Origin: an uncultured Pelagibacteraceae bacterium
GTDB lineage: Bacteria > Pseudomonadota > Alphaproteobacteria > Pelagibacterales > Pelagibacteraceae
Direction of reading: 5' to 3'
Length of the DNA: 56,052 nt
Assembly (NCBI GenBank): GCA_902626245.1
Contig: CACOED010000003.1
Span: 1-56,052 of the forward strand
Shown here one piece after another: positions 1 to 56,052 of the stretch. A program made the position numbers and the translations under genes. Every line of letters starts with the position of its first letter. The first letter of the stretch is position 1. Below the pieces are notes generated by a model that saw nothing but the letters and a program-made list of their open reading frames with translations, searched no databases and was not told the origin of the DNA.

Positions 1-574
1 AGTCTAGCCATGAACCTCTATTTGGTATTACTCTGCAATTAAAAAGAAGTTTTCCGCTAGCATGAGATTTTCCTTTATCGTGATCAAAGAAAACACCAGG
101 ACTTCTATGCATCTGATTTACAACAACTCTTTGAACTCCATTTGTAATAAATGTTCCACTATTAGTCATCATCGGAACTTCACCCATATAAACTTCTTGT
201 TCTTTTGCTGACAAAATATCCTTGGTATTATTTTCTTGGTCTATTTCATAAACAACAAGTCTTAACGTGCACTTAAGTGCAGCTGAATATGTTAAACCTC
301 TTGTTATACATTCTTCTACATCAAATTTTGGTTTTTCTAATCTATAAGAAACATATTCTAAAGTCGCTTTATCATTCAAATCTTCAATAGGAAATATGCT
401 TTTAAAAACTCTATCAAAACCTTTAATTAGATTTTGATCTACTTTTTCTTTGTTTTCAGTTAATTCTTTATATGAATTTTTTTGTACTTCTATTAAATTT
501 GGAATTGATAAACTTTCTTTTAGTTTACCAAAGTTTTTTCGTATATTTTTCTTTTCAGTAAAAGATAAATGCAT
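1..574 (-). CDS. rpoB: DNA-directed RNA polymerase subunit beta, N-terminal part (truncated by window edge)
   Basis: Reverse-strand translation from ATG at 574: [35 protein letters not shown]...[39 protein letters not shown]; RpoB signature and position after rplL. Confidence 0.96.
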
Positions 575-625
575 CTATATTTTTTGTTGATTTAAAAAAA
601 CCAACAATTTAAATTCTTTCTAATA

Positions 626-994
626 TTACTTAAGTTCTACTTTTGCGCCTGCAGCTTCAAGCTTTGATTTAATTTCTTCAGCTTCTTTTTTATTTACTCC
701 TGCTTTTACATCTTTAGGAGCGCCTTCTACTAAATCTTTTGCTTCTTTTAATCCAAGTGAAGTAACTGCTCTTACTTCTTTAATTACATTAATTTTTTTA
801 TCACCTGCTGCTGTAAGTACTACAGTGTAATCATCTTTTTCTTCCACTGGTGCAGCGCCTGCTGCTGCTGCTGGTGCTGCTACTGCTGCTGCTGCTGTAA
901 CTCCCCATTTTTCTTCTAGTTGTTTAGAAAGTTCTGCTGCTTCAACTACAGTCAAACTCGATAAGTCTTCAATAATTTTATTTAAATCTGCCAT
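626..994 (-). CDS. rplL: 50S ribosomal protein L7/L12 (start likely the internal [11 protein letters not shown] rather than the longer ORF start at 1078)
   Basis: [36 protein letters not shown]...[23 protein letters not shown]. Confidence 0.97.
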
Positions 995-1010
995 AATAAT
1001 TTTGCCCTGG

Positions 1011-1520
1011 TTATTTTTTTGATTTTTCCAGCGCCAAAATAGCGATTTTTGAGGCAGGTGCAAGTAAAATACTTGCAATTTTTTGAGCAGGTGATCTCAA
1101 AATACCCACAATTTTAGCCCTTGCTTCATCTAATGTGGGTAAAGTAGCGACATTTTTAACTCCAGCCACATCTAAAATGTCATTACCCATGATTCCACCT
1201 AAAATTTTTAGATTCTTATTCTCTTTTGAGAAATTAGTTAATATTTTTGCAGATGTTATTGCATCTTCTGATAATGCAACAGCAGTAGGTCCTGAAAATA
1301 AATCTGATAAATTTTTACATCTTGTTTTTTCGAGAGCAAGTTTTGTTATTCTATTTTTTGTGATTTTAAAGATAATGCCATGTTCTCTCATCTTGGCTCT
1401 AAGTTCATCTAATTGCTTAACTGTTAAACCTTGATAATGAGTTACAATTACTGCTTCTGATTTGTCAAATTCAGTTGTCATTTGAGAAATATAGTTCTGC
1501 TTTTTTTCTTTGTTCATCAT
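1011..1520 (-). CDS. rplJ: 50S ribosomal protein L10
   Basis: ORF sequence and synteny with rplL/rplA. Confidence 0.95.
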
Positions 1521-1522
1521 AT

Positions 1523-2212
1523 TTAAATACTTTTTGGCAATTTCAATCTGTAAGATACACCCATTGTTGAAGTTATAAATGCACTTTTAACAAGATCTCC
1601 TTTTATTGTTTGATTTCCTTTTTCTCTTTCTAATACATCTATTATTGCATTAAAATTTTGTATTAATTTTTCGTTAGAAAAAGATTTTTTTCCAAAACTT
1701 AATCCGATATTTCCATCTTTATCATTTTTAATCTCAGCTTGGCCAGATTTTGCGTCTAAGACTGCTTTTTTTAAATCGTCAGTAACAGTTCCTAATTTAG
1801 GATTAGGCATCAAACCCTTTGGACCAAGAACTTTTCCTAGTTTGGAAAGTTTTATCATCATTGAAGGAGTACAAATTAATTTTTCAAAATTTAATTCTCC
1901 CGATTTAATTTTTTCTATAAAATCTTCACCGCCAACAATATCTGCGCCTGCATCTTTAGCAACTTGTGATTTTGAATCCTCACAAATAACAGCAACTTTA
2001 GTTTTTTTTCCTGAACCAGCTGGAAGGTTGACTACAGTTCTTAAATTAATTTCATTTTTTTTTTGTTTATTATTTATTTGAAGACTCAAATCAAGTGATT
2101 CATCAAACTTACTAGTACAGTTTTCTTTTATTTTTGGAATTAACTTCTCAATCATCTCGGATGGAAGTTCTTTAGTTTTTTCTGGTAATTTTTTGTATCT
2201 TTTTGAACTCAT
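1523..2212 (-). CDS. rplA: 50S ribosomal protein L1
   Basis: ...TPSMMIKLSKLGKVLGPKGLMPNPKLGTVT... L1 signature. Confidence 0.97.
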   Translation of the reverse strand: MSSKRYKKLPEKTKELPSEMIEKLIPKIKENCTSKFDESLDLSLQINNKQKKNEINLRTVVNLPAGSGKKTKVAVICEDSKSQVAKDAGADIVGGEDFIEKIKSGELNFEKLICTPSMMIKLSKLGKVLGPKGLMPNPKLGTVTDDLKKAVLDAKSGQAEIKNDKDGNIGLSFGKKSFSNEKLIQNFNAIIDVLEREKGNQTIKGDLVKSAFITSTMGVSYRLKLPKSI

Positions 2213-2640
2213 TACTCTTTTACCTCTATACCCATAGATCTTGCAGATCCAGCAATGATTTTTGAAGCTTGCTCTAAATCATGTGCATTTAAATCTGCCA
2301 TTTTTTGTTTAGCAATTTCTTCAATTTGTTTTTTTGTTATTGATGCAACTATATTTCTACCAGGTTCTTGTGAGCCACCTTTTAATTTTACTGCTTCTTT
2401 TATAAAATGTGAAGCTGGCGGTGATTTAATTATAAAATCAAACTTTTTGTCTTTGTAAACGGTTATAACAACTGGCACAGGTTTCCCCATAAAGTTTTTT
2501 GTTTTTTCATTAAATGCTTTGCAGAAATCCATTATATTAATTCCTCTTTGACCTAAAGCAGGTCCAACAGGTGGTGCAGGGTTTGCTTGACCACCTTTGA
2601 TTTGTAATTTTACATAACCACTTATTTCTTTTTTTGCCAT
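2212..2640 (-). CDS. rplK: 50S ribosomal protein L11
   Basis: [34 protein letters not shown]. Confidence 0.98.
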
Positions 2641-3170
2641 TAGCTTACTTTCTCCACCTGATTATATTCTAAATCTACTGGTGTTGGTCTACCAAATATA
2701 GAAACTGAAACCTTAAGTCTAGATTTTTCTTCATCTATTTCCTCAACTAGTCCATTAAATGAGGCAAAAGGACCATCTATAACTTGAACTTTTTCTCCAA
2801 TTGAATATTCAATACCAGATTTTGGTTGTGCCACCCCATCTTTAATTTGTCCTAAAATCTTTTCAATTTCTTTGTCTGACACCGGTACAGGCATACCTTT
2901 TGTGCCTAAAAACCCACTAACTTTTTTAATTCCTTTTATCATGTGGTATAATTCGTTATCCATTTCACTTTTAATTAAAACATAACCAGGAAAATATTTT
3001 TTTTTTCTTTGTACCCTTTTTCCTCTCTTTACTTCAGTAACATCATGCGTAGGGATAACTATTTCTTCAATTTTTTCAGCTATTTTAGCTTTTTCTGCTT
3101 CTTCTTTTATTAATTGAGCTACTTTATTCTCAAAACTTGAATGTGATTGTACAATGTACCAATTTTTCAT
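2640..3170 (-). CDS. nusG: Transcription termination/antitermination protein NusG
   Basis: [21 protein letters not shown]... KOW region [22 protein letters not shown]. Confidence 0.97.
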
Positions 3171-3172
3171 AA

Positions 3173-3364
3173 TTATATACTAATCTTTAAAACTAATTCT
3201 AAAAAAAACTTTAAAAATTGATCTAAAAGTAAAAAAAATAGTGAAGCAACTATTGCCATTGCAACTACCATTAAAGTTCCTTGTAAGGTCTCCTTGCTTG
3301 TCGGCCAAGTAACTTTAAATGCTTCTTGTTTAACCTCTTGAATAAACTTTAACGGGTTCTTCAT
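3173..3364 (-). CDS. secE: Preprotein translocase subunit SecE
   Basis: 63 aa, QEVKQEAFKVTWPTSKETLQGTLMV plus single TM; next to nusG. Confidence 0.93.
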   Translation of the reverse strand: MKNPLKFIQEVKQEAFKVTWPTSKETLQGTLMVVAMAIVASLFFLLLDQFLKFFLELVLKISI

Positions 3365-3384
3365 ATATTTTTACTTTCATAGTT

Positions 3385-3460
3385 TGGCAGGAGCGGAGGG
3401 AATCGAACCCCCAACCTCCGGTTTTGGAGACCGGCGCTCTACCAATTGAGCTACACTCCT
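3385..3460 (-). tRNA. tRNA-Trp (CCA)
   Basis: Reverse strand AGGAGTGTAGCTCAATTGGTAGAGCGCCGGTCTCCAAAACCGGAGGTTGGGGGTTCGATTCCCTCCGCTCCTGCCA; anticodon loop CTCCAAA. Confidence 0.95.
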
Positions 3461-3467
3461 ATGGAGC

Positions 3468-4658
3468 TTACTCTATAATCTTTGTTACTACTCCAGCTCC
3501 TACAGTTCTTCCACCCTCTCTAATAGCAAAATTTAATTTTTCACTCATTGCTATTGGTGTAATCAGTTTAACAGTAAACTTTGCATCATCACCTGGCATT
3601 ACCATTTCAGTACCAGATGGCAATTCTACTTCACCAGTTACATCAGTTGTTCTAAAATAAAACTGAGGTCTGTATTTTGTAAAAAATGGAGTATGTCTTC
3701 CACCTTCTTCTTTTTTAAGAACATATGCTTGGGCTTCAAATTTAGTGTGTGGTGTAACAGATCCTGGTTTACATAAAACTTGTCCTCTTTCCACATCAGT
3801 TCTTTCTACACCTCTTAATAGAGCTCCGATATTGTCACCTGCTTCTCCAGTGTCTAAAAGTTTTCTAAACATTTCAACACCAGTACAAACAGATTTTTTT
3901 GTTTCTCTAATACCAACTATTTCTATTTCTTCTCCAGTTTTGATCACACCAGATTCTACTCTTCCAGTAACAACAGTTCCTCTTCCAGAAATTGAAAATA
4001 CATCTTCTACAGGCATCAAGAAAGGTTTATCTTTTGGTCTGTCTGGCTGTGGAATATGTTCATCAACTGCTTTCATTAATTCCATAATCGAGTTTTTACC
4101 AATTTCATCATCTTTTCCTTCAACGGCTGCTAAAGCTGATCCTTTTATAATTGGGGTTTTATCGCCTGGAAATTTATATGAGGTTAGCAATTCTTTAATT
4201 TCTTCTTCAACTAAATCAATCAATTCTTTATCTTGAACTTGATCAACTTTATTTAGGTAAACAACAATAGCAGGAACTCCTACTTGTCTTGCTAAAAGAA
4301 TATGCTCTCTAGTTTGAGGCATCGGACCATCTGCAGCATTAACAACTAGAATTGCACCATCCATTTGAGCTGCTCCTGTAATCATATTTTTTACATAGTC
4401 AGCATGACCTGGACAATCTACGTGAGCATAGTGTCTTTTTTCAGTCTCGTATTCAACGTGTGCTGTTGAGATTGTTATTCCTCTTTCCTTTTCCTCTGGG
4501 GCTTTATCTATTTGATCATAAGCAACAAAATTCGCACCACCAGTTTCAGCTAAAACTTTAGTTATAGCGGCCGTTAAAGTTGTTTTACCGTGATCGACAT
4601 GACCGATTGTACCAATGTTACAGTGCGGTTTATTTCTTACAAACTTTTCTTTAGACAT
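3468..4658 (-). CDS. tuf: Elongation factor Tu
   Basis: [36 protein letters not shown]... Confidence 0.99.
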
Positions 4659-4701
4659 TTTTTTTTTACCTTTTTTTTCCTTTTTTTTTATTAATAAATT
4701 T

Positions 4702-4775
4702 TGGAGCGGGTAAAGGGAATCGAACCCTTACATCCAGCTTGGAAGGCTAGCGTTCTACCATTGAACTACACCCGC
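4702..4775 (-). tRNA. tRNA-Gly (TCC)
   Basis: Reverse strand GCGGGTGTAGTTCAATGGTAGAACGCTAGCCTTCCAAGCTGGATGTAAGGGTTCGATTCCCTTTACCCGCTCCA. Confidence 0.95.
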
Positions 4776-4816
4776 ATCACCCAAGTTCACTCCAACGTTA
4801 TTCAAAGTTAATTGAA

Positions 4817-4902
<86 letters not shown>

Positions 4903-5036
4903 TATTCGCAGGGGAAGCGTCCCCTTGTTCAATAAAGCTTCAAACAACAAGCGGTTTATATATTTTTATTGCATAAATGCAATACGAGAATTAATGAGCA
5001 AATAAGTAAAAAAACGTATAAAAAACAATAAAATTT

Positions 5037-5783
5037 ATGAATAAAAGATCATTTTTTATAGTTGGCAAACATGCAGTTATTGAGGCTTTAAAAAACCCAC
5101 GTCGTAAAGTACTAAGAGTTTTCTTAACTGAGGAAAGTAAAAAAAATATTCACCGCAAAAATCCAGATCAGAACATTTTAAAAGATATTAAAATTTATTT
5201 TAAAACAAAAAAAGAGTTAGACAAATATACTGGGAATGATGATATCCTTCACCAGGGTTATGTAGCTGAAGTTGAGCATTTAGAAGATATGGTTTTAAAA
5301 GACTATATTAATGAAAAAAAAAATTTAACCTTAGCTTGTTTAGATGGTGTTACTGACCCTCGAAATATTGGATCAATTATTAGAAGTGCATCATCATTTA
5401 ACGTAAATGGTATTATAATTAAAGAGAGACATTTTCCAGATGAAAGTAAATTAATGTATAAATCTGCAAGTGGATGTATGGAATATATAAATATTTTTAA
5501 AGTATCCAACATAAATACTTCGCTTAAATTTTTAAGAGAAAAGAATTTTTGGGTTTATGAATTCAATTCAAACAGTAATAAAGATTTTACTCAAATAGAC
5601 TGGAAAGGTAATAATATTCTTCTTTTTGGCTCTGAAGGCTTTGGGATCAAAAAACATACTAGAAAATATACTGACTTTTCAGTAAAAATTACAATTAATA
5701 AAAAAATTGAAAGTTTAAATATATCAAATAGTGCCTCAATTGTATTTCATGATGTAATGAAAAGAAAAAAAGATCTTGATTAG
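5037..5783 (+). CDS. rlmB: SpoU/TrmH-family rRNA (guanosine-2'-O-)methyltransferase
   Basis: TLACLDGVTDPRNIGSIIRSASSFNVNGIIIKER and LLFGSEGFGIKKHTRKYTDFSVKITINKKIESLNISNSASI (SpoU motifs). Confidence 0.9.
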   Translation: MNKRSFFIVGKHAVIEALKNPRRKVLRVFLTEESKKNIHRKNPDQNILKDIKIYFKTKKELDKYTGNDDILHQGYVAEVEHLEDMVLKDYINEKKNLTLACLDGVTDPRNIGSIIRSASSFNVNGIIIKERHFPDESKLMYKSASGCMEYINIFKVSNINTSLKFLREKNFWVYEFNSNSNKDFTQIDWKGNNILLFGSEGFGIKKHTRKYTDFSVKITINKKIESLNISNSASIVFHDVMKRKKDLD

Positions 5784-5812
5784 TTTAAAAAATATTAATA
5801 AATATTGATTAA

Positions 5813-5888
5813 GCCCTTGTAGCTCAGCTGGTAGAGCAATTGATTTGTAATCAATAGGTCCGCGGTTCGAATCCGTGCGGGGGCACCA
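5813..5888 (+). tRNA. tRNA-Thr (TGT)
   Basis: GCCCTTGTAGCTCAGCTGGTAGAGCAATTGATTTGTAATCAATAGGTCCGCGGTTCGAATCCGTGCGGGGGCACCA. Confidence 0.95.
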
Positions 5889-6662
5889 TTAAATTGTTTC
5901 TTTTCTAATTTGTTCTATTTTAATTTTTTTTTGAAGACTTCTATTAGAGTCATAAAGTAAATTAAATTTTATTTTTTTATTTGTTCTAATTGTTATATTT
6001 TTTGCATTTCTAAATTCTAAATTATCAGCAACGGCACTTACAGGTCTTTTTTTTGGATTTAAATTTCTTATTTTTATAATTGATTTATCACTAATAATTC
6101 TACCTTTCCATCTTCTTGGTCTAAATGCGCTTATTGGTGAAATTGAAAGTTTTTTTGAATGTAAACTTAAAATAGGACCATGAACTGATAAATTATAAGC
6201 TGTACTTCCAGCTGGTGTAGAAACTAAAACTCCATCAGAGATTAGTCTTTTGATAATAATTTTTTTTCCAGATTTAATCAATAATGAAGCTGCTTGTCTG
6301 CTTTGTCTTAAAATAGAAACCTCATTTATTGCAATAGATTTTTTGTTTAATCCCTGCTTATTTTTTACAACCATTTCTAAAGGAGAAATAGTAATCAATT
6401 TAGCTTTTGAAAAATTTTTTATAATATTTTTTGGTGAGAATTTATTCATTAAAAAACCGTAATTTCCAGAATTAATTCCATAAAAAAATTTTAATGAATT
6501 TTTATTTTTTTTTAAAGTTTTAAGCATAAAACCGTCTCCACCAATAACAATTATTAAATTTGATTTAAGAGATTTTTTGTTTTTTTTTAATTTATTTAGA
6601 ATAAATTTTTTAATTGCTAAAGATTTTTTATTTTTATCTGAAATTATTATAGTTTTAGTCAT
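5889..6662 (-). CDS. nadK: NAD kinase
   Basis: IVIGGDGFMLKTLK, YGINSGNYGFLMN, DGVLVSTPAGSTAYNLSVHGPIL motifs. Confidence 0.92.
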   Translation of the reverse strand: MTKTIIISDKNKKSLAIKKFILNKLKKNKKSLKSNLIIVIGGDGFMLKTLKKNKNSLKFFYGINSGNYGFLMNKFSPKNIIKNFSKAKLITISPLEMVVKNKQGLNKKSIAINEVSILRQSRQAASLLIKSGKKIIIKRLISDGVLVSTPAGSTAYNLSVHGPILSLHSKKLSISPISAFRPRRWKGRIISDKSIIKIRNLNPKKRPVSAVADNLEFRNAKNITIRTNKKIKFNLLYDSNRSLQKKIKIEQIRKETI

Positions 6663-6667
6663 CTTAG

Positions 6668-6753
6668 TGGTGCCCTCGGCCAGACTCGAACTGGCACTCC
6701 CAAAAGGGCAAGGATTTTAAGTCCTTTGTGTCTACCAATTTCACCACGAGGGC
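6668..6753 (-). tRNA. tRNA-Leu (TAA)
   Basis: Reverse strand GCCCTCGTGGTGAAATTGGTAGACACAAAGGACTTAAAATCCTTGCCC...GAGGGCACCA. Confidence 0.95.
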
Positions 6754-6880
6754 ATGAGTTATTTTCATGAGTGTTTATGCTAATATTTATAATTGAACAA
6801 GGTTAATAAGTAAAATTTTTTTAATTTATGTCTTCAGATCCTAGTTATCCTAGATAATCCTAGAATATTAAATTAATGTT

Positions 6881-7165
6881 TTATCCATTTACTTTTTTAA
6901 AATTTAATTCTGGACCTTCAAGATAATAACATCTCCATCCAAAATTCAACGCTTTTATTCTATCGTTTTTTGATAACCATATTCTTGGGTATTCTCCTTT
7001 GTAATCTTTGATAACTTTATCTACTTTCCAACCACTATATACATATCTATATAAATCATTCTCATCTGAACATTCTACCCAAGCGGGATCCTCTGGTGCA
7101 AAAACTCCAATCAGGGTAATTAAAGAAATAATTAATAAGAAAAAATATTTAAGGACTTTTCTCAT
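6881..7165 (-). CDS. Small hypothetical exported protein
   Basis: 94-aa ORF with N-terminal hydrophobic segment MRKVLKYFFLLIISLITLIGVFA. Confidence 0.6.
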   Translation of the reverse strand: MRKVLKYFFLLIISLITLIGVFAPEDPAWVECSDENDLYRYVYSGWKVDKVIKDYKGEYPRIWLSKNDRIKALNFGWRCYYLEGPELNFKKVNG

Positions 7166-7303
7166 ATTTATATTTTAATTCTAATTTATGACTTTCTTTT
7201 GGTGGTGTAATAGTCTTGTAATAGTTTGATCAATTTAATTAAGCCTTATTTTCTAACATTAATTGATTGTAAAATAAAAATTATGTGATTTTATAATACC
7301 AAT

Positions 7304-7435
7304 CTAACTGAACAGCTTTATTAAAATAATGACCTGAACAATTAACGTTAGGCTTGGAACTATGGTTCTAATCAGTTCCATTGTGTGATTTACTTCGTCT
7401 AGTTTTCTTTCTAGTTTTGATCTATTTGCATTCAT
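7304..7435 (-). CDS. Small single-TM protein (43 aa), not in the ORF track
   Basis: Reverse-strand MNANRSKLERKLDEVNHTMELIRTIVPSLTLIVQVIILIKLFS*; TM-like C-terminus. Confidence 0.5.
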   Translation of the reverse strand: MNANRSKLERKLDEVNHTMELIRTIVPSLTLIVQVIILIKLFS

Positions 7436-7455
7436 AAATTTAAATATAAAAAAGT

Positions 7456-7893
7456 TTAAGAAATTTTATACTCGATAAGAACTAAAGTTCTCCAACCATT
7501 CTTTTCTTTAAGTACCTTTTTATGCACAATTCTATATCCAGCAATACTTACCTCATCTAATCTAGAGTCAGCTGTTAAATCATAAGTTTTAATTATGCCT
7601 TTTTTATTTTCCTTATGAGTTATAACTTCATTAGATAAAATAGAGTGCTGGGTAATGTCAGCAATTTTAATTTTTGCAGATAAAATTGCCTTGTTTTCAG
7701 ATATGTTAAGATCTTTTGACCAACCATTTCCACAAACTTTAATAACTTTATTTGTGCTTTTATTTTTATCACAATAAATATTTATAAATTTTTGCAAATC
7801 ATCGGGTGATTTAATTATTTTTTTATTTTTTACATATGAATTTGCACAATTGCTTAGCAATAATCCAAAAATAATAATTGATAATATTTTCAT
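7456..7893 (-). CDS. Putative lipoprotein
   Basis: MKILSIIIFGLLLSNCANSY has a lipobox-like LLLSNC. Confidence 0.65.
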   Translation of the reverse strand: MKILSIIIFGLLLSNCANSYVKNKKIIKSPDDLQKFINIYCDKNKSTNKVIKVCGNGWSKDLNISENKAILSAKIKIADITQHSILSNEVITHKENKKGIIKTYDLTADSRLDEVSIAGYRIVHKKVLKEKNGWRTLVLIEYKIS

Positions 7894-7901
7894 TTTTTCT
7901 C

Positions 7902-8120
7902 CTATAAATTTTCAAGTAGTGCCATAAAAACCATTGTGAAAGCTCGATGATATTTTTCATCAGTTACAAACTGAACAAAAATGTTGTCTTTTTCTTCACA
8001 GGTGTAAGTTTCTTTTTTATTCACTAATTGATTATTTTCAACATCTGCATATGCATAATACTTACACTTTGCATTTACAGGTGTTATTAATAAAAAAAGG
8101 ATGATAGCTACTCTAATCAT
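7902..8120 (-). CDS. Small hypothetical exported protein
   Basis: MIRVAIILFLLITPVNAKCKYYAYAD has signal-peptide character. Confidence 0.6.
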   Translation of the reverse strand: MIRVAIILFLLITPVNAKCKYYAYADVENNQLVNKKETYTCEEKDNIFVQFVTDEKYHRAFTMVFMALLENL

Positions 8121-8358
8121 ATATCTCCTTTTCTTTTTGACTTATTTCAAATCTTATTTGATTTAAAATAGCATCCATTAGAACAAAAAACGCTTTATGC
8201 ACTTCCTGCTCAAATACTTGTTTTTGGCATGTAGAGTTACACTCTGTTAGAACATGTATTAATGTTTGTTGATAATATTCATTAGATTTAGCAAATGAAT
8301 GAGTAGTAAAGGTAATTAAAAACAAAAATAAAATTATTTTAATTATTTTCAAAACCAT
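8113..8358 (-). CDS. Small hypothetical exported protein (start likely MVLKIIKIILFLFLITFTTHSFAKS)
   Basis: Signal peptide-like N-terminus; AGGAGGATGG ribosome-binding region; ORF track gives 8113..8421. Confidence 0.6.
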   Translation of the reverse strand: MVLKIIKIILFLFLITFTTHSFAKSNEYYQQTLIHVLTECNSTCQKQVFEQEVHKAFFVLMDAILNQIRFEISQKEKEIYD

Positions 8359-8542
8359 CCTCCTTAGTATATTTTTCAATTGTTTTTTTATAATCGTAAA
8401 AATCCAAGGTATCAGCTTCAAGTTTACATAATTTTTTAATTATTATTTTTTGAAGTCTCTCTAATTTTTCATCACTTAGTTTAGACATTTTATATTCAAA
8501 CTTATTTCTAAACTTAGAAATGGGGATTTCTTTATGTTTCAC
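8339..8542 (-). CDS. Hypothetical protein (67 aa)
   Basis: ORF MKHKEIPISKFRNKFEYKMSKLSDEKLERLQ...; first gene of the small exported-protein cluster. Confidence 0.5.
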   Translation of the reverse strand: MKHKEIPISKFRNKFEYKMSKLSDEKLERLQKIIIKKLCKLEADTLDFYDYKKTIEKYTKEDGFENN

Positions 8543-8658
8543 ATCTATTATGTAGTTATTTTATTTAGTATTACCTAGTGTAAAATAAATTAATATTTTT
8601 CACTGAGCAAATTAGTGCTTTTTAAGTTTATGATTATAAATTATGATAATAAGTTATT

Positions 8659-9114
8659 ATGACTAAAATAAGAGATCCATTATCAATTGAAAAAATTTTG
8701 AAAGATTTGATTGGCAAATTAAAAGAAAATGAAATTAAAGAATTTACAGGAAAATCAATTTCTCATTTTAGAAAATGCAGTGATCCTGACGATAAAGACC
8801 ATAACCTTCATTTATCCGATGCAATAAAACTTGATATGCTGTCTTTAAAATCGCAAAATGGGAGCCCATTTTTAGATAATATTAGTTTAATTATTAATAA
8901 TGAATTTAACGAGCAGGAAAAATTAGAAGATGTATCAAGAAATCTTATTGCAATAGGTGGTAGAATAGGAAATTTAATGGATACAACAGAAAAAGCACTT
9001 CATCCTGACAGTCCTAATGGTGAAGAAATTGCAAAAAAAGAAAAAGAAAAAATTTTCGATGCTATTTCTCAAGTAGAAGAAAAAATAGCTAGGTTGAAAC
9101 TATCAATAAAATAA
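8659..9114 (+). CDS. Putative phage CII-like regulatory protein
   Basis: MTKIRDPLSIEKILKDLIGKLKENEIKEFTGKSISHFRKCSDPDDKDHNLHLSDAIKLDMLSLKSQNGSPFLD: pattern seen in CII-like HTH regulators. Confidence 0.55.
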   Translation: MTKIRDPLSIEKILKDLIGKLKENEIKEFTGKSISHFRKCSDPDDKDHNLHLSDAIKLDMLSLKSQNGSPFLDNISLIINNEFNEQEKLEDVSRNLIAIGGRIGNLMDTTEKALHPDSPNGEEIAKKEKEKIFDAISQVEEKIARLKLSIK

Positions 9115-9128
9115 ATTAAATTAAAGTT

Positions 9129-9434
9129 ATGAATGTCAATGACGCTTTAAAAAAAATAGGAGAAATTACTGAGAAGGAATTGGAAAAAAATCCTGATGCT
9201 CTTACTTGGGATGATGAGATAAACATCAAAAGATCAATGGTTAATAGTTTAAATTTAGAAAAATATTTTAAAGATCCTGTTGCATTAGAAAATATGTATA
9301 TATACGAAATGTTTAACGATAAGTTTAAAATTCCACCTAAAAAAAAATTAGAAATGATAAAGTTTTATATTATGGCTTTACCTAAGATGTCTGAAATAGA
9401 AAAAGTAGATATTGATCCCTCAAAAATAAAATAA
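9129..9434 (+). CDS. Hypothetical protein (101 aa), in operon with the CII-like and channel genes
   Basis: Short intergenic gaps (14 nt upstream, 10 nt downstream). Confidence 0.65.
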   Translation: MNVNDALKKIGEITEKELEKNPDALTWDDEINIKRSMVNSLNLEKYFKDPVALENMYIYEMFNDKFKIPPKKKLEMIKFYIMALPKMSEIEKVDIDPSKIK

Positions 9435-9444
9435 ATAAATTTTA

Positions 9445-11484
9445 ATGAATTTTAATTCGCTAGTTTGGTACTCTTCTTTAGCAATAGGAGATGAAAAAAA
9501 TAGTTATGTAGCTGACTTTCTTAATAGAAGTTGTGAACTACTTAATGAAGAAATTAACGATGAAATTAAAGAAAAAAAACTTCCTATTAATTTTAAGATC
9601 GATTTTTTGCACATACCAAAGGGTGAGGAAGGGGTTGATTTATTAAATAATAAACTAGTAAGTTATAAAAATCCTATATTTACCAATGGTCATAGTATAC
9701 CTAAGTACAATCCATCAATTATTGAAAGTATAAAAGATAAAAGTTTTTTTTATTTTCCTCAAAATGTAACTAATGCAAGTTACGATAAATTTGAGGAGAA
9801 TGTTAGAAAAAGGATTTTTAAAGTAGGTAGAGCTGACCAACCGGCAAAGTTAGCATTTATAGATAATGAAATAAAAAAACATTCTTCATCAAAAGTTTAT
9901 TTTTTTCATCAAGAACTGAGATTATCTGAAAAAATGTTAGCCAATCATAATGATGATAAAAATTTTACAAATTTTTCTTTTAAGGATTTTGATGAAGCGA
10001 AAGCGGATGAAAACGTAAAAACTATTTTGAAAGATTTAAAACCAGATGATTTAATAGTTTTAGATCTTAATTTAAGTAGATTTAAATATATATTTAATTA
10101 TTTAATTGATAATAATCTCCAAAATAAAGTTATCAGCACGTTTGGTTCAATAGAGAATAGGTTTGAAAAAATAACATTTAACTTAATTCAATTAGTGGGG
10201 AATCATGGGATTCCATCGGTTTCAATTGAAGACCTGATGTCAAAAATTTATGGAGAAAATGTAACACCAACAGATAAAGCTCTACTCTTAGATAGTACAT
10301 TTAGATTAGAAATCCCTATTTTAGCATTTCAAACTTTAAAGAAATGTATTAATTCTGGATTAACAAATATTGAAGATCAAAATATTTTAGAAACTTTATT
10401 GTCTTTTAATAATGATAGCGATGTTTTTGTTGGAAAACGTATTCAATATGGTTTTAACCAATCGAATGAAAATATTTTAAAAGAAAATTATGCCTATACT
10501 TTCCCTAATTCTTTACAGAATGAAAAATTTAAAATTCCAAAAATTCTACATCCAACTCAATTTTCAACAGTTAATGGAAAGATACAGCAATTTAATACTA
10601 TATATAATTATATTGATGTACTCAGAATAACCAATATTGATATTAAAGAAAAAACATGGACTGCAGAATTTTATTTAGATCTTGTATCGCAGTCAGATAA
10701 TCCTTTAGATCAGGTTATTTTTAATAATTTATCATCGACAAACGATAAATTTACTTCAAAGGAAATTTGGAGAAGGAAAGATGACAATGATTATAATACA
10801 GTTAGATATTATATAGTTGCAAACTTTGATTTCTTAGCAATTGCAGATAACTATCCTTTTGATTGGCAAAGTGTTTATATTTCAATGACACTTAAGGATA
10901 ATTCAAAACATATACTACAACCAATTCCACTAGAATTAGTAGATGATGAATTTGATATAAATGAGTGGCATATCGAAAATGCTTTTTCAGGTATAAAATA
11001 TAAGAAAAACTTTTTATATAAAGATACTGATCTTAAAAAAACGGTTACAGTATCGAGTGAAAATAGATTGGGTTGGACCTTAAGAAGAAAGAATACTGCT
11101 ACTCTATTTAAAATTGGTATACCAATGTTCTTCCTAACTTTCCTAGTTTATTATTCTGTATTTTTAGGGTTTGATAAATCAGGGGAAAGTATAGGAATTT
11201 TAACAACAACGTTCTTATCAGCAATTGCTTTATATTTTTCTGTTGAAAAACCAGAACCAAAAAAATTAACAATTATTGATATTATTTTTATTTGGTTTTA
11301 CGTCGTGAATGGTTTCACTATTACGGCTTTCAGCTTATCTTCATTAATAACTGAAAAAATACATTATTATACAAGTGGATTTTTAAAATTCATTATTCCG
11401 TTATCACTAATAAGTATTGCTATATATTTATATAAAAGAGTTCAAAATAATAGAAAAGATATAATACTTGATAGAGATCTTTAA
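9445..11484 (+). CDS. Predicted pentameric ligand-gated ion channel (Cys-loop/pro-loop superfamily) with N-terminal type-I PBP-like domain
   Basis: Pro-loop ADNYPFDWQSVYISM (Y470-Q475), compare GLIC FRRYPFDSQTLHIYL; INEWHIENAFSGIKYKK, compare GWDIESFTAVVKP; M1 with IGIP proline; M2 ESIGILTTTFLSAIALYFSVE followed by PEPKKLTIIDIIF; four TM segments at the C-terminus; N-terminal alternating beta/alpha pattern typical of PBP type I. Confidence 0.78.
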   Translation: MNFNSLVWYSSLAIGDEKNSYVADFLNRSCELLNEEINDEIKEKKLPINFKIDFLHIPKGEEGVDLLNNKLVSYKNPIFTNGHSIPKYNPSIIESIKDKSFFYFPQNVTNASYDKFEENVRKRIFKVGRADQPAKLAFIDNEIKKHSSSKVYFFHQELRLSEKMLANHNDDKNFTNFSFKDFDEAKADENVKTILKDLKPDDLIVLDLNLSRFKYIFNYLIDNNLQNKVISTFGSIENRFEKITFNLIQLVGNHGIPSVSIEDLMSKIYGENVTPTDKALLLDSTFRLEIPILAFQTLKKCINSGLTNIEDQNILETLLSFNNDSDVFVGKRIQYGFNQSNENILKENYAYTFPNSLQNEKFKIPKILHPTQFSTVNGKIQQFNTIYNYIDVLRITNIDIKEKTWTAEFYLDLVSQSDNPLDQVIFNNLSSTNDKFTSKEIWRRKDDNDYNTVRYYIVANFDFLAIADNYPFDWQSVYISMTLKDNSKHILQPIPLELVDDEFDINEWHIENAFSGIKYKKNFLYKDTDLKKTVTVSSENRLGWTLRRKNTATLFKIGIPMFFLTFLVYYSVFLGFDKSGESIGILTTTFLSAIALYFSVEKPEPKKLTIIDIIFIWFYVVNGFTITAFSLSSLITEKIHYYTSGFLKFIIPLSLISIAIYLYKRVQNNRKDIILDRDL

Positions 11485-11486
11485 AT

Positions 11487-11547
11487 ATGAAAAAATGTAT
11501 TTATTGTAAATAGCTCAGGTGTTTACAGAGGTTCAATAGGAATGTAA
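11487..11547 (+). pseudogene. Possible frameshifted remnant of a tiny zinc-ribbon ORF
   Basis: ATG AAA AAA TGT ATT TAT TGT AAA TAG; skipping one A gives MKKCIYC-NSSGVYRGSIGM*. Confidence 0.3.
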
Positions 11548-11571
11548 TATTTTTACAAATAGATTTATATT

Positions 11572-11994
11572 ATGATAAAAAAAATTAAAATTAACATAGA
11601 TAGTAGTATTAATTGCTACGCATTTGAAGATATTGATCTTAATCAGGGAAAGTTAAAGATATCTTATATTGAGCTTTCCGAAAATTTGATTTTATTAGAT
11701 AAAAGCTATTATAAGACAAAAGAAAATTTTAAAGAAGAGAACAAGACGTGTTTTGCTGGAGAATTTGATAGCTCTAAGTTAGATTTTAGTTATGAGCCTA
11801 TGGAACCTTCAAAAGAATTTAGAATTAGTTTGAATGGAGATTTAGAATTTTCTTGTGAAGATAATATGAGCACATTTGAAAACTTAAATGAAATTAAAGG
11901 AAACTCATTATCTGTTTCGTTTGTATCAAATGACGGAATTCAAGATGATCTTTCAACATCCCAAATAGATTTTTGTGATATTAAAAAGATATAA
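11572..11994 (+). CDS. Hypothetical protein (140 aa)
   Basis: ORF only. Confidence 0.55.
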   Translation: MIKKIKINIDSSINCYAFEDIDLNQGKLKISYIELSENLILLDKSYYKTKENFKEENKTCFAGEFDSSKLDFSYEPMEPSKEFRISLNGDLEFSCEDNMSTFENLNEIKGNSLSVSFVSNDGIQDDLSTSQIDFCDIKKI

Positions 11995-12001
11995 AGCTTA
12001 A

Positions 12002-12172
12002 ATGACTTTTACAGAGTGGGACAATGCTTTAGCTGATTTAGCAATTGAATTAGATGAAGCCGCTGAGGCAATGGGTATTGATATGAGTGAGATTGAAAAA
12101 TGGAAAGAAAAAAATGAAGTCCCTCAAAAAGCAATAGATTGGTTAAATAAATCTAACGATGACCAGCCATAG
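12002..12172 (+). CDS. Small HTH-like protein (56 aa), not in the ORF track
   Basis: MTFTEWDNALADLAIELDEAAEAMGIDMSEIEKWKEKNEVPQKAIDWLNKSNDDQP*; resembles the helical core of a Cro/C1-type HTH; overlaps the next ORF. Confidence 0.5.
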   Translation: MTFTEWDNALADLAIELDEAAEAMGIDMSEIEKWKEKNEVPQKAIDWLNKSNDDQP

Positions 12173-12431
12173 TATTTGTTCAAGATGTACAAAGAAATTT
12201 GACTTAATAAGTGGAAAAAAAATTTCTTACGCAGAAAATATTTTTTATATTTGTAAAGAATGCTTGCCAACTACTAAGCATTGTAAAAGTAAAATTTATC
12301 CATTTAAATGGGATTATTTTTGTAGTCCTTGCGAATGGTTTGGTTATGTTGATGAGGTTAAATATTTTAAAGACAAGTTGTCTTGTCCAATTTGCAATAA
12401 TTCAAAACTAGAAATGAATGATGAAAAATAG
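12159..12431 (+). CDS. Zinc-ribbon-like small protein
   Basis: Four CxxC pairs: CSRC, CKEC, CSPC, CPIC. Confidence 0.6.
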   Translation: MTSHSICSRCTKKFDLISGKKISYAENIFYICKECLPTTKHCKSKIYPFKWDYFCSPCEWFGYVDEVKYFKDKLSCPICNNSKLEMNDEK

Positions 12432-12455
12432 TTTCTGTGATACAAGTATACTTCT

Positions 12456-13031
12456 ATGAAGATTAAATTTGTATTAGGTCCATATGGCTATGAAGTTGTA
12501 TTAGGAAATATATCGGAGCAGGTTTACAATAAATATTCTCAGGACAATGATGCTTTAAGAGATGCTGTAACAGGTTTTGAAGAAGATCCTGAGATTAAGG
12601 AATGGTCTGATATGGATGATATAGCTCACAATTATGGCGCTGTATTAGAGGAAGAAGGGACAGATCAATATTTAAAAATATTTAATGAAAATAATGATGA
12701 ATTATTAAATATACCTTTAACTTTAGATGAAATTCAAAATAAGGGTTTTAATATTAAAGAAGATGTTAAGCATTCACTAGAGGAAGATTTATCAGAAAAA
12801 TTTTATTTTTTTGGTCAGAGTGGAGAAAAAGGAGAATGGGAAAATTTAGATCAATTGTTTGAAGTGAGTGAATTTAAGCCAAGTGAATTTAATATTCATA
12901 TTGCAAACTTAGACGGGCTAAAAATAATTTATGCAATAAGTTATAAAAATAATGAAAAAACTAAGTTAAGTGTAGAGTCATCAAATCCTAACTTTCAAAA
13001 TTTTGAAGTAAGAATGGGAGATGATGTCTAA
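12456..13031 (+). CDS. Hypothetical acidic protein (191 aa)
   Basis: ORF; its stop codon is adjacent to the next gene start. Confidence 0.6.
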   Translation: MKIKFVLGPYGYEVVLGNISEQVYNKYSQDNDALRDAVTGFEEDPEIKEWSDMDDIAHNYGAVLEEEGTDQYLKIFNENNDELLNIPLTLDEIQNKGFNIKEDVKHSLEEDLSEKFYFFGQSGEKGEWENLDQLFEVSEFKPSEFNIHIANLDGLKIIYAISYKNNEKTKLSVESSNPNFQNFEVRMGDDV

Positions 13032-13837
13032 TGACAATGATAAACAACAACTATAAAAAAATTATTAATTCAAAAAAAAAAGTTAACTTTTTTAATAAAT
13101 TAAAAAATTATGTTTATGTCTATTGCAAAGTAGATACTAAGAATAACAATAAAAAAACACCTATATACATTGGTGTCGGCAAAGGTCTTAGATGTCTTTC
13201 ACACTTAAAAGAACTAAATAAAAAAACAGATACTAAGTCAAAACTTTTAAAAGAATTAGATGAAAAAAATCTTTTAACTTTAGATATTCTAGCACACGGA
13301 TTAGATAAAGACCAAGTTCTTACTGTTGAATCTGCTTGTATTGATTTAATAGGAATTGAAAATTTAGAGAATAAACAGAAAGGTCATGGAAATAATGTAA
13401 AAAGAATTCCAATTGACGAACTTTATAATCAAATTAATAAGGAATATGTAAATGTTTTGCCTGAACACTCAGGTGTAGCGATTTTAATCAATAGAGACTA
13501 CAGAGCTCATTTTGACGAATTACAAACTTTTGAAATCACTAGAGGAGTTTGGAGAAAATCACAAAAAACTATTGCAGAAAATATCAATGCTAAGTTAGCA
13601 TATGCAGTTCATAATGGTGTAGTTAAAGAAGTTTATGAAATTCATAAATGGGTGCCAGCAGGTACACAACAATATTTTACAAGAGATGTTAACGAAAGAT
13701 TTATAAAAAATCTTCCTGGTAAAGAGAAATATTTTGAATTTGTTGGACGAAAAGCTTCTGATAAAATTAGAGAAAGATACAAAGGAAAAATAGTAAATAG
13801 AATAAGAAGTTACGGAAACTCTTTTGTAAAAATTTGA
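13031..13837 (+). CDS. GIY-YIG nuclease-like domain protein (LEM-3-like/COG3680-type)
   Basis: YVYVYCKVDTKNNNKKTPIYIGVGKGLRCLSHL... VESACIDLIG: GIY-YIG core with variant YVY...YIG. Confidence 0.7.
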   Translation: MTMINNNYKKIINSKKKVNFFNKLKNYVYVYCKVDTKNNNKKTPIYIGVGKGLRCLSHLKELNKKTDTKSKLLKELDEKNLLTLDILAHGLDKDQVLTVESACIDLIGIENLENKQKGHGNNVKRIPIDELYNQINKEYVNVLPEHSGVAILINRDYRAHFDELQTFEITRGVWRKSQKTIAENINAKLAYAVHNGVVKEVYEIHKWVPAGTQQYFTRDVNERFIKNLPGKEKYFEFVGRKASDKIRERYKGKIVNRIRSYGNSFVKI

Positions 13838-13866
13838 TTTTTTAATTAAACTATCTATAAATTTTT

Positions 13867-14190
13867 TTAAATCAAAATATCCGTTAATTCACTTAAAGTA
13901 TATCTGTCTTCACCTTTAGGTTCAAAAAATGTAATTTGATTATCACTTACATAATGGTCAAGCATTAAATCGTTAAAATTTCCAAAAGTAGCTTTGTCCT
14001 CTTCATTATTTTTAATATCAATTTTTGGATAATATTTTTTTATCTGATCGTTAACATATACCTCATACCAAACGCCATCATCAGTTTCTTTGAAGTACCC
14101 CCTATCCCATACTAGAGTATTAAGATTTTCTAGAGGATCTGATATAAAATCAGGATTTATTTCTGAATTAAAAACATCTTCTTTTTTCAT
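13867..14190 (-). CDS. Hypothetical acidic protein (107 aa)
   Basis: ORF only. Confidence 0.5.
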   Translation of the reverse strand: MKKEDVFNSEINPDFISDPLENLNTLVWDRGYFKETDDGVWYEVYVNDQIKKYYPKIDIKNNEEDKATFGNFNDLMLDHYVSDNQITFFEPKGEDRYTLSELTDILI

Positions 14191-14232
14191 TCTAAAATAT
14201 TAAATTAAATATTATTAAAATACTAATAATTT

Positions 14233-14565
14233 TTAGTAAATAAGATCTAATATTTTTCTCACTTCTTCGTTATCCTCTTCTTCATCACATTCCCAAATAC
14301 TCATTGAAGAAATAATGTCATTATTAAGATATGGTTTAATAAATTTAACTAAAGATTCATTTGAATAATCTTTGACTTCTGGACCATATGTTCCATACAA
14401 TTCTCCTAATGCATGCCACATACAGCAAGAATATGGTTCCTCATCCTTTGAAATAAATCCAAGTTTATTCCAAGTATCTTTGTCTCTAAAAAAGAATTTA
14501 AGGATTAAATCTGAATTTAACTTTGTCAAGAAATTAAGTCCTTTCCAGCATCTATAAACATGCAT
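14233..14565 (-). CDS. Hypothetical protein (up to 110 aa; start uncertain, overlaps the upstream nuclease gene)
   Basis: ORF only. Confidence 0.45.
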   Translation of the reverse strand: MHVYRCWKGLNFLTKLNSDLILKFFFRDKDTWNKLGFISKDEEPYSCCMWHALGELYGTYGPEVKDYSNESLVKFIKPYLNNDIISSMSIWECDEEEDNEEVRKILDLIY

Positions 14566-15329
14566 TTCTCACAGCTTTTGTTAATTTCAGGTACCTTATC
14601 TAATTCTAAAGTTTTTTTCATATTAATAATGTTTTCTTGTACCCAGGATGTATCTGTTACATATGGTACTAATGTCATAGTAAAATTCAATTTTCCCTCA
14701 AAGTTATCAAAACTTTTTTCTGCATTACAAACATAAAAGTAAGACGTATCTGAAACTTTAAAGCCCATTTTTCTTAAAATATGAACATATATATCCATCT
14801 GTATTTTATAACCTTGATGATAAATACTTTCTAAATATGATTTAGTTTCAACTTTAGTATTACTTGATTGAGCCTTGTAATCTACTACAACTAATTCCTC
14901 TCTATCTAAGTCATACCATATATCATCTACCCCACCATGTATTTCTATATTGGTGTCTTTATCTAAATATGAAATTCCACCCGATAAAGAATTTCTCCAA
15001 TCATCTAATTCTTTATGTTGAAATGGAATAAAATTAAGATTATATTTTTTAAATATCGGGTGAGGTTTCTTTTGGCGTCTCAGTATATCAAATTCCTTTT
15101 TTAGTAGTTCGTCGACTGCAACATTTAATGACCAGCCAGGTGTTCCTGGATCTTTTAATCCTTTAACTCTATCTAAATAAAAACATCTTTTACAGTCCAA
15201 GAAGTTGCTAAACTTTGATCTACTTATCTTAAAAGGTTCATTTGCCCCTTTTTTATAAACACTACCCTTTCGAGTTCTTATTGGAGTAACCTCTACTAAT
15301 TCGCCTTTTGAATTTTTTTTTAATCCCAT
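14526..15329 (-). CDS. PD-(D/E)XK superfamily nuclease, possibly with Cys-bound metal cluster
   Basis: GGVDDIWYDLDREELVVVDYKAQ (D-x(n)-D-Y-K motif), YHQGYKIQMDIYVHILRKMGF (Q-x-x-x-Y), flanking CKRC and CEKC cysteines. Confidence 0.75.
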   Translation of the reverse strand: MGLKKNSKGELVEVTPIRTRKGSVYKKGANEPFKISRSKFSNFLDCKRCFYLDRVKGLKDPGTPGWSLNVAVDELLKKEFDILRRQKKPHPIFKKYNLNFIPFQHKELDDWRNSLSGGISYLDKDTNIEIHGGVDDIWYDLDREELVVVDYKAQSSNTKVETKSYLESIYHQGYKIQMDIYVHILRKMGFKVSDTSYFYVCNAEKSFDNFEGKLNFTMTLVPYVTDTSWVQENIINMKKTLELDKVPEINKSCEKCMFIDAGKDLIS

Positions 15330-15435
15330 TGATTTTATATTATATTATAGAGTATAAAAATTTATAAATTATATTCATCTTTCACAAATGCTTTTTATCA
15401 AAGTAGCATGAAAGAGTCTAATTACTTAAAAGACT

Positions 15436-16803
15436 TCAAGACTTTTTAATATAATTACCAATAAAATTTAAACCATTTCCAAATAATAAAGATAAATAAA
15501 TTAAACAAGGTGCAAAGTATCTTGTATTTCCTATCCAACTACAAACTGCCAAAAAATATAACAAAGATAAAACTACTAATAGTAAATGGCTTTTTTTATT
15601 AATTTTGAATAAATAAATTAAACCACAAAAACTTATAGAATATATCAATAGTGTATAAATAATTCTAAATGGTATTAAATTCATGTGAGTTTCGCTTCTA
15701 TAGTATCTAGTTTCTGGTTTGCCCTTATATTCATATTTATAATAAAAATGAACGTGCCTAAGTGGGTCTAAAACAATAAAATGAATAGTTTTATTTATAA
15801 CATGGTTGGCTGATATTAATGGATTATCAAGTATAATTTTAAAAGATTCATCTTGTAAAAAATTATAATAAAGTAAAAGATCTTTTTCTTTTTTTAAGTC
15901 AATTTTATTCTCTTTAATCCAAAGTTTTTCATTTGATTTTAAAATATCTTTTGCTTGTGCTATTGAAATCTTATCTTTCTTCGAAATAATCGAAGGTACC
16001 ATATACTTATAAAAACCATCTTTGGATTGTGTTGGACTAGTATAAAAAATTCCTGATCTAGAATAATTATGATATCCAATAAATATCAATATAAAAATAT
16101 ATCCACAAATAAGAAATATGGATGGTTTTACAAAATTTTTTCTAAATATAAATATATAATAAAAAATAACTGGAAAAATATAAAATATTGCGACCGATCT
16201 TTGTAAAAACATCAGGCCTAAAATAAATCCGGCAATAAAATTAATAGCATTATTTTTAGATTGTTTAATAAGCAATGTTAAAAAAATTATTTGGAAAGAA
16301 AAAAAAATTGATTCTGACCAAAAAGATGAATGAAATAATAAAAGTGTAGGTTCAAATGCAAGAAATGTTACCACATATAGAGAAGACTGATCGTTATATT
16401 CTTTTTTAAGTTCTTTATAAAAAAATAATAATGATAAGTAATATATAATTGTTTGAAAAATAAGTATAAAAGTTTTTTTCTTATCAATTTTAATTTTATT
16501 AAATTCATCAATCAACTCTAGATCAATAAGGGAAGAAAATATAAATAAAACTTTTGATGGTAAATAAGGATTTCTATACTCATTACCAGTTTGAAAAAAA
16601 TTCTTATTTTTTTTCATATCTTCCTTTAATTTATGAGCTTGTTGCCAGTAAATACCTGGTGGACCTTTGATCATTTGGTGGTTTTCTAAATTATCAGAGG
16701 ATGTTTCATAAACATCATATTTAGAAACATAATAAATACTTATTAATGTAGAAATAAATAATCCTAGTAAAAGTGATAAATATATTTTTTTTTTAAAAAA
16801 CAT
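15436..16803 (-). CDS. Multi-pass membrane protein, ArnT/PMT-like (GT-C fold) glycosyltransferase candidate
   Basis: Many TM segments; SSLYVVTFLAFEPTLLLFHSSFWSESIFFSFQIIFL pattern. Confidence 0.55.
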   Translation of the reverse strand: MFFKKKIYLSLLLGLFISTLISIYYVSKYDVYETSSDNLENHQMIKGPPGIYWQQAHKLKEDMKKNKNFFQTGNEYRNPYLPSKVLFIFSSLIDLELIDEFNKIKIDKKKTFILIFQTIIYYLSLLFFYKELKKEYNDQSSLYVVTFLAFEPTLLLFHSSFWSESIFFSFQIIFLTLLIKQSKNNAINFIAGFILGLMFLQRSVAIFYIFPVIFYYIFIFRKNFVKPSIFLICGYIFILIFIGYHNYSRSGIFYTSPTQSKDGFYKYMVPSIISKKDKISIAQAKDILKSNEKLWIKENKIDLKKEKDLLLYYNFLQDESFKIILDNPLISANHVINKTIHFIVLDPLRHVHFYYKYEYKGKPETRYYRSETHMNLIPFRIIYTLLIYSISFCGLIYLFKINKKSHLLLVVLSLLYFLAVCSWIGNTRYFAPCLIYLSLLFGNGLNFIGNYIKKS

Positions 16804-16809
16804 GAAAAT

Positions 16810-17013
16810 TTAATCTATTGATGCAAGTATTTCTTCTTCACATTTTTTCCTGACTGTATTTTTATCAAAGTTTTTAGAGGTTTGTTTTTTAGCTAAAACA
16901 CAAGCAGAAATTGCCTTATTAATATTAAAATCTCTATAATTGGTTCTTGCAAAATATAATAAAATTACTGCAATAATTATAAATATTATGTAATTTAATA
17001 TTTTTTTATTCAT
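16810..17013 (-). CDS. Small single-TM hypothetical protein
   Basis: MNKKILNYIIFIIIAVILLYFA... Confidence 0.5.
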   Translation of the reverse strand: MNKKILNYIIFIIIAVILLYFARTNYRDFNINKAISACVLAKKQTSKNFDKNTVRKKCEEEILASID

Positions 17014-17063
17014 CCTAAACTTTATAACTATATTATATACTATAAATTGTGTATTGAATAATT

Positions 17064-18239
17064 ATGATCAAGTCTGAAGATATTGTTATAACATCAGCTT
17101 TCAGAACTCCTATTGGTTCTTTTCAAGGAAGCTTAAAAAATCATACTGCAACTGATCTTGGAACTATAGTGATCAAAAAATGTATGGAACATTCAAATTT
17201 GAAAAGTTTTGATGTCGACACAGTTATTTTGGGACAAGTATTGCAGGCTGGTTGTGGGCAAAATCCAGCTAGACAAGCAGCGATTAACGCAGGAATAGAT
17301 AATGATAAAACTGCAACAACAATTAACCAAGTTTGTGGATCTGGATTAGCTGCTATAACTTTAGGTTTTAATTCTATCAAATTAGGTGATTCAAATATTA
17401 TTATTGCTGGAGGACAAGAGAGTATGACAAATTCACCTCATTATGTAAAATTTAGAATGGATAAAAATATTAGTGAGGAAAATTTAAAAGATACAATGCT
17501 TATTGATGGATTGATTGATGCATATAATGATTATCATATGGGTGTAACGGCAGAAAATGTCGCTGAAAAATATCAGATTACTAGAAATGATCAGGATAAT
17601 TTTGCACTTAACTCTCAAAAAAAAGCAATAAAGGCTATTAAAGAAAATAAATTTAAAGAAGAAATAGTTCCAATTAAGTTAAAAGACCAAAAAATTTTTG
17701 AAAAGGACGAGTATCCAAGATCAGACACAAATTTAGAAAAATTATCAAATTTAAAAACTGTTTTTAAAGATAATGGAACTGTTACCGCAGGAAATGCATC
17801 AGGATTAAATGACGGCGCTGCAGCGTTAACTTTAATGAATTTTAAAACTTCAATAAATAAAAATTTAAAACCAATTGCGAAAATAGTTTCTTGGGCTCAA
17901 AGTGGTGTAGATCCCAAATTAATGGGGACTGGTCCAATACCAGCCTCAAATTTAGCTTTAAAAAAAGCTGGCTGGGGTATTAATGATTTAGATTTAATTG
18001 AGTCTAATGAAGCTTTTGCAGCTCAATCTTTAGCGGTGATAAAAGAACTCGGGCTTAATAATGAAATTGTAAATGTTAATGGTGGAGCAATTGCACTTGG
18101 ACATCCAATTGGTGCATCAGGATCTAGAATACTAGTTACTCTGATTCATGAAATGCAAAAAAGAAAACTTAAAAAAGGTTTGGCTACTCTTTGTATTGGA
18201 GGTGGTATGGGTATTTCTATGTGTATAGAAAGTGTTTAA
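17064..18239 (+). CDS. Acetyl-CoA acetyltransferase (thiolase)
   Basis: NQVCGSGLAAITLG, NVNGGAIALGHPIGASGSRILVTL, CIGGGMG thiolase motifs. Confidence 0.95.
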   Translation: MIKSEDIVITSAFRTPIGSFQGSLKNHTATDLGTIVIKKCMEHSNLKSFDVDTVILGQVLQAGCGQNPARQAAINAGIDNDKTATTINQVCGSGLAAITLGFNSIKLGDSNIIIAGGQESMTNSPHYVKFRMDKNISEENLKDTMLIDGLIDAYNDYHMGVTAENVAEKYQITRNDQDNFALNSQKKAIKAIKENKFKEEIVPIKLKDQKIFEKDEYPRSDTNLEKLSNLKTVFKDNGTVTAGNASGLNDGAAALTLMNFKTSINKNLKPIAKIVSWAQSGVDPKLMGTGPIPASNLALKKAGWGINDLDLIESNEAFAAQSLAVIKELGLNNEIVNVNGGAIALGHPIGASGSRILVTLIHEMQKRKLKKGLATLCIGGGMGISMCIESV

Positions 18240-19544
18240 TTAAATTTCTGATCTAGCCCTTATTCTTTCATAAAATAATCTTGCATGAATACCTAAATTT
18301 AAAAAGGGATTTGGTGGTAACCTATTAGGTTTAATTCTACTATTAATTGTCTCAATTTCATATGAATTTTGATTAGATGCCATTAACGCAATTTGTTCAC
18401 CAAACAAAGTTCCTACACCTATCCCAGAACCATTGTAACACCCAGCAGCATAAATATTTTTATCTATCATTTCAAAAATTTGAGAACTATTTCCGCTTCT
18501 GGAAACTATACCAGACCATGTAGATTTAATAATATCATTTGGTAAATCTGGGAATCTCTTTTTTATACCCATTTTTTGGATGAATGATCTTTTTCTTAAT
18601 TCTGATTTATTCATTTTAAATGGGCTAAGAAGATCTGCAGTATTTCTAATTAAAATCCTTCTATCTTTTGTCATTCTTACTGTTGCGCCCATTGGTCTTA
18701 CTGGTAATACCCCCCACTCTTTTGGTTCACCAATTGACTTATATTCTTCATCAGTCAAGGATCGTGTCATGCTAGCTGTTAAAGTTAAAGGAAAGTTGTA
18801 GCTTTTTTTTATTCCTAAAGATTTTAAAAATCCATTTGTGCAAAAAATAATTTTTTTTGTTTTTACATTCGAATTAGCAAAATTACATAAAATATGATCT
18901 TTATTCTTTTCCCAATTTATGAGAGTTGAGTGCTCATACAATTCAACATTTTCTGGTAAAACATCTATCATCGATCTCACTAATTTTCCTGGATGTAATA
19001 AAATTCCACCTGTAGTGTGAAGGGCAACTTTATAAAATTCAGTTCCTAATAATCTTTTTAAATCACTTTTGAAAAGTAATTTATTATTAAAACCTAGTTT
19101 GTTTAATGTGTTTGAAAATTTTTTTAATATTTTGAAATCTATAACATTTGAAGAAGCAAAAAATTTTCCACATTCATTCCAATCACAATCTACTTGATAG
19201 TTTTTAATGAATCTTTTTACAGATTTTATACCCAATTCATAAATATCTGTTTTTGTTTTGTAGCGTGATAACTCCTTGTTTGTTGTAAAACCATCATTAA
19301 GTGTTGTATCAACTAAGTATCCAGAGTTTCTTGAGCTGGCTCCTTCGCCAGCTCTTTGAGAATCTACAATAATTATTCTTTCTTTTGGAAATAAGTTTGC
19401 TAATTTTCTTGCTGCTGATAGTCCAGTGATGCCAGCACCAACAATTAGGAAATTACAACTAATATCCTTTGAAATAACTTTATAATTTTGTCTCAAATTT
19501 AAATCGTTAATCCAACTGCAACTATTATCATTAAATACAAACAT
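18240..19544 (-). CDS. FAD-dependent oxidoreductase (DAO family)
   Basis: CNFLIVGAGITGLSAARKLANLFP... RAGEGASSRNSGYLVD. Confidence 0.88.
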   Translation of the reverse strand: MFVFNDNSCSWINDLNLRQNYKVISKDISCNFLIVGAGITGLSAARKLANLFPKERIIIVDSQRAGEGASSRNSGYLVDTTLNDGFTTNKELSRYKTKTDIYELGIKSVKRFIKNYQVDCDWNECGKFFASSNVIDFKILKKFSNTLNKLGFNNKLLFKSDLKRLLGTEFYKVALHTTGGILLHPGKLVRSMIDVLPENVELYEHSTLINWEKNKDHILCNFANSNVKTKKIIFCTNGFLKSLGIKKSYNFPLTLTASMTRSLTDEEYKSIGEPKEWGVLPVRPMGATVRMTKDRRILIRNTADLLSPFKMNKSELRKRSFIQKMGIKKRFPDLPNDIIKSTWSGIVSRSGNSSQIFEMIDKNIYAAGCYNGSGIGVGTLFGEQIALMASNQNSYEIETINSRIKPNRLPPNPFLNLGIHARLFYERIRARSEI

Positions 19545-19578
19545 TAAATATTTAAATAATTATATTATTGTTTTAATC

Positions 19579-20877
19579 TTAATTTATATAAACTTTCTTA
19601 AATTTAAAATTTATTTTAAAAACTTTTCCTGAGTCCGTTGTAATATAAATAGTACCGTCATTTGTAAAAAACAAAGTTCCATCCTTCTTTTTTGCAAAAT
19701 GTCTTAATCTCTCACCAAAGTTTAATTTTTCATATCCAATAACCCTATTAAAATCATCCGACAATAAAATAATATATAAAGATTTCTCTCTTAAAGATGT
19801 CGCTAACAAACATCCTTCTCTCTCAAAATAATCTACCATCATTTTTGTACAGTTTGATAAATCTGATATAGCAATAGATGGAGTAAATTGTAATAATGGT
19901 TCGTTAAAGTTTTCTTTTTTATGATTTAACTTATAAGAAGCCTTACCTAAACTTTCATATTTTGTACCATAAGATGCTATAGGCCATCCGTAATTATTAT
20001 TTTTTTTTAATAAATTAATTTCATCTCCTCCTTTTGGTCCATGCTCGGAACTAAAGTATGAATTGTTAATATTTGCTAACCCTTGTGGATTTCTATGTCC
20101 TTTAGTAAATGTTTCTACTTTTATTTTTTCTTTTGAATTCTCTAAAAAACTAATTACATCATCTTTGTTTATGGAAATAATTTTACCATAAAAAGAATTA
20201 TCATTTTGAGCTAAGTCTCTTATTTTATCGGAATTATTTGTTGGTGCGCCAATAGTTAATAAGATATTTTTATTTTTATGGATGCTAGCACCACCAACAC
20301 CATTCAAATGAATTTTTTGATAGTCTGGCAAACAATCTGTTTCGAATATTTCGATTTTTCTTTTAAGATTAATCAAGCTCATATTTTGACATCCTATTTT
20401 TTTTGAACTCATAAATCCATAAGGCTCATTATTAATAAAAAATATTCCTCTTATTCCACCATGCGCATTATGAGAATCGTAAAATCTTGGTAGTTGAAAT
20501 TGTTGTGTCTTATTTTTTGTAATTAAAAAACCATCTCTTGTATATAATTCTAAATATACATCACTATTTTCATTGCTTCCAAAAAATCCTGCTGATCTAT
20601 GTTGAAAATTTGGTGAACCATCAGAATTTATATTATAACCAGAAAAATAATCTACTTCACTATAGTAAATAAGAAATGAGTTGGCGTTTAACATTTTTTC
20701 TGAGGACTCTTTTTTTTCATTTATTTCGATTGTTGGTTCAACTTTATTTTCTGGAAAAATAAATTTTATAAGCCCTACTGGTATTAATCTCACTTTTGCA
20801 ATTTCTGCACTAAATTGAAATGTAATGAAGATGGTAAAAATAACTATAATTAGATATTTTATTATAGACCTAAACAT
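19579..20877 (-). CDS. PQQ-type sugar dehydrogenase-like beta-propeller protein, exported
   Basis: KGHRNPQGLANINNSYFSSEHGPKGGDEINLLKKNNNYGWP signature; N-terminal hydrophobic anchor. Confidence 0.8.
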   Translation of the reverse strand: MFRSIIKYLIIVIFTIFITFQFSAEIAKVRLIPVGLIKFIFPENKVEPTIEINEKKESSEKMLNANSFLIYYSEVDYFSGYNINSDGSPNFQHRSAGFFGSNENSDVYLELYTRDGFLITKNKTQQFQLPRFYDSHNAHGGIRGIFFINNEPYGFMSSKKIGCQNMSLINLKRKIEIFETDCLPDYQKIHLNGVGGASIHKNKNILLTIGAPTNNSDKIRDLAQNDNSFYGKIISINKDDVISFLENSKEKIKVETFTKGHRNPQGLANINNSYFSSEHGPKGGDEINLLKKNNNYGWPIASYGTKYESLGKASYKLNHKKENFNEPLLQFTPSIAISDLSNCTKMMVDYFEREGCLLATSLREKSLYIILLSDDFNRVIGYEKLNFGERLRHFAKKKDGTLFFTNDGTIYITTDSGKVFKINFKFKKVYIN

Positions 20878-20918
20878 TCAGAAATTATTACAATTTTTTT
20901 ATAATTTAATATATTAGT

Positions 20919-22703
20919 TTAATAATCTAAAGAAGGCTGTTTTTTCATATCTTCTTTTTTAATTCCGGCTACTTTTACAGGTTTTTTCATTGCATCTCTT
21001 CTAAATGGTTCACCAAGTTCTTGATTTAGGATTATCTCGATAAAAGTCGTAATTCCTTTTTTTTGATCTTCACAGGATTGTTTAATAGCTTTGGTTGTCT
21101 CTTCCATAGTTTTGACAGTAACTCCTTTTAATCCACATGCATTAGCTACCTTTGCATAACTTAATTCAGGATCCAACTCTGTTCCAACAAAATTATCATC
21201 AAACCAAAGAATTGAGTTTCTTTTTTCTGCACCCCACTGATAATTTCTAAAAATGACCATTGTAATCTTTGGCCATTCTTTTCTAGCACATGAACTCATT
21301 TCATTCATGCTAATACCAAAAGCTCCATCACCTGCAAACCCTATAACAGGTGTATTTGGACATCCAATTTTTGCACCTAGAATTGACGGAAAACCATAAC
21401 CACAAGGACCAAATAAACCTGGTGCTAAATATTTTCTTCCTTTTTCAAATGTTGGATATGCATTTCCAATAGCGCAATTATTACCAATATCAGATGAAAT
21501 TATAACATCCTCAGGCATTCCTGCTTGTATAGCTCTCCATGCTTGTCTTGGGGACATTCTATCACTATCTCTTTCTCTCGCTTCTTTATTCCAAACTGTT
21601 CCTGGATCATCATCTTCATGATCTAAACTTGTTAACGTCTGTAACCAGGCTGATTTAGTTTGGTGTATTAAATTTTTTCTTTCTTCTCTTCCTTTGTCAC
21701 CGGCATTTGACGATAATTTTTCTAAAATTTGTTGAGAAACTAATTTTGCGTCACCACATATTCCAACTGTAACTTTCTTAGTTAATCCAATTCTATCTGA
21801 ATTCATATCTACTTGAATAATTTTTGCATCTTTTGGCCAATAATCTAAGCCATAACCAGGTAATGTTGAAAATGGATTTAGTCTTGTACCTAGAGCAAGA
21901 ACAACATCTGCTTTTGAAATGAGTTGCATAGCTGCTTTTGAACCGTTGTAACCTAAAGGGCCTACAGCCAAAGGGTGGCTTCCTGGAAAGCTATCATTGT
22001 GTTGATAACCACTACAAACTGGAGAATCTAATTTTTCAGCAAGTTTTTTACAATCTTCAATAGCGCCTCCAATGACAACTCCAGCTCCAGATAAAATTAC
22101 TGGAAATTTTGCTTCAGATAACAATTTTGCTGCCTTCATTATTGCGTCCGATCCTCCACCTTGTCTTTCCAATCTTACAATCGGAGGAAGTTCAATATCA
22201 ATAACTTGTGTCCAATAATCTCTAGGAACGTTAATTTGAGCTGGCGCAGAACCTCTAATAGCTTTTTCAATTACTCTATTTAATACTTCAGCCATTCTAG
22301 ACGGGTCTCTAACTTCTTCTTGATAACAAACCATATCCTTAAATAAATTCATTTGCTCTACTTCTTGAAACCCTCCTTGTCCCATAGTTTTGTTTGCGGC
22401 TTGTGGTGTAACTAGAAGTAATGGTGTGTGGTTCCAATAGGCTGTTTTAATAGGAGTCACAAGTCCAGTTATACCAGGACCATTTTGTGCTATAACCATA
22501 GACATTTTACCAGTGGCTCTAGTGTATCCATCGGCTATTAAACCACCGTTAGTTTCGTGTGCAACATCCCAGAAAGTTATACCTGCCTTAGGAAATAAAT
22601 CAGAAATGGGCATAAATGCAGAGCCAATTATTCCAAAGGCATGTTCTATACCATGCATTTGAAGAACTTTTATAAATGCCTCTTCTGTATTCATTTTAGT
22701 CAT
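20919..22703 (-). CDS. xsc: Sulfoacetaldehyde acetyltransferase (ThDP-dependent)
   Basis: MTKMNTEEAFIKVLQMHGIEHAFGIIGSAFMPISDLFPKAGITFWDVAHE...; Xsc-like, located next to suyAB. Confidence 0.88.
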   Translation of the reverse strand: MTKMNTEEAFIKVLQMHGIEHAFGIIGSAFMPISDLFPKAGITFWDVAHETNGGLIADGYTRATGKMSMVIAQNGPGITGLVTPIKTAYWNHTPLLLVTPQAANKTMGQGGFQEVEQMNLFKDMVCYQEEVRDPSRMAEVLNRVIEKAIRGSAPAQINVPRDYWTQVIDIELPPIVRLERQGGGSDAIMKAAKLLSEAKFPVILSGAGVVIGGAIEDCKKLAEKLDSPVCSGYQHNDSFPGSHPLAVGPLGYNGSKAAMQLISKADVVLALGTRLNPFSTLPGYGLDYWPKDAKIIQVDMNSDRIGLTKKVTVGICGDAKLVSQQILEKLSSNAGDKGREERKNLIHQTKSAWLQTLTSLDHEDDDPGTVWNKEARERDSDRMSPRQAWRAIQAGMPEDVIISSDIGNNCAIGNAYPTFEKGRKYLAPGLFGPCGYGFPSILGAKIGCPNTPVIGFAGDGAFGISMNEMSSCARKEWPKITMVIFRNYQWGAEKRNSILWFDDNFVGTELDPELSYAKVANACGLKGVTVKTMEETTKAIKQSCEDQKKGITTFIEIILNQELGEPFRRDAMKKPVKVAGIKKEDMKKQPSLDY

Positions 22704-22793
22704 AGGTATCTTTCTATATATAAATTTTTTATTTGTTTAAGGAGATGATTAATATATAAGATCAAGGAAATTTCAAACAAAGAAATCGTCGCT

Positions 22794-23081
22794 ATGGCTC
22801 AAACAGATATAATTATTCATGATGAAAAAGACAATGTAGGCGTTGTAGTTATTGAAAAAATAACCCCTAATCAAGAATGTAATTGCTGGATTATGGAAAA
22901 TGATAAATCTGTAACAATTCAATCTAAAAATGAGATCCCATTAGGACATAAAATTGCAATGATTGATTTTAAAGAAGGAGATACAATTTTAAAATATGGT
23001 CATGATATTGGAAAAGTTGTCAAAGATATTAAAAAAGGTGAACATGTTCATGTTCATAATGTAAAAACTAAGAAGTGGTAA
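22794..23081 (+). CDS. suyA: (2R)-sulfolactate sulfo-lyase subunit alpha (UxaA N-terminal/SAF-like)
   Basis: [57 protein letters not shown]. Confidence 0.8.
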
Positions 23082-23085
23082 CAAA

Positions 23086-24252
23086 ATGGAAATTCCAAAA
23101 AGTTTTTTAGGATATAAAAGAGAAAATGGAAGAGTAGGTACTAGAAACCATGTAGTAATTTTGCCAGTTGACGATATTTCAAATGCATGTGCAGAAGCTG
23201 TTGCCAACAATATAAAAGGTACTTTTGCAATACCCCATGCATATGGAAGATTACAATTTGGTGCTGACTTAGAATTATTTTTTGACACAATGATAGGAAC
23301 TGGAAAAAATCCAAATGTTGCTGCTTGTGTAGTAATAGGAATTGAACCTAAATGGACAAAAAAAATTGTTGATGCAATTGCAACTACTGGAAAACCAGTA
23401 GAAGGTTTTAGTATTGAAGGCTCTGGTGACATTAAGACAATAATGAATGCATCTAAAAAAGCTCAAGAATTTTCTCAATGGGCTTCTGAAAAACAAAGAG
23501 AGGAATGTCCTTTAAGCGATTTATGGATATCGGTTAAATGCGGGGAGTCTGACACAACATCAGGAATGGCTGCTAACCCAGCTGTTGGAAATTTAATGGA
23601 TAAATTAGAACCATTAGGAGTTCACCTATGTTTTGGTGAAACTTCAGAATTGACTGGTGCTGAAAAAGTTTGTGCTACTAGAGGAGCAACTCCTGAGGCT
23701 CAAAAAAAATTTATGAAGACTTGGAGTGATTATAATGATTTCATCTTAAAAGAGGCAACTAATGATCTTTCAGAAAGTCAACCAACGGCTGGTAATATTG
23801 CAGGTGGATTAACTACTATTGAAGAAAAAGCTTTTGGTAATTTTCAAAAAATTGGTTCAAGAAAATTTATTGACGTTTTAACTCCAGCTGAGGAACCTAA
23901 AAAAGGTCCTGGACTATATTTTATGGATACTTCGTCTGCTGCAGGTGAATGTTTGACTTTACAAGCAGCAGCTGGTTTTAATATTCATTTATTCCCTACA
24001 GGACAAGGAAATATAATTGGAAATGCAATTGAACCTGTAGTTAAATTGACAGGAAACCCAAATACTGCAGAAAATATGAGTGAACATATTGATCTAGATG
24101 TATCAAAAATTTTAAAAAGAGAAATGAATATGGACCAGGCTGGTGATGAACTAATTAAAACAACTATAAGAGCTGCTAGTGGTCGTCTTACATGTGCTGA
24201 AGTATTAGGTCATAAAGAATTTATTATGACAAAACTTTTTAGAAGTGCTTAA
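23086..24252 (+). CDS. suyB: (2R)-sulfolactate sulfo-lyase subunit beta (UxaA family)
   Basis: [37 protein letters not shown]... [18 protein letters not shown]. Confidence 0.82.
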
Positions 24253-24259
24253 AGATTTA

Positions 24260-25345
24260 CTATTTACTTTTAACAGATTGTATATTTTTTCTTAAATTAG
24301 AAAAAAATCTTCTTATTATTGCAGATCCTACACCTAAAATTAAAGCTAATAAAATTGAAAACATTCCATAAAGAACAGGAACATTAATTGAAATATCTTT
24401 TATAAATTTAGCAAAAGGACTTAATGACTGATTACCGTTATTGTTTACTACTTCTAAAGTTTTTTCTGCAAAAAATGCATCATAAGCTATAGCTATTCCG
24501 ACAAGTAGTAATAAAACTGCCAAAATTGTTTTAAACTCAGAACTATCAAATTTTTCTCCAACTTTTTGTCCAACCTGTACGCCTAATATTGAACCTAAAA
24601 TTAATATCATAACCAACATTAAATCAATTGATCCATAATTAAACGCGTGAAGAACTGTAACAATTGCACTTACAAAAATTGTAACGAATAATGATGTACC
24701 TGGAATAAGCTTTGTTGGCATTCCAATTATATAGATCATTGCAGGCACTAAAATAAATGCACCACCCACACCCATTATTGCAGCTATATATCCTACAACA
24801 AGACCAATAATAATTGGCGTAAAAGCACTTTCATACAATTTAGATTTTTTAAACCTCATTCTAAACGGCAAGCCGTGAATCCAATAATGAGAATGGAGTT
24901 TTTTCTTTACAATAATTTTTCTTCTCGCTCTATCAATTTCAGTAACACCCTGAACAAGCATTATTGTTCCAATTATTGCTAAAATATACATATAAGATAA
25001 TGAAATAACGATGTTAATTTTTCCAATATCTTTAAAATAAGAAAATGTAATTATTCCTAATATAGTTCCTATTGCACCTCCTATAACAATCATAAATCCC
25101 ATTTTATAATCTAAAGTACCTTTTAGATAATGTGTTGTAGAACCTGAAATTGATGTACCTAAAATATTATTTGCTTCATTTGGAACTGCATAAGCTGGGG
25201 GAACACCTAGAAAAATTAAAAAAGGCGTCATTAAAAAACCACCTCCTACACCAAACAAACCTGAAAGAACACCAACTACTAAACTAAGTATAAAAATTAA
25301 AGGAAGATTCACATAAACTTCTGCTATTGGAAGAAAATACTCCAT
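24260..25345 (-). CDS. TauE/SafE-family sulfite/sulfoacetate exporter
   Basis: GVLSGLFGVGGGFLMTPFLIFLGVPPAYAV and AAIMGVGGAFILVPAMIYIIGMPT repeats. Confidence 0.9.
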   Translation of the reverse strand: MEYFLPIAEVYVNLPLIFILSLVVGVLSGLFGVGGGFLMTPFLIFLGVPPAYAVPNEANNILGTSISGSTTHYLKGTLDYKMGFMIVIGGAIGTILGIITFSYFKDIGKINIVISLSYMYILAIIGTIMLVQGVTEIDRARRKIIVKKKLHSHYWIHGLPFRMRFKKSKLYESAFTPIIIGLVVGYIAAIMGVGGAFILVPAMIYIIGMPTKLIPGTSLFVTIFVSAIVTVLHAFNYGSIDLMLVMILILGSILGVQVGQKVGEKFDSSEFKTILAVLLLLVGIAIAYDAFFAEKTLEVVNNNGNQSLSPFAKFIKDISINVPVLYGMFSILLALILGVGSAIIRRFFSNLRKNIQSVKSK

Positions 25346-25387
25346 ATAACTAACTAATCTCCTAAGATATTATTGTCAACTAATAGA

Positions 25388-25534
25388 TTAAATATTAAAA
25401 AAAGTTCCAAGAAGAATTAGTCCCCAATACGCCGCTAATCCAAAATAAATTGCTGATTTTGTATTGATAAATGATTGAAAACTAGGAAGCTGCTTAACAT
25501 ATGTTTTAATATTTTTTTGAAAATAGTTAAGCAT
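25388..25534 (-). CDS. Small membrane protein (48 aa), not in the ORF track
   Basis: MLNYFQKNIKTYVKQLPSFQSFINTKSAIYFGLAAYWGLILLGTFFNI*. Confidence 0.5.
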   Translation of the reverse strand: MLNYFQKNIKTYVKQLPSFQSFINTKSAIYFGLAAYWGLILLGTFFNI

Positions 25535-25601
25535 ACGCAGGAATTACACCTGGTTAAGAAATTTTGCAAGTATATTTTAAGAAATATTTAAAAAAATTTT
25601 T

Positions 25602-25952
25602 TTAAAATATTGTAGCTCCAAAAACTTTTATGAGACCACCTTCTTCTCCCAAAACTAGCCGACCTAGAAATTCTCCTGGTATCTTCGAACTAGTCTGTTT
25701 ATATAAAATTGTTACATGCTGTCCTCTTTTGAGACATCCAAATGCTTTGCAGCCTTCGTTTAGTGAAGATATAAGGTCATTGCTAGCCCATTGTTTACCA
25801 AGTTCTACTTCATTAGCTCCATAAAGCATCTGTGATGAAAAATCTCTAGTAAAACCACCGTAGTCTTTTATATTTGAAGACTTAACCAAGTTTGTCCATA
25901 TTGGTTCAGCAATTTTAATTATTTCCTCATCTGGCTTATCTAAAAGGCTCAT
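25602..25952 (-). CDS. Conserved-looking small protein adjacent to aprA (116 aa)
   Basis: ORF MSLLDKPDEEIIKIAEPIWTNLVKSSNIKDYGGF...; 8 nt downstream of aprA. Confidence 0.65.
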   Translation of the reverse strand: MSLLDKPDEEIIKIAEPIWTNLVKSSNIKDYGGFTRDFSSQMLYGANEVELGKQWASNDLISSLNEGCKAFGCLKRGQHVTILYKQTSSKIPGEFLGRLVLGEEGGLIKVFGATIF

Positions 25953-25960
25953 TAATAAAC

Positions 25961-27817
25961 TTATGAAGCTTCTTTCTTCTCTTTTTCGTCAACAATATGA
26001 TAAACTGGTGCCTTCTCCATGGTGAACTTTCCAGTCTTTGGGTCTCTTCTTGATAAAGTTAAACAATGCCAATTTTCATCATCAAGTTTCATATAATCGC
26101 CTCTGTAATAATATCCTGGCCAACGTGTTTCTTGTCTAAATAGAGTGTGTTCGGTTACACATTGAGATGTAAGTGTTCTGTGTTTTAACTCCCAAGCCCT
26201 CATAAGTTGATGATAATCTTCAGCACCAACCTTCTCGAGGTCCTCTTGCAACCATTCTAACAACTCTAGTCCTTTTTTAAGAGTATTTTCATTGGTCATG
26301 TAATTATATGATATCCCTCCAACGTACTCATCCATAATTTTTTGTAGACGTTGAAGACCTTGAATTGGAGATATATAGCTTGGAGAAACTGTTCCGCCAG
26401 TAATTTCGTTTCTTCCGACAGTATAATTTTCTAAGGGTTTAAATATAATCTCCTTGAAATTTTCACACTGTTTATCACTTATTTTTATATCCTTTGCTTT
26501 CTCTTCTTCTATATATTTAACGGCCGCTTTTGCTGCTAATCGTCCTTCAGTAAATGATCCAGATGAAAATTTATGTGCACTTCCTCCAACTGTATCTCCA
26601 GCACCAAATAAACCTTCTACAGTTGTCATTCTGTTATATCCCCAAAAATACTCTGGGGGAGCAATATCTTCTGGTCCACTAACCCATGCTCCAGAACAAG
26701 TTGCATGAGAACCCATAACGTAAGGTTCAGATGTAGTTAATTCAGGATTTGTATATTTTGGATCAATATTTTGAGAAGCCCAAACTACAGCTTGACCAAC
26801 AGTCATACCCAAGAAATTTTCCCATCCAACTGTTTCTAAATGAGGATCTTGAAACGCTTCTTTTGTAACCATATGAATTGGTCCACCACCTGCCATAACT
26901 TCTTGAATAAAAGCATGATTACGTAAGCATGTTGGCGTTGGATGATGATCTATATATTCTCCAACTAATTCTTTTGTCTTCTCATACCATTTTTTTTCAT
27001 AATTCTCACCATTTGCATTTTGGGTATAAGTTTTTAAATGTAAAAAATAAGCTCCTACAGGACCATAACCATCTTTAAACCTACATAGAACAATTCTATT
27101 TTCCATTTGAGTCATTTTTGCTCCAGCTTCAATTGGAAGAGCGTAAGCTGATCCGTTACTCCAAGGAGCATACCAAGTTCTTCCCATTCCTTCACCAACA
27201 GCTCTAGGTTTAAAAATGTGCGATGCACCACCAGCTGCAACTATTACAGTTTTTGCTCTGAAGACATAATAGTCTCCAGTTCTCATATTAAATCCTACGG
27301 CTCCGCCTACTCTATTTTCTTTTTCTTCATCCATAAGCAGATGAGTAATCATAATCCTGTTGTAAATTTTATCTGCAGATTTTTTTGCTGCTTCAGCTAC
27401 TATTGGTTTATAACTTTCACCATGAATCATTATTTGCCATTTACCTTCTCGTTGGTAACGGCCAGTTTCTTTATTCTTCATCATTGGCAAGCCCCACTCA
27501 TCAAACATATGCACTGTTGAATCTACATGACGTGCCATATCATAACCAAGATCTTCTCTAACTAAGCCCATAAGATCATTTCTTGCGTATCGAACATGAT
27601 CCTCAGGTTGATTTTCTCCCCATTGCATTCCCATATAACAGTTAATTGCATATAGACCTTGTGCTACAGCACCACTTCTGTCTATATTTGCCTTTTCTAC
27701 ACAGATAATTTTTAAATTTCTTCCCCAGTGTCTTGCTTCGAAAGTTGCACCTGTTCCGGCCATACCTCCACCTACTACAAGAATATCGCAGTCTTCAACT
27801 ATAGTTTTTCTAGCCAT
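25961..27817 (-). CDS. aprA: Adenylylsulfate reductase subunit alpha
   Basis: CDILVVGGGMAGTGATFEARHWG... NCYMGMQWGENQPEDHVRYARNDLMGLVREDL. Confidence 0.96.
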   Translation of the reverse strand: MARKTIVEDCDILVVGGGMAGTGATFEARHWGRNLKIICVEKANIDRSGAVAQGLYAINCYMGMQWGENQPEDHVRYARNDLMGLVREDLGYDMARHVDSTVHMFDEWGLPMMKNKETGRYQREGKWQIMIHGESYKPIVAEAAKKSADKIYNRIMITHLLMDEEKENRVGGAVGFNMRTGDYYVFRAKTVIVAAGGASHIFKPRAVGEGMGRTWYAPWSNGSAYALPIEAGAKMTQMENRIVLCRFKDGYGPVGAYFLHLKTYTQNANGENYEKKWYEKTKELVGEYIDHHPTPTCLRNHAFIQEVMAGGGPIHMVTKEAFQDPHLETVGWENFLGMTVGQAVVWASQNIDPKYTNPELTTSEPYVMGSHATCSGAWVSGPEDIAPPEYFWGYNRMTTVEGLFGAGDTVGGSAHKFSSGSFTEGRLAAKAAVKYIEEEKAKDIKISDKQCENFKEIIFKPLENYTVGRNEITGGTVSPSYISPIQGLQRLQKIMDEYVGGISYNYMTNENTLKKGLELLEWLQEDLEKVGAEDYHQLMRAWELKHRTLTSQCVTEHTLFRQETRWPGYYYRGDYMKLDDENWHCLTLSRRDPKTGKFTMEKAPVYHIVDEKEKKEAS

Positions 27818-28287
27818 TAATAATAAACACCTTTTTTAAACGCACTTTTTTCGACTTTAGGAAGTTCTTTATTAGTATTTAAACCTTCAGGCTCTGAATA
27901 AAGAATTTGTGAATTTATTTCTCCTTGGTTCGGTTTGTCTCCATCTGCAAGTTTTGGAATAAATTTTCCCCAAGGTTTTGTTGTTATTGGAGATACAAAA
28001 TCTTTTACTGTTCCATTTCTAAATTTTATCTTCCACGAGATTGTTCCTTTTTCCTCTTCTCTTCTTACTCTCACGCTATGACCCATAGGAGCAAAGTCTG
28101 CATAACCACGAACATCAATTGCATGGTTAGGACATGCTTTAACACATGAATAACATTCCCAGCAAAAGTTTGGTTCTATATTTTTTGCACGTCTAATAGT
28201 TTCATCTATGTGCATAATATCAGAGGGACAAATATCTACACAGTGGCCACAACCATCACAACGAGTCATGTATACAAAAGTTGACAT
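27817..28287 (-). CDS. aprB: Adenylylsulfate reductase subunit beta (ferredoxin-like)
   Basis: MSTFVYMTRCDGCGHCVDICPSDIMHID... CWECYSCVKACPNHAIDVRGYADFAPMG. Confidence 0.96.
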   Translation of the reverse strand: MSTFVYMTRCDGCGHCVDICPSDIMHIDETIRRAKNIEPNFCWECYSCVKACPNHAIDVRGYADFAPMGHSVRVRREEEKGTISWKIKFRNGTVKDFVSPITTKPWGKFIPKLADGDKPNQGEINSQILYSEPEGLNTNKELPKVEKSAFKKGVYY

Positions 28288-28315
28288 AATTTATTTTATT
28301 CCTTTCAAAATCATA

Positions 28316-29116
28316 TTAATAATGTTTTGGATTCTCTCTGCTTATACCTAATCCAAATTGTTTTGGGGCATCTGCTTCGGGTGGCAAATTGTCTCTGGAC
28401 CCGTCTGCTTCTGCTAAATTTTTTTGTATCGCTGCTCCTGGTTTATAAAACATATGTGCAAATTTAGACCAATATACTCCTCCAAATAAAACTAGATTTG
28501 AAATAATAAATAAAACTAAAAATACTTTATCATCCCATCTATCGTTTAAATTTAATGATTGTAAATAAGACCAAATTAAACCTGTTAAAGATGATGCTAC
28601 AAGAGCAAGAACAAATAAATCAGCTTTAATAATTCTATACCAAGGTTGAGCCTCTGAATAAACATCCACTCTTAAAAAAAACCAAAACCATCCTCCCCCT
28701 ACAACTGTCATGATAGCACCAACATGCCAAATGATAGGCCAAAAAGACGGTGTATCTGAAGAAGGACTTGAGTAACAAAAAATCATTATTGCTGATCCTA
28801 CCCAGAATAAAATTGTTCCATACATCCCAAGCAAATGAGCCGCTCTTCTTTTGCCAGCTCCAAGTTCAGAAGTAGTAGCTATATCACTAACTATTGTTTT
28901 TGAAATTACAGATATTCTTTCCCCTGTGCTTAAAGTTTTTGTTGCTGATAGTTTTGCTTTTTTTGCATTTTCAAAAAAATATTTAACATTTTTTTTATGT
29001 ATAATATCTACAAGGGTACCTACAACAATTAGAACAACCATTAATACAACAAAAGACTGCATAAATAATGGAGATACAGTTTCAGCTAATATTGCAAATG
29101 GATTAACAGATAGCAT
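28316..29116 (-). CDS. aprM: Adenylylsulfate reductase-associated membrane protein
   Basis: Multi-TM protein upstream of aprB in the same operon: MLSVNPFAILAETVSPLFMQSFVVLMVVL... Confidence 0.85.
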   Translation of the reverse strand: MLSVNPFAILAETVSPLFMQSFVVLMVVLIVVGTLVDIIHKKNVKYFFENAKKAKLSATKTLSTGERISVISKTIVSDIATTSELGAGKRRAAHLLGMYGTILFWVGSAIMIFCYSSPSSDTPSFWPIIWHVGAIMTVVGGGWFWFFLRVDVYSEAQPWYRIIKADLFVLALVASSLTGLIWSYLQSLNLNDRWDDKVFLVLFIISNLVLFGGVYWSKFAHMFYKPGAAIQKNLAEADGSRDNLPPEADAPKQFGLGISRENPKHY

Positions 29117-29210
29117 ATGATTTTTCCCTTTCGAATAAAGTATTTAGTATAGTTAACAAAATAGATCAACCTTGGATTATGGTCATTTAGTATCGTTAAT
29201 ATATGAAAAT

Positions 29211-29612
29211 TTATTTATTTTTTCTGATATAATGTTGTTTTGATGGAATTACTCCTCTTACTCCTCCCTGCGGATTAAACACATCACCTTTTCTTCTTGG
29301 AATCAAATGAATATGACAATGCATAATAGATTGACCCGCGACTTTGCCAGAATTTATTCCAATGTTAAACCCTTTCACAGTTTCATCATCATTTTCTACT
29401 CTGCTCTTAATTTTTTTTATTAATTGATCACATCCTGTAACTTCTTCTTCAGATAATTCAAAGTAATCCTTTACATGTCTTTTTGGGATAATTAAGCAAT
29501 GTAGACTTGAAACAGGATATGAGTCAAAAGTTGCATAAGCAAATTCATTTTCATCAATTATGTCTTCATTTTTTGTTTTACAAAATAAACAAGGATTATT
29601 TGGGTCTTTCAT
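29211..29612 (-). CDS. HIT family hydrolase
   Basis: CLFCKTKNEDI... CLIIPKRHVKDYFEL... QSIMHCHIHLIPRRKGD. Confidence 0.92.
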   Translation of the reverse strand: MKDPNNPCLFCKTKNEDIIDENEFAYATFDSYPVSSLHCLIIPKRHVKDYFELSEEEVTGCDQLIKKIKSRVENDDETVKGFNIGINSGKVAGQSIMHCHIHLIPRRKGDVFNPQGGVRGVIPSKQHYIRKNK

Positions 29613-29618
29613 AAATTT

Positions 29619-30374
29619 TTAAATATTTTTTAATTCAGTTTTATAAATCTTTGAAAGTTTATTAAATATTTTATAACTTTTTCTTTTCCATATATTATTT
29701 TCAATTGATGAAACTGATACTATACCTTTTCCAGACCCAACAACTAAGATTTCATCGAAACTATTAATATCTTTTATAAATATTTTTTTGAAATTTATTT
29801 TAATCTTTTTACTAAAAAACTTAATTGTTGTACCCATGTAACAATCTTTGCTGGGTGAAAATATTTTACTACTTTTAACGAACAATAAATTAGATGTGCC
29901 AGTTTCTAATATTTTGTTTCCTTTATAAAGAGCTATATCAAACTTTGTAACATCTAGTTTACTTAGTATTTTTAAAATTTTTTTGTATTTTAAGTTTTTA
30001 TAAGCAGCATCTACTCGTTTATAGTTTAATAGCTTAAGTTTGAAATTAGATTTGGGTATTGGCCTTTTACGCAAAGAAATGGAAATAATTTTATTATTTG
30101 AAGCAACTCTTAATAAATGGTCGTAATTTTTATTTTTTTTTAAATTCAATTTAATTAATTTTAAAATATTTTTTCTTAAATTTTTTTTTTTAATATTATA
30201 TTTATTTAGTGATTTGATTAAATTATCTATGTGAATTTTATAAAATAGAATTTTCGCGGATCTACCTATGACACGCATAGTAGTAAAGATACCATATCCA
30301 TTCCAAAGATCATTAAATTTGACTTCTTTAAGATCTTTATGAAGATAAGATTTTTTTAATAATAAAGTTACCAT
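29619..30374 (-). CDS. pabC: Aminotransferase class IV, probable aminodeoxychorismate lyase
   Basis: Class IV fold pattern (DIALYKGNKILETGTSNLLFVK) next to pabA/pabB. Confidence 0.75.
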   Translation of the reverse strand: MVTLLLKKSYLHKDLKEVKFNDLWNGYGIFTTMRVIGRSAKILFYKIHIDNLIKSLNKYNIKKKNLRKNILKLIKLNLKKNKNYDHLLRVASNNKIISISLRKRPIPKSNFKLKLLNYKRVDAAYKNLKYKKILKILSKLDVTKFDIALYKGNKILETGTSNLLFVKSSKIFSPSKDCYMGTTIKFFSKKIKINFKKIFIKDINSFDEILVVGSGKGIVSVSSIENNIWKRKSYKIFNKLSKIYKTELKNI

Positions 30375-30894
30375 TTTCTGTTAAAAAAGATTCTGGATGA
30401 AACTGAAAACCATATACATTATTTTCTTTATTTTCGATAGCCATTGGAATGTTTGATTTAGCACATCTCATCGTTATTTTTATATTATTTGACTTATACG
30501 GCTCATACAATTTTAAAGAATGATACCGTCCAACTTTAAATATTTTATTTTTTTTAAATAATTTACTTTCATTTGTTACTTTTACTTTTGACTGATAGCC
30601 ATGAAAAATATTTTTTTGCTGTACTATTTTACCTTTTTCATTAAATAAAATTTGCTGATAACCAAGGCAAATTCCTATAATTTTCTTTCTCCCTTTGTAT
30701 TTTTTATAAATCTTTGATGTTAATGGATAATCTTTTGGCGACCCTGGTCCAGGAGATAAAACAATTGTGCTAGATTGATCTAACTTTTTTTTATTAATAT
30801 TAAAATAATTGGAACAATAAACTTTATCAAATTTCGAAAATTGATGAACAACATTCCAGGTAAATGAGTCTTGATGATCAATGATATAAATCAT
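30337..30894 (-). CDS. pabA: Glutamine amidotransferase, anthranilate/aminodeoxychorismate synthase component II
   Basis: VLSPGPGSPKDYPLTSKI, GICLGYQQILF, GFQFHPES. Confidence 0.88.
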   Translation of the reverse strand: MIYIIDHQDSFTWNVVHQFSKFDKVYCSNYFNINKKKLDQSSTIVLSPGPGSPKDYPLTSKIYKKYKGRKKIIGICLGYQQILFNEKGKIVQQKNIFHGYQSKVKVTNESKLFKKNKIFKVGRYHSLKLYEPYKSNNIKITMRCAKSNIPMAIENKENNVYGFQFHPESFLTENGNFIIKKILSS

Positions 30895-32105
30895 TTATAA
30901 AGCTCCAATAAAGATTTTGCTTTTATAAAGTTTTCATTAAATTCTTTTTTAGACGAACTGTCTAAAACAACACCAGAGGCTGCTGAAATTTCTGAAATAT
31001 TTTTATAATTTAAAATTGATCTTATAATTATATTAAATTTCATATCCTGATTAAATTTGATGTATCCAAAACTACCTGTGAATATATTTCTATCTTCTGT
31101 TTCTTGTTTATTTAAAAGTTCAAGAGTTCTAATTTTTGGACAGCCAATAACTGAACCCCCTGGCATCATTGATTTTATTATATTTTTTGGAGTAGTATTT
31201 TTTTTTAATATACCCTGTATTGATGTAACGTAGTGAAAAAGGTGTTTGTATTCCTCTACATATTTTTTCTTCAATATTTTTACTGATCCTGACTTACATA
31301 TTCTTGATAAATCACTTCTTTCCATGTCAACAATCATGTTGTGTTCTTTTGTTTCTTTTTCATTATTTCTGAAAAAATTTAGTGCTTTAATTTTGTTAAT
31401 TTTTTTACTTTTTTTAAGAGTTCCGGCAATAGGTTTGGTAATAATCTTATTTCCTATCTTATCAATAAGGGTCTCAGGGGAACAACTTACTATGGAAAAG
31501 TTTTTGTCTCTAATCATAAAAGATTCAGGTGATGAATTTATTTTCATTAATTTCCAAAAAAAATTGACTGGGTTAATTGTTGATTTATTTTTATATTTAG
31601 TACAAATTTTAATTTGATACGTCTCTCCTTGTCTTATTTTTTTTGAAAATAAATCAAATATTGTTTTATATTTTTTATAATTAATATTTGTTTTAAAAGG
31701 AGTTAAGATCTGAGTTTTATTAAAGAAACTGTTGAATTTGTGTTTTTTGATTGTAGATATAACTTTTATATCTTTTCTTATCTTAATTAATGTTTCTGGT
31801 TTGTAAAAAATACCCTTATAAAAATTAAGTTTTTTTTGATTTTTAATTTGAATATTTAATAAATTACAAAGAATTTCATATCCAAAAAATCCTATTAAAA
31901 GATCAGTCTCTTTTTTAAATTTTTTACTCTTAAAAGAATTAAAAAAATTATTTATATTTTTATTTGTTAATATAATTTTTTTTGAAAAATCAGTATAAAG
32001 ATTATAACCATCATGAACTTTATAAATTATCAAGGGCTTATCAGAATGATATAGCCTTTCTAAATAAGGATTAAATTTCAGATGTTGCGAGCTGTTGTCT
32101 TTCAA
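30891..32105 (-). CDS. pabB: Aminodeoxychorismate synthase component I
   Basis: RQGETYQIKICTKYK... SPETLI... IVDMERSDLSRICKSGSV... GGSVIGCPKIRTLELLN. Confidence 0.88.
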   Translation of the reverse strand: MKDNSSQHLKFNPYLERLYHSDKPLIIYKVHDGYNLYTDFSKKIILTNKNINNFFNSFKSKKFKKETDLLIGFFGYEILCNLLNIQIKNQKKLNFYKGIFYKPETLIKIRKDIKVISTIKKHKFNSFFNKTQILTPFKTNINYKKYKTIFDLFSKKIRQGETYQIKICTKYKNKSTINPVNFFWKLMKINSSPESFMIRDKNFSIVSCSPETLIDKIGNKIITKPIAGTLKKSKKINKIKALNFFRNNEKETKEHNMIVDMERSDLSRICKSGSVKILKKKYVEEYKHLFHYVTSIQGILKKNTTPKNIIKSMMPGGSVIGCPKIRTLELLNKQETEDRNIFTGSFGYIKFNQDMKFNIIIRSILNYKNISEISAASGVVLDSSSKKEFNENFIKAKSLLELYK

Positions 32106-33303
32106 TTGCTTTCTCTTTTATTGGTAAATGTATCAATCCTGCAAATAAAGATAAAGCGATAGAAATGTACCATGCATAATCAAGTGAACCGTATAAATCA
32201 TGAAATAAACCACCAAGATATGCTCCTAAAAATGAACCAACTTGATGACTTAAAAAAACAAAACCATATAATAAAGTTATGTATTTTGTTCCAAATATAT
32301 GACCAACTATTCCATTTGTAGGTGGTACTGTAGCTAGCCAAAGAAATCCAAAAGTTGTTCCAAAAATTAGCGCATTAATTACGCTTGGTGGCATAAAGAC
32401 AAAATAAATTATTGAAACACCCCTCAATAAATAAATTGCACTTAATAGTTTTTTCTTAGAAATTCTTGTTGATAAATAACCACTGCTTAAAGTACCAAAA
32501 ATATTAAATAATCCAATTAATGCAAGTATTGCTGTTGCGGTCCAATCCTCTAGACCATTATCTCTTATGTGCATTGGAATATGAGTTGCTACAAGAGCTA
32601 TATGCCATCCACAAACAAAAAAACCTAAAGTTAAATAATTAAAACTTTTATTTGAAAAAGCCTCTTTGGTTGCTTCCATTGCTGTTTGTTTATTTTCATG
32701 TTCATTTTTATTTTGTTCCATTGGAGTTGAAAGAAAATAAGCTATAATTAAACCTGCAATAATCATTATGCCAAAAATAACCAATGTGGTGTTCCATCCA
32801 AATTCTAATAAAGTGTATCTAGTATACATAGGAGAAATAAAATAACCAAATGAGCCCGCAGCTGTTACTATTCCAGTTGCCATAGTTCTAGTATTTAATG
32901 GGAAGTGTTTTGCTACTATTGAAACAGGGATACTTATTGCTGTAGCACCTAAACCTATACCAATGAGAATTCCAATATCAAAAGTAAACCATGATCCGGT
33001 ATTAGGCCCATAATTTAAAAGATAGAGTCCAGCTAAATAAAATAAAAATCCAATTATTACAGCAATTCTTCCACCATATTTATCGGTAACTGCACCAAAA
33101 ATAGGACCCAATAAACCCCAAAACAATAATTGAACACCCATTGCAAAACCAAATTGAGTTTGGGTAATATCAAGATCAATTTCGAAATCAAAAAAAAATA
33201 AGCCAAATGTTTGTCTAATACCTAAAGAAACAATTACGACTAAACATGCGGCTATTAAGGTAACTAAAGCTGTTTTATTTGGAAAAAAATTTTTTTCAAT
33301 CAT
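32071..33303 (-). CDS. MFS transporter
   Basis: 12-TM pattern, FGAVTDKYGGRIAVIIGF motif. Confidence 0.88.
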   Translation of the reverse strand: MIEKNFFPNKTALVTLIAACLVVIVSLGIRQTFGLFFFDFEIDLDITQTQFGFAMGVQLLFWGLLGPIFGAVTDKYGGRIAVIIGFLFYLAGLYLLNYGPNTGSWFTFDIGILIGIGLGATAISIPVSIVAKHFPLNTRTMATGIVTAAGSFGYFISPMYTRYTLLEFGWNTTLVIFGIMIIAGLIIAYFLSTPMEQNKNEHENKQTAMEATKEAFSNKSFNYLTLGFFVCGWHIALVATHIPMHIRDNGLEDWTATAILALIGLFNIFGTLSSGYLSTRISKKKLLSAIYLLRGVSIIYFVFMPPSVINALIFGTTFGFLWLATVPPTNGIVGHIFGTKYITLLYGFVFLSHQVGSFLGAYLGGLFHDLYGSLDYAWYISIALSLFAGLIHLPIKEKAIERQQLATSEI

Positions 33304-34475
33304 TTTATATATCTCAGAGATTTTTTTAAATCATTAATCAGATCTTTTGGATCTTCAAGGCCAATATGAAGTCTTACTAAATGTTCATTTTTTTCCAAGC
33401 CTAGATATTTTCTATTTCCTAATTCTCTAAATTCTTGCTGTAATGCCAAACTTTCAAATCCACCCCAACTATATCCATAACCAAATAATTTTAACGAGTT
33501 AACAAATTTAAGAACAGACTTTTTTCTTTTAGCCTTTATTTTTAAACCCATTAATCCAGATGCTCCTGAATAATATTTTTTCCACATCCTAAAGTTATAT
33601 GAGCCTTTTTTATATGGATATAAAAGTTTAATTTTTTTATTTTTAGATAAAAAATTTGCTATTTTTTTTGCATTTTCTTGATGTTTATCTAAACGAACAT
33701 CTAGCGTTCTAAGTCCTCTAATTATAAGATAAGCATCATCTGGACCTAATCTTAAACCAGTTATTTTGTTGGCTTTTTCAACATGTTTAAAAACTCTTTT
33801 ATTAACAGCTAAACTTCCACCCATTACATCAGAATGACCTGAATAATATTTTGTAGCAGATACAATAGACATATCAAATCCTAGTTTAATAGGTTTTAAA
33901 AAATATGGTGTAGCCCAAGTATTGTCTATAGCTGTAAACAATTTATATTTTTTGGCAATTGAAACTATTTTGGACAAATCTTGAAATTCAAAAGAATTGC
34001 TACCAGGACTTTCAACATAAATTAATTTTGTTTTAGAGGTCAATTTATTTTTTAAAGTATTTAAATCATGAGGATCATAAAAAATTGTTTTGATGTTAAA
34101 TGGTTTAAGAAATTCTTGAGTTAGAAGTCGTGTTGGATAATAAACTGGATCAGCAACTAATATTTCATCACCTGGGCGAACAACACTAAAAATTGATAAA
34201 AAAACTGAACCAAAACCTGTTGGAGTTAAAAATACATGGTGACATTCCTCCATTTCTTTTAACATTTTTTGTAAAATATAAGTTGTTGATGTTCCTTGTC
34301 TACCATAATCAAAATGTCCGCCTGTAGGGTTTTTTTTCCCTTTAGCTTGAGTTTTTCTAAGTTCATTCATAGTCTTAAAGATAATCGTAGAAGCCCTAAC
34401 TACTGGAGGATTTACTGACTGATTGTAGTAATCTTTTGCAGTATGTTTTAAAAAGGTTTTAAAAGATTTGTCCAT
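33300..34475 (-). CDS. metC: PLP-dependent trans-sulfuration enzyme, cystathionine beta-lyase-like (likely start MDKSFKTFLKHTAKDY)
   Basis: SATKYYSGHSDVMGG, FTAIDNTWATPYFLKP. Confidence 0.85.
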   Translation of the reverse strand: MDKSFKTFLKHTAKDYYNQSVNPPVVRASTIIFKTMNELRKTQAKGKKNPTGGHFDYGRQGTSTTYILQKMLKEMEECHHVFLTPTGFGSVFLSIFSVVRPGDEILVADPVYYPTRLLTQEFLKPFNIKTIFYDPHDLNTLKNKLTSKTKLIYVESPGSNSFEFQDLSKIVSIAKKYKLFTAIDNTWATPYFLKPIKLGFDMSIVSATKYYSGHSDVMGGSLAVNKRVFKHVEKANKITGLRLGPDDAYLIIRGLRTLDVRLDKHQENAKKIANFLSKNKKIKLLYPYKKGSYNFRMWKKYYSGASGLMGLKIKAKRKKSVLKFVNSLKLFGYGYSWGGFESLALQQEFRELGNRKYLGLEKNEHLVRLHIGLEDPKDLINDLKKSLRYIK

Positions 34476-34549
34476 AAAAAATTTGATATGTAATAACGAC
34501 AATGCTATATCCCACAAATATGTCAATAAAATTATAAAATGAGGTAAAA

Positions 34550-34633
34550 ATGGGATATCCAAAAAAACATAGAGGCCGTAGAAAAATGGGCTCAAAAAAA
34601 AGAAGAGCAAGAAAAAAGAATAAGAAAAAATAA
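34550..34633 (+). CDS. Tiny highly basic protein (27 aa), ribosomal-protein-like candidate, not in the ORF track
   Basis: MGYPKKHRGRRKMGSKKRRARKKNKKK* preceded by GAGG SD at 34541-34544. Confidence 0.6.
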   Translation: MGYPKKHRGRRKMGSKKRRARKKNKKK

Positions 34634-34644
34634 TTTAACTTAGA

Positions 34645-35355
34645 ATGGATAGTATTAATAAGGTTAAATCCATAAGTATATGGATTTTTTTAATTCCCTT
34701 TGTGGCGGTAAATACATGCTTAATTTTAATAACATCTTTTCACGATTTATTTCCAAATAAAGAAGATATTCTTATTGGTTTAATATTTCCTTATTTTGAC
34801 GGTGGTGCATCAATAAGCAGAACGGCTAGAGTTTTTCCAACTTATTTAATTTTTAAACCTGCAATGTTTTTAACAGCTTACCTATTAATAAAATACTGGA
34901 TTCATAATAAAAAAATTATTCTTTCAATTTATGGAGAGCACAAGTTCGTTAAAAAATTTCTATATTTTGGTATCGCATCTGCGATTTGTTTAGTACTTCA
35001 CTCGATATTTTTGGGCATAAAATATGACTATGATCTATATAAATTATTTAGAAGAATAATAATGTTAATGTTTATTATTTTTGAAATTGTAGCTCAAGCT
35101 TATTTAGTTGCAACTTTATATTCATTTAGGGACAAGTTATTAAATGTCATTAACCAAAAAATACTATTAATAAAAATTATTTTGGTTAGCTTCTTAATAA
35201 TCGTAGCCGTAATAAGTATTCCGATAATAAGTTTACCAGGTGATACATTTCTTAATTTGAATCTTAAATCTTTTAAACACGCTTTGGAATGGGATTACTT
35301 CTTAGGTGTAATTTCTTTTTATTTACTAACTTTCTTTATGTGGAAAAAAAGATAA
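34645..35355 (+). CDS. Multi-pass membrane protein (weak FRAG1/DRAM-like resemblance)
   Basis: 236 aa, several TM segments, PYFDGGASISRTARVFPTYLIFK. Confidence 0.6.
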   Translation: MDSINKVKSISIWIFLIPFVAVNTCLILITSFHDLFPNKEDILIGLIFPYFDGGASISRTARVFPTYLIFKPAMFLTAYLLIKYWIHNKKIILSIYGEHKFVKKFLYFGIASAICLVLHSIFLGIKYDYDLYKLFRRIIMLMFIIFEIVAQAYLVATLYSFRDKLLNVINQKILLIKIILVSFLIIVAVISIPIISLPGDTFLNLNLKSFKHALEWDYFLGVISFYLLTFFMWKKR

Positions 35356-35357
35356 TT

Positions 35358-36473
35358 TTACTTTGTTATCCACCCTCCACCTAAAACTTTATATCCTATT
35401 TTATTTTTAGAATAAAAAACACAAGCTTGTCCTGGTGAAATTCCATACTCATCCTCTAATAATTTAATATTAGCCATATCATTATCATAATCTAAATTAG
35501 CTTTAATTAATCTACCTGTAGATCTAACTTTTACTAAGATTTCTTCCTTTAACTCGCTTGGTTCACATAATAGATTTATATTTTTTAATTTTATTACTTT
35601 TTGAGATAAATGTTTTTTATTACCTACAATAATTTCATTTTTTTCAGCATTTATTTCAATTACATAAAGTGGTTCTTTATCTGAAACTTTTATTCCACGT
35701 CTTTGTCCAATTGTAAAATTTATAATACCTTCATGAACACCTAATACTTTTCCATCTAAATCTTTTATATTTCCTTTTTGATAGGCATCAGGTCTGAATT
35801 TTTTTATAACAGAGGAATAATCACCATTTGGAACAAAACATATGTCTTGACTATCTGGTTTATCCGCAACATTTAAGCCTAACTTTTTAGCAATTTCTCT
35901 TGTTTCGTTTTTTAACATTCCGCCAAGAGGGAATCTCAAATAATTTAATTGTTCTCTTGAAGTATTAAATAAAAAGTAACTTTGATCTCTATTGTCATCT
36001 ATAGCTTTATACATATTTGTTTCATTATCTGTAGTAACACTTTTTACGTAATGACCTGTAATTAATGCATCAGCATTTAATTTTTTTGACTCTTCAAATA
36101 AATCTTTAAATTTTACAGTTTGGTTACATTGCACGCATGGAATTGGTGTCTCACCTTTTAGATAACTTTCTACAAAATTATCTATAACACCTGATTTGAA
36201 TTTATTTTGATAGTATAAAATTTTGTGCTCAATGCCCAAACTGTCAGACACTCTTTTTGCATCTAAAATATCTTGTCCAGCACAACATTGTTTTGATTTT
36301 GAAATTTCTTTATTATCATCATACAGTTTTAGAGTAATTCCAATAACATTATAACCTTCTTCTTTCATAATTCCAGCAACAGTAGATGAATCAACACCTC
36401 CAGACATAGCTACTACTACTGTTGTATCTTTTGGATCTTTATTTAACCCTATTGAATTTTTTTTATTACTCAT
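35358..36473 (-). CDS. mnmA: tRNA-specific 2-thiouridylase
   Basis: [34 protein letters not shown]... [10 protein letters not shown]. Confidence 0.97.
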
Positions 36474-36513
36474 AGATGGTATTTATACTGATTTCTATTA
36501 TAAGGTACATAAA

Positions 36514-36690
36514 ATGATTTTAGAATTTGAACCTGGAGATAAAGTAATTAATCCTCTAAATAAAGATTGGGGAATTGGACAAGTACAATCAATAATTAAT
36601 AATAAAATTACCGTTAATTTTCAAAATGTAGGAAAAAAAGTAATTAATGCAGAAAATATCGAACTAGAAAAATTTAAAAATGATGGTTGA
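36514..36690 (+). CDS. DUF3553-family small protein (58 aa), not in the ORF track
   Basis: MILEFEPGDKVINPLNKDWGIGQVQSIINNKITVNFQNVGKKVINAENIELEKFKNDG*. Confidence 0.75.
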   Translation: MILEFEPGDKVINPLNKDWGIGQVQSIINNKITVNFQNVGKKVINAENIELEKFKNDG

Positions 36691-37456
36691 AGAAGAAAAG
36701 AAAAAAATTATTGAAAAACTAGTGCCTTTATTTGAAAAAGCTGGAAGAATTTGCCTTGAATTAAGAAAACAAGGATTAAAAAAAGAAATAAAAAAAGACA
36801 ATACACCAGTTACTAATGGTGATATTGAGGTAAATAACTTAATAACAAATGAAATAAAAAAAATAACGCCTAATATTCTTATTATATCAGAGGAAACTTT
36901 TACAAATAAAACTAATAAAAATTTAAAAAATTTTTGGTTAATAGATCCTATAGATGGTACATACGATTATATAAATAATAGAGATGAGTTTACAATCAAT
37001 GCAGGGTTGATCATAAATAACAAACCTGAAGCTGGAATTATTTATGCACCAGCAAAAAAAAGATTATTCTACTCCTATTATCAAGGAAAGTGTTTTGAAA
37101 TATCAGATAATAAAAAAAAATTACTTGTCTGTAAAAAGAAATCAGGCAAAGGTAAAGTAAAAGCTGTATCGTATTCGCATGAATTAAAACCGCAAATTAA
37201 AGATTGGTATAATAGATTTAATGTTACAGAGCATGTGAAAATGAAAAGTTCATTAAAGTTTTGTGTTATTGCATCAGGTGAATATGATTTATATGTTGCC
37301 GAACCTAGAGCTTGTGAATGGGATATAGCTGCCGGTCATGCTATATTAAAACATGCAGGCGGATCTATTACTGATTTTGAAAATAACGAAGTTTTGTATG
37401 GAAAAAAAAATTTTAAAAATCCAAGTTTAATTTTAAAAAGATCAAATTTACTTTAA
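36680..37456 (+). CDS. cysQ: Inositol monophosphatase family protein, CysQ-like 3'(2'),5'-bisphosphate nucleotidase
   Basis: ISEET... WLIDPIDGTYDYINNRDEFTINAGLI... EPRACEWDIAAGHAILKHAGG. Confidence 0.8.
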   Translation: MMVEEEKKKIIEKLVPLFEKAGRICLELRKQGLKKEIKKDNTPVTNGDIEVNNLITNEIKKITPNILIISEETFTNKTNKNLKNFWLIDPIDGTYDYINNRDEFTINAGLIINNKPEAGIIYAPAKKRLFYSYYQGKCFEISDNKKKLLVCKKKSGKGKVKAVSYSHELKPQIKDWYNRFNVTEHVKMKSSLKFCVIASGEYDLYVAEPRACEWDIAAGHAILKHAGGSITDFENNEVLYGKKNFKNPSLILKRSNLL

Positions 37457-37596
37457 TGAGTGAGCAATTAAGAATAATATTAATAATTATTGTATCTGTA
37501 TCAATTTTTGGTCTTTTAGTTTTTGTTTTTGTAAAAAACTATATTAAAAATAAAATTAATTATTATCTCAATCAAAAAAATAAAAAACTAAAGTAG
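37456..37596 (+). CDS. Small single-TM protein (46 aa), not in the ORF track
   Basis: MSEQLRIILIIIVSVSIFGLLVFVFVKNYIKNKINYYLNQKNKKLK*; start overlaps the cysQ stop (ATAATG). Confidence 0.5.
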   Translation: MSEQLRIILIIIVSVSIFGLLVFVFVKNYIKNKINYYLNQKNKKLK

Positions 37597-38151
37597 ATTT
37601 ATTATTTTTGAATACTCACTTTTATTCAAATCAATAACTTTTTTTGAGGTATCAAAATCAAAACCAGATCTTGCCAAAATTCCCATATCTTTTTTATAGA
37701 ATAATGGTCTATTATTTTCATCTCTTGCAGGACCAATTCTTTTTTTTTTGCAAACTTTTATAGCGGAAAAAAAATCTTGATCTTCGTTGTTAGCAATAAT
37801 TTCATCTAAAGTACTTTTGATATACTTATCTTTAATTCCTTTTGAAAATAAATAACTTCTAATTTTATTAATTGAATTGCCTCTTTGAATTAAACTTTTT
37901 GCTTTTGAATTTGAGTAGAATTTATCATTGATAAACTTTGTTTTTTCTAAATCATCTAAGACAGCATTTATTAAATCATTGATATTTGATTTATTAACAC
38001 TTGATACCTTAGAATTAAGATATTTTTTCAATAAATAAGTCTTTACTTGTTGTTTAGATGGTGCGTATTTTTCAATATAAGCAAAAGCAAAATTACGCAT
38101 TTCCTCAATAGTAGCTTCTAAATTTTTTTTTTTATTTTTAATAGGAATCAT
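37588..38151 (-). CDS. recX: Regulatory protein RecX
   Basis: AFAYIEKYAPSKQQVKTYLLKKY... RGNSINKIRSYLFSKGIKDKYIKSTL. Confidence 0.8.
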   Translation of the reverse strand: MIPIKNKKKNLEATIEEMRNFAFAYIEKYAPSKQQVKTYLLKKYLNSKVSSVNKSNINDLINAVLDDLEKTKFINDKFYSNSKAKSLIQRGNSINKIRSYLFSKGIKDKYIKSTLDEIIANNEDQDFFSAIKVCKKKRIGPARDENNRPLFYKKDMGILARSGFDFDTSKKVIDLNKSEYSKIINLL

Positions 38152-38179
38152 TAATTGTTGTAATATAATACATTTTCTT

Positions 38180-38653
38180 ATGACCGAACAAATTTCTATA
38201 TTCTTTACAATTGATATGATTTTTTTGTGGATAAATATTGGTGTAATTCCATTCTGGTTTATTTTAATGTTTTTCCCAAATTCAAAAGTTTGTGGTGTTT
38301 TTGTTAGTTCAATTTTTCCAATTTTTACTCTAAGTGTTATTTATCTTTATTTAGTTTATTATTTTTTTATTTCTGAATACGATTTTACACAAAATTTTAG
38401 GTTGTATTTAGGTTTGGATTCCTTAAGCAAATTATTCAGTGAAACAGGTTTTCTAATTATTTTTTGGACGCACTTTCTTGCAATTAACTTATTTTGTGGC
38501 TCATGGATAGTTAGTGATAGTAGAAAATTTTCTATATCTAAAGTTCTTATTTTTATTCCTCTTATAATAACTTATTTTACTGGTCCTATAGGTGTTTTTA
38601 TTTATTGGTTAATAAGAATTTTTTATGCAAAAAGAATATCTCTTTTTGATTAA
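38180..38653 (+). CDS. Membrane protein, DUF4281/ABA4-like
   Basis: MTEQISIFFTIDMIFLWINIGVIPFWFILMFFPNSKVC... HFLAINLFCGSWIVSDSRK; TGPIGVFIYWLIR. Confidence 0.65.
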   Translation: MTEQISIFFTIDMIFLWINIGVIPFWFILMFFPNSKVCGVFVSSIFPIFTLSVIYLYLVYYFFISEYDFTQNFRLYLGLDSLSKLFSETGFLIIFWTHFLAINLFCGSWIVSDSRKFSISKVLIFIPLIITYFTGPIGVFIYWLIRIFYAKRISLFD

Positions 38654-39036
38654 GTTTTAATTTTAAAACCTTTTTGTAACATTAAACCAAAACCACCTTC
38701 TACATGAGATACATTTTTAAAGCCCATTTCTTTTAATGTTTTCGCTGCTAGTGCAGATCTGCCTCCAGCTGCACAAAATAATACTGTTTCTTTATTTAAA
38801 TCCATTTGATTATTTTGAACATATGCACTTTCGGGATGAATAGAAAATTCTAATAAGCCCCTTGGTATATGAAAAGAGTTTTCAATGGCTCCAAGCTTTT
38901 CCAATTCAACTCCGTCTCTAATATCAATTAAATTACATTTTTTTTCACTATTTAATTTCATTGCTTCTTCAGGAGTAATGGTTTTTACTTCATTTAAAGC
39001 TTCTGAAACAAGAGTTTGTGGTGATTTAATGCTCAT
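38650..39036 (-). CDS. Rhodanese-like domain protein
   Basis: CNLIDIRDGVELEKLGAIENSFHIPRG... ETVLFCAAGGRSALAAKTL. Confidence 0.88.
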   Translation of the reverse strand: MSIKSPQTLVSEALNEVKTITPEEAMKLNSEKKCNLIDIRDGVELEKLGAIENSFHIPRGLLEFSIHPESAYVQNNQMDLNKETVLFCAAGGRSALAAKTLKEMGFKNVSHVEGGFGLMLQKGFKIKT

Positions 39037-39068
39037 AATATTGTAAATAAAATATCATAAACAATATA

Positions 39069-40058
39069 ATGAAAAAAAGCATCATAAAAAAATTATTTAT
39101 TAAGCTCTCTAAAATAATGGGCTATGAAATAATTGATCAAAATAGTTTTACATCCCCAACACTTGATAGAGATTTAAATAAAGATCTTTCAAAAATTAAC
39201 AAAAAATCAATTGTTCTTCCTTTAGGTGAAGTTAAAATTTCTAGAAAAGTTAAATCTATTCTAATTCTGTTTAGAACAAACAGTAATATTGAAATATGGG
39301 ATCAAAACAAAAAAAGATTATTTGAATTTCCAAAAATTGAATATACTTTAAGGTCATTAAATTCACTCTTAAAATCAATTAGGTTTAGTAAAGAAAAATA
39401 TCCTGAAATAAAGATAAAATTTATAATAATTGACGATAATACTAATGAAAATAATTTAAATAAAATTAAAAATCTAACTAATAATAATAATTTTGAGATA
39501 AGTTTTATTAAAGTTGATCACGATAAATATAGAGAATTAATTAAAACACAGAAAAATGATCAAACATACTCTAACCTAGCAAGCTTATTTTGTTGTTACG
39601 AAATTGCTAAAAAAAATACTGATGATTTAGTTTTTTTTGTTGAAGATGATTATCTTCATTTTGAGCCAATGATGGAAGAAATGATAGCTTCATACGAAAG
39701 AATATCTTCTCAATTAAGTAATGATATTTTTATGTGTCCCGCAGATTACCCTTATTTATATATGAATAATCAAAAAACTAATATTTTAATTGGCAATAAA
39801 AGGCACTGGAGAACAGTTAGTGAGACTTTATGTACATTTATGACCAGCAAAGAACTAATAGAAAAATATTGGGATAACTTTTATAAAACCTGTCTTGATA
39901 GACATGATCCATTTGAGAAATATATAAATGATATTTACAATAAGGAAATTTGTGTATCTCCGTTAAAAAGTTTATCTGTGCATTTTACTAATATTAATTC
40001 CAGCTATGGATTATCACCATTTATTGATTACAAAAAATTATGGGATGAGAGTGAGTAA
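39069..40058 (+). CDS. Glycosyltransferase-like (GT2-like) protein
   Basis: LRSLNSLLKSIRFSKEKYPEIKIKFIIIDDNTNEN... VFFVEDDYLHF. Confidence 0.6.
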   Translation: MKKSIIKKLFIKLSKIMGYEIIDQNSFTSPTLDRDLNKDLSKINKKSIVLPLGEVKISRKVKSILILFRTNSNIEIWDQNKKRLFEFPKIEYTLRSLNSLLKSIRFSKEKYPEIKIKFIIIDDNTNENNLNKIKNLTNNNNFEISFIKVDHDKYRELIKTQKNDQTYSNLASLFCCYEIAKKNTDDLVFFVEDDYLHFEPMMEEMIASYERISSQLSNDIFMCPADYPYLYMNNQKTNILIGNKRHWRTVSETLCTFMTSKELIEKYWDNFYKTCLDRHDPFEKYINDIYNKEICVSPLKSLSVHFTNINSSYGLSPFIDYKKLWDESE

Positions 40059-40190
40059 TCTCTAAAATCTCTTTTTGTTTAAAAAGGGGGAAAGTTAGAA
40101 AACTTGATAGATTTTTAAGGGGCTTTCTTTGTTTAGAAAACATGGAGAAGAAAACCCCTTTATCAATTGATCAATTGATTAATTGATTCT

Positions 40191-41492
40191 TTAATCTCTT
40201 ATTGCATACGCGATTACACCTGTTTCAGTAACATCAGTACCTTTGGTTTCTCCTTCTTTACTTAATCTAATACCGAAAGTACTTTTCATTGTGAACCAGA
40301 TAATAAATGAAACTGTAAATACAAAAGTATTTATTGAAACTATACCAAGTAATTGTGCACCAAACGAAGCATCGGAATTTGTAATTGGTACTGCTAAAGT
40401 TCCCCAGATACCAGCAAACAAGTGAGCAGGTATAGCTCCTACAACATCATCAATTTTCATTAATAATAATAACTTGGTTCCGTAAATAACTATAATTCCG
40501 CCTACAGCACCAATTAAAATTGCCGCATAAGGTGAAGGCATTAAAGGTTCTGCAGTTATTGCTACCAATCCACCTATACACCCATTTAACATTTGAATTA
40601 CATCTGTTTTTCCCAATACAATTCTTGTTATAATAGCAGCTGACATAACACCACCAGCACCTGCCAGGAATGTATTCAAAAATATTGTTGATACTGCAAT
40701 TGCATCAACAACTGTATCCATTGCTAGTTGAGAACCACCATTAAAACCAAACCAACCCAGCCATAAAATAAATATCCCGAGTGTAACCAATGGAATTGAG
40801 GATGCTGCAAAAGGCTTAATTGGCGCAGGCTCACCAGTTTTCGTAAATCTACCTAATCTAGGACCAAGCAAAATCACACCAGCTAAAGCTGCTGCACCAC
40901 CAGTTGAGTGAACTAAAGTTGATCCAGCAAAATCTGAAAAGCCAGTTGTTGATAACCAACCACCTCCCCATTGCCATCCCATGACAATTGGATAAATAAT
41001 TCCGGATAATATTCCTGCAAATAGGAAGAACGGCCATAATTTAATTCTTTCAGCCATTGTACCTGACACAATCGAAACTGTTGTTGCACAAAAAACCATT
41101 TGAAAATACCAATCTGATCCATCCGAATATCCAGTATCTATTTTACTTGAATCTGACCATGGAGCAAAATTTCCAATATATCCACCTTCTGGTATTCCAT
41201 AAGCCAAGTTGTATCCAAACATCCAAAACATTATTCCAGCAATTGAAAATAAACCAATATTTTTAGCACAAATTACAGAAACACTTTTTGATGTTACCAT
41301 TCCAGCTTCTAGCATTGCAAAGCCTGCCGCCATAAACATAACAAGAAATCCACAAACTAAAAAAAGAAAGGTATTTAAAATAAAACCTACTTCGGCAGAA
41401 ACTTTTGTCTCTGCGTAACCTACAGTGGTCATATTTAGTAAAAAAAATAAAATTACTAAAGGACCAATTAATTTTTTGTATAAATTTGACAT
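40191..41492 (-). CDS. amt: Ammonium transporter
   Basis: AEVGFILNTFLFLVCGFLVMFMAAGFAMLEAGMV... STGGAAALAGVILLGPRLGRF. Confidence 0.97.
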   Translation of the reverse strand: MSNLYKKLIGPLVILFFLLNMTTVGYAETKVSAEVGFILNTFLFLVCGFLVMFMAAGFAMLEAGMVTSKSVSVICAKNIGLFSIAGIMFWMFGYNLAYGIPEGGYIGNFAPWSDSSKIDTGYSDGSDWYFQMVFCATTVSIVSGTMAERIKLWPFFLFAGILSGIIYPIVMGWQWGGGWLSTTGFSDFAGSTLVHSTGGAAALAGVILLGPRLGRFTKTGEPAPIKPFAASSIPLVTLGIFILWLGWFGFNGGSQLAMDTVVDAIAVSTIFLNTFLAGAGGVMSAAIITRIVLGKTDVIQMLNGCIGGLVAITAEPLMPSPYAAILIGAVGGIIVIYGTKLLLLMKIDDVVGAIPAHLFAGIWGTLAVPITNSDASFGAQLLGIVSINTFVFTVSFIIWFTMKSTFGIRLSKEGETKGTDVTETGVIAYAIRD

Positions 41493-41585
41493 TAGTCTTT
41501 TTTTATAAAGAAATTCTTTTATTTAAAAAAAATTAAAAAAGTAATGTTGATACGGAAAAATAGCTATGCAGATCTTGCATATAGT

Positions 41586-41618
41586 AACAGCCTTATTACA
41601 ATTTGTAACAAGGCTGTT
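41586..41618 (-). terminator. Strong hairpin immediately downstream of hupB
   Basis: AACAGCCTTATTACAA|TTTGTAACAAGGCTGTT: near-perfect 16-bp inverted repeat. Confidence 0.75.
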
Positions 41619-41627
41619 AAAACTTAA

Positions 41628-41903
41628 TTATTTATTGAATACTTCTTTAAGTGCTTTAGCAGGTAAAAATTTTACTTTTTGAGAAGCAGCTATTTGAATT
41701 TGTTCTCCTGTTCTAGGATTACGTCCAATTCGTGCTTTTCTTTTGGCCACTTTATATGTACCAAAACCAGCAATTTTCACAGAATCATCATTTTTTAATG
41801 CATCTAGAATAGTGTTGGTAATTGTATCAAAAGTACGCTCAGCATCAGCTTTGCTTTGGTTTAAAGAACCAGCTAATTTAGCGACTAATTGTTTTTTGTT
41901 CAT
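41628..41903 (-). CDS. hupB: DNA-binding protein HU
   Basis: MNKKQLVAKLAGSLNQSKADAERTFDTI... KIAGFGTYKVAKRKARIGRNPRTGEQI. Confidence 0.96.
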   Translation of the reverse strand: MNKKQLVAKLAGSLNQSKADAERTFDTITNTILDALKNDDSVKIAGFGTYKVAKRKARIGRNPRTGEQIQIAASQKVKFLPAKALKEVFNK

Positions 41904-42052
41904 TTTTAGCTCCGGTTATTAGGTTGTTGAATATAATTAACATAATCCTTTATTTTTCAAGCTTTTTTTTAGTATATATTTTTTTTATACCCACAATATA
42001 TTGTGATCTAAAAGTATTGATTTTATTAGTTTTTTTAGATTAAAAAAATGGC

Positions 42053-43162
42053 TTAAAATAAGCCTAAATCTTTAAGATCATTAAATGTTGCAAAAAACAT
42101 TAAAAAAAGGAGCAAAAACATTCCGATTCGAAAAAAACCCTCTTGTGTTTTTTGACTTAATGGCCTTCCTAAAATCTTTTCAAATCCATAAAACATTAAA
42201 TGACCTCCGTCTAGAAGAGGTATTGGAAATAAATTAATTAAACCCAAGCTTATAGAAATATAAGCCATAATACTTAGAAAGGGAACAAATCCAATTTCAG
42301 CTACTTGACCAGTAATTTTGGCAATTCTAATAGGTCCTCCTAATTGAGAACTATCTCCAGATCCGCCAATTATCGAGCCTAAGTATTTTAATGATGAAAT
42401 ACACACAAAATAAACCTCATTTATTGAGTAATATAGAGCTTTCGCTGGTCCTAATTTAATATGGTTTATTTCGTTATTAAATGGGCTTAATTTAATTCCA
42501 ACAATTCTTTTTTTAACTTTATTTCCCATATTATCTTCATCCTCAATAATATTAGGTTTTACCTTTAATATTAATTCATTTTCAAATCTTTCTATTTTGA
42601 AATCTATAAATTCTGAAGTAGACATAGTTATTAACTTAGAAACATCCAGAATACTTTTTACTTTATTTCCGTCAATTTCTAAAATTAAATCATTTTTTTT
42701 TAGTCCTGCAATTTGTGCTGGACTTTCACTTTGAACTTCGTTGATCATAGCTGGGGTGAAATCTTTGCCTATAAACATGTAAATTGATAAGAAAATAACT
42801 ATTGCTAATAGGAAATTTGCAAAAGGGCCAGCGGCTACAATAATTGCTCTTTGATATAAAGGTTTTAGTACAAATAATTTTTTTTGATCTTCAGCTGAAT
42901 ATTTATTTATAATTTTTTCTTGGTCGGCTTGACTAAAAACGTTTCTATCTCCAAAAAATTTAACATAGCCGCCTAGTGGTATCCAGCAGATTTTCCATCT
43001 AGTTCCTGATTTATCATTCCATCCGAATATTTCTTTTCCAAATCCAATAGAAAAATCAGTAATACCAACACCAAATTTTTTTGCAAAATAATAATGACCG
43101 TATTCATGAATAAATACAACTACAAGAATTAAAACAATAAATGGAATAATAAAATTTAGCAT
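42053..43162 (-). CDS. rseP: RIP metalloprotease RseP (M50)
   Basis: VVVFIHEYGHYYFAKKFGV (HExxH), PDZ region, LFPIPLLDGGHL. Confidence 0.95.
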   Translation of the reverse strand: MLNFIIPFIVLILVVVFIHEYGHYYFAKKFGVGITDFSIGFGKEIFGWNDKSGTRWKICWIPLGGYVKFFGDRNVFSQADQEKIINKYSAEDQKKLFVLKPLYQRAIIVAAGPFANFLLAIVIFLSIYMFIGKDFTPAMINEVQSESPAQIAGLKKNDLILEIDGNKVKSILDVSKLITMSTSEFIDFKIERFENELILKVKPNIIEDEDNMGNKVKKRIVGIKLSPFNNEINHIKLGPAKALYYSINEVYFVCISSLKYLGSIIGGSGDSSQLGGPIRIAKITGQVAEIGFVPFLSIMAYISISLGLINLFPIPLLDGGHLMFYGFEKILGRPLSQKTQEGFFRIGMFLLLFLMFFATFNDLKDLGLF

Positions 43163-43182
43163 TTAACTATATATATTTAATA

Positions 43183-44613
43183 TTATTTAATTTTCCAAGT
43201 AAAAACAGGGGTAAATGTCGCTACTAAAAAAGACAGAAATAATAAAGATTTTGAGACAAAAGTAGGAAAAAAATCATAAGGAAACAAAATACCTACTAGA
43301 ATAGATTTTGAAAAATCAGGGCTTGGAAAAAATAATAAACCTGTAGTTATTCCAATTACAATTGAAACATATGCGTTTTTTTCACTTATTGATTTAGTAA
43401 AAAAACTATAAAACACTGTTAGAACAGCAGAACAACAAAATAGATCTGCTAATAAAAATAGATATAAAATGCTTAAACCTTTAGATGCTACTACAAAAAC
43501 GATAATTGAAAGTAAAATAATTAAATAATTTGAAAGTTTAAAATAATTTCCTTTAAAATTAATTATTTTGTTTCCATCAACAATAATTAGACTTGAAATT
43601 GCGTTAATTAGAGTATCGATACTGCTTATAGTTAATGATATTCCTAGAACTATTACTATCACTGAAAGCAAAGACGTTTGACCTTTAAATAGTAAAGAGA
43701 AAAAAGCAAGGTCAGGAATCACGTTTGAGTCTATTGATGCGGCAACTAAACCGCTAAAACCCATAAAAAAAACCACTGGAATAATTAAAAAAAATGAAAT
43801 TAGTAAACTTTTTTTTAAAATAATGTTATTTTTTGCTGCATAAACTCTTTGCCAATTTCCTTGATGAAAAAGATTAGTTGCAGCAACAGCTATAAAAAAA
43901 GTTAAACCTGCAGTAAAATTTGATAAATATTCAATACTAAGTAAATTTGGTTTATTTGACTTTATAAATTCAAAATTAAATTGAGTGATATTAAAAGATA
44001 ATAAAAAACTAATTGCAATTAATAGAAGTATCATTAATACAATAAATTGAATACTATCAGTAAATATTGAGGCTCTTAATCCACCATATAAAGTGTATGC
44101 TACTGAGGAAGTTACAACTATTAATGCTATTATCCACAAACTTGTTCCAGATATATAGTTAACTAATATTGATATAGCAGTAACTTCAGCAATTAAAAAA
44201 ATTGCCATATAGAAAATAGTGAGAAATAAAATTAATTTAAATAACTGTTTACCAAATTTTAATCTTATAACTTCGATTAAAGTTTTTGCTTTTGGAAATG
44301 AATTTCTAAATTTTGACCCTAATGAAATTAAAATAAGCAATGGAAAAGCTGTTCCGAGAGCATATCCAATTACTGCACCTAAACCTCCCCAGGTAGCAGC
44401 TGAAGCAGGTCCAAATAAAATCCAAGCACCAAGTGCTGAAGAAACAAAACTAGAAGTTAATGAAAATATTCCAATATTTCTATTTGCAATTAAATAATTA
44501 TTTAATCCTTTGTACTTCTTTGAATAATAAATTCCACTTACTAAGAATATAATACTTAAAATAAGAGTTAATAAAATTGCAGATGTTTGACTTAAAATGT
44601 TTATTGATATCAT
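43183..44613 (-). CDS. thiV: Sodium:solute symporter (SSS family), thiV-like putative HMP transporter
   Basis: SSS-family topology with a TPP riboswitch directly upstream, as described for SAR11 thiV. Confidence 0.8.
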   Translation of the reverse strand: MISINILSQTSAILLTLILSIIFLVSGIYYSKKYKGLNNYLIANRNIGIFSLTSSFVSSALGAWILFGPASAATWGGLGAVIGYALGTAFPLLILISLGSKFRNSFPKAKTLIEVIRLKFGKQLFKLILFLTIFYMAIFLIAEVTAISILVNYISGTSLWIIALIVVTSSVAYTLYGGLRASIFTDSIQFIVLMILLLIAISFLLSFNITQFNFEFIKSNKPNLLSIEYLSNFTAGLTFFIAVAATNLFHQGNWQRVYAAKNNIILKKSLLISFFLIIPVVFFMGFSGLVAASIDSNVIPDLAFFSLLFKGQTSLLSVIVIVLGISLTISSIDTLINAISSLIIVDGNKIINFKGNYFKLSNYLIILLSIIVFVVASKGLSILYLFLLADLFCCSAVLTVFYSFFTKSISEKNAYVSIVIGITTGLLFFPSPDFSKSILVGILFPYDFFPTFVSKSLLFLSFLVATFTPVFTWKIK

Positions 44614-44614
44614 T

Positions 44615-44680
44615 TTCCCTTTCTGAATTATCGGACAGGTTCTTAGGGTTTGATCTCAGTCTTTCGACACCCCTTTTTCT
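44615..44680 (-). promoter_or_regulatory. TPP (THI element) riboswitch
   Basis: Reverse strand GGGGTGTCGAAAGACTGAGATCAAACCCTAAGAACCTGTCCGATAATTCAGAAAGGG: GGGGTG, CTGAGA, ACCC, GAACCTG core motifs. Confidence 0.88.
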
Positions 44681-44697
44681 TAAAAAAAACATTATAA

Positions 44698-45006
44698 TTA
44701 AAAAAAAAGTATTATCCAATAAGAAATTAATCCAGATAAAATAGTTGCAATAACATTTTTTGAAAAATAACCTACAACAATCGCAACTATAGCACCAAAA
44801 ATTTTTGGATCATTCATTTCTATAAAGACTTCATAATCATTAATAAAAATTGCTGGAAATATTATTGCAGGAAATACTGCAGATGGAACATAGGTTAATA
44901 CAGCTTTAATTCTATCTCCTAGCATATCTCTGCTAATTAAAGCAATCATAGTCATTCTAGTGAAATAAGTTAATATTCCTGCAATAATAATTGATAGCCA
45001 GGTCAT
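44698..45006 (-). CDS. azlD: AzlD-family branched-chain amino acid transport protein
   Basis: ITYFTRMTMIALISRDMLGDRIKAVLTYVPSAVFPAIIFP; pairs with azlC. Confidence 0.85.
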   Translation of the reverse strand: MTWLSIIIAGILTYFTRMTMIALISRDMLGDRIKAVLTYVPSAVFPAIIFPAIFINDYEVFIEMNDPKIFGAIVAIVVGYFSKNVIATILSGLISYWIILFF

Positions 45007-45689
45007 TTTTTTAATCTCAGTATTAATGCAGCAACAAACAAAGCAATAATGGGTGAAATAATTATATATGATTTAAATGGTGCATTGAAAAATATTAAGG
45101 AACTTATTCCACAAACAAGCATAACAATTACATGGTCAATTTTTTTTAAATCTTGGACAATAATAGCTATAAAAGTAAGAGGTATTGCAAATTTTAAACC
45201 AAGTTCTTCTGGTACGAATGATCCTAATATAATTCCAGCTAATGTCGAAATTTGCCAACAAACCCAGAGTGTACTTCCTGTACCAATTAAATGGTAATGC
45301 AAATATTGTTCATTTTTATTTTTTTTAAAGAATTTATTAGACTCAGCAAAACCTTGATCTACAACTAAATAAGAAATTAAAAGTTTTTTTATAAATGATA
45401 ATTTTTCCAAATATTCTGATAAAACTGCTCCATATAACAAATGTCTTGAATTAATAACACCAACAGATGTGGCGGCAATCAAAGAAGAAGCACCACCTGA
45501 TATTAATTGTAAAAATACAATTTGTGAGGCTCCGCCAAATATGACGATGGACATTCCATAGACTAAATATGGATTGAAACCAAGTTCAATACCAATTGCT
45601 CCACAAATAATTCCAAACGGAATTACTGAGAGCATATGCGGTGCAACATCCAACATCCCTCTAGTGAATAATTGTTTTTTTGAGAGCAT
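45003..45689 (-). CDS. azlC: AzlC-family branched-chain amino acid permease
   Basis: FGIICGAIGIELGFNPYLVYGMSIVIFGGASQIVFLQLI... NSRHLLYGAVLSEYL. Confidence 0.9.
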   Translation of the reverse strand: MLSKKQLFTRGMLDVAPHMLSVIPFGIICGAIGIELGFNPYLVYGMSIVIFGGASQIVFLQLISGGASSLIAATSVGVINSRHLLYGAVLSEYLEKLSFIKKLLISYLVVDQGFAESNKFFKKNKNEQYLHYHLIGTGSTLWVCWQISTLAGIILGSFVPEELGLKFAIPLTFIAIIVQDLKKIDHVIVMLVCGISSLIFFNAPFKSYIIISPIIALFVAALILRLKK

Positions 45690-45700
45690 TTATTTTAGTT

Positions 45701-46771
45701 TTATAAAAAACAAACTATATGCTCAAGATGAATTGGCCTTTTAATACCAAATTTATCATCTACTTCGTGTTGCTCCTTATGATGAGTATGAACAGCAACT
45801 GGTATTAACAATTTACTTGTAGTTTTAAGGGTATAAATAAAATTTGTACCTCTAAATTTTCTATCAACAACCTCTAATTTTAGATTACTATCATCATCGT
45901 GCTCTAAATCCTCTGGTTGTAGCAATAGTTGAACTTTTGATCCAGTTGGATAATGTTTTATAAAATTTCCTGTAATTAATCCTAAATCATCATTTTCTAA
46001 TGAGTTATTACCTGTAACTTTTGCTGGAATAAGTATTCCTCTGTTTAGAAAATTTACAACTTCAATTGAATTTGGGAAATGATAAACATTATAAGGGTCA
46101 TCGAATTGCTTAAGTTTTTCACCTAAAATAATTCCACATTTATTGCCTAAGTAGAAGGCTTCATAAGAGTCATGAGTTACAACTATTGTTGTTATTTTTA
46201 AGTCCTTCAAAATTTTTTTAAGTTGAACCTGAATTTCTTCTTTAAAACTTTGATCAACATTTGACAATGGTTCATCTAATAATAAAAGATCAGGTTGTGT
46301 AACTAAAGATCTTGCGAGTGCCGCTCTTTGCGCTTCACCTGCACTTATTTGATGAGGATATTTACTTAATATTTTTTCTATATTCAATAATTTAATTATT
46401 TTTTTTGGATTCAATTTTTTTTTTCCGTTTGGCTTCTTTGCTTCAGCACCTAAATAGATATTTTTTTCAACAGTATAATGGGGAAATAAACTATTTTCTT
46501 GAAATGATAGTGATATACTTCGATATTCAGGCTCTACATGATCTTGAGCTGAAGATAATAATTTATCTTTCAGTTTTATCGTGCCCGATTCAATTTTCTC
46601 TAACCCGGCTATAGTTCTTAAAATCGTAGTTTTACCAACACCAGAAGGTCCTAAAAGGCAAATTATATCTCCCTTGTTTTTAATACTAAAGGAAACATTT
46701 TTTACTTTAGTCTTTCCACCAACTCTAAAATTAACATTTTTAACTTCTAAATAATTTTTACTCATTATCAA
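45701..46771 (-). CDS. fbpC: Fe(III) ABC transporter ATP-binding protein
   Basis: LLGPSGVGKTTILRTIAGLE, SAGEAQRAALARSLVTQPDLLLLDEPLSN. Confidence 0.9.
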   Translation of the reverse strand: MIMSKNYLEVKNVNFRVGGKTKVKNVSFSIKNKGDIICLLGPSGVGKTTILRTIAGLEKIESGTIKLKDKLLSSAQDHVEPEYRSISLSFQENSLFPHYTVEKNIYLGAEAKKPNGKKKLNPKKIIKLLNIEKILSKYPHQISAGEAQRAALARSLVTQPDLLLLDEPLSNVDQSFKEEIQVQLKKILKDLKITTIVVTHDSYEAFYLGNKCGIILGEKLKQFDDPYNVYHFPNSIEVVNFLNRGILIPAKVTGNNSLENDDLGLITGNFIKHYPTGSKVQLLLQPEDLEHDDDSNLKLEVVDRKFRGTNFIYTLKTTSKLLIPVAVHTHHKEQHEVDDKFGIKRPIHLEHIVCFL

Positions 46772-48377
46772 CTCTTAAAATATATTTTGACGTAAGTAAA
46801 ATAAAGAAACTTGCGATAACTATCAAACATAAAGATGGTACAGCTGCAGCCTCCAGTAAATCTTCAGATGCAGAAATATATGCAGTTGTTGCAAAGGTTT
46901 CGAAATTAAAAGGTCTCAAGATTAATGTTATTGGCAATTCCCTTATTATTTCTAGTGAAATTAATATAACAACAAATAAAAGTGAATTTCTTAAGTAAGG
47001 TATATGAATATTTAAAAAAGTTTTTGATTTAGAATAACCAAGAAGATAAGCGCTTTCATCGACACAGATATTCATTTTTTCATAACCAGATTTTATTCCA
47101 TTAAAGGCCAATGAATAAAATCTTATAAAATAAACAGTTACTAAACCTAAAATAGAACCAATAAATAATTTTTTAATTGATACTACTCCAAAAGATTTGA
47201 CAAAATTTTCATCAAACCAAGCAATAAAAGTTATAAATGCTATAGCAAGAATCACACCTGGTATTGCGTAACCAGAAATTGATAAAGTTGACAAAATATT
47301 TAAAATTTTTTTGTTTGAAACTCTATTGCCATAATTAGATATTAAAGCAAAAAATATTAACACTAAACTTGATAAAGAAACAAGATATAATGTATTTAAA
47401 AAAAGATTTATTATTTCTAAATCGAAGAAATTTTCTGGAAATTTAATTGTCCAATATAACATTTGACTTAATGGAAATAAAAAACTTAAAAAAAATAGAA
47501 TGAAACAAAATGAAAATGCAAAAAAAGATTTTAATCCATTAAGTTTAATTTTTTCTTTTTTCTTAAATCCACCTTTTGCTTCTAAATGGTATCTGGCTTT
47601 TTTCCTGGATAGATTTTCAGTTATAAACAATAGAAATATAAAAAGTAAAAGAAAAAAAGATATTCGATTTGCAAATGCCAAATCATCAAAGGTTATCCAT
47701 GCATTATAAATGCCTGTTGTTAAAGTGTTTACTGAAAAAAAATCTACCGCTCCAAATTCAGCTAAAGTTTCCATAGCTACTAGTGACAAGCCAGCAACGA
47801 TTGCTGGTCTAGCTGCAGGTAATATTATTGTATAAAATGATCTAAATTTTGAAAAACCTAAATTTTTGCCTAATTCTATCAAATTTTGTGATTGATACAA
47901 AAATGAAGATCTGGCTAGTAAATATACGTAAACATATAATGAAAATGATATAGATAATATTAGACCAAACATGCCACTGAATTTTGGGATATGTTTGTTG
48001 TAATTTCCTTCTCCAAATAAAAATTTTAAGATTGTAAATGCAGTTCCATAATTTTCAAAAAAAGCAAATAAAGAATAAGCATAAATATAAGGGGGTACTG
48101 CAAAAGATAATATTAGAGCCCATTTAAAAAAATTAGAACCAGGAAAATGATAAAAAGAAACTATATAGGCTGATCCAACTCCTAAAAAAAATGTCAAAAA
48201 TATTACACCAATTAAAAGAATCAAAGAATTGAATATATATTCAAGAAAAAAGGTTTGTTTAAGAATTTCAAAATAATTTGATGTATCTTCAAAAAAACTT
48301 GTAAAAACAGTAAATATTGGAATTATTATAGTTAATGAGATAGCTAATGAACTTATATACCAAAAATTAAATTTCAT
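46758..48377 (-). CDS. fbpB: Fe(III) ABC transporter permease (two fused permease domains; start either MKFNFWY at 48377 or MDTKIF at 48434)
   Basis: Two-copy ABC permease with ELGKNLGFSKFRSFYTIILPAARPAIVAGLSLVAMETLAEFGAVDFF. Confidence 0.9.
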   Translation of the reverse strand: MKFNFWYISSLAISLTIIIPIFTVFTSFFEDTSNYFEILKQTFFLEYIFNSLILLIGVIFLTFFLGVGSAYIVSFYHFPGSNFFKWALILSFAVPPYIYAYSLFAFFENYGTAFTILKFLFGEGNYNKHIPKFSGMFGLILSISFSLYVYVYLLARSSFLYQSQNLIELGKNLGFSKFRSFYTIILPAARPAIVAGLSLVAMETLAEFGAVDFFSVNTLTTGIYNAWITFDDLAFANRISFFLLLFIFLLFITENLSRKKARYHLEAKGGFKKKEKIKLNGLKSFFAFSFCFILFFLSFLFPLSQMLYWTIKFPENFFDLEIINLFLNTLYLVSLSSLVLIFFALISNYGNRVSNKKILNILSTLSISGYAIPGVILAIAFITFIAWFDENFVKSFGVVSIKKLFIGSILGLVTVYFIRFYSLAFNGIKSGYEKMNICVDESAYLLGYSKSKTFLNIHIPYLRNSLLFVVILISLEIIRELPITLILRPFNFETFATTAYISASEDLLEAAAVPSLCLIVIASFFILLTSKYILRVDNE

Positions 48378-48423
48378 ATTATAATCCGCCTTATAAAAGA
48401 AAAGTAATTTCCTAATAAAGATT

Positions 48424-48477
48424 TTAGTGTCCATGTGAAAGGAGGCTTTGCAATGAGACCCAAACCATGGACACTAA
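48424..48477. repeat. 12-bp perfect inverted repeat between fbpB and the small ORF
   Basis: TTAGTGTCCATG (48424-48435) / CATGGACACTAA (48466-48477). Confidence 0.85.
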
Positions 48478-48490
48478 TTCAAAGAAATTA

Positions 48491-48658
48491 TTAAAAATTA
48501 AATAACTTTAAGATGTGCGGAACCTCCTCGTTACTAATTTCCGATAAATTTCTTTTATTTATCCTTTTTTCGATTTTTTTACACTCCTCAGAACATGCAG
48601 GACATGCTTCGGCTGAGTTATTATAATCGAAATCAGAAATAAATTTTTTTTCTTCCAT
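48491..48658 (-). CDS. Small protein with CPAC-x3-C motif (55 aa), not in the ORF track
   Basis: MEEKKFISDFDYNNSAEACPACSEECKKIEKRINKRNLSEISNEEVPHILKLFNF*; ATG abuts the fbpA stop codon. Confidence 0.55.
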   Translation of the reverse strand: MEEKKFISDFDYNNSAEACPACSEECKKIEKRINKRNLSEISNEEVPHILKLFNF

Positions 48659-49696
48659 TTACTTCCATCCAGCAGCTGTCATTACCTCTAATGCAGCAGC
48701 TTGATTTTTTCCATAAGTAGAAACTTTTGTTGTTAGATCTTGTTTAAAATCTAATCCTAAGTTGTTAACTACTAATGGGCTTGGCGAAACACCACCAATC
48801 ATTGGAAACTCAAAAGTATTATTAGTAAAATGTTCTTGAGCTTCAGGAGTTAATAAATACTCAACAAGAGCAATAGCGTTTGCTTTGTTTGGAGCACCTT
48901 TAACTAAGGCTGCGCAACTAATATTCATGTGTGTTCCTCTTCCATCTTGGTTTGGAAAAAATGCTTTAACCTTTTTAGCAGCTTCTTGTTGTTCTGCTCC
49001 TTTTTTACCAGATAGCATAAGTGCTAAATAATAAGTATTAGCTACAGCTATATCAGCTTCTCCAGCAGCAACTGCCATAATTTGAGCTCTGTCATTTCCT
49101 TCAGACGGTCTTGCCATATTAGCTACAACTCCTTTTGCCCATTCAGCGGTTGCTTTTTTACCATTATTAGCAATTAATGATGCGACAAGAGATTTATTAT
49201 AAATGTTGCTAGATTTTCTGATTACTAATCTACCTTTCCATTTAGGATCAGCTAAACCTTCGTAAGTCATTCCAGATAATTCTGCACCTGTAACTCTTTC
49301 AGGTGAATAATAAATAATTCTAGCTCTCTTTGCGATTCCAACCCACTTATTCGTTCTAAAGTTTTTTGGAACAGCCGATTTAATTGCTGCGGATGTTAAT
49401 CCTCCTTGAAGCATACCTTTTGCATCAAATGCTCCACATCTACCTGCGTCTGCAGTAATGTATAGATCTGCTTTAGAGTCAGAGCCTTCTTCTATCATTC
49501 TTTTTTCTAAGGCTCCTGATTTGCCGTTAATTAAATTTACTTTAATTCCAGTTTTTGCTGTAAACTTGTCGTATAGTTCAGCATCAGCTTTATAATGTCT
49601 TGCATTGAAAATATTTACTTCACCATGTCCGTCTGCAAATAATGAAGTTGATAAAAACAATGAAACTATCAAAGCCGAGATTGATATTTTTTTCAT
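48659..49696 (-). CDS. fbpA: Fe(III) ABC transporter substrate-binding protein
   Basis: MKKISISALIVSLFLSTSLFADGHGEVNIFNARHYKADAELYDKFTAKTGIKVN. Confidence 0.93.
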   Translation of the reverse strand: MKKISISALIVSLFLSTSLFADGHGEVNIFNARHYKADAELYDKFTAKTGIKVNLINGKSGALEKRMIEEGSDSKADLYITADAGRCGAFDAKGMLQGGLTSAAIKSAVPKNFRTNKWVGIAKRARIIYYSPERVTGAELSGMTYEGLADPKWKGRLVIRKSSNIYNKSLVASLIANNGKKATAEWAKGVVANMARPSEGNDRAQIMAVAAGEADIAVANTYYLALMLSGKKGAEQQEAAKKVKAFFPNQDGRGTHMNISCAALVKGAPNKANAIALVEYLLTPEAQEHFTNNTFEFPMIGGVSPSPLVVNNLGLDFKQDLTTKVSTYGKNQAAALEVMTAAGWK

Positions 49697-49723
49697 ATAT
49701 TTCCTTTATAGTTAACTATTTAT

Positions 49724-49742
49724 GATAATGAGAATTATTATC
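49724..49742. promoter_or_regulatory. Fur-like box upstream of fbpA
   Basis: GATAATGAGAATTATTATC versus Fur consensus GATAATGATAATCATTATC. Confidence 0.75.
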
Positions 49743-49784
49743 AATGATAATAGTTATCAATCGCACGGATTGTCGCAGGCTAAA

Positions 49785-50675
49785 TTAGAACTTCCACTCT
49801 GAAATTTTACTATAAAGAAAATTTCTAAATTCCTTGACTCTTGCTACATTTCTTAAGGATTGTGGGTATACAAAATGTGCCTCGGTAATAGGACCCTGAA
49901 TTTTAGGAAGTACTTTAATTAAGTTTATTGATTGAAAGACCAAATAATCTGGTAAAGCTGCAAGACCAACGCCACTTTCAACAGCTAGAAGAAGACCCAT
50001 TACACTATTTACCTTCATAATTGGCTTTCTTTTATTCTTATCCTTCATTCCAACTTTTAGAGCCCAATCAGGATTATAAACTGGAGATGGAGCTCCCTTA
50101 CCAAAAGATATAAATTTATGCTTATTTAAATCATTTAATGTCTTTGGAATTCCATTTTTTTCAAGATATTTGTTAGAACCATAAATATGGTAGTTAATAT
50201 CTATTAATTTCCTTTGGATATAATTTAATTGTTTAGGTCTTCTCATAAAAATTCCTATATCAGCCTGTCTTGTGCTTAAATCTAGTTCTTTATCATCAAA
50301 TATTAATTCAACCTCTATATCTGGATTAATATTCATAAATTCTTGAATTCTTGGAGTAAGCCAGTGAGTTCCAAAACTTCTAACTGTCGTGATTATTATT
50401 TTTCCTGAAGGTTTGTCCTTTTGATCTCCTAATGAAGTTTCTACTTCCCTGAGTTTACTAATTACTTCATGTGCAGTTTTATAAACATATTCTCCATTTT
50501 CAGTTAAAGTTAAGCCCCTAGCGTGTCTTTCAAATAATTTAACTTTTAAATCTTCCTCTAAAGATTGTATTTGTCTGCTAATTGCCGATTGACTTAAATT
50601 TAAATTTATAGTTGCGTTTGTAAAACTTCCTGCTTCTGCAACAGCATGAAATATTTTTAATTTATCCCAATCCAT
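49785..50675 (-). CDS. LysR-family transcriptional regulator
   Basis: MDWDKLKIFHAVAEAGSFTNATINLNLSQSAISRQIQSLEEDL. Confidence 0.95.
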   Translation of the reverse strand: MDWDKLKIFHAVAEAGSFTNATINLNLSQSAISRQIQSLEEDLKVKLFERHARGLTLTENGEYVYKTAHEVISKLREVETSLGDQKDKPSGKIIITTVRSFGTHWLTPRIQEFMNINPDIEVELIFDDKELDLSTRQADIGIFMRRPKQLNYIQRKLIDINYHIYGSNKYLEKNGIPKTLNDLNKHKFISFGKGAPSPVYNPDWALKVGMKDKNKRKPIMKVNSVMGLLLAVESGVGLAALPDYLVFQSINLIKVLPKIQGPITEAHFVYPQSLRNVARVKEFRNFLYSKISEWKF

Positions 50676-51679
50676 TACTTTTTTAAATCTACTATATACC
50701 TACCAGAAGTCTCTCCTTTTAACATTTTTGGATAAATATCTAAAAGACCATCTAGACTAATTTCTTTAATAGATTGATTTAATAAATTAAAATCAATCAA
50801 TTGACCTGCTTCATTCCATAAAAATTCTCTTCTTTTAATCGATGTATTTACAGAGTTAATTCCCCAAAGTTTTACTCCTCTTATAATAAAAGGCATCACT
50901 GTCGTGCTTAATTTTATATCAGCAGCATTTCCGCATGCTGCTACAATTCCAGCTTCTTTTGTTTGAGCTAGTACATTTGCTAATACCTGTCCTCCTACAG
51001 TATCAACTGCACCATCCCACAAACCTTTGTCTAAAGGTCTTGAATCTTTCATCAATTCACTTGTATTTATTATGTTTTTTGCACCTATTGACTTTAGATA
51101 TTCTTTATTACTTTCTTTCCCAGTAACAGCAGTTACATTACAGCCTAATTTATTTAAAATCATCACCGCTATACTTCCAACACCACCTGAGGCACCAGTA
51201 ACAATTACATTTTCAACTTTTTCACCAAGTAAAAGTTCTTCTTTTGCGATTTTGGCTGTGAAAGAACATGACAAAGCCGTAAGTCCAGCTGTACCTAAAA
51301 TCATTGCTTGTTTTAATGATAAATTTTTTGGTTTTTTTACTAAAAAATCTCCATTAACTTTTGCATATTGAGAATAACCTCCATAAAAAATTTCTCCAAC
51401 TCTCCAACCTGTTAATATAATTTCATCACCTGGTTTAAATTTATTATTTTGACTTTCTTCAACTGTTCCTGAAAAATCTATTCCAGGTATATGAGGAAAC
51501 TCTTTAACTAGTCTAGCACCATTTTTTAAAATTAAAGCATCTTTGAAATTTAATCCTGAATAATCGACTTTAACTAAAACATCTCCGTGTTTTAGAAAAC
51601 TTTTTTCTAAGATTTTTACCTCACGTGTAAAATTTTCGCCATCTTGGTTTATTACCAAGGCTTTAAAATTATTGGGCAT
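50675..51679 (-). CDS. acuI: MDR-family oxidoreductase, acryloyl-CoA reductase-like
   Basis: VDYSGLNFKDALILKNGARLVKEFPHIPGIDFSGTV; VTGASGGVGSIAVMILNKLG. Confidence 0.82.
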   Translation of the reverse strand: MPNNFKALVINQDGENFTREVKILEKSFLKHGDVLVKVDYSGLNFKDALILKNGARLVKEFPHIPGIDFSGTVEESQNNKFKPGDEIILTGWRVGEIFYGGYSQYAKVNGDFLVKKPKNLSLKQAMILGTAGLTALSCSFTAKIAKEELLLGEKVENVIVTGASGGVGSIAVMILNKLGCNVTAVTGKESNKEYLKSIGAKNIINTSELMKDSRPLDKGLWDGAVDTVGGQVLANVLAQTKEAGIVAACGNAADIKLSTTVMPFIIRGVKLWGINSVNTSIKRREFLWNEAGQLIDFNLLNQSIKEISLDGLLDIYPKMLKGETSGRYIVDLKK

Positions 51680-51694
51680 AAATGCTAATAAATA

Positions 51695-52297
51695 TTATTT
51701 TGCAATAAATCTCAAATATCTATTTTGATAACTAAGGTCTTCCTTAAATTGACCTAAATAATAATTTGTTACTGTAGTAGCTTGTTCTTTTTTAATGCCT
51801 CTCATAGTCATACACTGGTGAGTTGAATCTATACTAACAGCAACTCCTTTTGCATCTAAAGACTCCATTAGTGTTTGTGCTATCTGCATTGTAAGTCTTT
51901 CTTGAGTTTGAAGTCTTTTTGAAAACACCTCAACAACTCTAGCTAACTTACTTAAACCAACAACTCTATCTTTTGGAATATACGCTACATGTGCTACTCC
52001 AATAATTGGAGCCATATGATGTTCGCAGTGACTTTGCACGGAAATATTTTTTTGGACTACCATATCGTCATAACCATCTACATCACCAAAGGTTTTTTGT
52101 AAGAATTCTTTAGGATCTTCTTTGTAACCTTTAAAGTATTCTTTAAAGGCTTTTACAACCCTCTTGGGAGTTTCTAAAAGACCCTCTCTTGTTGGGTCTT
52201 CACCTATCCATTGCAAAATTTTTACAAATGCTTCTTCGGCTTCTTTATCTGAAACTGTTGCTATATTTTTTTGATTTTCGTTTTTTACTAATTTCAT
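51695..52297 (-). CDS. folE: GTP cyclohydrolase I
   Basis: EDPTREGLLETPKRVVKAF... SHCEHHMAPIIGVAHVAYIP. Confidence 0.97.
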   Translation of the reverse strand: MKLVKNENQKNIATVSDKEAEEAFVKILQWIGEDPTREGLLETPKRVVKAFKEYFKGYKEDPKEFLQKTFGDVDGYDDMVVQKNISVQSHCEHHMAPIIGVAHVAYIPKDRVVGLSKLARVVEVFSKRLQTQERLTMQIAQTLMESLDAKGVAVSIDSTHQCMTMRGIKKEQATTVTNYYLGQFKEDLSYQNRYLRFIAK

Positions 52298-52376
52298 GGA
52301 GTGTTTTTATATATATATTTAGTTAATTTTAAAATATTTATTATATTCTCTAATATGTTAGATAAACTGATATTAT

Positions 52377-52844
52377 ATGTTTAAAAAGAGAGAAAATGTC
52401 GCTGATATAGAGGAAGGAAGCTTATTATCCCCTAAATTTGATAATGATGGACTTATACCAGTAATCACAACATGTTTCAAAACCAAGGAGATTTTAATGC
52501 ATGGTTATATGAATATGGAAGCATTAAAATTAACTATTGAAACAAAAGAAGCACATTATTGGAGTAGATCAAGAAAACAAATTTGGCACAAAGGTCAAAC
52601 TAGTGGATTTGTTCAAAAAATTAAGGAGATAAGAATTGATGATGATCAAGACTCGGTGTGGCTAACTGTTGATATAGGTGATGGTTCAAGTTGCCATGTA
52701 GGATACCGCTCTTGTTTTTACAGATCTGTACCTCTTGGCAAAATTGATAATGCTAGAAAAATTAAAATGAAATTTGAGGAAAAAGAAAAAAAATTTGATC
52801 CAAAAAAAATTTATAAAGACGAACCAAATCCAACAAAGGTTTAA
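52377..52844 (+). CDS. hisI: Phosphoribosyl-AMP cyclohydrolase
   Basis: HYWSRSRKQIWHKGQTSGFVQKIKEIRIDDD... SCHVGYRSCFYR. Confidence 0.95.
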   Translation: MFKKRENVADIEEGSLLSPKFDNDGLIPVITTCFKTKEILMHGYMNMEALKLTIETKEAHYWSRSRKQIWHKGQTSGFVQKIKEIRIDDDQDSVWLTVDIGDGSSCHVGYRSCFYRSVPLGKIDNARKIKMKFEEKEKKFDPKKIYKDEPNPTKV

Positions 52845-53218
52845 TGCCAGAAAAACAAAAAAATGTCTTGGGTGAAAATTTAGAAGAATGTTCTAAAGAT
52901 CCTTTAACAGGTTGGTTCAGAGATGGCTGCTGTAATACAGATGAAAATGATCACGGACTACATACTGTTTGTGTTAAAGTTAATAATGAATTTTTAGAAT
53001 GGTGTAAAAAAGCAGGCAATGATTTGATTACCCCTCACCCAGAATTTGGTTTTCCAGGTTTGAAGGATGGAGATAATTGGTGTGTATGTGCTGTATGGGT
53101 TGCAAAAGCAATTGAAGCTGGGAAAGGCTGTTCTGTATATTTAAAAAGAACTCACAAAAATACTCTTAAAGTTGTTTCTTTAGAAAAATTGAAAAAATTA
53201 GCAATCGATATTTCATAA
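52844..53218 (+). CDS. DUF2237 family protein
   Basis: NVLGENLEECSKDPLTGWFRDGCCNTDENDHGLHTVC... WCVCAVWVAKAI. Confidence 0.88.
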   Translation: MPEKQKNVLGENLEECSKDPLTGWFRDGCCNTDENDHGLHTVCVKVNNEFLEWCKKAGNDLITPHPEFGFPGLKDGDNWCVCAVWVAKAIEAGKGCSVYLKRTHKNTLKVVSLEKLKKLAIDIS

Positions 53219-54838
53219 TTACATATTTCCATATTTTGGTCCACCTCCACCTTCAGGAGTTACCCAATTAATATTTTGTGATGGCTCTTTAATATCACAA
53301 GTTTTACAATGAATGCAATTTTGGGAATTTATTACAAATTTTTTTGAATTATTTTCAATTTGAACCTCATAAACTCCTACTGGACAATATCTTTGTGCAG
53401 GTTCGTCAAATTTTTCAAGAGTATAACTAATAGGTAAATTTTGATCCTTTAGTTTTAAATGAACTGGTTGGTTATCTGTGTGATTAGTTCCTGTAAGATA
53501 TACAGAACTAGTTTTATCAAAAGTTATAACGTTATCTGGTTTTGGATATTCAATTTTAGGCATTTCCTTTGCAGGTTTTAAACACTCGTGATCTGCATGC
53601 TTGTGTTTAAGGGTAAATGGTAGTTTTCCTCTAAATAAAATTTGATCAATACCTGTAAAAATTATTCCTAAAATTAAACCCCAACTAAAACTTGGTTTAA
53701 CATTTCTTGCTGCGTGTAGTTCTTCGTACACCCAACTTTTTTTAAATTTATCCTCATAGGAAGATAAGTTTTTATTCTCTTTTAAACTTTCAACAATTGT
53801 TTCACTAGCTATCATTCCACTTTTCATTGCAGTATGAGAACCTTTAATCTTTGGCATATTTAATGTACCTGCATCACATCCTACAAGTAATGCACCTGGC
53901 ATGTGCATTTTAGGCAAACTTTGTATTCCTCCTTCAATAAGAGCTCTTGCTCCATAAGATATTCGTTTTCCATCTTCAATTATTTTTTTAATCGCTGGAT
54001 GAGTTTTGAATCTTTGAAATTCATCAAAAGGTGATAGATGAGGGTTTTTATAATCTAAACCTATTACATAACCTAAGAAAACCTGTTTATTTTCTGCATG
54101 ATAAATAAAACTACCGCCATAAGTATTTTTATCTAATGGCCATCCTGCTGTATGCATAACTAAACCTTCTTCATGTTTTTCATCATTTATTTCCCATATT
54201 TCTTTAAATCCAATGCCGTATTGTTGAGGATCTTTTCCTTTATTCAAATCAAATTTATTAATTAATTGTTTTCCTAAATGACCTCTGCATCCCTCAGCAA
54301 AAACTGTAACTTTTGCGTGTAACTCCATACCTGGCTCAAAACTGTCTTTCTTATTTCCATTCTTATCAAGACCCATATCTTGAGTTACAACTCCTTTGAC
54401 TGAACCATCATCGTTAAATAAAATTTCACTTGCTGGAAAACCTGGAAAAATTTCTACACCAAGTCCTTCTGCTTGTTCTGCTAACCATCTGCACAAATTT
54501 GCTAAGCTAATAATATAGTTTTTATGATTTTGTTGAACTTTGGGAAGTAACCAGGTTGGCCAGCTTAACGATTTTGTTTTTCCTAAAAAAAGAAATTTTT
54601 CCTTATTAACTTTTGTTTTAATCGGAGCATTTAATTCTCTCCAATTAGGAATTAATTCGTCTAAGGCTCTTGTTTCAAAAACATTGCCTGACAAAATATG
54701 CGCACCTACTTCAGATGCTTTCTCTAGAAGGCAGACATTAATATCTGGATTTAACTGCTTAAGTTTTATAGCAGTTGAAAGACCTGATGGTCCGCCACCT
54801 ACGATGACTACATCGTATTCCATCACTTCTCTGGACAT
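53219..54838 (-). CDS. etfD: Electron transfer flavoprotein-ubiquinone oxidoreductase
   Basis: YDVVIVGGGPSGLSTAIKLKQLNPDINVCLLEKASEVGAHILSGNVFETRAL... INSQNCIHCKTCDIKEPSQNINWVTPEGGGGP. Confidence 0.95.
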   Translation of the reverse strand: MSREVMEYDVVIVGGGPSGLSTAIKLKQLNPDINVCLLEKASEVGAHILSGNVFETRALDELIPNWRELNAPIKTKVNKEKFLFLGKTKSLSWPTWLLPKVQQNHKNYIISLANLCRWLAEQAEGLGVEIFPGFPASEILFNDDGSVKGVVTQDMGLDKNGNKKDSFEPGMELHAKVTVFAEGCRGHLGKQLINKFDLNKGKDPQQYGIGFKEIWEINDEKHEEGLVMHTAGWPLDKNTYGGSFIYHAENKQVFLGYVIGLDYKNPHLSPFDEFQRFKTHPAIKKIIEDGKRISYGARALIEGGIQSLPKMHMPGALLVGCDAGTLNMPKIKGSHTAMKSGMIASETIVESLKENKNLSSYEDKFKKSWVYEELHAARNVKPSFSWGLILGIIFTGIDQILFRGKLPFTLKHKHADHECLKPAKEMPKIEYPKPDNVITFDKTSSVYLTGTNHTDNQPVHLKLKDQNLPISYTLEKFDEPAQRYCPVGVYEVQIENNSKKFVINSQNCIHCKTCDIKEPSQNINWVTPEGGGGPKYGNM

Positions 54839-54861
54839 AATGTTATTTTTTATAGTATTTG

Positions 54862-55815
54862 TTATTTTTGTATAGTGTTTAATTTGTTCAACTCTGCAAC
54901 AAATTTGGGAAGAGCATCAAACAAATCAGCCTCTAAACCGTAATCCGCAACGCTAAAAATTGGAGCTTCTCCATCCTTGTTGATTGCGACAATTATCTTA
55001 CTCTCTTTCATGCCAGCTAAGTGCTGGATGGCACCAGAAATACCAACTGCTATATATAAATCAGGTACAACAACTTTTCCTGTTTGTCCAACTTGGTGGT
55101 CATTAGTTATATATCCTGCATCTACTGCTGCTCTTGACGCGCCAATAGCTGCATTTAATTTATCAGCAACTTCTTGAATTAATTTAAAATTTTCACCACT
55201 CTGCATACCTCTACCACCAGATATAACTATTCTTGCAGTACCTAATTCAGGTCTATCTGATTTAACTTCTTCTTTTTTAATAAATTTAGTATGATTTGAT
55301 CCTTCACCAGGTTCATATTTAATAATTTCAGCAGTGCCACCTGTTGTTGCCGCAGGTTCAAATGAGGTTGGTCTTATTGTGACACATTTTTTTGAATCGT
55401 TACTTTTTACAGTTGCAAAAGCGTTTCCAGCATATATTGGTCTTAAAAATGTATCTGCTGATATTACTTTAATTATATCACTTACTTGAGAAATATCTAA
55501 CAAAGCCGCAATTCTTGGCATTAAGTTTTTTCCAAATGTATTAGCTGAGCAAATTATATGTGAGTAATTTTCAGCATGTTTTACAATTACAGATGTAAAA
55601 TTTTCAGCGATATAGTTTTTATAAATCTCGTTATCTATATGTATAACCTTTTTTACATTCGGTATTTCTGAAATAGATTTCACAACAGCATCAGCGTTGT
55701 GACCTATAACCATCACATGTAAATCTGGATCAATTTGTGATGCAGCAGTTATAGCATTTAGTGTAAATGGTTTTACTTCAACATTATTATGCTCTGCAAT
55801 TAGTAGTGATGACAT
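54862..55815 (-). CDS. etfA: Electron transfer flavoprotein subunit alpha
   Basis: VVISGGRGMQSGENFKLI-like motif; DLYIAVGISGAIQHLAGMKESKIIVAINKDGEAPIF. Confidence 0.96.
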   Translation of the reverse strand: MSSLLIAEHNNVEVKPFTLNAITAASQIDPDLHVMVIGHNADAVVKSISEIPNVKKVIHIDNEIYKNYIAENFTSVIVKHAENYSHIICSANTFGKNLMPRIAALLDISQVSDIIKVISADTFLRPIYAGNAFATVKSNDSKKCVTIRPTSFEPAATTGGTAEIIKYEPGEGSNHTKFIKKEEVKSDRPELGTARIVISGGRGMQSGENFKLIQEVADKLNAAIGASRAAVDAGYITNDHQVGQTGKVVVPDLYIAVGISGAIQHLAGMKESKIIVAINKDGEAPIFSVADYGLEADLFDALPKFVAELNKLNTIQK

Positions 55816-56052
55816 TATATTACTTTAGCCTCATTTTTTAATTTTTGAACTAATTCTTCAACGTTTGCGACCTTTATTCCAGCTTTTCTTTTTGGAGGTT
55901 CTTCAACTTTGATTTGTTCTATTCTGGGTTTAGTATCAATGCCTAAATCAGCTACATTTATCTGCTCGATTGGTTTTTTCTTAGCCTTCATTATATTTGG
56001 TAAAGAAGCATATCTCGGCTCATTCAACCTTAAGTCACAAGTAATAATTGCC
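55815..56052 (-). CDS. etfB: Electron transfer flavoprotein subunit beta, C-terminal part (truncated by window edge)
   Basis: ...[22 protein letters not shown], upstream partner of etfA. Confidence 0.93.

What the first reader, a model, noticed from the sequence alone, without database searches (positions are those of the whole stretch)
9445..11484. PBP type I - pentameric ligand-gated ion channel fusion in a SAR11-type genome
The 679-aa ORF has the hallmarks of the pLGIC (Cys-loop/pro-loop) superfamily. These are a pro-loop YPFDWQ (residues 470-475), a downstream WHIE segment like GLIC's WDIE, a proline in M1, an M2 with Glu581 where GLIC has its -2' glutamate, the M2-M3 PEPKKLT linker and four TM helices. 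About 300-380 N-terminal residues look like a type-I periplasmic binding protein fold. A ligand-gated channel with an extra ligand-sensing domain is unexpected in a streamlined oligotroph genome. Multi-domain prokaryotic pLGICs have been reported, so the novelty lies in this architecture, host and operon context.
Basis: partly seen in the sequence, partly recalled or inferred. Interest (0 to 1): 0.92.

Follow-up and report, generated by a model that had tools for sequence, protein, structure and literature searches.

The report
Inside-facing PBP-I/pLGIC-type channel in SAR11
A SAR11 ocean bacterium carries a relative of our nerve-receptor channels with an extra small-molecule-binding domain, but it lacks the export signal and has the charge pattern of a channel built upside down, so it probably senses something inside the cell rather than outside.

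Summary
The ORF is real, intact and conserved: 11 further Pelagibacteraceae loci, dN/dS 0.05-0.16. Residues 1-365 model as a type-I periplasmic-binding-protein (LIVBP/GABA-B/GluA-NTD) fold. Residues 366-679 are a divergent pentameric ligand-gated ion channel (pLGIC) unit: hhalign to bacterial pLGICs E = 8e-7, collinear; Foldseek E about 1e-15. Pro-loop, pre-M1 Arg, M1 Pro, M2 with Glu at -1', Thr 6', Leu 9', and the M2-M3 Pro are invariant. Pfam's pLGIC models miss it. The PBP-I/pLGIC fusion itself is not new (Tasneem et al. 2005). Loop charges are reversed too: 11-12 K+R on the canonically outside loops against 1-3 inside, versus 1-5 and 3-8 in controls. Best reading: a pLGIC inverted in the membrane, with sensor and ligand domain in the cytosol, probably cation-selective. 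It sits in a patchy, cassette-like island beside PD-T4-3, PDC-S34 and nuclease genes, so an anti-phage depolarising effector is plausible but unproven. Nothing here shows conduction, ligand or topology by experiment.

The parts
9445..11484 (+). 679-aa PBP-I/pLGIC-type channel gene, no signal peptide
   Evidence: ORF; orthologues; in-frame stop shortly upstream in all; dN/dS
9445..10539 (+). residues 1-365: PBP-I (Venus-flytrap) sensor domain, starting directly at beta-1
   Evidence: AF2 pLDDT mostly 75-90 over 1-230; Foldseek hits GluA4 NTD, GBR2, LIVBP, SAR11_0655, prob 1.00
10540..11079 (+). residues 366-545: pLGIC beta-sandwich ligand-binding domain
   Evidence: AF2 on A4, Foldseek, hhalign
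10852..10869 (+). Pro-loop YPFDWQ (residues 470-475)
   Evidence: PFD.Q invariant in all 8 clade members and 11 control pLGICs of alignment A4
11104..11169 (+). M1 helix (residues 554-575), Pro560; preceded by basic R548
11185..11244 (+). M2 pore helix (581-600): Glu581 -1', Gly584 2', Thr588 6', Leu591 9'
   Evidence: alignment to GLIC-GlyR chimera; invariance
11269..11337 (+). M3 helix (609-631), after the basic M2-M3 linker EKPEPKKL
11380..11436 (+). M4 helix (646-664)
11437..11481 (+). basic C-terminal tail RVQNNRKDIILDRDL, not present in control pLGICs
8659..9114 (+). 151-aa soluble island protein, found near the channel in all 7 loci with at least 2.5 kb upstream, on either strand
   Evidence: also present without the channel in other genomes
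9129..9434 (+). 101-aa upstream ORF ending 10 bp before the channel; orthologue next to the channel only in L006
13031..13837 (+). GIY-YIG nuclease, PD-T4-3-like anti-phage protein (island context)
   Evidence: PADLOC E = 6.8e-21; Pfam LEM-3_GIY-YIG
14526..15329 (-). Cas4-like exonuclease (island context)
   Evidence: PADLOC Cas4 E = 3e-9

Best explanation
A pLGIC-superfamily channel that has turned over in the membrane. Shown by computation: a PBP-I-like domain (1-365), a pLGIC beta-sandwich (366-545) and four TM helices with a cation-type M2; no signal peptide; reversed loop charges. Inferred: it inserts N-in/C-in, so the PBP-I and beta-sandwich domains hang in the cytosol, five copies form one pore, and an intracellular small molecule bound by the PBP-I cleft and/or the subunit-interface site opens a cation-selective pore (Glu581 ring, Leu591 gate) that depolarises the inner membrane. 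Given its patchy, cassette-like island with defence genes and its exchangeable sensor half, the likeliest use is a conditional depolarising effector tied to stress or phage infection (about 0.3). Otherwise it is a metabolite-gated ion valve. The confidence given is for the inverted, cytosol-sensing channel, not for the defence role.
For: Fold: hhalign E = 8e-7, prob 91.6, collinear from Pro-loop to M4; every PDB profile hit is a pLGIC; AF2 with mixed alignment pLDDT 75, Foldseek to GABA-A, sTeLIC, GLIC, GlyR E about 1e-15. Sensor: AF2 and Foldseek PBP-I. No signal peptide: the N-terminus starts at beta-1, with an in-frame stop 2-20 codons upstream in every full-length orthologue; best N-terminal 15-mer hydropathy 0.0-0.7 versus 1.9-2.6 in the control pLGICs measured the same way; 16 of 16 control pLGICs with an intact 5' end have a signal-like segment; the genome's own LivK-, UrtA- and sugar-type PBP-I proteins have one. 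Charges: K+R 11-12 on canonical-out versus 1-3 on canonical-in loops, 8 of 8; 16 controls 1-5 versus 3-8. M2. Selection. Island; sensor swap in L008.
Against: Topology is inferred, not measured, and all orthologues share one ancestry, so the charge pattern is one evolutionary event. AF2 of the full protein without added pLGICs was poor in the C-terminal half, and the better model used an alignment containing known pLGICs. The PBP-I assignment lacks sequence-level support. Conduction, pentamer and ligand are untested. The defence link is context only: PADLOC has no hit for the protein itself, and hypervariable islands gather many kinds of genes.
Confidence: 0.62

Rival explanations
1. Ordinary periplasm-facing PBP-I/pLGIC fusion (as in Magnetospirillum and Bradyrhizobium) that senses external solutes and reaches the periplasm by an unrecognised route.
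For: Same domain order as the published alphaproteobacterial fusions; all other pLGICs seen here look N-out.
Against: No signal peptide or TM-like stretch before residue 550; stops just upstream in every full-length orthologue; reversed charge bias. Moving a folded domain of about 545 residues through the inner membrane without a signal has no known bacterial route (general knowledge).
Confidence: 0.15
2. Cytosol-facing membrane sensor derived from a pLGIC that no longer conducts: the TM part is an anchor and pentamer former, and signalling goes through cytosolic partners.
For: No functional evidence of conduction; a 151-aa soluble protein lies nearby in 7 of 7 loci with enough flank.
Against: M2 pore positions (Glu -1', Thr 6', Leu 9') are invariant and the TM part is the most conserved, dN/dS 0.01-0.09. 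The 151-aa gene also occurs without the channel and is not found in G023, which has the channel.
Confidence: 0.13
3. Not a pLGIC at all: an unrelated beta-domain plus 4-TM protein such as a YhhN-like one.
For: Pfam lists YhhN weakly, best E = 7e-4 among members, and no PF02931/PF02932.
Against: YhhN in the window protein is below its curated cut-off and covers only the TM region; profile-profile E = 8e-7 spans Pro-loop to M4 with all hallmarks in register; fold match.
Confidence: 0.05

Closest known systems
Alphaproteobacterial PBP-I/pLGIC fusions (Magnetospirillum, Bradyrhizobium; Tasneem et al. 2005, PMC549065)
   Same: PBP-I domain N-terminal to the pLGIC ligand-binding and 4-TM unit
   Different: Those were reported to carry an N-terminal signal peptide (N-out). 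This one has none, has reversed loop charges, and is too diverged for Pfam pLGIC models.
Canonical Pelagibacteraceae pLGICs (L018-L022 here)
   Same: Pro-loop, pre-M1 Arg, M1 Pro, M2-M3 Pro, 4 TM; same bacterial family
   Different: They have signal peptides (where the 5' end is intact), basic M3-M4 loops and no C-terminal tail. About 16-20% identity to ours; none has a PBP-I-sized extension.
GLIC, ELIC and DeCLIC
   Same: pLGIC fold; DeCLIC also has an N-terminal accessory domain
   Different: All periplasm-facing; DeCLIC's accessory domain is two lobes (NTD1/NTD2) related to calcium-binding domains rather than a PBP-I fold (PMC12664993).
Cytosolic PBP-I sensors (AmiC, LacI family; from general knowledge)
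   Same: PBP-I fold used inside the cell as a ligand sensor
   Different: They control transcription or antitermination, not a channel.

Membership tests
pLGIC (Pro-loop/Cys-loop) superfamily | Pro-loop with conserved Pro and Asp | tested here: met
   YPFDWQ; PFD.Q invariant across clade and 11 controls
pLGIC (Pro-loop/Cys-loop) superfamily | Basic residue at the end of the ligand domain, Pro in M1, Pro in M2-M3 linker | tested here: met
   R548, P560, P605 invariant and in register
pLGIC (Pro-loop/Cys-loop) superfamily | Beta-sandwich ligand domain plus four TM helices | tested here: met
   AF2 and Foldseek, with the caveat that the alignment contained known pLGICs; four hydropathy peaks
pLGIC (Pro-loop/Cys-loop) superfamily | Significant sequence homology | tested here: met
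   hhalign E = 8e-7; not detected by Pfam HMMs PF02931/PF02932
pLGIC (Pro-loop/Cys-loop) superfamily | N-terminal signal peptide, ligand domain outside the cytosol (true of all known members; a topology trait rather than a fold trait) | tested here: not met
   hence filed as a topological variant, not an ordinary member
pLGIC (Pro-loop/Cys-loop) superfamily | Pentameric assembly, ligand-gated conduction | not testable with these tools
   needs structure and electrophysiology
PBP type I (LIVBP-like) | Two-lobe alpha/beta Venus-flytrap fold | tested here: met
   AF2 N-terminal pLDDT mostly 75-90; Foldseek top hits PBP-I, prob about 1.00, but low TM-scores from poor inter-domain placement
PBP type I (LIVBP-like) | Sequence match to Peripla_BP families | tested here: not met
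   no Peripla_BP hit in Pfam at E up to 10; hhalign with two SAR11 PBPs E = 0.78, a weak test
Anti-phage defence system | Match to a known system | tested here: not met
   no PADLOC hit for the protein
Anti-phage defence system | Defence-gene neighbourhood | tested here: met
   PD-T4-3, Cas4-like, PDC-S34 (E = 7.5e-97), mREase-like and DEDDh neighbours

The most novel reading that the evidence does not exclude
The first pentameric ligand-gated ion channel with inverted membrane topology: ligand-binding and PBP-I sensor domains in the cytosol, gating a cation pore from inside, used as an exchangeable-sensor depolarising effector in a SAR11 defence island.
Probability: 0.25. Interest if true: 0.9.

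Novelty: new variant of a known kind. Interest (0 to 1): 0.7.

Why it matters
All pLGICs that I know of read signals outside the cell. A natural member read from the inside would show that the fold can be turned over in evolution, would give a physical test of which features of pLGIC gating depend on sidedness, and would add an intracellular ligand-gated channel to the most abundant ocean bacteria. If it is a defence effector, it would bring the nerve-receptor channel fold into bacterial immunity.

Tried and rejected
Pfam, phmmer and hmmsearch alone: weak hits only. Full-length AF2 with the 11-member own-family alignment: good PBP-I half, poor channel half. Phage, plasmid and viral-contig searches: no relative. 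Class-wide profile search: nothing outside Pelagibacteraceae. Hidden upstream start or signal peptide: rejected, stops shortly upstream in every full-length orthologue. Strict partner gene: the 151-aa gene is island-linked but occurs without the channel. YhhN membership: below cut-off for the window protein, TM region only. Literature searches for an inverted or signal-less pLGIC found none, in an open-access library only.

Full report
OBSERVATION. The 679-codon ORF at 9445-11484 (+) is open, with nothing comparable on the other strand. It is in a 56.6%-complete Pelagibacteraceae genome, one copy. Orthologues occur in 11 further Pelagibacteraceae loci, 10 full length and one fragment (L002/L014, L003/L012 and L004/L013 are the same contigs seen twice). 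The full-length ones are 70-95% identical. Prevalence is low: 4 of 297 family genomes including its own, none outside the family in the class sample, none in phages, plasmids or viral contigs. dN/dS is 0.05-0.16 overall, so the protein is used.

CHANNEL HALF. Pfam does not name it, but all PDB profile hits are pLGICs. Profile-profile alignment with 11 bacterial pLGICs collected here gives probability 91.6 and E = 8e-7, running from the Pro-loop to M4. In the joint alignment PFD.Q, the Trp of WHIE, the pre-M1 Arg, the M1 Pro, an M2 Ala and the M2-M3 Pro are invariant across both groups. AlphaFold2 on that alignment gives a beta-sandwich and four helices (pLDDT 75, pTM 0.65), and Foldseek returns GABA-A, sTeLIC, GLIC and glycine receptors at E about 1e-15 to 1e-14. 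This model is not independent of the homology, because the alignment held known pLGICs; the hhalign result is. The alignment to the GLIC-GlyR chimera places Glu581 at -1', Thr588 at 6' and Leu591 at 9' (M2 numbering from general knowledge). Glu just before M2 is the cation-channel pattern (PMC549065).

SENSOR HALF. Residues 1-230 are predicted with pLDDT mostly 75-90 in the alternating beta-alpha pattern of a PBP-I fold, and Foldseek's best hits are the GluA4 N-terminal domain, GABA-B GBR2, LIVBP and SAR11_0655, prob 1.00. Sequence methods do not see it, so this part is supported by fold but not by sequence.

THE UNEXPECTED PART: TOPOLOGY. Tasneem et al. reported a signal peptide in all bacterial pLGICs they found, including the PBP-I fusions. 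Here the protein begins MNFNSLVWYSS, directly at beta-1; every full-length orthologue has an in-frame stop 2-20 codons upstream, and no N-terminal segment is hydrophobic enough (best 15-mer 0.0-0.7; control pLGICs measured the same way 1.9-2.6). All 16 control pLGICs with an intact 5' end have a signal-like N-terminus, four of them Pelagibacteraceae. The same genome's three PBP-I proteins also have one. Independently, K+R counts in the loops that are outside in ordinary pLGICs (pre-M1, M2-M3, C-tail) are 11-12, against 1-3 in the loops that are inside (M1-M2, M3-M4); 16 controls have 1-5 and 3-8. By the positive-inside rule this predicts N-in/C-in. The two lines agree: the sensor and ligand domains are most likely cytosolic. 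This is prediction, not measurement, and all orthologues represent one event.

CONTEXT. The gene sits at a variable site, often next to three small conserved genes (7456-8421), with different upstream genes a few bases before the start in different genomes. Neighbours include PD-T4-3 (E = 6.8e-21) and a Cas4-like nuclease in the window, and elsewhere PDC-S34 (E = 7.5e-97), a kinase, a DEDDh exonuclease, a restriction-enzyme-like protein, WGR and DUF4116 proteins. In L008 the sensor half resembles L009 while residues 361-679 are 99% identical to the window, so sensor halves have been exchanged onto a constant channel; the sensor also evolves faster.

MECHANISM. Most likely: homopentamer (inferred), intracellular ligand bound by the PBP-I cleft and/or the subunit interface, opening a cation pore and depolarising the inner membrane. 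Cytosolic PBP-I sensors have precedent (AmiC, LacI family; general knowledge). The defence use is the best contextual guess, about 0.3; a metabolite-gated valve is the alternative.

NOVELTY. The fusion is known; the host group was known to have pLGICs. A signal-less, apparently inverted subfamily was not found in the literature searched. Verdict: new variant of a known kind, high interest if topology is confirmed.

Noticed in passing
window 13031-13837 (+): GIY-YIG protein matching the anti-phage protein PD-T4-3 (PADLOC E = 6.8e-21).
   Followed up: partly
window 14526-15329 (-): Cas4-like exonuclease, no CRISPR context noticed; homologues near the channel in L010 and L011.
   Followed up: partly
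L006:5294-6091, L008:8303-9100, L009:4741-5538: HAD-like gene near the channel; the L008 copy matches defence candidate PDC-S34 at E = 7.5e-97, the L006 and L009 copies look alike by their N-termini.
   Followed up: partly
L008 versus window and L009: Mosaic gene: sensor half of one allele type joined to channel half of another, breakpoint near residue 360.
   Followed up: yes
window 8659-9114 (+): 151-aa protein of unknown function near the channel in 7 of 7 loci with enough flank; in about 10% of Pelagibacteraceae genomes overall.
   Followed up: yes
window 12456-13031, L003:2986-3627, L009:6409-6942: Diverse family of small proteins without Pfam match that recurs in these islands.
   Followed up: no
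L020, L021, L022: Ordinary signal-peptide pLGICs of other Pelagibacteraceae with an extra N-terminal region of about 100-150 residues of unknown kind.
   Followed up: no
L007:9171-10763, L014:9463-11058, L009:1-240: DUF4116 repeat proteins recur around the channel in several genomes.
   Followed up: no
L014:459-2653: Four pilin-like genes in tandem (N-termini like NGFTLIELLVVVAIIGILAAVGVV) upstream of the island.
   Followed up: no
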